Part shown: positions 1 to 35,344 of the stretch, one piece after another
Layout: each line of letters begins with the position of its first letter
Position numbering within the stretch: position 1 is the first letter of the stretch
Source: Thermodiscus sp.
GTDB taxonomy: Archaea > Thermoproteota > Thermoprotei_A > Sulfolobales > Acidilobaceae
Direction: 5' to 3'
Assembly (NCBI GenBank): GCA_015523485.1
Contig: WAKH01000014.1
Coordinates: 1 to 35,344 of the forward strand
DNA length: 35,344 nt
The notes under the pieces: generated by a model
What the model saw: the letters and a program-made list of their open reading frames with translations, nothing else
Told to the model about the DNA's origin: nothing
Database searches by the model: none
Made by a program: the position numbers and the translations under genes

Positions 1-324
1 AAGCTAGACGATGTAACCAGCACGCTAGGCACCATCAAGAACGACGTCAGAGACCTATCAACAGCGGTCAACGGCCTACAGACCACGCTAGGCACCATTA
101 GCACCGACCTAGGCAACCTACAGAACTCAGTCAACGACCTATCCGGCAAGGTAGACTCAGCTAAGGGCGAGATACTCAACGCAATCAGCAAGCTAGGCGC
201 TGACACCAAGGACGGCATCAGCCAGGTAGGCAGCGGAGTCAAGAACTTCGGCATCGCCAGCGTAGTACTGCTAATCATACTACTAGCACTAGTCGGCTAC
301 GGCTTCTTCGCAAGGAAGGGTTAA
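1..324 (+). CDS. C-terminal part of a coiled-coil surface/S-layer-type protein with a C-terminal membrane anchor (5' truncated by window)
   Basis: Frame 1 is open from base 1 to TAA 322-324: KLDDVTSTLGTIKNDVRDLSTAVNGLQ...GVKNFGIASVVLLIILLALVGYGFFARKG*; heptad-like repeats, then one TM helix and a short basic tail. Confidence 0.75.
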   Translation, partial: KLDDVTSTLGTIKNDVRDLSTAVNGLQTTLGTISTDLGNLQNSVNDLSGKVDSAKGEILNAISKLGADTKDGISQVGSGVKNFGIASVVLLIILLALVGYGFFARKG

Positions 325-471
325 CCAAACCCATAATATTTCCCAAATAATTTTTTTATATTTCCTTACTTGCTACTTATACTTCTAGATAAATCAAATA
401 AACACCTATTGACCATTTATAAATCTGATAAGCGCCACTAAAGTCACGGCTACCAAACGGGGCCGAAATAG

Positions 472-1230
472 TTGGTCGTCAGCGTAGAAATATCAGGAGT
501 ACTAGAAGAAAAACTCAGAAGGCTAGTAGAGCTGGGAATATACGCTAGCGTATCAGAGGCGGTAAGAGACGCAGTAAGGAATATGCTAGCATCTCTGGAC
601 CTGAAAAGAATAGCCGCAAACCTCTACTTAACAAGGGGATCATCGCTACACTACGCATGCCACTTTGCCGAAACACCATGCACTGCATTTATAGACTACC
701 TACTGATAAACGGTTACACGCCGGGTCTGGGCTATCTTGAAACACCACCCGAAATCAGCGAAAATGAAACCTACATACTGGATTCTAGCTCAGCCTATGT
801 AATCTACTCATCTACATTGTCAAGAGTGATAGACCAACTTGTAAACCTTGAGGTAAGGGTCCCCAATATCCTCCGGAACTACTATTCACTCCTGCGAGCC
901 AGAGCAATGAGGATCAATTCTAAACTAACCAGGACGTTACCGATTATTGAGATTCCCGAGAAGAAACCCCCTCAATCACTCCTAGTAACTACCCAAGAGT
1001 ATTCGATCCTAAAATATGCTGAAAAGGCCAATGTAACGATAGTTAGCGATGACCTATACATCCAGAGAATAATGAAGGACTCAGGAATAAGCTTTATCCC
1101 TTCAATCAGCTTCGTAATCTATGCATACAAGAAGGGTATAATAGGAGAAGTGGAATACAGAGAAGTCCTAATGTCACTAGATAGTATACCCTACTCCTAC
1201 CACTCATCAGTATATGAACTCGTCAGGTGA
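472..1230 (+). CDS. Ribbon-helix-helix N-terminus fused to a PIN-like (DUF3368-like) domain
   Basis: N-term VEISGVLEEKLRRLVELGIYASVSEAVRDAVRNML is RHH-like; C-term YILDSSSAYVIYSS ... VTIVSDDLYIQRIMKDSGISFIPSISFVIYAYKKGIIGEVEYREVL is PIN-like. TTG start. Confidence 0.65.
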   Translation: MVVSVEISGVLEEKLRRLVELGIYASVSEAVRDAVRNMLASLDLKRIAANLYLTRGSSLHYACHFAETPCTAFIDYLLINGYTPGLGYLETPPEISENETYILDSSSAYVIYSSTLSRVIDQLVNLEVRVPNILRNYYSLLRARAMRINSKLTRTLPIIEIPEKKPPQSLLVTTQEYSILKYAEKANVTIVSDDLYIQRIMKDSGISFIPSISFVIYAYKKGIIGEVEYREVLMSLDSIPYSYHSSVYELVR

Positions 1231-1793
1231 TAGCCATGGATCCTTCCGATACGATCTACGTTATAGATGCCAGTCTAAGCATGGGAAAAGGCTACGCCGA
1301 TTTCAGGCCAAACAAACTAGCGGCGGTAGTAAGCCTGATATCAAAAGTAGCCATGCGCAAAATACAAGTTAAGAAAGATAGAGTTGGTATCGTAGTGTTC
1401 TATGGGCTCGCCTTTCCAGTGCTACCGCCTACTGAAAATGCAGAGGCCGTTATGAGATCTCTATCCCTCATCATGAAAACCGGTGAAGGATCGGCCCTTG
1501 GAGATGCTATAATAGAGGCTGCAAAGTTACTTAGAGGGTCACATAGAAGAAAAGAAATCATAGTGTTAACCGATGGAGATCTCAATATGGGAGCACCACT
1601 TGAACTAGCAATATTATTCGCTGTAAATACTGGTAGCAATCTCTGCATAATAACAATAGGTCAAAGAGAAAAAATTAAAATATCAACCCAGCTAGCCATT
1701 CTAACAAAATCCAAGCTTATTGAATGGCGCCACGTAGAGAATGTAAGAGAGGCACTAGCAAGCCTATTCGAATGTAGCGGGGTGCAACCCTGA
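1227..1793 (+). CDS. von Willebrand factor A (VWA) domain protein with intact-looking MIDAS
   Basis: YVIDASLSMG (DxSxS), GEGSALGDAI, IIVLTDGDLNMG; start overlaps preceding stop (GTGA). Confidence 0.85.
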   Translation: MIAMDPSDTIYVIDASLSMGKGYADFRPNKLAAVVSLISKVAMRKIQVKKDRVGIVVFYGLAFPVLPPTENAEAVMRSLSLIMKTGEGSALGDAIIEAAKLLRGSHRRKEIIVLTDGDLNMGAPLELAILFAVNTGSNLCIITIGQREKIKISTQLAILTKSKLIEWRHVENVREALASLFECSGVQP

Positions 1794-2282
1794 TTGAACA
1801 AACCAATAGGCCTCCTATTAGACTACACTAAAAGCATGAGGAGAGAATTGAAACTCGAATTCCTCGACTACTTCGTAAAATACGATTATACAAGCTTCAT
1901 TATACTCTACGGAATTAGAGCCTATCCGTTATGTGAATTGAACTGTAAGAGGCTAGCCAGGCTAGACTATTACTCGATACCAACACTAGACGGACCCCCC
2001 GAACCATACAGGGCGGTTAAAGAAGCAGTCGAACTAATCAATACATATGGCTTACAAGACCAAACACTAGTCCTAGTATGGAGTGCACCTAGAAAACCAC
2101 TAGTGGATATACAAATCGCATTTAACTATGCTCTAAACAGCATGATCGACCTCTACCTGATAGTAATCGACCCACATTCTGCCCGATGGCTCACCAAAGC
2201 CCTTCAAGTAATAGATGGAAATAAGATAATCTATGTAAAGAGGCAGTTAAACCTACAAAAGATACTTGAGAGGATTAGCTAG
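1794..2282 (+). CDS. Degenerate VWA-like protein
   Basis: LLLDYTKSMRRE in the MIDAS position, Rossmann-like pattern, VWSAPRKP where TDG is expected; begins immediately after the VWA stop codon. Confidence 0.55.
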   Translation: MNKPIGLLLDYTKSMRRELKLEFLDYFVKYDYTSFIILYGIRAYPLCELNCKRLARLDYYSIPTLDGPPEPYRAVKEAVELINTYGLQDQTLVLVWSAPRKPLVDIQIAFNYALNSMIDLYLIVIDPHSARWLTKALQVIDGNKIIYVKRQLNLQKILERIS

Positions 2283-2344
2283 CAACAAGTATTCACATCT
2301 TAAACTCCTTGCACACTATAATGTATGGAGGAGGTGCCTAAATT

Positions 2345-3178
2345 TTGGCAAAACTATGGTTCGGTCCCGCCGGAAAGCCTATTTCATTCAAAGGCAGAAT
2401 GGAAAAGGTGCCCGAATTTCTAGCAAGTATCGGTCTAGATGCTCTAGAGTATGAAGCAGTCCGAGGCGTAAGAATAAGCGAGGAAAAAGCAAGGCTACTC
2501 GGAGAAGAGGCTGAAAAATATGGAGTCATAATGAGCCTTCACGCACCCTATTACATTAACCTAGCTAGCCCCGATCCAAGTGTCGTAGAGAGAAGCATCA
2601 TGAGAATCATAGAATCTATGAAGGCGGCGGAATGGATGAATGCATATGCAGTAGTAATTCATACAGGGTATTACAAAGGCCACAAGAGTAAGGAGGAAGC
2701 CGTTAAGCAAGCCATACAAGCTTACAAGAAAGCATTAGAACAACTCCCGAGCTGGGTGAAGAAGCCTGACCTATCTCCTGAGGTGATGGGTAAAACAACA
2801 GCTATAGGAGACATAGATGAAGTCGTCATGATATGCAACGAGCTAGGAAAATGTAGGCCTACAATCGACTGGGCACACCTATACGCTAGGTATCAAGGAA
2901 ATAGAGTAAAATCCAAGGACGACGTGATAAAGGTAGTAGAATACTTTGAAAAGAATCTAGGAAAAAAGGCAATAGACCCGCTCCATACACATTTCTCAAA
3001 GATTGAATACGGTAAAGGAGGCGAGAGAGAACACCATACACTGAGCGAAGACGAATACGGCCCCGATTGGAGTGTTGTATGTGAAGCCTACAAGGAAATC
3101 GGGATAAACGCTGTCATAATAAGCGAGAGTCCAATACTCGAGAAAGACGCACTATTAATGAAAGAGACCTGCCAATAA
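2345..3178 (+). CDS. nfo: Endonuclease IV / AP endonuclease-type TIM barrel protein
   Basis: LWFGPAGKPISF..., SLHAPYYINLASPDPSVVERSI, VIHTGYYKGH, TIDWAHLYAR, DPLHTHFSKIEYGKGGEREHHTL motifs; TTG start preceded by GGAGGTG. Confidence 0.8.
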   Translation: MAKLWFGPAGKPISFKGRMEKVPEFLASIGLDALEYEAVRGVRISEEKARLLGEEAEKYGVIMSLHAPYYINLASPDPSVVERSIMRIIESMKAAEWMNAYAVVIHTGYYKGHKSKEEAVKQAIQAYKKALEQLPSWVKKPDLSPEVMGKTTAIGDIDEVVMICNELGKCRPTIDWAHLYARYQGNRVKSKDDVIKVVEYFEKNLGKKAIDPLHTHFSKIEYGKGGEREHHTLSEDEYGPDWSVVCEAYKEIGINAVIISESPILEKDALLMKETCQ

Positions 3179-3228
3179 AGGAGGAAATAAAAACCCAAGG
3201 AATACTATGAGATTCGGTGACTAGATAA

Positions 3229-3555
3229 ATGGGTAAAATAAAGAAGCTCGTACTAGATACGGCCGAATTCCATCCACTCCACAAGGCATGGCTCAAGCTA
3301 GCAGAGAAGCTAGCAGGAGAACTAGGAGTAGAACTCGAAGTAAAGAAAGAGGACTACATGTATGCAATCGAGCATGGTGTCACAGACGATCTAGGAATGG
3401 CTGCACTACCACAACTATTCGCAGAGCTCGAAGACGGCACTGTAAAGCTAGTGCTAGGATCCTACCCATTCGATCCAGCAACCACGAAGCCAGACGAGGA
3501 TAAGGCCTATCAAGAAGCAAAGAAGAACCTTGAAGAAATCGTGAGCGACCCTTGA
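3229..3555 (+). CDS. Conserved hypothetical protein
   Basis: 108 aa ORF with archaeal codon and charge pattern, tightly followed by the next gene. Confidence 0.6.
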   Translation: MGKIKKLVLDTAEFHPLHKAWLKLAEKLAGELGVELEVKKEDYMYAIEHGVTDDLGMAALPQLFAELEDGTVKLVLGSYPFDPATTKPDEDKAYQEAKKNLEEIVSDP

Positions 3556-4136
3556 TCCTAGAGATAAAAACACTAATACAAAACTCACAGATTATTTACA
3601 TAATAATATCGCCAACCGCAAGAACAGATGGTAAAATACCACATAAAGGATACGCCGGCCCAACCGGAAGATTAGATGAAATAGCAAGAGATATACTAAG
3701 CTTGAAGAACAAAGAATCTCTCCTCATAGCAAGCCTACTAGGACCACCAAATCCCCCAAAGACCCTATTCTTTCAAAGCTCTAAGTGTAACCTCGTTTCA
3801 GAAAGACAAGTAATAAGCGAAATAAGAAGAGCATTCAACGACAAAAGCAAATGCATAAGGATCCTGTCGGTAGAACCCCAGGACCTCCTATCCATAATCA
3901 AGAAGCAAGGCTATAGGATAGTCCTCTTAACTGAGACTGGCTCCGAAAGGATACCCATTCATGCTGAGAAAATAGCCTACTTGATGGGGTCACACGTAGA
4001 TATACCAGACGAACTACTGAAAGTACTCGAGAAATATGTAGAAATTAAAGCCAGCATAGGTCCCTTAAGCTATCAGACGAGCCAAGTAATCGCGTATCTG
4101 GAATGGGAGGCTGAAAGATGCAGACAGGCTCGATAG
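3552..4136 (+). CDS. trmY: tRNA (pseudouridine54-N1)-methyltransferase-like SPOUT protein
   Basis: IIYIIISPTARTDG...GRLDEIARDI...ASLLGPPNPPKTLFF...GSHVDIPDELLKVLEKY..IKASIGPLSYQTSQVIAYLEWE matches the TrmY pattern. Confidence 0.75.
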   Translation: MILEIKTLIQNSQIIYIIISPTARTDGKIPHKGYAGPTGRLDEIARDILSLKNKESLLIASLLGPPNPPKTLFFQSSKCNLVSERQVISEIRRAFNDKSKCIRILSVEPQDLLSIIKKQGYRIVLLTETGSERIPIHAEKIAYLMGSHVDIPDELLKVLEKYVEIKASIGPLSYQTSQVIAYLEWEAERCRQAR

Positions 4137-5188
4137 ATATTCAAATGATCGTTGAAATGATCCTCGCCGGCATGGTAGCTACGATACTCAACTTATTCCT
4201 TACAAGAACATGGATATCCCTAACCGTCAAGGGGGACTTATTCCTTGTACCAGATAAGAACAAGCTGGGTTATCCTAAAGCATCAGCTGCCGGGGGAACC
4301 TTCACATTAGCCTCAATAACACTTGGTCTACTAACCTTCGAGATAATGAGGATCTACCTCCACGGCTCAGAATTCTACAAGCCCGAGATAATGGCTCTTG
4401 CACTTATGGCCTCTCTATCAACGCTCCTCGGGTTTGTTGACGACGTACTAAGTCTCTTGAGCTATAGTAAAGAAACCGCAGTCTCGGGTCTTAGCCCTAA
4501 AACAAGAGTCCTGCTAATGGCTCCAATCTCTCTACCACTAGTGGCTATTAAAGCGGGTTATAGTAAACTAGATGTACCATTTATTGGAGTTGTTGACCTG
4601 GGTATAGCTTACCCGCTAGTCGCGGTCCCTATAGGTGTAATAGGAGCGTCAAACGCCTTCAACATGCTCGCTGGCTACAACGGGCTCGAGGCAGGTATGG
4701 GGATCCTTCTTCTACTTTCTGCACTCCTAGTAGGAATAGTCAAGGGATTAGACCTGGTCATCCTTGCCTCACTAATAGGCATAGCAGCTATCCTAGGATT
4801 CCTCTACTACAATAAGTACCCTGCGAAGACATTCCCCGGTAACTCGTTTACCTACGGTATAGGAGCATATTATGCTGGAATAGTCATTCTAGGCAACTTT
4901 GAGAAAATCGGAGTAGCAGTTTTCCTGTTATACTTCATAGAGTTCTTCCTATACATTAGATCCAAGAAAGACAAGGTAAAGAAAGTAAACTTTGCCAAGA
5001 TATGCGATGATGGAAGTCTTGCTCCACCACTAAGCAAGGCTTATAGTGTGACACACTTAGCCCTAAAGCTACTAGTTAAATTGAAGAGGAAGGATTGCCC
5101 GACTGGTGTAAGAGAGAAGGACGTAGTCTACATTATACTATTCATACAAGCCATAATAATTGGCGTAACCCTAACTATATTATTATAA
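4118..5188 (+). CDS. Polyprenyl/dolichyl-phosphate GlcNAc-1-phosphate transferase (MraY/Alg7 family)
   Basis: Multiple TM; YPKASAAGGTF, GFVDDVLSL, AFNMLAGYNGLEAG, TFPGNSFTYGIGA motifs. Confidence 0.85.
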   Translation: MQTGSIDIQMIVEMILAGMVATILNLFLTRTWISLTVKGDLFLVPDKNKLGYPKASAAGGTFTLASITLGLLTFEIMRIYLHGSEFYKPEIMALALMASLSTLLGFVDDVLSLLSYSKETAVSGLSPKTRVLLMAPISLPLVAIKAGYSKLDVPFIGVVDLGIAYPLVAVPIGVIGASNAFNMLAGYNGLEAGMGILLLLSALLVGIVKGLDLVILASLIGIAAILGFLYYNKYPAKTFPGNSFTYGIGAYYAGIVILGNFEKIGVAVFLLYFIEFFLYIRSKKDKVKKVNFAKICDDGSLAPPLSKAYSVTHLALKLLVKLKRKDCPTGVREKDVVYIILFIQAIIIGVTLTILL

Positions 5189-5199
5189 TAGAGATAGAA

Positions 5200-6297
5200 T
5201 CAGAGAATTGCTTGTCTAAGTATCCACGCTGGAAACGCAACATCCTTTAGTATACCCAGAAGCTTTGATAGATCATTCATAGGCGGGGACTCTAGGTATT
5301 CATAGCTCTTAACAGTATTCTTTACGAGCGTTCTATCTATCCCTATGATATTGGCGTAAGCATCTATCAGTACTGGATCATCGATCCTTCTCCTTGCCTC
5401 CGCCACTGCTTGTTCAAACAGTTTCGATATTGTCTCATGGTCTTCCTTTAGATTCGCATTGCCTCCAAGGAGGCAGCAGAAGGGTAAATCGCAGGGACGA
5501 GTCTTTAGGCCATTGCGTGCAGCCTGGTAGAGGAAGGGCTCCCAGACCACACCATATCGTGCCTGGCCCTTCTTAACGTACCTGATGATGTCCTCTCCCT
5601 TTCTCAGGTATATTCTTGGATGTGGTAGGTGGTTTAACTCAGAGCATAGTTCCATGCTTGAAGCCATAGTTGTTACGTGTCCTTCTCCTTTTCTACCCTC
5701 TATTATTCCAGCTCCGCCTTTACTACCTCCTGCAAAGATATAGGAGAGTCCGCCGCTTATCCTATGGACAATTAGGTGTGATATAGCCGGAGCCATCCCT
5801 AGCTGTACTTTTCCTAGCGCTATATCATAGGCTAACTTGAAGGCCTCATCATATACGAGGATCTCGATTTCGGAATAGTGGTTTTTTAGTCTCCTAGCGA
5901 AGGGTATGATATAGGGGTATTCTGACGCCTTCAGTAGCCCTATTCTTAAGAGCTTTTTGTGTGATTTTTCGGCTGGGTAGGCTACCAGTGTGCCCCCCTT
6001 CTTTTCCAGTCTAACTACTTTTTCTTTCTCCAGCCTCCTGAGGGTTTTCCAAACCCAGCTACGGGAGTATCCAGAAATCCTTGCTAGCTCAGAGGCGTTG
6101 AGGGACCCGTAGTTTAGTATCAGGGATAGTAGCTTGACTTCTGATATCCTTTTCTTTGCCAAGTCATACCCTACTAGTGTAGCCAGCCTGTCCAAAACAT
6201 AAATACCCTTCTCAGGAAACAATTGTTTCCTATACTGGGAGGGAGACGTGAGGGACAAAGTCATAATCACGATATTGCTGATCATCCTAATGTACAT
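5200..6297 (-). CDS. One-component regulator: winged HTH plus periplasmic-binding-like (NMT1/THI5-like) domain; annotated start probably too far upstream
   Basis: ILNYGSLNASELARISGYSRSWVWKTLRRLEKEKVVRLEKKGG wHTH; then a type-2 SBP-like fold (AYDIALGKVQLGMAPAISHLIVHRISGG...ARYGVVWEPFLYQAA...). Confidence 0.65.
   Translation of the reverse strand: MYIRMISNIVIMTLSLTSPSQYRKQLFPEKGIYVLDRLATLVGYDLAKKRISEVKLLSLILNYGSLNASELARISGYSRSWVWKTLRRLEKEKVVRLEKKGGTLVAYPAEKSHKKLLRIGLLKASEYPYIIPFARRLKNHYSEIEILVYDEAFKLAYDIALGKVQLGMAPAISHLIVHRISGGLSYIFAGGSKGGAGIIEGRKGEGHVTTMASSMELCSELNHLPHPRIYLRKGEDIIRYVKKGQARYGVVWEPFLYQAARNGLKTRPCDLPFCCLLGGNANLKEDHETISKLFEQAVAEARRRIDDPVLIDAYANIIGIDRTLVKNTVKSYEYLESPPMNDLSKLLGILKDVAFPAWILRQAIL
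6214..6231. promoter_or_regulatory. Perfect 18-bp palindrome AGGAAACAATTGTTTCCT between divergent regulator and transporter genes (candidate operator)
   Basis: Sequence equals its own reverse complement; lies upstream of GTG 6248. Confidence 0.6.
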
Positions 6298-6418
6298 ACC
6301 CTACCTGTTGAAAAACTCCATTGAAGGGCTAGGCCTATACCTCTACTGGACCCTGATAGCCACGATCGCACTCGTATACGGGTGGATAGCCACAAGGAGG
6401 TGGACAGGCAATGAGTAA
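6248..6418 (+). CDS. Small membrane protein (56 aa), DUF3311-like partner of the SSS transporter; not in ORF track
   Basis: GGGAGGgagacGTG SD/start; VRDKVIITILLIILMYIPYLLKNSIEGLGLYLYWTLIATIALVYGWIATRRWTGNE*; overlaps next ATG (6411) by 8 nt. Confidence 0.75.
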   Translation: MRDKVIITILLIILMYIPYLLKNSIEGLGLYLYWTLIATIALVYGWIATRRWTGNE

Positions 6419-7832
6419 AGTTCTATTAGCCGGAGCAGTTCTAGCAATATATCTGATACTTGGGACCCTGCTAGCCTTCATAAGCCGTAAAAGACTCATG
6501 GAGGGCCTAGACGACTTCTTCACAGCCAAGGGACGGCTAGGGGGATTCCTGTCAGCAATGACGTACGCAGCTACAACGTACAGTGGCTTTATGATAGTAG
6601 GGTTAGTGGGTTTCGCCTACTATACAGGCGTGGGATCGCTCGGCTTCGAGCTAGCATACTTCGTTGCAACAATCTCACTACTAGTATTATTCGCAAGGAA
6701 AGTTAGAACAATGGCACGAGAAAGGAAATGGATAACACCAAGCCAAATGCTAGGCGACCTACTAGGAAGTAGAAAAATCGCAGTAATAGTCTCACTGATA
6801 TACCTAGTAGCACTAGTACCTTACGCCGCAAGCCAGCTAAAAAGCATTGGAGAGAGCATAGCGGGAATGGCAGGCGGATACTATAAGTTAGGCGTGATAA
6901 TAGGATTAATTATCATCGTAATATGGAGCATGATAGCGGGAATATGGAGCATAGCAGTAACAGACGCATTACAAGGACTATGGATGATATTCTCAGCCTT
7001 CCTACTCCTAGGCTACGTATTATGGATATGGAACACCAACGCAGGAGACCTCGCATCGGCATGGACCGTGTTGAAGGAGGCTAATCTAACAGGGCTAGAC
7101 GGCTTCTGGACGCTAAACATGTTCTTGGCATTCACGCTACCATGGATATTCTTCGCCGTAACAAACCCACAGGTAGTACAGAGACTCTACATGCCAAAAG
7201 ACGAGAAAAGCCTACGTGATATGATAAGGTGGTTCGGAGTCTTCGGATTAATCTATACGATAATAGTCACACTCGTAGGACTCTACACGAGAGCCTCGGT
7301 AGAAGCAGGATACTTATCGATAAGCCCAACCAGTAAGGACGAAGTGACACCGCTACTCCTAGCGACGATGAACCCACTATTCGCAGGGATAATCTTCACC
7401 AGTATAATCGCAGCTAGCGCCTCGACAGCAGATAGCATACTACTGACACTATCAAGCGTTGTAGCCGTAGATTTAGTAGAGGGAAGCGAGGTAAAGAAGA
7501 AGAAAGCCGCACTTACAGCGATAATAATAGTTGGAGTGGTAATGGCAGCCGTTGCAATATCCAGGGTAAGCTACATAGTACAGCTCAGTGTACTATCAAG
7601 CCTCATACTACTAAGTCTAGCCCCGATAACAATAGCCGCTTGGACAAAGGGCATAGACAACCCTACGCTAGCAACTCTATCAATACTGACGGGGCCAATC
7701 ATAGTAGCCATAATAACTATTATAAAAGGAAGCCCACTCGCCGCATTTGCCGCCACCCTACTAGGACTACCAATAGCAGCCTGGATCCTACTCATCTCAA
7801 CAATACTACTATTACCAGCAATCAAACGCTAA
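6411..7832 (+). CDS. Sodium:solute symporter (SSS) family transporter
   Basis: TAKGRLGGFLSAMTYAATTYSGFMIVGLVGFAY..., ~13 TM segments, ASASTADSILLTLSSVVAVDLVE motif. Confidence 0.9.
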   Translation: MSKVLLAGAVLAIYLILGTLLAFISRKRLMEGLDDFFTAKGRLGGFLSAMTYAATTYSGFMIVGLVGFAYYTGVGSLGFELAYFVATISLLVLFARKVRTMARERKWITPSQMLGDLLGSRKIAVIVSLIYLVALVPYAASQLKSIGESIAGMAGGYYKLGVIIGLIIIVIWSMIAGIWSIAVTDALQGLWMIFSAFLLLGYVLWIWNTNAGDLASAWTVLKEANLTGLDGFWTLNMFLAFTLPWIFFAVTNPQVVQRLYMPKDEKSLRDMIRWFGVFGLIYTIIVTLVGLYTRASVEAGYLSISPTSKDEVTPLLLATMNPLFAGIIFTSIIAASASTADSILLTLSSVVAVDLVEGSEVKKKKAALTAIIIVGVVMAAVAISRVSYIVQLSVLSSLILLSLAPITIAAWTKGIDNPTLATLSILTGPIIVAIITIIKGSPLAAFAATLLGLPIAAWILLISTILLLPAIKR

Positions 7833-7843
7833 ACCCTTAACCG

Positions 7844-8287
7844 GTGCACAAGGATTTGAAGCCCATAACAATCAACATCCCACTAAAAATAACAACCAAT
7901 AGGACGAAGAAAATAGCAGGCCCCTACACGAAGATAAGACACCACTACTACCTTATGATGTCCCTAGTAGTGGCAGGATACTCGTACCGATGGGAGCCAC
8001 ACCTCATAATAGACAGGACCGGGTCCCTCAGCGATGAAGGAGTAACGTCAGCCGCTGGCCCAATAGTTTTACTAGAATACAATGGCTGGAGGAAATTCAT
8101 AGATGCCGCAAAAGAGCACGGCTTAAACACGGTATATTTGCCCAGATGGGGCTTCCCAGCTATACTCTTATTTGTTACAGAAACTCTCGGCGAGGAAGAA
8201 TTAGTATTGCTAGATAAAGCCGGATTATCAAAAGTACATAGGTTCTTGAGGCATGTGAAAGATCTTATTAGGGTTAGCGAGGTATGA
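7844..8287 (+). CDS. Hypothetical protein (real start probably near 7958)
   Basis: C-terminal ~110 aa has protein-like composition; N-terminal extension is low quality. Confidence 0.45.
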   Translation: MHKDLKPITINIPLKITTNRTKKIAGPYTKIRHHYYLMMSLVVAGYSYRWEPHLIIDRTGSLSDEGVTSAAGPIVLLEYNGWRKFIDAAKEHGLNTVYLPRWGFPAILLFVTETLGEEELVLLDKAGLSKVHRFLRHVKDLIRVSEV

Positions 8288-8377
8288 GGCGGTAGTGTAA
8301 GAATGCTCCATAAGAATAATTCATTTCTTTTAAAAAGCCTATTCAAGGCTATTTTTAACCAGAATGGTGATTGATTA

Positions 8378-8761
8378 ATGTCCATTGTAATGTCGCCGAG
8401 AATGTTCAGGGCTTCAACACTCAAGGTCAGGGACAAGGAGAGGATCAAATCACTCATAAAAACATACGCAAACACGGAGAAAATAACAGATGAAGCTAAA
8501 GCAGCAACACTATTAATATACGAGGGCTACAAGGCCTGGATAGTAGGACGATTCAGCCGAGAAACAGATGACCGACTAGCCAAATACTTCACTCTATCAA
8601 GCGAGCTCATAGAGGCAATGAGGGTCATGGTAGACGGCTTGCGAAACACTGTCCTGGCAATGGATGACAACGATCCACACAAGGATAAACTCCGCAAATA
8701 TATCCGATACGGAGAGAAGATACTCAACAAGGCAGTAATAGAAATAGGTTTAGAAACATAG
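8378..8761 (+). CDS. Hypothetical alpha-helical protein
   Basis: 127 aa ORF, ATG start, TATA-like CTTTTAAAAAG upstream. Confidence 0.5.
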   Translation: MSIVMSPRMFRASTLKVRDKERIKSLIKTYANTEKITDEAKAATLLIYEGYKAWIVGRFSRETDDRLAKYFTLSSELIEAMRVMVDGLRNTVLAMDDNDPHKDKLRKYIRYGEKILNKAVIEIGLET

Positions 8762-8814
8762 CAACTATATGAAAGCAGAAATAAGGCACAGAATATTATA
8801 GGATAGCAATAGGA

Positions 8815-9612
8815 GTGATGATGGCTAGATTGGCGGAATACAATGAAGAGAGACGCCCGTCTGACCCCAATATTCTAATCATAGGCGGTTCCCGAGGAAT
8901 AGGAGCGGAAACCGCCAGACTCTTCTCCTGCAAAGGATACAACGTAGCAATAACCTACAATAAATCACGCGAGAAGGCCAGAAGCGTTCTAGAAGACGTA
9001 AAGGCCTGTAATCCTAAGGGCAACCATAAACTATACAAGCTAGACGTGAGGAGCTACGAGCAAGTGAGACACCTAGCAAACCAGATCGAAAAAGACTACC
9101 CATACATAAACGTCCTAGTATACGCGGCAGGAATACTACAGTATGGAGACATAGAACAACTAACACCACAAGAATGGCACAACGTGATAGAAACCAACCT
9201 AACAGGAGCATACTACACCACAAAAGAACTACTACCACTACTAAAGAAAGCGCCATGGGCCTCCATAATATACATAGCAAGCATAGCAGGAGAAACAGGA
9301 AACATAGTAGCAGGAGCAGCATACTCAGCCAGTAAAGCCGGACTCATAGGATTAACCAAGAGACTAGCAGTAGAACTAGCTAAGTACAAGATAAGGGTAA
9401 ACGCGGTAGCACCGAGCTTCGTAGAAACAGACATGACCAGGCAATTCCTAGACACGGAAGAGAAACGAGAACGAGTTCGAAAACTACATCCCCTAGAAAT
9501 AATACTCCAACCAAGAGACATAGCCAACGCAATATACTTCCTAGCAGACCCCCAACACTCCAGGGGCATAACAGGACACATACTATCAATAAACGCCGGG
9601 AGAAGAACCTAG
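8815..9612 (+). CDS. SDR-family oxidoreductase (3-oxoacyl-reductase-like)
   Basis: GGSRGIGAETA, NVLVYAAG, YSASKAGL, INAGRR motifs. Confidence 0.9.
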   Translation: MMMARLAEYNEERRPSDPNILIIGGSRGIGAETARLFSCKGYNVAITYNKSREKARSVLEDVKACNPKGNHKLYKLDVRSYEQVRHLANQIEKDYPYINVLVYAAGILQYGDIEQLTPQEWHNVIETNLTGAYYTTKELLPLLKKAPWASIIYIASIAGETGNIVAGAAYSASKAGLIGLTKRLAVELAKYKIRVNAVAPSFVETDMTRQFLDTEEKRERVRKLHPLEIILQPRDIANAIYFLADPQHSRGITGHILSINAGRRT

Positions 9613-9665
9613 AATCAACAGGTAAATCCTAAAAACCCAAACGTATCAATAACCAATAACAGGGA

Positions 9666-9761
9666 GCCGCCGTAGCTCAGCGGGCAGACCCCCTGCGCGG
9701 GGCCCAAAGCGCTGGCCTTGTAAGCCAGTGGTCGCGGGTTCGAATCCCGCCGGCGGCTCCA
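9666..9761 (+). tRNA. tRNA-Thr(UGU), CCA encoded, with a 20-nt non-canonical intron in the D-stem (9688-9707)
   Basis: GCCGCCG...CGGCGGC acceptor, CTGGC-CTTGTAA-GCCAG anticodon arm, GCGGG-TTCGAAT-CCCGC T-arm. Removing ACCCCCTGCGCGGGGCCCAA restores D-stem GCTC/GAGC. Confidence 0.92.
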
Positions 9762-10055
9762 CTCAAATAACGTCTATATTAGCCTTTCCCTTTTCTGATT
9801 TGGTATGAAAGGGCAGACTACCAGCAGAATGTAATATCTATCGCCGGGTCATGTGGACACATTGCTTTGAGAGGGTTTTCAGCTTTCGAGTATGGTCTTA
9901 GCGTGCCTAATTTCCTGAGAGTTCACTTGCTCTGCCTTCTCTAACATGTCACCCTTGGTTACTCCTGCCTCTATTTTGCCTGTTAGTCATTGTTTCCTAT
10001 AATTGGTCAGATAAGTTTATTTGTCTGTCTGATAACAAAAACTGTCTGAGGATGA

Positions 10056-10304
10056 TTGGTATTGCTTAGGATTCGCGTGGGTAAACGTGGTGTGATAGTG
10101 ATACCTAAGGAGGTCCGGGAGAGGCTGGGCATAGAGGAGGGTATGGTTCTGGAATTAAGTGTGGAGGAAGGCAAGATAGTTCTTAGAACTCGCGATTTGT
10201 GGAGTGAACTCCGCGAGCGTGGGAGGAAACTAAAAGTTAACATAGAAGAGGCTGAGAGGGAGCTAGACGAGGATGAAGAATCATGGTTAAAGAGAGCAGA
10301 ATAA
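10056..10304 (+). CDS. AbrB/MazE-type antitoxin (VapB-like)
   Basis: LLRIRVGKRGVIVIPKEVRERLGIEEGMVLELSVEEGKIVL swapped-hairpin signature; overlaps the PIN gene. Confidence 0.85.
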   Translation: MVLLRIRVGKRGVIVIPKEVRERLGIEEGMVLELSVEEGKIVLRTRDLWSELRERGRKLKVNIEEAERELDEDEESWLKRAE

Positions 10305-10735
10305 TAGTGGACACATACGCCATAATCGCCGACTTAACAGGTCAAGCATCCGAATCAGCGGTTAAAATCCTAGACGACATAAGGCTGGCAAGGATAGAGG
10401 GGATACTGCATTATCTTATCGTCTACGAGCTAGCTTATCACTGGAGGCGAGGGAGACTCCCTTTCCATAGCGAAGAAGAGCTAAGGGAATTCATAGACAC
10501 GTACTTCGTCGTACAACCCCTAAACCCGGCAATAGCGGTGGAGGCTTCAAGGCTAAAAATTGTAGGAGACGAGTTACTGAGAAACTCCAGGAACCCGAGG
10601 CTCAATCGTAGGAGATTATCCGTATCAGACGTGACATCAATAGTGCTCGCACAAATGCTCAAAGCACCAATCTTAACGGGAGACATAGACTTAGCCTACG
10701 TTGCACAGAAGATTGGAATCAAAATAATATGGTAA
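10283..10735 (+). CDS. PIN domain ribonuclease toxin (VapC-like)
   Basis: IIVDTYAIIADLTG, LIVYELAYH, SVSDVTSIVLAQ, ILTGDIDLAYVA motifs; paired with antitoxin. Confidence 0.85.
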   Translation: MVKESRIIVDTYAIIADLTGQASESAVKILDDIRLARIEGILHYLIVYELAYHWRRGRLPFHSEEELREFIDTYFVVQPLNPAIAVEASRLKIVGDELLRNSRNPRLNRRRLSVSDVTSIVLAQMLKAPILTGDIDLAYVAQKIGIKIIW

Positions 10736-10998
10736 CCTGCAAACAACTCCTCCCAACTCGGGGTCCCTCCCTCCACAGCAGACAAAACCGTAGCCTGAAT
10801 CTTAACCGATATGACTTAACTGCCTCTCTTAGCCCGCATGCTACAATCAAAAATATCGTGTTAATAGTAGTTCAATTAATTAAGTATGTCATAATTATCA
10901 ATAGGTATACTCTAAATAGATACCGGGGTAATATGTGAGTGTTAAGTAGTCATGCCTGGCTAATCCCGAGGAAATACTACTACTAGTTTGAGGTGTGA

Positions 10999-11568
10999 GT
11001 GTTGGGGTTAGTGAGACTTATCCTCGGATTCGATAAGAAGGATTACATTGAACTGAAGGATAAGGTGGAGAGCCTAGAAGAGAGGATTGAGAAGCTAGAG
11101 GCACAGAACGAGGATCTAAGAAACGCGCTTACAAAGCTGATGACGGTTATCGAGTATCTTAGAGACGAGCTAGGACAGGCTCATAATGCTATAGCCGCGT
11201 TAGTGGAGGAAGTTGACTTCCTGAGGCAGAAGTTGAAGGAGCTAGAGGCAGAGAAGGAGAGGGAGGCTAGCAAGCATGAGCCAGTTGAAGAGACTCTTGA
11301 ACCTCCGCCTGAGATGCTGGAGCAAGTCGCTAACGAGGCCGAGCAGGCTGTAGAGAGTCACGAGGATAGTGACAGTGAGGTTGAGAAGCTAGTGATTGAG
11401 ACTATTAAGAGTGGTATAACGAGTCCAAGCGATATAATTAATGCCACAGGGTTAAGTAGGCGTAAAGTGTATGCCGTGCTGAGGAAGTTGAGTGACGAGG
11501 GCGTGTTAGAGAAGAAAAGGGAGGGTAGAAAGGTACACTACGTATTAGTCGTACCAATTCAATCATAA
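10999..11568 (+). CDS. Coiled-coil protein with C-terminal winged HTH
   Basis: Long heptads, then GITSPSDIINATGLSRRKVYAVLRKLSDEGVLEKKREGRKVHYVL. Confidence 0.7.
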   Translation: MLGLVRLILGFDKKDYIELKDKVESLEERIEKLEAQNEDLRNALTKLMTVIEYLRDELGQAHNAIAALVEEVDFLRQKLKELEAEKEREASKHEPVEETLEPPPEMLEQVANEAEQAVESHEDSDSEVEKLVIETIKSGITSPSDIINATGLSRRKVYAVLRKLSDEGVLEKKREGRKVHYVLVVPIQS

Positions 11569-11579
11569 AAAATATTTTG

Positions 11580-12005
11580 TTATTTTAGCTGGTTTAGGCA
11601 GGCTCCAAGGTTCTTCGCAATAGCTATCAGGTATCCTATACCCTTCTGGACATCGGGGTCCCTTAGAGCTGACATTAGTCCCATCATTCCCTTAGGCTGG
11701 ACCTCTCCAGGCTTTGTGGCCGCTAGACTGTTGAATAGACAGTATGATGCATCCTCGGTGTTCATCTTTAGGCTTATGGCCTTCTCGCCATCCAGCCTCC
11801 TTGCAGCCTCTAGTATGGCGCCGAGCAGTAGTCCTAACCTGAATGTGCTGAGGTCTGACTGCATACCCTCCATTATTGACTCAGTGCTTGATAGTAGTTC
11901 CTTCAACATTCCCAGTAGGCCGCTCCTCTTGAGCTCCAAGGCGACCTCAAGGAGGTCCTTTAGAGCCTGAACCTCTACCTCGTTAAACTCTAATCCACTA
12001 CTCAT
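11580..12005 (-). CDS. DUF1641-family protein
   Basis: MGLMSALRDPDVQKGIGYLIAIAKNLGA motif; directly downstream of SQR-like gene. Confidence 0.75.
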   Translation of the reverse strand: MSSGLEFNEVEVQALKDLLEVALELKRSGLLGMLKELLSSTESIMEGMQSDLSTFRLGLLLGAILEAARRLDGEKAISLKMNTEDASYCLFNSLAATKPGEVQPKGMMGLMSALRDPDVQKGIGYLIAIAKNLGACLNQLK

Positions 12006-12019
12006 CTACCAGTCACCTC

Positions 12020-13255
12020 CTATATCCTGAGCTTATCAAGCCAGCCCTGATAGAAGCTCCTCTTGACGAACTTCATAGCGAAGCTCTCCATTACATTGTA
12101 GCACTTCTGCCAGGTGTACATTTGACCGTTGAACTCTACTTCACACACTCCTAGGAAGCCCTTGTCCCCACTATATGCTACACAAGCTACTGGTGTGAAC
12201 TCGTGTACCTCGCCTACACCATATAGCTCTTCTAGTAGGATGTTAACCGCCTTTGATGTAGCCGCGTGTACGAATACACCAGCGGTGCCTAGGCCCACTG
12301 GTGGCATTGAGTGCTCTCCCGTCGAGAATATGTCATCGTATTCTGGGTGTCTGAAGTCGCGTGGCCTCGCTTTTACGAATCTCTTATCATGCTCGAATAG
12401 GAATACGGGGTCCTCTAGTACCTTCGGTGGCCTTGGCGGTGGGACCTTTACTAGGAGGTCGTAGGGTTCCTCGTAATTCCTTGTCACCACGACCTTCTTC
12501 TCCTTGTCTATCCTCTCTAGACCATCGTGTAGCTTGACTTCAATGTTAAACTTGGCCATATACTTGCCCCATAGTTTCCTTATGTCGGGGCCTAGGCCCC
12601 AGGTTATGTCCATGCCGTTGGGCATCTTGGGGCTTAGTAGCGTTATCTTTGCATCGATACCGAGTACTTTTAGCTTGTATCCTAGGACTGTCGCGAACTC
12701 GATAGGGTATATACCACATCTAAACGGGACCTCGGGAACCAGTATTGTGACTTTCCCGCCTTTGAAGGCCATTAGAGCCTTATGGAATTCCTGTGCAGCG
12801 TCAGGGTCGTAGTTGTGGTAACCCTCATCAGCTAGGCCGGGGTATGCTTCCCAACCGTTTCTCAAGCCTAGGGTTAGGAACAGGTAGTCGTACTCGACCT
12901 TGCTTCCATCTGCTAGCTCAACGTTTCTCTCATCTGGGTTAACCTTGGTTGCCTCGTTGACGATTACCTTAACTCCATACTTCTCTAGGTTCTTGATTGG
13001 AGCCCTAGTCTTCTCTATAGGTAAGCCTTCTATTGCAACATCCATCCAGAGTGGGGGCATGTAGTGCCATTCGTCCTTGTTGATGACGGTTATTTCAAGG
13101 TCTAGTCCGTGTTTCTTCTTTGCCTCGGCTAGGGTCAAAGCACCGATTACTCCGCCGGTACCCCCGCCGAGGAATACTATCCTTTTCGTCACGGCTGTCA
13201 CCTTTTTATTCATGTATTCGTTTAATTGCATGTCGAGGTATCTATATAAGTACAA
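12020..13255 (-). CDS. FAD-dependent sulfide:quinone oxidoreductase-type protein (real start likely nearer 13214)
   Basis: RIVFLGGGTGGVIGALTLAE, YLFLTLGLRNGWEAYPGL, DIFSTGEHSMPPVGLGTAGVFVHAATSKAV. Confidence 0.8.
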   Translation of the reverse strand: MYLYRYLDMQLNEYMNKKVTAVTKRIVFLGGGTGGVIGALTLAEAKKKHGLDLEITVINKDEWHYMPPLWMDVAIEGLPIEKTRAPIKNLEKYGVKVIVNEATKVNPDERNVELADGSKVEYDYLFLTLGLRNGWEAYPGLADEGYHNYDPDAAQEFHKALMAFKGGKVTILVPEVPFRCGIYPIEFATVLGYKLKVLGIDAKITLLSPKMPNGMDITWGLGPDIRKLWGKYMAKFNIEVKLHDGLERIDKEKKVVVTRNYEEPYDLLVKVPPPRPPKVLEDPVFLFEHDKRFVKARPRDFRHPEYDDIFSTGEHSMPPVGLGTAGVFVHAATSKAVNILLEELYGVGEVHEFTPVACVAYSGDKGFLGVCEVEFNGQMYTWQKCYNVMESFAMKFVKRSFYQGWLDKLRI

Positions 13256-13371
13256 TTGTGGTGTAAGTACAATTCTATGGGAAGGTTATTAAGCGAGGTA
13301 TATACAATATATTTTCCATTATTGTCGTTGTTTAATAAATATAGAAGGTGTTTGTACGGGACCTGGGAGAG

Positions 13372-13486
13372 TGGTGCCGCCGCCGGGATTTGAACCCGGG
13401 ACCTCCGGATCTCCCAGGTCCCCGCGACTTCGGCAGGGACTACGCCGTATGAGTCCGGCGCTCTGCCAAGGCTGAGCTACGGCGGC
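13372..13486 (-). tRNA. tRNA-Met(CAU) with a 37-nt canonical 37/38 intron (13411-13447), CCA encoded
   Basis: Reverse strand GCCGCCGTAGCTCAGCCTTGGCAGAGCGCCGGACTCATA[intron]ATCCGGAGGTCCCGGGTTCAAATCCCGGCGGCGGCACCA; BHB with CTCA/TGGG helix and bulges TA|C and AG|A. Confidence 0.92.
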
Positions 13487-13505
13487 ATCCGTGTCTCATT
13501 GAGGT

Positions 13506-13727
13506 CTAATGGTTAGGGTTTTTGTGTGTTGCCTTGCCGTTGAGCACCTCTTCCACGACTTTTTCGAGGGCATAGCGTATCAACTCGCTTCTTGAGAGAC
13601 CCAGCTTTAAGGCAGCCCTATCAACCTCTTCTAGCTTTGAGGGTTCTATCTTGAAGGTTACTACCCGAAGCCTCTCCCTGTAGTCGTAGCCGCCGTATTC
13701 TATGATAATTGGAATCGATGCTGCCAT
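13506..13727 (-). CDS. Ribbon-helix-helix (CopG-like) protein
   Basis: RVVTFKIEPSKLEEVDRAALKLGLSRSELIRYALEKVVEEVL. Confidence 0.75.
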   Translation of the reverse strand: MAASIPIIIEYGGYDYRERLRVVTFKIEPSKLEEVDRAALKLGLSRSELIRYALEKVVEEVLNGKATHKNPNH

Positions 13728-13908
13728 TGTACTCCCCAGAGTAGGTATTACGTTTTGAGGATATCATTAGGAGTATGGGTAACAGGTATTCTATGGGGGG
13801 AGGGGTCACCGGATGTAATACTATTAGGCGGAAGACCTGGACAGAATACATACAGTTAGCCGATGTTGCATTAAGATATGAATTATAAAGTGATGGATTA
13901 CCTTCAAT

Positions 13909-14697
13909 CTAACCACTATTATAGTTTATGAGTGTATATGAGACCCGATACTCCTTCCCAGGCACTGTTATCGTAATACTCCACGCCGGTATCAACGCAT
14001 TGCCATTATAGTCAACTATCACCAGAGAGTAGATCAGGCGGGCCCACGGCGTAGGGGGACTTATAACCTTAGGAACCAGAGTCACAGTCGCTCCGCTCAG
14101 CGTTTCACCCATTAGCTTCACGTCTCCCGCTCCAACCCTCACATCGACGAGAGGGCTCAACTCTCCCGTCCTAGTTATCGACGCCATAGTACCCCAGTCT
14201 AACTGTACTCTATCCGCGAGGAACTTGTGGAGGTATACCGGTCCAACGCCAGGGAAGGGTTTGAACTCGTCAACAGTATTGTTCTGCTGGTTATAGGAGT
14301 ATGCTAGGCTCGTTAGGAAGTAATCCTCGATCAGCACGACATCGGCCCCAGCATATTCTCTCACTGTACCATTAGCGTACTCGATCTTCCCATAGGAGAG
14401 GCCTGTTCCAGAGTAGCTGTAGTAGAACGTATAGTTTAGTTGGTTGTTCACGTATAATTCTGCCTTGCCAGACTTGTTGGAGGGATAGTTCCAGAGCTTA
14501 ACCAGGTATACGTTCCCGTCTTGATCAGTGGCATTATACTCTAGGTAAGTTACATGTGATAGCACGTCTTCGAGGTTACCCGTGTTCGCCGCGACCCTGA
14601 AGGGTTGGAGATATGAGTAGTAGACTGCGACTCCAATGGCTGCGGAGATAATCATTACTGCGAATGAAATTATTATCATCAATTTTATCTTGTTCAA
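13909..14697 (-). CDS. Membrane-anchored extracytoplasmic protein, unknown function
   Basis: N-terminal TM (KLMIIISFAVMIISAAIGVAVYYSY), then a beta-rich, N-glycosylation-sequon-containing exodomain. Confidence 0.65.
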   Translation of the reverse strand: MNKIKLMIIISFAVMIISAAIGVAVYYSYLQPFRVAANTGNLEDVLSHVTYLEYNATDQDGNVYLVKLWNYPSNKSGKAELYVNNQLNYTFYYSYSGTGLSYGKIEYANGTVREYAGADVVLIEDYFLTSLAYSYNQQNNTVDEFKPFPGVGPVYLHKFLADRVQLDWGTMASITRTGELSPLVDVRVGAGDVKLMGETLSGATVTLVPKVISPPTPWARLIYSLVIVDYNGNALIPAWSITITVPGKEYRVSYTLINYNSG

Positions 14698-14843
14698 CGC
14701 TACCCCCCGTCACCATTGAAAATAGGCATACCTTGTTTCCAGCTAATAAGTATAGGTCTCGTAACAGGACCAGTAACGCCTGCATAGCAGGGTTGAGAAT
14801 AGTAGTCTTTTAAAAGCTCTATGAATCCAGTTGGTGTAGTTGG

Positions 14844-15119
14844 GTGGATAATAGAGTGACGATAGGCCTGATAAAGGGGACCAACGCGCATGGCCACATG
14901 GGATGGGTACTAGTCAGGTGCAGAGTCTGTGGTAGGTACCTCAGCCTAACCGGCCAGCAGCCGGGAGCAGCAAGGAAAGTAGAAGTAGTATATGCATGCC
15001 CCAAGTGTGCCAAGGACTACAACGCATACTTCTGCCATGCCGACGCGAGGAAGTTCAACTATCGCTGCCCATTCTGCGGTAGGCAACTAGTCGTCGTATC
15101 CCCTCTACAGCAAGAATAG
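14844..15119 (+). CDS. Double zinc-ribbon protein
   Basis: CRVCGRYL...CPKCAKDYNAYFCHADARKFNYRCPFCGRQL. Confidence 0.65.
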   Translation: MDNRVTIGLIKGTNAHGHMGWVLVRCRVCGRYLSLTGQQPGAARKVEVVYACPKCAKDYNAYFCHADARKFNYRCPFCGRQLVVVSPLQQE

Positions 15120-15229
15120 GGGGGTCCCATATACCCGGATACCTCCTAGAGCAAGAAACTTTCGATGAACACTATAGAGTCCTCAAAATAGAGTATTCTG
15201 GAAAGAGGCTCTATAGTATCGACGTATAT

Positions 15230-15463
15230 TTGCTCCTCGACAAACAAGTAGAGTGCGACGACAAGCTAGAAGATGAAAAAGTAACCCTCTGCTACAAGAA
15301 GATAACCAAAGACTGCGAGGCTGTCATCGTAATCTCAGGTGAGAGACGGGAGCTCGTAAACCTACGCCTAATCACCACGACCGGGGAAGATCCAGCAGGA
15401 GGGTCCCTCGCAAAAGCGAGGGAATACTGCCTAGAGAAGATGGGAGAGTGGCTAAGACAATGA
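15230..15463 (+). CDS. Hypothetical protein; coding-looking frame extends upstream to about 15131 without a standard start
   Basis: Open frame upstream reads IPGYLLEQETFDEHYRVLKIEYSGKRLYSIDVYLLLDKQVE...; no ATG/GTG/TTG before TTG 15230. Confidence 0.5.
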   Translation: MLLDKQVECDDKLEDEKVTLCYKKITKDCEAVIVISGERRELVNLRLITTTGEDPAGGSLAKAREYCLEKMGEWLRQ

Positions 15464-16164
15464 AGAGGCTCTGCGGCCTAATATCAGGCGGCAAAGACAG
15501 CAACTACTCATTCTATCACGCACTAAAGAACGGATACACGCCTGTATGCATTCTATCACTTAAACCAAGGAGAAGCGATAGCTGGATGTTCCACGTACCA
15601 TACGTCTCCCTAGTCAAGTACCAGGCTATCGCTATGGGCCTCCAAGATATTTACCATGAATATGAGGTCAGCGGTGCAAAAGAACAGGAAGTAGAAGAAC
15701 TCGAGGAGATACTCGAAGAGCTCAAGGCAAGGATAGGATTTGATGCAATAAGTGTTGGCGCATTAGCCAGCAGGTATCAGTATGAGAGGATAGCTAGGAT
15801 AGCAAAGAAGCTCGGGGTAGAAGTATATGCTCCTCAATGGCTGAGGGACCCCGTCGAATACATGAGACTCCTAGTCAGGGAGGGATTCCAATTCATAATA
15901 ACAAGGATAGCAGTCTACGGTCTTCCGCCAAGATTTCTTGGAAAACCCTTAACCAGCGAAGACGTCGAAGAGATAATAAGACTCTCCAAGAAATACGGCT
16001 TCCACCCAGCATTTGAGGGAGGAGAAGCCGAGACATTTCTAGTAGACGCACCCCACTTCAAGAAGAGAATCGTGGTGGAGGGGGACCCGGTTCAGGAGGG
16101 TCCCTTCGAGTGGGAATATAAGATACGGGAAGTAAAGCTCGTCGATAAACACCTAGAGGCTTAG
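15448..16164 (+). CDS. dph6: Diphthine--ammonia ligase-like ATP-PPase
   Basis: LISGGKDSNYSFYHAL, ISVGALASRYQYERIARIAKKLGVEVYAPQW, FEGGEAETFLVDAP. Confidence 0.88.
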   Translation: MAKTMKRLCGLISGGKDSNYSFYHALKNGYTPVCILSLKPRRSDSWMFHVPYVSLVKYQAIAMGLQDIYHEYEVSGAKEQEVEELEEILEELKARIGFDAISVGALASRYQYERIARIAKKLGVEVYAPQWLRDPVEYMRLLVREGFQFIITRIAVYGLPPRFLGKPLTSEDVEEIIRLSKKYGFHPAFEGGEAETFLVDAPHFKKRIVVEGDPVQEGPFEWEYKIREVKLVDKHLEA

Positions 16165-16169
16165 AAAAG

Positions 16170-16907
16170 CTAACCGTATAGGAGTCGAATAGAGTTCCTC
16201 GCGGCGGTTTCCCTCACGACCTCTACACTTGTCTGCTTGAGGCCAGCTACGGTAGAGATAGACTTCGGTATAAGGCCGGGGTTCAGCTCCATTCCTCGAT
16301 AAACGTATGGACCATCGCTCTCGAACACAATGTATTCTAGGGGCGTGTACTCAGCCACCTTCACGTGTTTTTCCTGGATCATGATTGCTGGGTTTATCGA
16401 GATATAGTATCCCTTGGATACTATCTCGTCGATTAGGTTTAAGGGACCCGTGTACCAGTGAAACATCGCCTTTTCGACGCCAGACTCAACTAGTAGGGTC
16501 AGCACGTCCCTCCACGCGTTAGGCGAGTGTATGGTTACGTAGGAGTTAGTCTCTCTTGCGAGATCCAAGAACGTCTTTAGGACCCTGACCTGGGCTGGTA
16601 GAGTTGATCTAGGCACGAACTTCTTATCCAGACCAACCTCTCCGACACAGTTTATATCATAACGGTAGGCTAGTCTAGCCACTTGTTCTGCTTCGGATAA
16701 GCTACCATTATTTCTGAAGTTCCATGGATGGTAGCCGGCGCATGGTATCACGTTGTCATAGCTTTTCGACAGTTCAATGGTCTTCATTAGCGAGTCCAGG
16801 TCGTCGCTAACAGCTACCAGCACAGTGTCGGGCGTGGCAACCGCTTTTTCAGGATCTTTGTACTCGTATAGGTGGATGTGCATGTCATAGTAGCTGGCTT
16901 TAATCAC
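16170..16907 (-). CDS. TatD-like metal-dependent hydrolase
   Basis: YDMHIHLYEY, CAGYHPWN, CVGEVGLDKKF, VTIHSPNAW, FHWYTGPL, VFESDGPYV. Confidence 0.85.
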   Translation of the reverse strand: MIKASYYDMHIHLYEYKDPEKAVATPDTVLVAVSDDLDSLMKTIELSKSYDNVIPCAGYHPWNFRNNGSLSEAEQVARLAYRYDINCVGEVGLDKKFVPRSTLPAQVRVLKTFLDLARETNSYVTIHSPNAWRDVLTLLVESGVEKAMFHWYTGPLNLIDEIVSKGYYISINPAIMIQEKHVKVAEYTPLEYIVFESDGPYVYRGMELNPGLIPKSISTVAGLKQTSVEVVRETAARNSIRLLYG

Positions 16908-17889
16908 ACTTCTTCACCTCAGCCTCTAGCACGTGTTTAGCGTAGCTTCTAACCCTTCCAATCAATAATAGGAGGAACAATCCGGGTATAAGGCTGAAGA
17001 GTATGTAGATGATACGCCACCACACTAGTATACTTGGCTCGAGGACTCCTGCTAGGCCGTATTCGAAGAATAGTGCTCCACCTGGGGTGGGGCTCATGAT
17101 CATAACGTTGGATATCTCGAGCGCTAGGAAAGCCTTCCAGAGCTGTTCTAAGGCACTCCATGTGCCAGGGACTATGAAGATCCTTGATAGGACGATGATG
17201 GAGTAGGTCTCTAGGAGATGGGCGACGAGGGTGAGGGTCCCTCCGATCATGAATATAAGCCGGTTGCGGACTATTGATGATAGGCTCTTGAAGAAGTGGT
17301 CCCTCTGCCTTATGAGGTAGCAGGCGTATCCTTTCGCCCCGAAGCGTCTCTCGATGAAGTTGACGAACTTCTCCGTCTTAGCCCATACTATGCCTCCAAC
17401 CCATAGGGTGCCCAGGAATAGTGAAGTAAGGAAGGGAAGCCACGTAGCCGGTAGTAATGGGAGCGTGAGCAGGAAGGTTACTCCCACTGGTAGGAATGTG
17501 TCGAAGAGGCTCTCCATAGTTGTGAGGCCAAAAGCCGCTCCAGCCTCCATGCCAGAAGTCGAAGCTATCACGGCGGCCCTAGCTGGCGTCGCACCTGAGT
17601 ATGCTGGTGTGAGTATGCCGAAGAATCTCCCGACGAGGCGGCTTATGATCGCCCAGTGGAGCCTTACCCTAGCCCCGTTGCTAGAGGAGAATACTACGAG
17701 TCTGACGCTCTTCACTATCTCTGCCAATAGGAGGAATAGCATCGCAACGAGCACACTTGAGTCGATCTCGGACACTAGCTTTACGAAGTTATCTATACCT
17801 CCAGCTAGGTGTATGAGGCTTATCCCGGAGAGCGCGAACAGCAGTATTGCCCCAACCAGCAGCGTCTGTTTCTGGTTACTTCGCCTCAA
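16900..17889 (-). CDS. Flippase-like / LPG-synthase TM-domain family membrane protein
   Basis: Polytopic; AIISRLVGRFFGILTPAYSGATPARAAVIASTSGMEAGAAFGLTTMESLFD, SPTPGGALFFEYGLAGVL. Confidence 0.75.
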   Translation of the reverse strand: MRRSNQKQTLLVGAILLFALSGISLIHLAGGIDNFVKLVSEIDSSVLVAMLFLLLAEIVKSVRLVVFSSSNGARVRLHWAIISRLVGRFFGILTPAYSGATPARAAVIASTSGMEAGAAFGLTTMESLFDTFLPVGVTFLLTLPLLPATWLPFLTSLFLGTLWVGGIVWAKTEKFVNFIERRFGAKGYACYLIRQRDHFFKSLSSIVRNRLIFMIGGTLTLVAHLLETYSIIVLSRIFIVPGTWSALEQLWKAFLALEISNVMIMSPTPGGALFFEYGLAGVLEPSILVWWRIIYILFSLIPGLFLLLLIGRVRSYAKHVLEAEVKKCD

Positions 17890-18874
17890 TCTCCTCAGCC
17901 ATCCTATCGTGATACTTCAAGCCGCTTCCGGTGAGTATTAGGAGGGGGCGGGCCTCCCCTAAAGCATCAGACGCGACTAATACAGTCGCCGAGGAGGGCT
18001 CAACTATAAAACCCCTCTCAGCGAGCCTCCTCCAAGCAACACTCGCATACTCGTCTCCAACAATAACCACGCCGAGAGTAGCGGCCTCGACCATCTCCTC
18101 TATACGAGGAGGATTCTTCACCACGAGTGCATCAAGCAACCTACTCTTCGAGCCGAGCCTTTCAAGAACCTTGACCCTATTCGCGAGGCTAGCCGCTGCC
18201 GGGGACTGGACAGCAACGATCCTGGGCTCGACACCCTGGGAAACGAGGCCGCGGTAGACTCCTATGAGTAGGGTCCCAGAGCTGGCTGGTACGAAAATAG
18301 TCCTATCGCTAGCCTCCCCCGCCAGCTCTCTGCCCAGAGACTCAATCCCCTTCAGGAATATTGGACTCGTTGCATGGGCTACGTAGAAACACTCTTGTAT
18401 CTCTCTCCTAGCCGCTTCAGCCGCCAACTCCCTGGTAGGATGGATGACTACTTCTGCACCCATGAACTTGAGGAGCGCAATCTTCCCCTTTGATGCAGAA
18501 GCAGGAACGTGTACCCTAGCCTTTAAGCCCAGTATCCCAGCATATCCAGCAACCGATAAAGCCGTGTTACCACTAGAGTCCACTACTACACACTTGTAAC
18601 CCAACTGTTTAGCAAGGTAGAGTGAGTATGAAGTCCCTCTATCCTTGAAGCTACCAGTAGGATTCAGATACTCCAGCTTATACGCGACCCCCCGCTCGTC
18701 CTCCACCAGGGGAGTATTCCCCTCTCCCAGAATAGGCTTTGGCGGTACAGGTATTGTTCCCTTCAACTCTAGAGGTGAGCCGCACTTCGGACAGAATGGA
18801 TAGTAGTCTTCGCTTCCACCCTCCCATCCACATTTTGGACAGTAAAGGGACCAAGACATAACGATACTTCCCAC
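17876..18874 (-). CDS. thrC: Threonine synthase-like PLP enzyme
   Basis: N-terminal zinc ribbon CPKCGWEG..CPKCGSPL; EGNTPLV, PTGSFKDRGTSYSL, SSGNTALSVAGYA, LTGSGLKYHD. Confidence 0.85.
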   Translation of the reverse strand: MGSIVMSWSLYCPKCGWEGGSEDYYPFCPKCGSPLELKGTIPVPPKPILGEGNTPLVEDERGVAYKLEYLNPTGSFKDRGTSYSLYLAKQLGYKCVVVDSSGNTALSVAGYAGILGLKARVHVPASASKGKIALLKFMGAEVVIHPTRELAAEAARREIQECFYVAHATSPIFLKGIESLGRELAGEASDRTIFVPASSGTLLIGVYRGLVSQGVEPRIVAVQSPAAASLANRVKVLERLGSKSRLLDALVVKNPPRIEEMVEAATLGVVIVGDEYASVAWRRLAERGFIVEPSSATVLVASDALGEARPLLILTGSGLKYHDRMAEEIEAK

Positions 18875-18934
18875 TTATTGATGGTCACCAGGGGATCAAA
18901 TTAAATCAATATGTAGAAGACCATGAGTTCCACA

Positions 18935-19711
18935 TCAACCCTTCCAGGATAGGCTTCTCAGGGCAGCCTCAACCAATATCCACTCAGCCCTCTTCAACCT
19001 ATTATCCTCGAAGCCAGTCTTCCACTCACCAGTGAATAATTCGTCGGAGACCGCTATGACACCGGCCAACTTAACCTTCCTGTAATGCGCGACTGCGAAT
19101 AAGGCCGTCATCTCCATATCGACCACATATACTCCCATACTCGAATACTTCTCCACTTTATCAATCGTCTCCCTAAAGATAGCATCCGTAGACCAGATCC
19201 CTCCTCTCAAAAGCCGATGCCTACGCCTCCCCTTAACCACCTTCAGCATGGAGTAGAGGCGACTAGCCAACTCAGAATCTGGCTCAGGCACGTAGTCGGG
19301 AGGCGTGTAGTGGTAACTTGTACCCTCCTCTCGGACACCCCATGCGGGAACTACAATATCACCTATCCGGGCCCTAGGGTGTATACTACCAGCCAAGCCG
19401 AGTACAATAAACTCCTCCCCGCCAGCAGCAACAATCCTCTCAAATCCTGCAATCGCCGCTGGTGCACCCCAGAATAGTAGAGCAGAGAGGATTCTTGCAC
19501 CTCCGTATTCTACCATGGAGCACTTGAATATGATTCCAGGACAATCCGCTTCAAGAACGCTATCAGCCATAGAATTAACTAGATCGAAGAACCTCGGTGT
19601 AAGCGATAGAATAACCTTGCTTGTAGGGACCCTCCACTTCGAGAAACGCTTTGGATCGACAACAGGGGTCCCCCTGCCAGGCATAATCGCAGAACACTTA
19701 TTCGAGGCCAT
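18935..19711 (-). CDS. Nucleoside phosphorylase (uridine phosphorylase-like)
   Basis: FIVLGLAGSIHPRARIGDIVVPAWG, VYVVDMEMTALFAVAHYRKVKLAGVIAVSDEL. Confidence 0.82.
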   Translation of the reverse strand: MASNKCSAIMPGRGTPVVDPKRFSKWRVPTSKVILSLTPRFFDLVNSMADSVLEADCPGIIFKCSMVEYGGARILSALLFWGAPAAIAGFERIVAAGGEEFIVLGLAGSIHPRARIGDIVVPAWGVREEGTSYHYTPPDYVPEPDSELASRLYSMLKVVKGRRRHRLLRGGIWSTDAIFRETIDKVEKYSSMGVYVVDMEMTALFAVAHYRKVKLAGVIAVSDELFTGEWKTGFEDNRLKRAEWILVEAALRSLSWKG

Positions 19712-19772
19712 GCCAGAACTCCCTCCTAATTATTCTATAATTAATGGATATTTCTCGTCTTAACCCAATTGA

Positions 19773-20750
19773 TCAGATAGACAATACCGCCTCTAGTGGG
19801 ACCCTCACCTTAACCCACTTTAACACTGGAGAGAAGCCCAGCTTCTCATACATGCGCCTAGCCTCCGGAACGCTATCTAGCACGAGCTTCTCAACGCCTA
19901 TTCTCCTTAGTATAGCTGAGGCCCTTGATAATAGGTACTTCCCAAGCCCCCTCCTCTGATAGTCTCTTCTAACGGCGAGGAGAGCTACGTATCCAACTTT
20001 CCCTCCGGCGGCCGTGTCATAGTATGTTATCTCTGTTATTCCCGCAATCTCGCTGGTATCCTTATTCCTTAACACTATTATGAAGAATTCGCCTTTTGAC
20101 TTACCGAATTGTGTACTGTAGTAGTTCCATGCCCTCTCGAAACTCCATGGGTAATGATCCGGGTATATTGAGAAGGCGTCGTTGACAACCTCCACTAACT
20201 CCCTTACTACTGTTTCTCCTGGATTCTCTACCACTAGTTCTTCTACTAGACCCGGCGGGATCGGGTTGCTGAGGGACCCCCTATACTCCATAAGGGTCCC
20301 TGAATCTACCTGTGTAAGGGACCCTCCCAGCATCGATTCTAGAGTGATATGACTTCTTGAATATTCTCGGCCAGCATAGATAGTGATGGGGTTTACCGAC
20401 CTATCATAGTATGCCAGTGTTCTACCAGCCCACCTCAACAGGCTAGCGTAGGCCTCCGTGTAGAGGGGTTCGGGCAAGATCGGATCAACTATTACCCTTA
20501 TGTATCCGGGCTGGTAATCGTCCATTACCCATGCGTCGGCATACCCGACAACTATGCCCTTGCTAGTCTCCACTACTGCTGTTTCTAGGGGATCGTAGTC
20601 GGGGTCCATTGAGCGAAACCAGGATTCTAGCTCCTCGACCGTCGGCGCCCTATAGTATACATCGTATCCCTCGTATCTGTACAGTTCTGTGAGTATCCTT
20701 GCTAAGTCCCTAATGTATCTACGTGTATCATTCTCTATGATGAGAGTCAT
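19773..20750 (-). CDS. Two-domain GNAT acetyltransferase
   Basis: C-terminal LLAVRRDYQRRGLGKYLLSRASAILRRIGVEKLVLDSVPEARRMYEKLGFSP. Confidence 0.82.
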   Translation of the reverse strand: MTLIIENDTRRYIRDLARILTELYRYEGYDVYYRAPTVEELESWFRSMDPDYDPLETAVVETSKGIVVGYADAWVMDDYQPGYIRVIVDPILPEPLYTEAYASLLRWAGRTLAYYDRSVNPITIYAGREYSRSHITLESMLGGSLTQVDSGTLMEYRGSLSNPIPPGLVEELVVENPGETVVRELVEVVNDAFSIYPDHYPWSFERAWNYYSTQFGKSKGEFFIIVLRNKDTSEIAGITEITYYDTAAGGKVGYVALLAVRRDYQRRGLGKYLLSRASAILRRIGVEKLVLDSVPEARRMYEKLGFSPVLKWVKVRVPLEAVLSI

Positions 20751-20841
20751 GTATGGGTCCCTCTACATAGCATTGTAAGTATTAGTTAAATGGTGGTGAT
20801 TGGTTTGAGGGCTTAAGCCCTCTAGGATTAGTTAAGGGTGG

Positions 20842-21114
20842 TTAGCTCTCCTCCTTTACCTCTCTGTGCTGTGCCTCTAGCACGTTGAATATTACCTGGG
20901 CTAGATGCTCTGGCTTCGTATAGAACTTGTCGTATAAGTACTTGCTTCCCTGGAAGCTGATCTCTACGTTATCGCCTGTATCCCTGATCGTCATGTAGAT
21001 TTGGCCGCCTTTCATTAGGCTGAACGATGACTTGCCACGTGGGAGTATTTTTAGCCCGTACTTCTGGGCTTCTCCCCTTACTAGTTTTTTGACCTCGTCT
21101 ATGTACTCGCTCAT
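20842..21114 (-). CDS. Hypothetical small protein
   Basis: 90 aa ORF, ATG start, TATA-like element ATATTTAAAAC upstream on the minus strand. Confidence 0.6.
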   Translation of the reverse strand: MSEYIDEVKKLVRGEAQKYGLKILPRGKSSFSLMKGGQIYMTIRDTGDNVEISFQGSKYLYDKFYTKPEHLAQVIFNVLEAQHREVKEES

Positions 21115-21255
21115 ATTTTACACCCGTCTAACCAGCGGGCCAACGGGCGGGTTTTAAATATATCCCTCTATTATGAATAGCAATTACAACCACGGCTACA
21201 CGAATATTAGCCAACTCTCCGAACTCAACATATACGAGTTAAAGGGTGAGTCCTG

Positions 21256-23277
21256 ATGGCAAAAGTGGATGACATTAAAACCATAACTGTGGTTGGCGCC
21301 GGAACTATGGGTCATGGAATCGCGGAGGTCGCCGCTATAGCGGGATACAAGGTATACCTAGCAGACATCAAGAAAGAGATCCTCGACAACGCCCTTGAAA
21401 AGATCAAGTGGAGCCTCTCCAAGCTCGCAGAGAAGGGGGTTGTAAGGGAGAGCGTAGACTCCGTAATGGCGAGGATAACTCCCATCGTGAACCTGGACGA
21501 GAACGGTAACTATACGGAGGAGTTCGCAAAAGCCCTAAAGGAGACCGACGTCATGATCGAGGCTATTATCGAGAGACTAGACCTCAAGCAGAAGCTATTC
21601 GCATTCGCAGACGAGCACGCGCCAGAACACGCGATACTAGCCACGAACACAAGCAGCTTACCGATAACCGAGATCGCAGCCGCAACCAAGAGGCCCGAGA
21701 AGGTAGTCGGAATGCACTTCTTCAACCCACCACCGCTAATGCCACTAGTAGAGATCATACGCGGAGAGAAGACGAGCGATGAGACAGTCGAGGTAACAGT
21801 AGCACTGTCAAAGAAGTTCGGAAAGCAGCCAGTAGTAGTGAAGAAGGATGTACCCGGATTTATAGTAAACAGGGTCCTAGCAAGGTTCCTAAACACTGGC
21901 TGCCAGCTAGTGGCTAAGGGCAAGGCGACTATAGAGGAGGTAGACGCCACCGTAAAGTATGTCCTAGGCCTCCCAATGGGTATATTCGAGCTCAGCGACT
22001 ACTCAGGCATCGACGTATTCTACTACGTATTCACCGCTATGAAGGAGAGAGGATTCAAGACAACACCATGTCCGCTATACGAGGAGAAGTACAAGGCGAA
22101 GGAATTCGGTATGAAGTCGGGCAAGGGATTCTACACCTACCCAGCACCAGGAAAATACGCTAGGCCAAACATACCCAAGGACCTGGCTGGCAAGGTAGAC
22201 CCGGTACTAGTACTAGCCCCAGCGGTTAACGAGGCCGCATGGCTCCTAAGGAACGATGTAGCCACCAAGGAGGACATAGACAAGGCAGTCAAGCTAGGCC
22301 TCGGATGGCCAAAGGGCGTCCTAGAGTTCGCAGATGAGTATGGTCTAGACAAGATAGTAGAGGCTCTAAAGAAGCTGAAGGAAGAACTAGGCCTCGAGGA
22401 GATGGAGCCAGATCCACTCCTAGTAGAGAAGGTTGAGAAGGGCGAGCTGGGCAGAAAGACTGGAAAGGGCTTCTACGAGTACGGCGAGGTTGAGGAGATC
22501 AAGAAGAAGACGATAATTATACGTAAGGAGAAGCCAATTGCGTGGATTATACTAAACAGGCCTAGGAAATACAATGCCCTAAGTCCAGAACTCCTAAAGG
22601 AGCTAGGAGAAGCACTAGACGAGCTAGAAGACGATGACGATGTAAGAGTAGTAATCCTGAAGGGAGAGGGCAGAGCCTTCAGCGCAGGAGCAGACGTAAC
22701 CGCATTCACCGGCGTAACTCCAATATCGATCGCCAAGTTCTCAAGGAGATTCCAGGAGCTAACGCTGAAGATGCAATTCTACACCAAGCCGATTATCGTC
22801 GCAATCCACGGTTACGCGTTAGGAGGAGGACTAGAGATAGCAATGAGTGGTGACATAAGGATAGCAAGCGAGGATGCAATGCTAGGCCAGCCAGAGATTA
22901 ACCTGGGCTTCATACCGGGAGCGGGCGGCACACAGAGGCTGCCAAGACTTGTAGGTAGGGGTAAGGCTAAGGAGCTTATCTTCACCGGAGACATGATCCC
23001 TGCAAGCGAGGCGCTGAAGATAGGTCTAGTAGACAAGGTGGTCCCACCAGAGAGGCTAGACCAGGAGGCCAGAGCCCTAGCACTCAAGATCGCCGAGAAG
23101 CCGCCGCTAGCCCTAATGGCAGCAAAGTACGCTATAGAATACGGTCTAGAGTCCAACATATGGGCAGGCCTATCACTAGAGGCACACCTATTCGGCCTGC
23201 TATTCTCAACAGAGGACGTAATCGAGGGCGTAATGGCCTTCTTAGAGAAGAGGAAGCCAAAGTTCAAGGGCAAGTAG
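21256..23277 (+). CDS. Fused 3-hydroxyacyl-CoA dehydrogenase / enoyl-CoA hydratase (crotonyl-CoA hydratase type)
   Basis: VVGAGTMGHGIAEVAAIAGY, GMHFFNPPPLMPLVEIIRG, C-terminal IKILNRPRKYNALS-like segment, GRAFSAGADVTAF, IHGYALGGGLEIAMSGDIRIASEDA, LGFIPGAGGTQRLPRLVG. Confidence 0.93.
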   Translation: MAKVDDIKTITVVGAGTMGHGIAEVAAIAGYKVYLADIKKEILDNALEKIKWSLSKLAEKGVVRESVDSVMARITPIVNLDENGNYTEEFAKALKETDVMIEAIIERLDLKQKLFAFADEHAPEHAILATNTSSLPITEIAAATKRPEKVVGMHFFNPPPLMPLVEIIRGEKTSDETVEVTVALSKKFGKQPVVVKKDVPGFIVNRVLARFLNTGCQLVAKGKATIEEVDATVKYVLGLPMGIFELSDYSGIDVFYYVFTAMKERGFKTTPCPLYEEKYKAKEFGMKSGKGFYTYPAPGKYARPNIPKDLAGKVDPVLVLAPAVNEAAWLLRNDVATKEDIDKAVKLGLGWPKGVLEFADEYGLDKIVEALKKLKEELGLEEMEPDPLLVEKVEKGELGRKTGKGFYEYGEVEEIKKKTIIIRKEKPIAWIILNRPRKYNALSPELLKELGEALDELEDDDDVRVVILKGEGRAFSAGADVTAFTGVTPISIAKFSRRFQELTLKMQFYTKPIIVAIHGYALGGGLEIAMSGDIRIASEDAMLGQPEINLGFIPGAGGTQRLPRLVGRGKAKELIFTGDMIPASEALKIGLVDKVVPPERLDQEARALALKIAEKPPLALMAAKYAIEYGLESNIWAGLSLEAHLFGLLFSTEDVIEGVMAFLEKRKPKFKGK

Positions 23278-23402
23278 ACGAGAACCAAACACTAAAACAC
23301 TCTTTTTACACTCCCAATTCTCTCAACTAGACAGTTAAGTGAATGGAAACACTCATAACCATTATTAAGATAGAAGCGATAATATAGTATATGGGGTTAT
23401 AA

Positions 23403-23762
23403 ATGGTAAACAGTATTCTCCAAACACCACCCGAGCCACTCGACATAAAGAAGACTCTCAGAACCCTTTACGAAGCACAAGGAAGAAAAGCCAAATACAT
23501 TGTATTCGCCGGCAACCAGCTTCCCAAGTACCTATGGGACCACTGGTCGGAGGACCTCCACAGGATAGGGCTGAAATGGCAGGATATACTGAGGAGCCTA
23601 TCCAGGAATTCAGACAAAGCCCTAGCATGGATATCAGGAGAGATATCATGGAAGGAGTTCATAGACTTCATAATACAGGACCTCCTAAGCCAAACCACGG
23701 AGGTAGAGGAGGGTAAAGGACTAGTCAAGAGGAAGGTGAAGACCCTCACCGACTTCCTATAG
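23403..23762 (+). CDS. Hypothetical protein
   Basis: 119 aa ORF with ATG start upstream of tRNA-Gln. Confidence 0.5.
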   Translation: MVNSILQTPPEPLDIKKTLRTLYEAQGRKAKYIVFAGNQLPKYLWDHWSEDLHRIGLKWQDILRSLSRNSDKALAWISGEISWKEFIDFIIQDLLSQTTEVEEGKGLVKRKVKTLTDFL

Positions 23763-23839
23763 TTCCACGCCTGGAGTATTGTGGACTCGACGGGGAAACC
23801 CTTATAATATTCCGATGGCTGGTTAGAAATCAAACGGGT

Positions 23840-24060
23840 AGCCGGGTCGTCTAGCGGCCAAGGATGCGGGGCTTTGGATAGCGGGCCCCACCCCGCTCCT
23901 CTTCCTCTTAACAAGCTAATGAGGAGGAAATACACGGACTATTGACGGGAGGCTAGTACTCTTTATAAAGCCCACGGGATTGTATACAATTATGGCAACA
24001 GGGGTGGGGCCCGCTAGAAGAACCCCCGTGACCGGGGTTCGAATCCCCGCCCGGCTACCA
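23840..24060 (+). tRNA. tRNA-Gln(UUG) with a 145-nt intervening sequence at 37/38 (23878-24022), CCA encoded
   Basis: AGCCGGG...CCCGGCT acceptor, CGGGG-CTTTGG|...|C-CCCCG anticodon arm, CGGGG-TTCGAAT-CCCCG T-arm; BHB with CTTT/GAAG central helix, bulges GG|A and AA|C, and a 16-bp inner helix. Confidence 0.9.
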
Positions 24061-24099
24061 CCCTTCTCCTCAATCATTGATTATAGGATTAGTGGATAG

Positions 24100-24981
24100 T
24101 TACCCGATGTAGTTGACCAGGATTATACCAACCACGGCCAGTACACTTGCTAGTAGGTGTATCACCTGGGGTTTTTCCTTGAGTTCGTGGCTTAGTGCGA
24201 GCGTGAATAATAGCGTGAAGAAGGGGAAGAGCGATATTATCACCGCGGCTCCAGCTACTGTGACGAGGTGTAATGCATAGTACCTTGATAACTGTGCGAA
24301 GGCAACCACTACCGCTGCGAGCGTCATGTAATAGAAGTGTTTCCGCGGTAACGAGCGTGGATCGGGTATTCCCTTGTTTAGGAGGACGACTATTGGTATC
24401 GCTGATGTGTATGAGATTGCCACGCCGTATATTGGATCAGCGTTCATGTATCCTGAGGCGCTCCTCACTAGTACTGCTGTCATAGCGAATACTACTGTTG
24501 ATGCGAGTCCAGCTAGTATTCCTATTGAGGTCTTTCCACCATGCAGAGCTTCTCCTGATGGAGTGTGTGATACTAGGTAGACTGCTAGAACTACTAGTAT
24601 AATCCCGAGTAGTTGGAGAAGTGAGAGCTCCTCTCCTAGAAGTATCCATGCTAAGAGAGCGCTTACAATGACTGTTGGACTAGTGACTATAGACGCCGTT
24701 GTGGCACCAGTATACGTTATAGAGTAGTAGAATAGTAGTCTCCCGATTACGAAGTTTAGCAGACCTGCTATAACGTATAGGAGTAGAGCTTTCATGGTCA
24801 TAACTGGTGGTCCCCTGCTTACTGCTACTATCCAGAGGAGGGGGCTACCGACGAGAAGGCTGATGAGTAGGTTCTGCATTGGTTTCAGCCTTACAGCAGC
24901 TGCCCTGACTAGTGCGTCGCTTAGCCCGAAGAATAATCCAGCCATCAGTGCGAACGTGTAGCCTAGTAGTTCAGCGTCCAT
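24100..24981 (-). CDS. EamA/DMT-superfamily permease
   Basis: Ten TM segments in two repeats; YSITYTGATTASIVTSPTVIVSALLAWILLGEELSLLQLLGIILVVLAVYLV. Confidence 0.85.
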   Translation of the reverse strand: MDAELLGYTFALMAGLFFGLSDALVRAAAVRLKPMQNLLISLLVGSPLLWIVAVSRGPPVMTMKALLLYVIAGLLNFVIGRLLFYYSITYTGATTASIVTSPTVIVSALLAWILLGEELSLLQLLGIILVVLAVYLVSHTPSGEALHGGKTSIGILAGLASTVVFAMTAVLVRSASGYMNADPIYGVAISYTSAIPIVVLLNKGIPDPRSLPRKHFYYMTLAAVVVAFAQLSRYYALHLVTVAGAAVIISLFPFFTLLFTLALSHELKEKPQVIHLLASVLAVVGIILVNYIG

Positions 24982-25071
24982 CCCCTGCTTTACACCGGGG
25001 TTTGTTGGAATAGTTTAGCTTGGTCTTTAACCTTTTCTAGGTATCATTAATATTAGGAAGAGTAAGATTTA

Positions 25072-25905
25072 TTATATAATTTTTACTTCGATTCCTAAAT
25101 CATCCATAATAGACTTGATCTTATTACGTACTTCAGCCTTAGCCGACTTCTTCTGGATAAGGGCAACCTCAGGCTCGCGTGGCCACGTTTTCTTAACAGA
25201 TTCTATGATAACTTTCTCATTGGTATCCTTCAAGGCATACCTCGGAATAATGTGGCCCAGACAATACTCCGACTCCAAGTGTATCTTTGTGAACTTTCTA
25301 GGATAATGTGTGTCGCCGAATCCTACGGCAGGGGTGCAATCCACTATGCCCTTCTCGATTACTTCAGCAACGGCCTCGGCCATTGCCCAGTGAGCCCTCT
25401 CATCAACCCAGTTCTCCTTAGTAGAACCGATCTCGATGAATACTAGGGGCTTCCTAGGCCTTGTTGGACCATGATGGGTGGCCTCGAGGGTCAACTCGTA
25501 GGTGTCTAGGAGACCCTTTTGAGAAGCTGTAATCTTGTAGTTTGAAAGGAGGGTTCTAGAGAGCATAGGCGCTGATACTGATAATGTGTATGGCTCGCCC
25601 CCCAACGTTGAAGAGGTTGGATTCCCAGTATGGTGTGTAGTAAGGCTCGGCCTATTGCTAACAGCGCTATGCTTGGAGAGGACTATAACAGCGTCTGCCT
25701 CGGGGTCTGGTGTATTGTCTAGGAAGTCGAAGTAGATTTGCTCAACCTCGTAGCCTGCTAGGACAGCTCTATTAGGTAGTTCATAACAGGTTACAGCATT
25801 AGCGCATTTGGACGGGTTCCATTTTTGGAGTTGGAGGAGTTTCTCCGCGGCCCCGCTGCCTGCGGGGTCGCTCACGTTATAGACTATTGCTAACTTTGGC
25901 TTCAT
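25072..25905 (-). CDS. dtdA: D-aminoacyl-tRNA deacylase, archaeal type
   Basis: AIVYNVSDPAGSGAA, VLSKHSAVSNRPSLTTHHTGNP, LTLEATHHGPT, FIEIGSTKENW, VGFGDTHYPRKFTKIHLE. Confidence 0.9.
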   Translation of the reverse strand: MKPKLAIVYNVSDPAGSGAAEKLLQLQKWNPSKCANAVTCYELPNRAVLAGYEVEQIYFDFLDNTPDPEADAVIVLSKHSAVSNRPSLTTHHTGNPTSSTLGGEPYTLSVSAPMLSRTLLSNYKITASQKGLLDTYELTLEATHHGPTRPRKPLVFIEIGSTKENWVDERAHWAMAEAVAEVIEKGIVDCTPAVGFGDTHYPRKFTKIHLESEYCLGHIIPRYALKDTNEKVIIESVKKTWPREPEVALIQKKSAKAEVRNKIKSIMDDLGIEVKII

Positions 25906-25964
25906 CTCCGATTCCTCAGCGCTGCTCGTTGTCTCGTCTTTTTACAGTGATCCGGGTTTAATTG

Positions 25965-26519
25965 TTATCCCTTGCAGTATTCTTTCGCCGCCATTATTGC
26001 TAGTATGGTTTTCAGATCAGTTATCTCTGCACTCTTAATCTTTTCCAATGCTTCATCTAGTTGTAGCTTGACTAGACCTTCTATGACCTCGTAGTGTTCA
26101 GGGCTTGACTGGCCCTTCTCGGGGTCTATTGCTAGGTAGAGATACATGTATTCAGTTGAGTAGCCTGGGCTCATGTAGCCTTCAGCCACCTTTACAAGCT
26201 CTCTAGCCTTCATCCCCGTCTCTTCAGCCAGCTCCCTCTTCGCGGTTTCACCCGGCGATTCTCCTTCGTCAATAACTCCTGCTGGAGCCTCAAGAAGCCA
26301 CCTGCCTATGGCGGGGCGGTATTGGCGTATCAGGTAGATTGAGCAATCCTCTTTGCTGACTGGGAGGATTGTTACAGCGTTGGGAAAAACTACTCTGTCA
26401 ATCCTGACTTCCCTTCCGTTTGGTAGCTTTTCGATCTGAGAGATGAATGTGACCCTCCTACCCCGGCATTCGACTTTATCGTTCACGTATTCTCCCCCTT
26501 CCAAGGAGCTCGTGTGCAA
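25965..26519 (-). CDS. NUDIX hydrolase (ADP-ribose pyrophosphatase-like)
   Basis: GVIDEGESPGETAKRELAEETGMKA Nudix box. Confidence 0.88.
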   Translation of the reverse strand: MHTSSLEGGEYVNDKVECRGRRVTFISQIEKLPNGREVRIDRVVFPNAVTILPVSKEDCSIYLIRQYRPAIGRWLLEAPAGVIDEGESPGETAKRELAEETGMKARELVKVAEGYMSPGYSTEYMYLYLAIDPEKGQSSPEHYEVIEGLVKLQLDEALEKIKSAEITDLKTILAIMAAKEYCKG

Positions 26520-27720
26520 AGGCTAAGTGTCCAGACGCTAATGCGGCGAGTAGGCTCAGCTCGCCGGCAAGCACGGTTGCTGATATGATCTCGGCGAATT
26601 TAAGAGCGTTTGTCCCTACAGGCTCCCCTCCACCAGCCACTCCCATTATTGATAGTGCTTCTCTCTGTGTTGGAAGGCTTGTGCCACCACCTACGGTTCC
26701 GATCTCTAGGCTCGGCAGTGTTACGGATATGTAGAGGCCTTCGTCCCGCACCTCTGTCCAGGTGAATGCCAGGCTTGATTCAACTACCTGGGCGGCGTCC
26801 TGACCGGTGGCTAGGAATATCGCGGCTATGATGTTGGCGACATGGGCGTTATAGGAGGGGCTCCCGGCGGCTGCGCTACCCATAAGGTTCTTCATTATGT
26901 TGACAGAGTATATTCCTTCAGGCGTCGTCTTCAGCTTTTCCTCTACGACTTCTCTCTTGATGACTGCTTCCGCCACCACGTATTTTCCACGGCCTAGGAG
27001 CCTGTTGATTATTGCTGGTTTCTTGTCTGTGCACATGTTTCCACTTATCGCAACGCATTCAATGTCTCCGGGATATTCTTTGAGTATCCGCCTGCATATC
27101 TTGTCGCTGGCGAAGGTAACCATATTCATGCCCATAGCGTCTCCTGTGTTGAACTTGAGCCTTATCCATACAAGGTTGCCTATTATGAATGGCTGGAATT
27201 CTATCAGCTCACCATGCCTTGTCACAGTCTTTACTTCTTCACGGAGCATGTCCCAATGACTTCTTATCCACTCTACTAGCTTCATCGATTCTTCGACACT
27301 CTTGGTCTTGATGAGGGGGGCCCTGGTCATTCCATTCATTACTACCCGCGTCGTTGCTCCCCCGCTTAAGGTGATGGCTTTAACACCGCGTGAAACACTT
27401 GCGACCAGCGCGCCTTCCGTGGTCGCTAGTGGCACGTAGAATTCGCCCTTTGCGTATTCACCATTTATTTTCAGGGGACCCACCACTCCCACGGGTATCT
27501 GTACAGCCCCGATAGGATTCTCGATATTCTTCCCATAGAGGACTTCGAAGTCTAGAATAGTGCTTGCAATGGAGGAGAGATTGATGCCAAGTTTCCTTTC
27601 TAAAAAAACTCTTCGGATTAGGGCAGCTAGGTTCGCGTTCCCTACTATCTCCTCGAGCCTCGATATGGATATGCTTCCATCCATCAGCTTCTGGACTAGC
27701 TTCTCTAGCTCTTCACTCAT
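26476..27720 (-). CDS. hmgA: Hydroxymethylglutaryl-CoA reductase
   Basis: ENPIGAVQIPVGVVGPL, TTEGALVASVSRG, GDAMGMNMV, GQDAAQVVESS, GTVGGGTSLPTQ, LAGELSLLAALASGHLAFAHELLGRGR. Confidence 0.95.
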   Translation of the reverse strand: MSEELEKLVQKLMDGSISISRLEEIVGNANLAALIRRVFLERKLGINLSSIASTILDFEVLYGKNIENPIGAVQIPVGVVGPLKINGEYAKGEFYVPLATTEGALVASVSRGVKAITLSGGATTRVVMNGMTRAPLIKTKSVEESMKLVEWIRSHWDMLREEVKTVTRHGELIEFQPFIIGNLVWIRLKFNTGDAMGMNMVTFASDKICRRILKEYPGDIECVAISGNMCTDKKPAIINRLLGRGKYVVAEAVIKREVVEEKLKTTPEGIYSVNIMKNLMGSAAAGSPSYNAHVANIIAAIFLATGQDAAQVVESSLAFTWTEVRDEGLYISVTLPSLEIGTVGGGTSLPTQREALSIMGVAGGGEPVGTNALKFAEIISATVLAGELSLLAALASGHLAFAHELLGRGRIRER

Positions 27721-28127
27721 CAGCTCTTCCCCAGTATTGGCCTGAACTTCAGGCCATACATTATAGTTCCATTGTCGCCGTCTTCCCTAATCCTCCTCAT
27801 TGTGGCTTCTACTTCGAGCCCTAGCTTCAGCTCTTCTGGCTGTACGTCTGTTAGCTCGGCTACTAGTCTAACACCGTTCTCTAAGCGTACTAGGCCGACG
27901 ATGATCGGTGCTTGGAACCTGGTGTCTCCTGGAATGCTTTGCACGACGGTGTAGCTCTCTAGTATTCCTCTGCGTGGGAGCATTACCTGCTCTAACTCGG
28001 TGGATCCACAGTATGGGCAAGCCTTTCTAGGTGGATAATGTGCTCTTCCGCAAGACTTGCACTGTGCCCCTATGAGCCTGTACCTCGGTATCCTCGTCCT
28101 CCACCATCTAGCCAGTACCATCCACAT
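27720..28127 (-). CDS. DUF35 OB-fold/zinc-ribbon protein of the thiolase/HMG-CoA synthase complex
   Basis: GAQCKSCGRAHYPPRKACPYCGSTELEQVMLPRRGILESYTVV. Confidence 0.88.
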   Translation of the reverse strand: MWMVLARWWRTRIPRYRLIGAQCKSCGRAHYPPRKACPYCGSTELEQVMLPRRGILESYTVVQSIPGDTRFQAPIIVGLVRLENGVRLVAELTDVQPEELKLGLEVEATMRRIREDGDNGTIMYGLKFRPILGKS

Positions 28128-28134
28128 TCACCCC

Positions 28135-29274
28135 CTAAACCGACTCCATGACAACGATTCTGGTCGATGAGCCATGCGCGTTTACCCCAACTGCTAGGCC
28201 CTTCTCGGCTCCCGGCCTCTTTACACCCGGGAACTTTCCTGCTAGTTGTAGTGCCACTTCGGCTACCATGTAGACACCAGTTGCGCCTATAGGGTGGCCT
28301 CTAGCCTTCAATCCTCCACTAGCGTTCACTAGGGGCCCTTCTCCATCAACGTCGAAGTATCCAGCGGCTACTAGCTCAGCTGCCTTTCCTCTGGGAGCTA
28401 GTCCTAGAGACTCTAATAGTAGTAGGCCCATTATCGTGAAGTTATCGTGTAACTCTATGACATCGACTTTCTCTTCGGAGAGGTTTAACTCGTTGGATAG
28501 TTTTGCTACGTGCTCTAGCATTAACGGATCGTCTCTTAAGGCTATTGATGGCATCCCGACTGCTCCAGCTACTTCTTTTATCCTCGCGAGGTGGTCGCCT
28601 ACTTGGTCCTCGCTTGTAAGTAGGATTGCGGCTGCCCCGTCTCCCAGCGGGTACGCGTCTAGTAGAGTTATTGGGTCGGCTATTGGCATTGCTGTGGTTA
28701 CCTTCTCGGGTTTTATCGCGAATCTCAGCATGGCGTATGGGTTCTCTTTTGCGTGGGCGTGCATCATTGCGGGCCAGTAGGCTAGAGTGTTCCTATCTAT
28801 GCCGTACTTCTCCATGTAGATTCTCATGAGCATCGCGAGTGGGGCGGCGTGCCCTATTCTATAGATTGCATCGCTCTCAGTGTCGTAGAGTGCCTCGAGC
28901 ATCTCATAGGTTGGACCGCTCGGATAGTCTGTTAGCTTGTCTACTCCTATGACGAGGACTTTCTCGGCGGCGTGGCTCCTTATGAGGTTTACAGCCACTT
29001 CTATCGCGGCCAAACCGCTGTTCTCTCCTGCTTCTACTGCTAGGGCTGATTTCACTGGTAGGCCTAGGCTGGATCCTATGTAAGCGGCGAGGTCGAGCTG
29101 TGGGGACTGCATGTAGGTTAAACTGGAGGCGACTACTAGGTAGTCTATCGAGTCTATGTCGGCGTCTGCCAATGCTTCACGGACTGCTTCGAAGGCTAAG
29201 TCGCGTGGACTCTTCTCATAGTGCCTACCTATCTTAACCATACCAACCTTACTCACGTATACCATATGGATCAC
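28135..29274 (-). CDS. Thiolase (acetyl-CoA C-acetyltransferase, archaeal type)
   Basis: AVEAGENSGLAAIEVAVNLI, IELHDNFTIMGLLLLESLG, NASGGLKARGHPIGATG, VGVNAHGSSTRIVV. Confidence 0.9.
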   Translation of the reverse strand: MIHMVYVSKVGMVKIGRHYEKSPRDLAFEAVREALADADIDSIDYLVVASSLTYMQSPQLDLAAYIGSSLGLPVKSALAVEAGENSGLAAIEVAVNLIRSHAAEKVLVIGVDKLTDYPSGPTYEMLEALYDTESDAIYRIGHAAPLAMLMRIYMEKYGIDRNTLAYWPAMMHAHAKENPYAMLRFAIKPEKVTTAMPIADPITLLDAYPLGDGAAAILLTSEDQVGDHLARIKEVAGAVGMPSIALRDDPLMLEHVAKLSNELNLSEEKVDVIELHDNFTIMGLLLLESLGLAPRGKAAELVAAGYFDVDGEGPLVNASGGLKARGHPIGATGVYMVAEVALQLAGKFPGVKRPGAEKGLAVGVNAHGSSTRIVVMESV

Positions 29275-30353
29275 CCCCTAGCTAGCATAGTGAGGATTCT
29301 CCTAAACCTGGTGTAGGTTGCGTAATCCACCTCGAGCTTCCTGTTTATGTAGTCGTCGAGTGCAGGAGCAAGCTTCTGCTTCTCCACGATCTCATCCGTA
29401 ACGATTATACTGTACGCGTCGCTTCCAGCACCGCTGCCGAAAGGGGCTAGGAGGATTCTCTGCCCTGGTTTAGCCACGTCGAGGACCCTTACAAGGCCTA
29501 GGAGAGCGCTGGCGTTGTAGGTGTTCCCTATCATTGGTGTAACCAGGCCTCTCTCAACTTGCTCGTATGTGAAGCCTAGCCGCTGTGCGACTCTAACTGG
29601 GAATTTCCCGTTTGGCTGGTGAAATATTGCATAGTCGAAGTCTTCCGGTTTCAGGCCGGTTTTCTTGAATAATCCCTTCACCGCTCCCATGATGTGGGCG
29701 AAGTAAGCCGGCTCTCCTGTGAAGCCCTCTCCGTGCCTTGGGTATGGTTTCTCAGCCCTCCTCCAGAAGTCTGGGGTGTCAGTTACATAGGTGTATGAGT
29801 ACTCGACGATGGCTGCAGCACCCTCTGCTGGCCCAACTATGAATGCTGCTGCACCGCTTGAGGCTGTGAACTCTAATACGTCTCCCGGCTCAGCCTGGGC
29901 TGTATCGCTGCCCACGGCTAGTGCGTATTTCACCATTCCTGAGGAGACTAGTGCTAGTGACGCCCTTAACCCCTCGCTTCCCGCTCTACAGGCGAATTCT
30001 AGGTCGCTCGCCATTGTCTCGGGCGTTGCTCCTATCATCTCTGCTATGAGTGTTGCAGAGGGCTTTACGGCATATACCTTTGATTCGCTGCCGAAGAAGA
30101 CTGCTCCTATCAGCGACGGGTCGATCTTTGCGCGGAGAAGGGCATTGTATGCTGCTTCGAAGCCCATGGTTGTCGAGTCTTCGTCTGGGCCGTCAACGGA
30201 TTTGTGGGAGACGTTGAGCCCCTTGTATTGGTGGTCGGGCCATCCCCATACCCTGGCTATCTCCTTGGTTGGGAGCCTGTATCGAGGAACGTATCCCCCC
30301 CAACCATGGATTCCAGCTTTACCAGAAGTCACTTTCAACTCGGATTCCGCCAT
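29271..30353 (-). CDS. Hydroxymethylglutaryl-CoA synthase
   Basis: GIHGWGGYVPRYRL, SDLEFACRAGSEGLRA, FHQPNGKFPVRVAQRLGF, GNTYNASALLGLVRVLD, LAPFGSGAGSDA. Confidence 0.93.
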   Translation of the reverse strand: MAESELKVTSGKAGIHGWGGYVPRYRLPTKEIARVWGWPDHQYKGLNVSHKSVDGPDEDSTTMGFEAAYNALLRAKIDPSLIGAVFFGSESKVYAVKPSATLIAEMIGATPETMASDLEFACRAGSEGLRASLALVSSGMVKYALAVGSDTAQAEPGDVLEFTASSGAAAFIVGPAEGAAAIVEYSYTYVTDTPDFWRRAEKPYPRHGEGFTGEPAYFAHIMGAVKGLFKKTGLKPEDFDYAIFHQPNGKFPVRVAQRLGFTYEQVERGLVTPMIGNTYNASALLGLVRVLDVAKPGQRILLAPFGSGAGSDAYSIIVTDEIVEKQKLAPALDDYINRKLEVDYATYTRFRRILTMLARG

Positions 30354-30540
30354 TGTAATCCCCTAAGTCTAGTTTCGTTGAATGTATCTACCAGAATTTA
30401 AAGATTAGCCTATTGACGTCCAGGTAATAGACTATTGTCTAATATAAGGTAGGGTAACAATGCGATGAGGGACCCCGGGTTAGGTTACATCAACCTATAT
30501 TCAATGCAATCAAGTAACATCTAATCGGAGGGAGTTCAAA

Positions 30541-31167
30541 GTGGAGCTATCAACCATGCTATACGGTGCTAACGGGATTGAATGCAGTGTATCCTACAAA
30601 CTTTACAATGAACGCGAACATCCACTAGTACTCTTGCACGGCTTCAGCTTTACTAGGAATACATGGATCGAGGCAGGTATAATCGAGAAAATATTGGAGA
30701 ATCGCATAGATGTTCTCATACCTGATATGCCTTACGGGAAAAACACAGACTGCAGCAAGCATTCCAGGAACGTTGAACTGAATGTATCAGCCTTGGAATA
30801 CATAACTCGGAGGTTGATAGGCGATAGAAAACCCTTGCTCGTTGGCGCTAGCCTGGGTGGAAGGATAGCACTATACTATTCGATCGGCAGGCAAGTTGCA
30901 GGCCTATTTCTCGCTTCACCCGCGGTTAAGGAGGATGAACCATTATGGAGGAATATCCGAATGATCAAAGCTCCAGCAGTTATAATACGAGGACAAAAGG
31001 ACTTCATACCGAGAAAAATACATGAAAAATTAGCGAAGAAACTAAAGGCTCCCCTAATAGTTTACGAGGGCGCAGGTCATGCAATGTATCTCGACAACCC
31101 TGAGAGATTTATTGATGACTTGCTGAGATTCTATGAAGAGGTATCTCCTCGAGGCATTAATGGCTAG
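30541..31167 (+). CDS. Alpha/beta hydrolase
   Basis: PLVLLHGFSFTRNTW, LLVGASLGGRIALYYS, IIRGQKDFIP, VYEGAGHAMYLDNPE. Confidence 0.85.
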   Translation: MELSTMLYGANGIECSVSYKLYNEREHPLVLLHGFSFTRNTWIEAGIIEKILENRIDVLIPDMPYGKNTDCSKHSRNVELNVSALEYITRRLIGDRKPLLVGASLGGRIALYYSIGRQVAGLFLASPAVKEDEPLWRNIRMIKAPAVIIRGQKDFIPRKIHEKLAKKLKAPLIVYEGAGHAMYLDNPERFIDDLLRFYEEVSPRGING

Positions 31168-32620
31168 ACTAACCCTTTTAATGACACCTTATCCATTTAA
31201 TCATGGGAGAGCGAAATTGGAAGAGATAATTGATTATATCCTTGAAGCATTCCTGAAAGCGCAAGAGCAGGGCGCCTCTTACGTAGACGCTAGGCTTCAA
31301 TCATACGACTACGAGATGATAGTATATGATAATGGTTCTTTGAAGGAGCACTCTTACAGCACCCGCGTAGGTATAGGTTTCAGGGTCATCTACCAGGGTG
31401 CTGTTGCATACGGCTCAACGACCGATTTGAGCAAGGAGTCTATAATGGAGGCAGTTAATAGAACCCTTAAGGCTGCTAAGGCTCTATCACTAAGCGTTAA
31501 GGAGAAGGTGAGCCTGGCTGAATACAAGACCGTAGTGGCTAAGGCTCGTTCCCACTACATAGTTGATCCCTTCAGTGTTGAGAAGGAGAAGCTCGAGATA
31601 GCGGAGCAGGCGAATAAGACCGCTATGGGGTTCAAGAACATAGCTTCCGCTATAACGAGGCTCGGGCTACAGCGTGATAGGAGAATAATACTCACAAGCG
31701 ATGGAAACCATGTCGATGTCGAAGTAGTCCTCACCGGTCTATCCCATGTATCCGTAGCGAGAGGAGAGAAGGGCCTAGAGTACGTTTCCGACTATGACTC
31801 GAGAGTCGCTGGATTCGAATTCATAAAATCGGTTGACTGGGAGGAGATGGCGAGTGAAGTTTCCCGCCTAGCGATAGTAGCGTCGAACGCAGACGTGCCT
31901 AAGGGCGGAGAGTATACCGTTGTGCTAGACCCTAAGATGGTTGGATTACTACTTCACGAGGCTTTTGGTCATGCAAGTGAAGGAGACCTAGTAGATGCAG
32001 GAGCGAGTATCCTCGAGGGCAGGCTTGGCCAAAAGGTGGCTTCTGACATCGTAACCATATTCGACGATGGAAAAGTGGAGGGAGGATACTATGTACCCTA
32101 CGATGACGAAGGAGTAGAGAAGAAAGCAGTGCGTATAGTGGAAAACGGTATATTGAAGTCCTACTTAACCGACCGAGTAAGCGCAAAACGCCTGGGTATA
32201 GAACCCACAGGTAATGGGCGAGTAATGTCTTATTCAGACCCAGTCATAGTTAGGCAGACCAACTACTACATGCAGCCTAGAGACTACACCTTTGAAGAGT
32301 TAATCGAGGACATTGATTACGGAATCTATGCTACAGCTAAGGGAACCAAGGGAGGACAAGTTGATCCAGGAATGGGAACATTCACTTTCAGCGCCGGGGT
32401 ATCTTGGCTAATCGAGAACGGCAAACTCTCCAAGCCGCTCAGAGGAGTGAACCTCTCGGGTCAGATTCTCGAGATCCTTTCAAGGGTAGACGCTGTAGGA
32501 CGCGACTTCGAGGTAGAGACAAGCGTATTCGGCGGATGCGGTAAGGCTGGCCAAATGGTCCGCGTGGGAACTGGAGGCCCCCATGTTAGAGTGAGAGGTA
32601 TGATAGTAGGAGGGAGGTGA
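31133..32620 (+). CDS. tldD: TldD-family metalloprotease; start more likely TTG 31217
   Basis: LLLHEAFGHASEGD (HExxxH), GGCGKAGQMVRVGTGGPHVRVRGMIVGG; TTG 31217 in frame with upstream GGGAG. Confidence 0.9.
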   Translation: MKRYLLEALMARLTLLMTPYPFNHGRAKLEEIIDYILEAFLKAQEQGASYVDARLQSYDYEMIVYDNGSLKEHSYSTRVGIGFRVIYQGAVAYGSTTDLSKESIMEAVNRTLKAAKALSLSVKEKVSLAEYKTVVAKARSHYIVDPFSVEKEKLEIAEQANKTAMGFKNIASAITRLGLQRDRRIILTSDGNHVDVEVVLTGLSHVSVARGEKGLEYVSDYDSRVAGFEFIKSVDWEEMASEVSRLAIVASNADVPKGGEYTVVLDPKMVGLLLHEAFGHASEGDLVDAGASILEGRLGQKVASDIVTIFDDGKVEGGYYVPYDDEGVEKKAVRIVENGILKSYLTDRVSAKRLGIEPTGNGRVMSYSDPVIVRQTNYYMQPRDYTFEELIEDIDYGIYATAKGTKGGQVDPGMGTFTFSAGVSWLIENGKLSKPLRGVNLSGQILEILSRVDAVGRDFEVETSVFGGCGKAGQMVRVGTGGPHVRVRGMIVGGR

Positions 32621-32627
32621 GAGGGTA

Positions 32628-33977
32628 ATGGAATTCGACTTAGAGAAGATACTTCAATTAGGTCAAAAGAAAGGTGCGAGTGAAGTAGAGGTCTACCTAA
32701 CCAACACGATAGCCAACGAGATCACAGCAAAGAAGAACTCCATAGATCAAGCGGTGCTAGAAGAAGTAACAAGGATAGGTGTAAGGGTCGCTCTAGGTAA
32801 GAAGATTGGAGCGGCAGGCGGCGTGATCAGTAGTTTTAGAGACGTGGAGAAACTCCTTGAGAGGGCCATATCAATAGCGAAGACAGCCCAAGAAGACAAA
32901 GACTGGCCAGGCTTCAACCCCAAGATCGGCAAGGCAAGCACTGAGCCAGACATATATGATAAGAAGACCGCCGAGCTAACACCGGAGGAACTGGTAAAAC
33001 TATTACAGGATCAAATAGGAGTCATCACGTCACACGAAAACGTTCTACTAGCCGAGGGGGGAATCGCCAGTCGAATAGTCTACAGCTATTATGCAAACAC
33101 AAACGGAGAAGTCCTCGATGGCCGTGCTACAGTGTTTGGCTACATGTTGGAACTCAAATCAAAAACCGCAGAAGGGGAAGGCACGTTCTATGATTACTTC
33201 TACAAGGCTAGGTTTGTTCCAGAAAAAGTGGATGAGACGACGAAAAACGCCGTTGAAATGGTCTTAAAGGCTGCAGAGGCAAAGCCTGTAGAGACCTTTA
33301 AGGGAGACTTAATCCTACTCCAGGACGAGGCGAGTTCAATACTAGACGTCCTTATATCACCTGCAATATCCGCTGAGCAGGCACAGCAGGGCAGAAGCCC
33401 GCTTATAGGTAAACTGGATGAGAAGGTCCTAAACGAGAGAATAACGATAGTAGATGACCCATTCTTGCCGTGGGAGCTTGGCTCTTCATCCTGGGACGAT
33501 GAGGGCCACCCGACATCGAGAAAACTAGTATTCGAGAACGGAGTCTTCAAAACATTCCTCTACGACCACTATACTGCTTCAAGAGAAGGTAAGGAGTCTA
33601 CCGGTAACGCTTCGAGGAGGTCCCCTTGGTCAAAGCCTTCCCCCGCCCCAACGAACTTAGTACTAACAATCAAGGGGCTACAGAAGAACATTGATGAACT
33701 GATCAGCGATGTCGAGAGGGGAGTTATTGTCGTCAGGACTATAGGGAGCTGGATGTCGAACCCCGTAAGTGGACAGATTAACGCCACTGTCAGCTTCGGA
33801 TTCCTCGTCGAGAACGGCTCGGTATCCCGGCCGATGAAGGGGGTAGTGGTAACCGATAACATCTATGAAGTGCTGGGTGATAGGTTCGTAGGGGCCTCAG
33901 AGCCTGTTGAGTGTAGAGGCCATGTGTGTACTCCGATACTTAGGGCTCGGGATGTGACGTTCTCCGGCAAGGGCTAG
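32628..33977 (+). CDS. TldE/PmbA-family protein
   Basis: GASEVEVYLTNT..., DEASSILDVLISPAISAEQAQQGRSPLIGKLDEKV, STGNASR, PTNLVLTIKG. Confidence 0.9.
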   Translation: MEFDLEKILQLGQKKGASEVEVYLTNTIANEITAKKNSIDQAVLEEVTRIGVRVALGKKIGAAGGVISSFRDVEKLLERAISIAKTAQEDKDWPGFNPKIGKASTEPDIYDKKTAELTPEELVKLLQDQIGVITSHENVLLAEGGIASRIVYSYYANTNGEVLDGRATVFGYMLELKSKTAEGEGTFYDYFYKARFVPEKVDETTKNAVEMVLKAAEAKPVETFKGDLILLQDEASSILDVLISPAISAEQAQQGRSPLIGKLDEKVLNERITIVDDPFLPWELGSSSWDDEGHPTSRKLVFENGVFKTFLYDHYTASREGKESTGNASRRSPWSKPSPAPTNLVLTIKGLQKNIDELISDVERGVIVVRTIGSWMSNPVSGQINATVSFGFLVENGSVSRPMKGVVVTDNIYEVLGDRFVGASEPVECRGHVCTPILRARDVTFSGKG

Positions 33978-34488
33978 TGTACATGATACTTCCATCTATG
34001 TATACAACTCCCCCACCCTTTCTCTTCAGCATAGTCAGGATTTTCCTGGCCTCGCCTCTGATCCCCGTGTATGCGTCTCTCCGTGTTCTCGCAGGTTTCG
34101 AACCGACTATGGAGGTTACCGCTACTATTGTTACACTAACATTGGCCTCCTTGCATATCGTGTCTGCTATCTTGACGAGGTCTTCTGCGATCTCTCCTGG
34201 TTCGACCATTGGTATTTCTAGGATCGCTTCCTCTGTTCCTCGTTTTTCGTCTAGCCCGTATACTACTACGGCTCGATGTTGTCTCGAGAACTCTTCGACT
34301 AGCATTGTCAGTAGGCCTGTTGCAGGGTTTGGCTTGTATTCGCTCCATCCCCTCTCCTTAATAATTTCCTCCATTTTATCCAGGTCTATTATGATTAGTG
34401 TTCCCTCTGTTAGGTGAGAGGGGGTGGCGGTCCGAGTGAGACTAGGCTCTTCACTCGCTCTCGCGTCTCTGGCTGCTCGCCTCTTCAT
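33940..34488 (-). CDS. Uncharacterised protein, possibly palm/GGDEF-like fold
   Basis: LIIIDLDKMEEIIKERGWSEYKPNPATGLLTMLVEEFSRQHRAVVVYGLDEKRGTEEAILEIP; alpha/beta pattern, convergent overlap with tldE. Confidence 0.55.
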   Translation of the reverse strand: MKRRAARDARASEEPSLTRTATPSHLTEGTLIIIDLDKMEEIIKERGWSEYKPNPATGLLTMLVEEFSRQHRAVVVYGLDEKRGTEEAILEIPMVEPGEIAEDLVKIADTICKEANVSVTIVAVTSIVGSKPARTRRDAYTGIRGEARKILTMLKRKGGGVVYIDGSIMYTSPCRRTSHPEP

Positions 34489-34612
34489 ACCGCCACCCTT
34501 GTTATTAATGGGTTCAACCAGGCCTTAATTATCCAGGAATAATTAGGAAAAGTGATTTATACAGATATTCATTATTCCCTTTAAATAGTTCGTTCCCCTC
34601 GTTTAAAAAGGG

Positions 34613-35209
34613 GTGCTGGTATTGGAAGAGGGAACTCATGAAAAAGCTCTTCCTAAACCTGAATCTAGGATCGAAAACATTGTTGCCACAGTTATCCTTG
34701 ATCAAAACCTTGATCTGAACCTAATAGAGGCCCGAATTCCTGATGTCGACTACAATCCCGACACGTTCCCCGGGCTGGTGTACAGGTTAAAGACACCCAA
34801 GGTGACGGCGCTAATATTCAAATCTGGCAAGATGGTTGTTACGGGAGCCAAGAGCATATCGGAGCTAGTCCTAGCCGTCAAGAAGATAATAAAGAGTCTA
34901 AGGGACTCGGGCATCGAGATAGTGGGTAAGCCAAGGCTCCAGATCCAGAACATTGTTGCAAGCGCAAACCTCCACGTCTACATAGACCTCGACAAAGCTG
35001 CATTCGTCCTAGAGAGAAGCATGTACGAGCCAGAGCAGTTCCCAGGCCTCATATACAGGATGAACGATCCAAAGGTAGTCTTGCTAATATTCAGTAGTGG
35101 AAAGATGGTTATTACGGGAGCTAAGAAGGAAGAGGATGTAAAGAGGGCTGTAGAGAACATCTACAAGACTCTGAAGGAGACAGGCTGTATTCTGGGACCC
35201 GCCGACTAA
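34613..35209 (+). CDS. tbp: TATA-box binding protein
   Basis: Two direct repeats: [62 protein letters not shown] and [61 protein letters not shown]. Confidence 0.96.
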
Positions 35210-35275
35210 ACCATAAAATATTTCTAAACATTTAATCATGGATAACAATAGACTTTTCCCTCCCAACTAGAACAA

Positions 35276-35342
35276 AGTATACTGGCCATGAGACCCGTTA
35301 GAGGGTCCCCGGTGAAGGATGGCCGGGAAAACCGAGTATACT
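35276..35342. other. Candidate structured RNA element (multi-branch fold) downstream of tbp
   Basis: Terminal AGTATACT/AGTATACT arms, hairpin GACCC-gttaga-GGGTC, hairpin CCCGG-n10-CCGGG. Confidence 0.35.
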
Positions 35343-35344
35343 AA

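Follow-up and report, generated by a model that had tools for sequence, protein, structure and literature searches.

The closest described system to the locus reported here is the D-arm intron of Aeropyrum pernix tRNA-Thr(UGU). A review (PMC4307357) places this intron 22 bases from the 5' end, reports its splicing, with confirmation by unspliced and spliced cDNAs, and describes in vitro analysis of a synthetic unspliced tRNA-Thr(UGU-1) with A. pernix tRNA endonuclease (EndA). The same review describes D-arm introns in Sulfolobus tokodaii tRNA-Glu, for which recombinant EndA cuts at a BHB-like site; these share the D-arm location but sit in a different tRNA from the one studied here. More broadly, crenarchaeal non-canonical introns occur at 20/21, 22/23, 25/26, 29/30 and other positions, 22/23 being among those known, with BHB junctions and (alpha-beta)2 EndA in the host (PMC4090602). 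The (alpha-beta)2 and epsilon2 forms of EndA are associated with relaxed motifs (PMC6379350).

The window, that is the whole 35,344-nt stretch of DNA analysed, is contig 14 of an Acidilobaceae-type crenarchaeal MAG, in agreement with the crenarchaeal host implied by an earlier sequence-only reading. The host shares its genus with genome G048 (WAOR01000012, labelled Thermodiscus sp.); Thermodiscus is placed in Acidilobaceae in the NCBI taxonomy. Positions 9666–9761 hold a tRNA-Thr(UGU) gene, encoded CCA included, with a 20-nt interruption after nucleotide 22. Its layout is GCCGCCG TA GCTC AGCGGGCA G/ACCCCCTGCGCGGGGCCCAA/AGC G CTGGC CTTGTAA GCCAG TGGTC GCGGG TTCGAAT CCCGC CGGCGGC T CCA, where slashes mark the junctions. 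The Rfam tRNA model RF00005 matches 9666–9758 with 61.5 bits (E 3.7e-11), immediately followed by the CCA. As for archaeal BHB tRNA introns, removal of the insert leaves a standard tRNA, here a regular 76-nt tRNA-Thr(UGU) in which the D-stem GCTC/GAGC is restored. Mature position 22 corresponds to 9687, which places the insertion site at 22/23; the predicted spliced junction is GGGCAG/AGCGCTGG, while the unspliced form would keep GGGCAGACCCCC. The sequence-only reading had proposed this same 20-nt intron, and its coordinates and sequence match ours, with the Rfam match and the family comparison in agreement. Features are listed in the table below.

Table. Features of the interrupted tRNA-Thr(UGU) gene in the window, its predicted BHB element, and inserts at the same site in Jordarchaeia/Freyarchaeota MAGs
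Feature	Position	Strand	Basis
5' exon of tRNA-Thr(UGU), mature 1–22	9666..9687	+	Rfam RF00005; identical 22 nt in uninterrupted ortholog G158/L145
20-nt non-canonical intron ACCCCCTGCGCGGGGCCCAA, 22/23, D-stem 3' strand	9688..9707	+	Family distribution; D-stem restored on removal
3' exon, mature 23–73, discriminator T at 9758	9708..9758	+	Rfam; comparison with L145 and L048
Anticodon TGT (Thr UGU), loop CTTGTAA	9719..9721	+	Sequence
Encoded CCA tail	9759..9761	+	Sequence
BHB central helix, 5' strand GGGC (exon)	9682..9685	+	Covariation, 33 sequences, 130/132 cells paired
BHB central helix, 3' strand GCCC (intron)	9702..9705	+	Covariation, 33 sequences, 130/132 cells paired
5' bulge AG/A, predicted cut 9687/9688	9686..9688	+	BHB geometry (rule in PMC4307357); relatives' introns starting with G
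3' bulge AA/A, predicted cut 9707/9708	9706..9708	+	Two intron-end bases variable in relatives
Intron inner stem-loop, CCC (9689–9691)/GGG (9699–9701), loop CCTGCGC	9689..9701	+	Sequence; register ambiguous in folding
Outer exon-exon helix GC/GC	9680..9681 with 9709–9710	+	33-sequence comparison
Jordarchaeia/Freyarchaeota inserts	L072 7631–7682, L084 1242–1295, L104 5807–5859		

Comparison with Aeropyrum (genus g3; genomes G013 and G014, labelled Aeropyrum sp.), which falls, like the window genome, within family f1, places the two introns in the same isodecoder and at the same site, with shared intron sequence. The Aeropyrum intron, ACCCCTGCGCGGGGCCTAA, has the same BHB layout but is 19 nt long rather than 20, and its central pair 1 is A-U where the window has G-C; the mature tRNA bodies are identical at 73/76 positions. 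Because both the A. pernix intron and position 22/23 are already published, the window intron is an ortholog of a documented intron.

To survey the order, we searched 214 genomes with a pattern permitting 0–30 nt at 22/23. Thirty of the 48 f1 genomes match, and all 30 carry an insert. Among nine non-matching f1 genomes examined further, five (G022, G033, G034, G044 and G045) are interrupted as well, their D-loop being shorter or their insert 32 nt long, bringing the intron to 35/48 genomes; the gene was not recovered in the other 13. None of the 48 f1 genomes, ~99%-complete ones included, yielded an uninterrupted Thr(UGU) gene. The listed matches from other families are uninterrupted, except those of G003 in f2 (63% complete) and of G095, G096, G097 and G100 in f4, and the f4 inserts at 22/23 of tRNA-Thr(UGU) are unrelated in sequence to the f1 intron. 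The spliced body of the window gene and the uninterrupted tRNA-Thr(UGU) of G158 (family f8, same order) are identical at 73/76 positions. With respect to intron transposition within the host genome, no other tRNA locus shares a match longer than a 9-mer with the intron. One further match (L099, Flammeovirgaceae) was left out because it does not represent a tRNA.

Several variants were noted along the way. The same-genus genome G048 has two Thr(UGU) genes (L137 and L138, on contigs 1 and 12) with the same intron and with differing flanks and T-loops, reflecting either a strain mixture or a duplication. In some Acidilobaceae/Desulfurococcales MAGs (L118, L119, L081, L085, L092 and L098) the intron is expanded to 31–32 nt, in two unrelated kinds. 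Outside the family, Jordarchaeia/Freyarchaeota MAGs carry tRNA-Thr(UGU) genes with 22–24-nt inserts at 22/23, of unrelated sequence and with a weaker BHB (L072, L084 and L104), which are possibly independent introns. Four MAGs that carry the label Thaumarchaeota or ‘archaeon’ (L076, L077, L080 and L087) have a 15-nt insert of unrelated sequence at 22/23 of tRNA-Thr(UGU), together with an apparent interruption at 37/38 in L076, L077, L080 and probably L087.

The window intron has a full strict hBHBh' motif, with a 4-bp central helix and a 3-nt bulge on each side, whereas many crenarchaeal non-canonical introns have relaxed motifs. The GGGC/GCCC helix, 3-nt bulges and CCC/GGG stem that the sequence-only reading had described as a strict BHB are all present, although alternative registers exist for the inner stem (CCCCC vs GGGG). 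A BHB with a 4-bp central helix and an inner stem of at least 3 bp would arise here by chance in 0.18% of insert shuffles and 0.11% of random window 20-mers. We then assessed pairing across 33 distinct sequences carrying the insert, for which the four central pairs give 132 cells. The central helix is paired in 130/132 cells; shuffling the 3' strands (n=2000, kinship ignored) gives 112.7 on average and 122 at most, and slid registers pair at most 70 cells. More specifically, every Watson-Crick type occurs at central pair 1, which is C-G (15), G-C (5), A-U (5), U-A (3), U-G (2) or G-U (1) with 2 mismatches, and central pair 4 is C-G (15), U-G (15) or U-A (3). Central pairs 2 and 3 are near-constant, as expected because the D-loop GG is conserved. 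In the outer helix, the first pair is standard in 31/33 sequences and the second in 25/33. A23 is kept in all sequences collected, but is also imposed by the search pattern. Separately, a core CTGCGYGG (window 9693–9700) is found in 24/38 distinct inserts, nearly all of them from f1, and exceeds what BHB pairing demands.

Thermodynamic folding was also considered. For the full pre-tRNA, the BHB form reaches -40.9 kcal/mol vs -48.4 kcal/mol for the MFE, another structure thus being preferred by programs that leave out tertiary contacts, modification and enzyme binding. In the isolated 33-nt element the central, outer and inner stems form, yet the energy is no better than that of its own shuffles. 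Support for the predicted BHB is comparative, and folding energy alone adds none. A hairpin GCAG(9684–9687)/CTGC(9693–9696) taken from the MFE was rejected as a conserved structure: in L059 and L060 its strands are just one base (A) apart.

Both the identity of the gene and its boundaries were weighed against other readings. Over the same span ARAGORN outputs a tRNA-Pro(GGG), bearing out the earlier expectation that such genes are easily missed by standard finders, and taken at face value this output makes the gene an intron-less tRNA-Pro(GGG). Such a reading leaves GGG without regular D and anticodon arms and conflicts with the Rfam match and the spliced-body comparison. Furthermore, a genuine tRNA-Pro(GGG), interrupted by a canonical intron, exists in the host genome (L034), and the window gene, judged by sequence as well as by position, clusters with Thr(UGU) genes across the whole family. 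The tRNA-Pro(GGG) identity is refuted by these comparative data and merits next to no credence; ARAGORN's misreading is due to the 20-nt insert. It is likewise exceedingly improbable that the gene is a degenerate tRNA pseudogene that acquired its insert by chance, with the true Thr(UGU) gene lying in sequence absent from the assembly. The assembly is indeed 88% complete, and a second Thr(UGU) gene was once predicted in A. pernix, but that gene is described in PMC4307357 as never detected as RNA. Here the exons are intact, the insert is conserved with compensatory changes over most f1 genera, and the f1 genomes yielded no uninterrupted copy, as noted above. Another intact Thr(UGU) gene, which the sequence-only reading had named as grounds for abandoning the intron, was not found in the 88%-complete host genome (1.30 Mb), where the Rfam searches used for the tRNA inventory give 29 tRNA genes, one of them Thr(UGU). 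Another tRNA gene in the window, at 13375–13486 on the minus strand, has anticodon CAT, is interrupted at the canonical 37/38 site by a 37-nt intron, and was missed by the ARAGORN default run.

Accepting a spliced tRNA-Thr(UGU), the boundaries may be questioned by one nucleotide (AGA/CCC...AAA/GC). Because there is an A at both ends, either reading gives an identical mature tRNA in the window. However, in L056, L141, L142 and L144 the intron begins with G and the D-stem GAGC is kept only if the cut falls after G22; these four sequences therefore place the cut after position 22, not 23. Archaeal EndA, moreover, cleaves after the second bulge base (PMC4307357), and a shifted boundary is very unlikely. 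Finally, given the inserts of unrelated sequence at that site in f4, in the Jordarchaeia/Freyarchaeota MAGs and in those labelled Thaumarchaeota or ‘archaeon’, position 22/23 of tRNA-Thr(UGU) might be a recurrent insertion hot spot, with the Acidilobaceae intron additionally having a function of its own linked to the CTGCGYGG core; we hold this as a tentative and rather doubtful proposal.

The machinery for splicing a non-canonical tRNA-Thr(UGU) intron is encoded in the host genome. The search for alpha and beta endA subunits suggested by the sequence-only reading found both: EndA alpha matches A. pernix chain 3p1z_B (E 2.7e-52) and EndA beta its partner chain 3p1z_A (E 2.2e-31). In the alignment, EndA alpha conserves A. 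pernix Y125, H133 and K164 (catalytic Tyr/His/Lys) and K44 of the Crenarchaea-specific loop, residue numbers being counted from the alignment and the triad positions other than H133 being inferred from the family. The role of K44 in this loop has been described (PMC6379350). An RtcB ligase gene is present as well. The earlier statement that a heteromeric endonuclease is required was too strong, as a strict hBHBh' need not depend on one; it is relaxed motifs that are tied to (alpha-beta)2 and epsilon2 (PMC6379350).

Taken together, the window almost certainly holds the single found tRNA-Thr(UGU) gene of this genome, with a short non-canonical intron at 22/23 that is predicted to be removed by EndA cleavage and RtcB joining to give a normal tRNA-Thr. 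Once transcribed in the window organism, the 3' side of the D-loop and the 3' end of the intron would form the 4-bp central helix of the BHB, the genome-encoded (alpha-beta)2 EndA would cleave each 3-nt bulge following its second base, and RtcB would join the exons, yielding the D-stem GCUC/GAGC.

The window intron is genuine, and is a new example of a phenomenon already described; it leaves the understanding of tRNA splicing unchanged. The window gene nevertheless provides a clean, family-wide and covariation-supported case of a non-canonical tRNA intron. It also shows a common tRNA finder labelling a tRNA with such an intron as a different tRNA, and tRNA miscounts are therefore possible in the automatic annotation of such genomes. 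For the family, the experimentally known intron of Aeropyrum is now extended over its relatives, so that its gain can be dated.

What the first reader, a model, noticed from the sequence alone, without database searches (positions are those of the whole stretch)
23840..24060. tRNA-Gln(UUG) looks like a tandem split/semi-split tRNA rather than an ordinary intron-containing gene
Seen directly: the 145-nt insert at 37/38 starts and ends with a perfect 16-bp GC-rich complement, TAGCGGGCCCCACCCC (23879-23894) and GGGGTGGGGCCCGCTA (24001-24016). This directly abuts a proper BHB (CTTT/GAAG helix, bulges GG|A and AA|C). Right after the 5' arm is a pyrimidine tract GCTCCTCTTCCTCTTA (23895-23910), which resembles an archaeal terminator. 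A TATA-like CTTTATAAAG (23961-23970) lies about 25-30 nt before the 3' arm, so transcription from it would start just upstream of the 3' half. The 5' half has its own TATA-like CTTATAATAT (23801-23810). Trans-spliced split tRNAs in Nanoarchaeota and some Crenarchaeota use such long GC-rich stems at 37/38. Inference: the halves could be transcribed separately and joined in trans, or this is an intermediate between cis intron and split gene.
Basis: partly seen in the sequence, partly recalled or inferred. Interest (0 to 1): 0.8.

Follow-up and report, generated by a model that had tools for sequence, protein, structure and literature searches.

The report
Probable tandem-split tRNA-Gln from homing intron
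A glutamine tRNA gene of a heat-loving archaeon is interrupted by a 145-base insert that looks like the stripped-down remnant of a mobile "homing" intron, and conserved signals suggest its two halves may be made as separate RNAs and then joined, which would suggest how split tRNA genes can arise.

Summary
In detail: tRNA-Gln(UUG) (exons 23840-23877 and 24023-24060) carries a 145-nt insert at 37/38 with a proper BHB and a perfect 16-bp GC arm. Relatives change the picture in two ways. (1) At the corresponding locus of a same-genus species, and in three other genomes of the order (four genomes, three families), the same site holds an insert with an antisense LAGLIDADG homing endonuclease gene (HEG); the window insert is an HEG-less member of this mobile BHB-intron family. 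Aeropyrum pernix tRNA-Asp(GUC) is the published precedent for a tandem split. No RNA data exist, so separate transcription is inferred, and cis-splicing of read-through RNA remains possible. Most likely: a tandem-split tRNA-Gln derived from a homing intron.

The parts
23797..23812 (+). promoter-like site (AACCCTTATAATATTC) of the 5' half, 43 nt before the tRNA start
   Evidence: PWM from 29 own tRNA flanks, score 6.0
23840..23877 (+). 5' exon of tRNA-Gln(UUG), ends at position 37
   Evidence: sequence, spliced product
23872..23875 (+). BHB core helix, 5' strand CTTT
   Evidence: sequence, pairs with 24017-24020
23878..24022 (+). 145-nt insert at 37/38
   Evidence: sequence; 146 nt in G004
23879..23894 (+). 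5' GC arm TAGCGGGCCCCACCCC
   Evidence: perfect 16-bp complement to 24001-24016; 0 differences to G004
23895..23914 (+). pyrimidine-rich trailer, possible 3' end of a 5'-half transcript
   Evidence: 0 of 20 differences to G004; with the CUG gene 0/31 against 29/128 in the middle, p=0.0014
23915..23956 (+). freely diverging middle of the insert, where relatives carry the antisense HEG
   Evidence: 9 of 42 positions differ from G004
23958..23973 (+). internal promoter-like site ACTCTTTATAAAGCCC, 43 nt before the 3' arm
   Evidence: PWM 7.7, positional shuffle p=0.015; 1.1% of random window positions score as high
23957..24000 (+). conserved promoter-to-arm segment, holding the predicted leader of the 3' half
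   Evidence: 1 of 44 differences to G004 against 9 of 42 in the middle, p=0.007
24001..24016 (+). 3' GC arm GGGGTGGGGCCCGCTA
   Evidence: complement of 23879-23894
24017..24020 (+). BHB core helix, 3' strand GAAG
   Evidence: sequence
24023..24060 (+). 3' exon of tRNA-Gln(UUG) with encoded CCA
   Evidence: sequence

Best explanation
The insert is the HEG-less descendant of a mobile BHB intron that homes to position 37/38 of tRNA-Gln in this archaeal order, and the gene now probably works as a tandem-split tRNA gene. The 5' promoter makes a 5' half ending in or after the pyrimidine-rich trailer. A second promoter in the insert makes the 3' half, starting about 10 nt before the 3' arm. The two RNAs pair through the 16-bp GC arm, form the BHB, and are cut by the tRNA splicing endonuclease and ligated; some full-length read-through RNA may be spliced in cis. 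Shown: the anatomy, the intron-family relation, HEG presence or absence at corresponding loci, and conservation of the promoter-to-arm segment. Inferred: homing activity, separate transcription and trans-joining; the splicing enzymes are assumed from archaeal biology.
For: HEG-bearing introns with the same ATAGCGGCCC... arms in G003 (726 nt, same genus, locus judged orthologous by eye from the upstream ORF ends), G011 (711 nt) and G167 (727 nt), and a related one with a different arm in G093. The HEG matches LAGLIDADG_3 (3e-10) and Hom_end. HEG identity is higher between families (G011-G167 59-67%) than within one (G003-G011 52%), as expected of horizontal spread. HEG-less 145, 146 and 169-nt versions in G000, G004, G002. 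Forward promoter in the insert: score 7.7, mid-range of own tRNA promoters and above the gene's own 5' promoter at 6.0. In ten long-insert tRNA-Gln genes the summed forward score is 45.8 against -2.2 +- 11.3 in shuffles (0/1000). Promoter-to-arm segment conserved against the middle in both tRNA-Gln genes (4/83 against 29/128, p=4e-4), like the -40..-1 region of 22 other tRNA genes. Truly split tRNA-Gln in family f8, 3' halves with promoter-like sites 26-42 nt before the arm. A. pernix tRNA-Asp(GUC): 121-nt insert, 14-bp GC stem, internal promoter, halves seen on northern.
Against: No RNA data. The TATA-like element is palindromic and in HEG-bearing relatives lies where an antisense HEG promoter would be; in the tRNA-Gln(CUG) insert the antisense score (11.9) exceeds the forward one (2.6). 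Antisense scores over the ten genes are also slightly above shuffles (p=0.045). The conservation test rests on one species pair, and the segment borders were chosen after seeing the alignment. Forward scores in G003 and G166 are not above chance. Of three sense-HEG tRNA introns used as controls, two score low but one scores 13.7 inside its HEG. No strong T-run terminator follows the 5' arm. A 16-bp arm would equally serve cis-splicing.
Confidence: 0.6

Rival explanations
1. An ordinary, only unusually long, cis-spliced BHB intron, left over after HEG loss. One precursor is transcribed from the 5' promoter and the splicing endonuclease removes the insert; the TATA-like site is the fading antisense HEG promoter.
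For: HEG-bearing versions at the same site, locus judged orthologous by eye; TATA palindromic; antisense promoter strong in the CUG insert; introns of 0-61 nt at this site are the rule in relatives; a full-length precursor was detected in A. pernix.
Against: Promoter-to-arm segment conserved after HEG loss in two genes while the middle diverges; in the window the forward site scores 7.7 and the antisense -1.5 at the same place; set-wide forward signal.
Confidence: 0.33
2. The insert carries an independent small RNA gene (for example a guide RNA) driven by the internal promoter, and the tRNA is spliced in cis.
For: Internal promoter-like site; archaeal tRNA-Trp introns are known to hold C/D RNAs.
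Against: No Rfam C/D or H/ACA match lying within the insert even at E=10; no clear C and D boxes by eye; the conserved segment ends in the 3' arm and exon.
Confidence: 0.04
3. The copy is a decaying pseudogene or an assembly artefact.
For: The genome is a draft of 110 contigs, 88% complete.
Against: A second draft, G004, has the same structure at 95% identity; exons identical; no other tRNA-Gln(UUG) found in the genome.
Confidence: 0.02

Closest known systems
Aeropyrum pernix tandem-split tRNA-Asp(GUC) (Chan et al. 2011, PMC3218864)
   Same: Adjacent halves on one strand, joined at 37/38, canonical BHB, GC-rich stem (14 bp there, 16 here), internal promoter, insert over 100 nt (121 and 145).
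   Different: Different tRNA; halves shown by northern there, only predicted here; no HEG origin reported there.
HEG-bearing BHB introns of archaeal rRNA genes
   Same: BHB-spliced intron that carries a LAGLIDADG gene in some members and not in others.
   Different: Host gene is a tRNA gene; the HEG in the tRNA-Gln family is antisense to the tRNA; the window copy has no HEG.
Nanoarchaeum equitans split tRNAs, including Gln(UUG) and the two Glu tRNAs that share one 3' half
   Same: Halves joined at a BHB; in family f8 two 5' halves appear to share one 3' half, as for Glu.
   Different: N. equitans Gln is split at 32/33 and its halves are far apart; here the halves are 145 nt apart and split at 37/38.
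Caldiarchaeum subterraneum tRNA-Thr disruption by an integrated element (PMC3293823)
   Same: A mobile element as the proposed cause of tRNA intron gain and gene splitting.
   Different: Plasmid-like integration there, homing-endonuclease intron here.

Membership tests
archaeal BHB tRNA intron | insert in a tRNA gene flanked by an hBHBh' motif with a 4-bp core and two 3-nt bulges | tested here: met
   CTTT/GAAG, GG^A and AA^C, 16-bp arm
tandem-split tRNA (A. pernix tRNA-Asp type) | insert over 100 nt without C/D RNA, with long GC arm next to the BHB | tested here: met
   145 nt, 16-bp arm; no C/D match in the insert
tandem-split tRNA (A. pernix tRNA-Asp type) | promoter in the insert on the tRNA strand at leader distance from the 3' arm | tested here: met
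   sequence prediction only: 7.7 at -43, p=0.015; set of ten 0/1000
tandem-split tRNA (A. pernix tRNA-Asp type) | separate 5' and 3' half transcripts | not testable with these tools
   needs RNA; only conservation is at hand
dispersed split tRNA | halves at separate loci | tested here: not met
   halves 145 nt apart on one strand; met in family f8 relatives
HEG-bearing mobile BHB intron | homologous arms at the same insertion site | tested here: met
   ATAGCGG... arms shared with G002, G003, G011, G167
HEG-bearing mobile BHB intron | LAGLIDADG gene inside the insert | tested here: not met
   the 145-nt insert is too short for one; the HEG search found no copy in G000 at E<=1e-5; present in G003, G011, G167, G093
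HEG-bearing mobile BHB intron | homing: cleavage of the intronless site and transfer | not testable with these tools
   only indirect: HEG identity pattern across families
intron with embedded C/D RNA | C and D boxes in the insert | tested here: not met
   no Rfam C/D match in the insert

The most novel reading that the evidence does not exclude
Homing-endonuclease introns are the agent that splits archaeal tRNA genes: an intron homes into tRNA-Gln at 37/38, brings a long GC arm and an internal promoter, loses its HEG to leave a tandem-split gene (window, G004, G002), and later rearrangement scatters the halves (family f8).
Probability: 0.3. Interest if true: 0.9.

Novelty: new variant of a known kind. 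Interest (0 to 1): 0.75.

Why it matters
How tRNA genes come to be split is an open question; Chan et al. [quoted passage not shown] A homing endonuclease intron is just such an element. Here one locus (orthology judged by eye) shows HEG-bearing and HEG-less states within a genus, and another family shows a fully split state, so the question becomes testable by RNA mapping and cleavage assays. No paper found in the searched open-access library reports HEGs in archaeal tRNA introns or split tRNA-Gln outside Nanoarchaeum; most subscription papers are not in that library.

Tried and rejected
True split with halves on different contigs in G003: rejected, the two contig ends overlap by 99 identical bases and give one 726-nt insert. 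Embedded C/D or other known RNA: no match above its cut-off. Viral carriers of the HEG: none found in viral contigs. HEG beyond the order: 398 genomes drawn over the phylum gave only G167. HEG copy elsewhere in the own genome: no match at E<=1e-5. Promoter search over the whole insert without a position limit is not significant alone (p=0.10); the positional test and the ten-gene set are. Names of family f8 could not be looked up; a guess from memory that G042 (1,319,206 bp) is Fervidicoccus fontis is unverified.

Full report
Observation. Removing 23878-24022 gives a 76-nt tRNA-Gln(UUG) with encoded CCA. The insert has a BHB with core CTTT/GAAG and bulges GG^A and AA^C, followed directly by a perfect 16-bp GC arm. 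Standard scans miss the gene. In the own genome one tRNA-Gln(UUG) and one tRNA-Gln(CUG) gene were found, the latter with a 190-nt insert of like build.

Relatives: a homing intron. Among the tRNA-Gln genes read in relatives the same site is mostly empty or holds 15-61 nt. The sister species G004 has the window's insert at 95% identity over the whole stretch. G002 (same genus) has 169 nt, and G003 (same genus; upstream ORF ends look alike by eye) 726 nt across two contigs that overlap by 99 identical bases. G011 (another genus of the family) has 711 nt and G167 (family f7, one contig) 727 nt, all with arms starting ATAGCGG. The long inserts hold, on the opposite strand, a gene of about 200 codons with two LAGLIDADG motifs; Pfam LAGLIDADG_3 at 3e-10 and Hom_end at 1e-6 for the G003 protein. 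G093 (family f9) has a related gene running into its contig end beside a tRNA-Gln 3' half. The G003 frame is open, G011 has one in-frame stop and G167 a shifted frame. Of 214 genomes of the order these four alone had close relatives of the gene, and 398 genomes drawn over the phylum gave only G167. Identity between G011 and G167 (59-67%) exceeds that between G003 and G011 (52%), although the latter share a family, which fits horizontal movement. G003 and G011 match public records of a Thermodiscus sp. MAG and an Acidilobaceae archaeon. The window insert is therefore best read as an HEG-less member of a mobile intron family.

Promoter. A weight matrix from the 5' flanks of 29 own tRNA genes scores the insert site ACTCTTTATAAAGCCC (23958-23973) at 7.7 and the gene's own 5' promoter at 6.0, and both lie 43 nt before the start of what they would serve. 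Anywhere in the insert core the score is not significant (p=0.10); at the expected placement it is (p=0.015 by shuffling, 1.1% of random window positions). Over ten long-insert tRNA-Gln genes the forward signal sums to 45.8 against -2.2 +- 11.3 (0/1000), the antisense to 11.9 against -8.2 +- 11.7 (p=0.045). The own CUG insert is the exception, with a stronger antisense site. Of three sense-HEG tRNA introns two show no such site and one scores 13.7 within its HEG.

Conservation. Between G000 and G004 the middle of the two tRNA-Gln inserts differs at 29 of 128 positions, the promoter-to-arm segments at 4 of 83 (p=4e-4), the trailers after the 5' arms at 0 of 31 (p=0.0014 against the middle), the arms not at all. 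The segment borders were set after the alignment had been seen. In 22 other tRNA genes the -40..-1 region differs at 0.5-3.6% and -120..-51 at 3.6-10.5%. A fading HEG promoter would not be expected to stay conserved; a promoter and leader of a 3' half would.

True splits nearby. In family f8 tRNA-Gln is split into scattered halves: in G042 (one contig) 5' halves at 102103-102158 and 963088-963128 and one 3' half at 1009047-1009109 whose arm pairs with both; similar in G052; G117 has two 5' and two 3' halves; in G115 and G116 the halves lie 3.5-3.8 kb apart on opposite strands. Trans arms pair over about 13-20 bp. Five of the six 3' halves have the best promoter-like site at -32 to -42, G042 at -26.

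Known work. A. pernix tRNA-Asp(GUC) has the same layout and its halves were seen on a northern; the authors note archaeal tRNA introns of 11-129 nt and propose a mobile agent. A later study holds that cis-splicing could also occur there. HEGs are known in archaeal BHB introns in general. In the open-access library no report of HEGs in archaeal tRNA introns was found.

Judgement. Intron-family membership of the insert: about 0.85. Separate transcription of the 3' half: about 0.6, unproven without RNA. That homing introns are the general cause of tRNA splitting: about 0.3.

Noticed in passing
L225 442-1178 (+), L232 785-1513 (-), L237 636-1531 (-): HEG-bearing introns in tRNA-Phe(GAA) of G079 and G112 (662 and 654 nt) and in a Trp-like tRNA of G112 (806 nt), here with the HEG in the sense direction.
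   Followed up: partly
G042, G052, G115, G116, G117 (family f8); L138-L152: tRNA-Gln split into scattered halves; in G042 and G052 two 5' halves appear to share one 3' half.
   Followed up: partly
L005 (own genome C40, tRNA-Gln(CUG)): 190-nt insert with long GC arm and a strong antisense promoter-like site GATCCTTATAAGCCTT (11.9).
   Followed up: partly
G047 C4 (155 nt, UUG; L127) and G018 C3 (221 nt, CUG; L128): Further long-insert tRNA-Gln genes in other lineages, both with forward promoter-like sites before the 3' arm (p=0.015 and 0.10).
   Followed up: partly
window 9666-9761 (+) and 13375-13486 (-): Intron-containing tRNA-Pro(GGG) and a second intron-containing tRNA.
   Followed up: no
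window 25072-25905 (-), 24100-24981 (-), 21256-23277 (+): Neighbours: D-aminoacyl-tRNA deacylase, EamA transporter, fused 3-hydroxyacyl-CoA dehydrogenase/enoyl-CoA hydratase.
   Followed up: no
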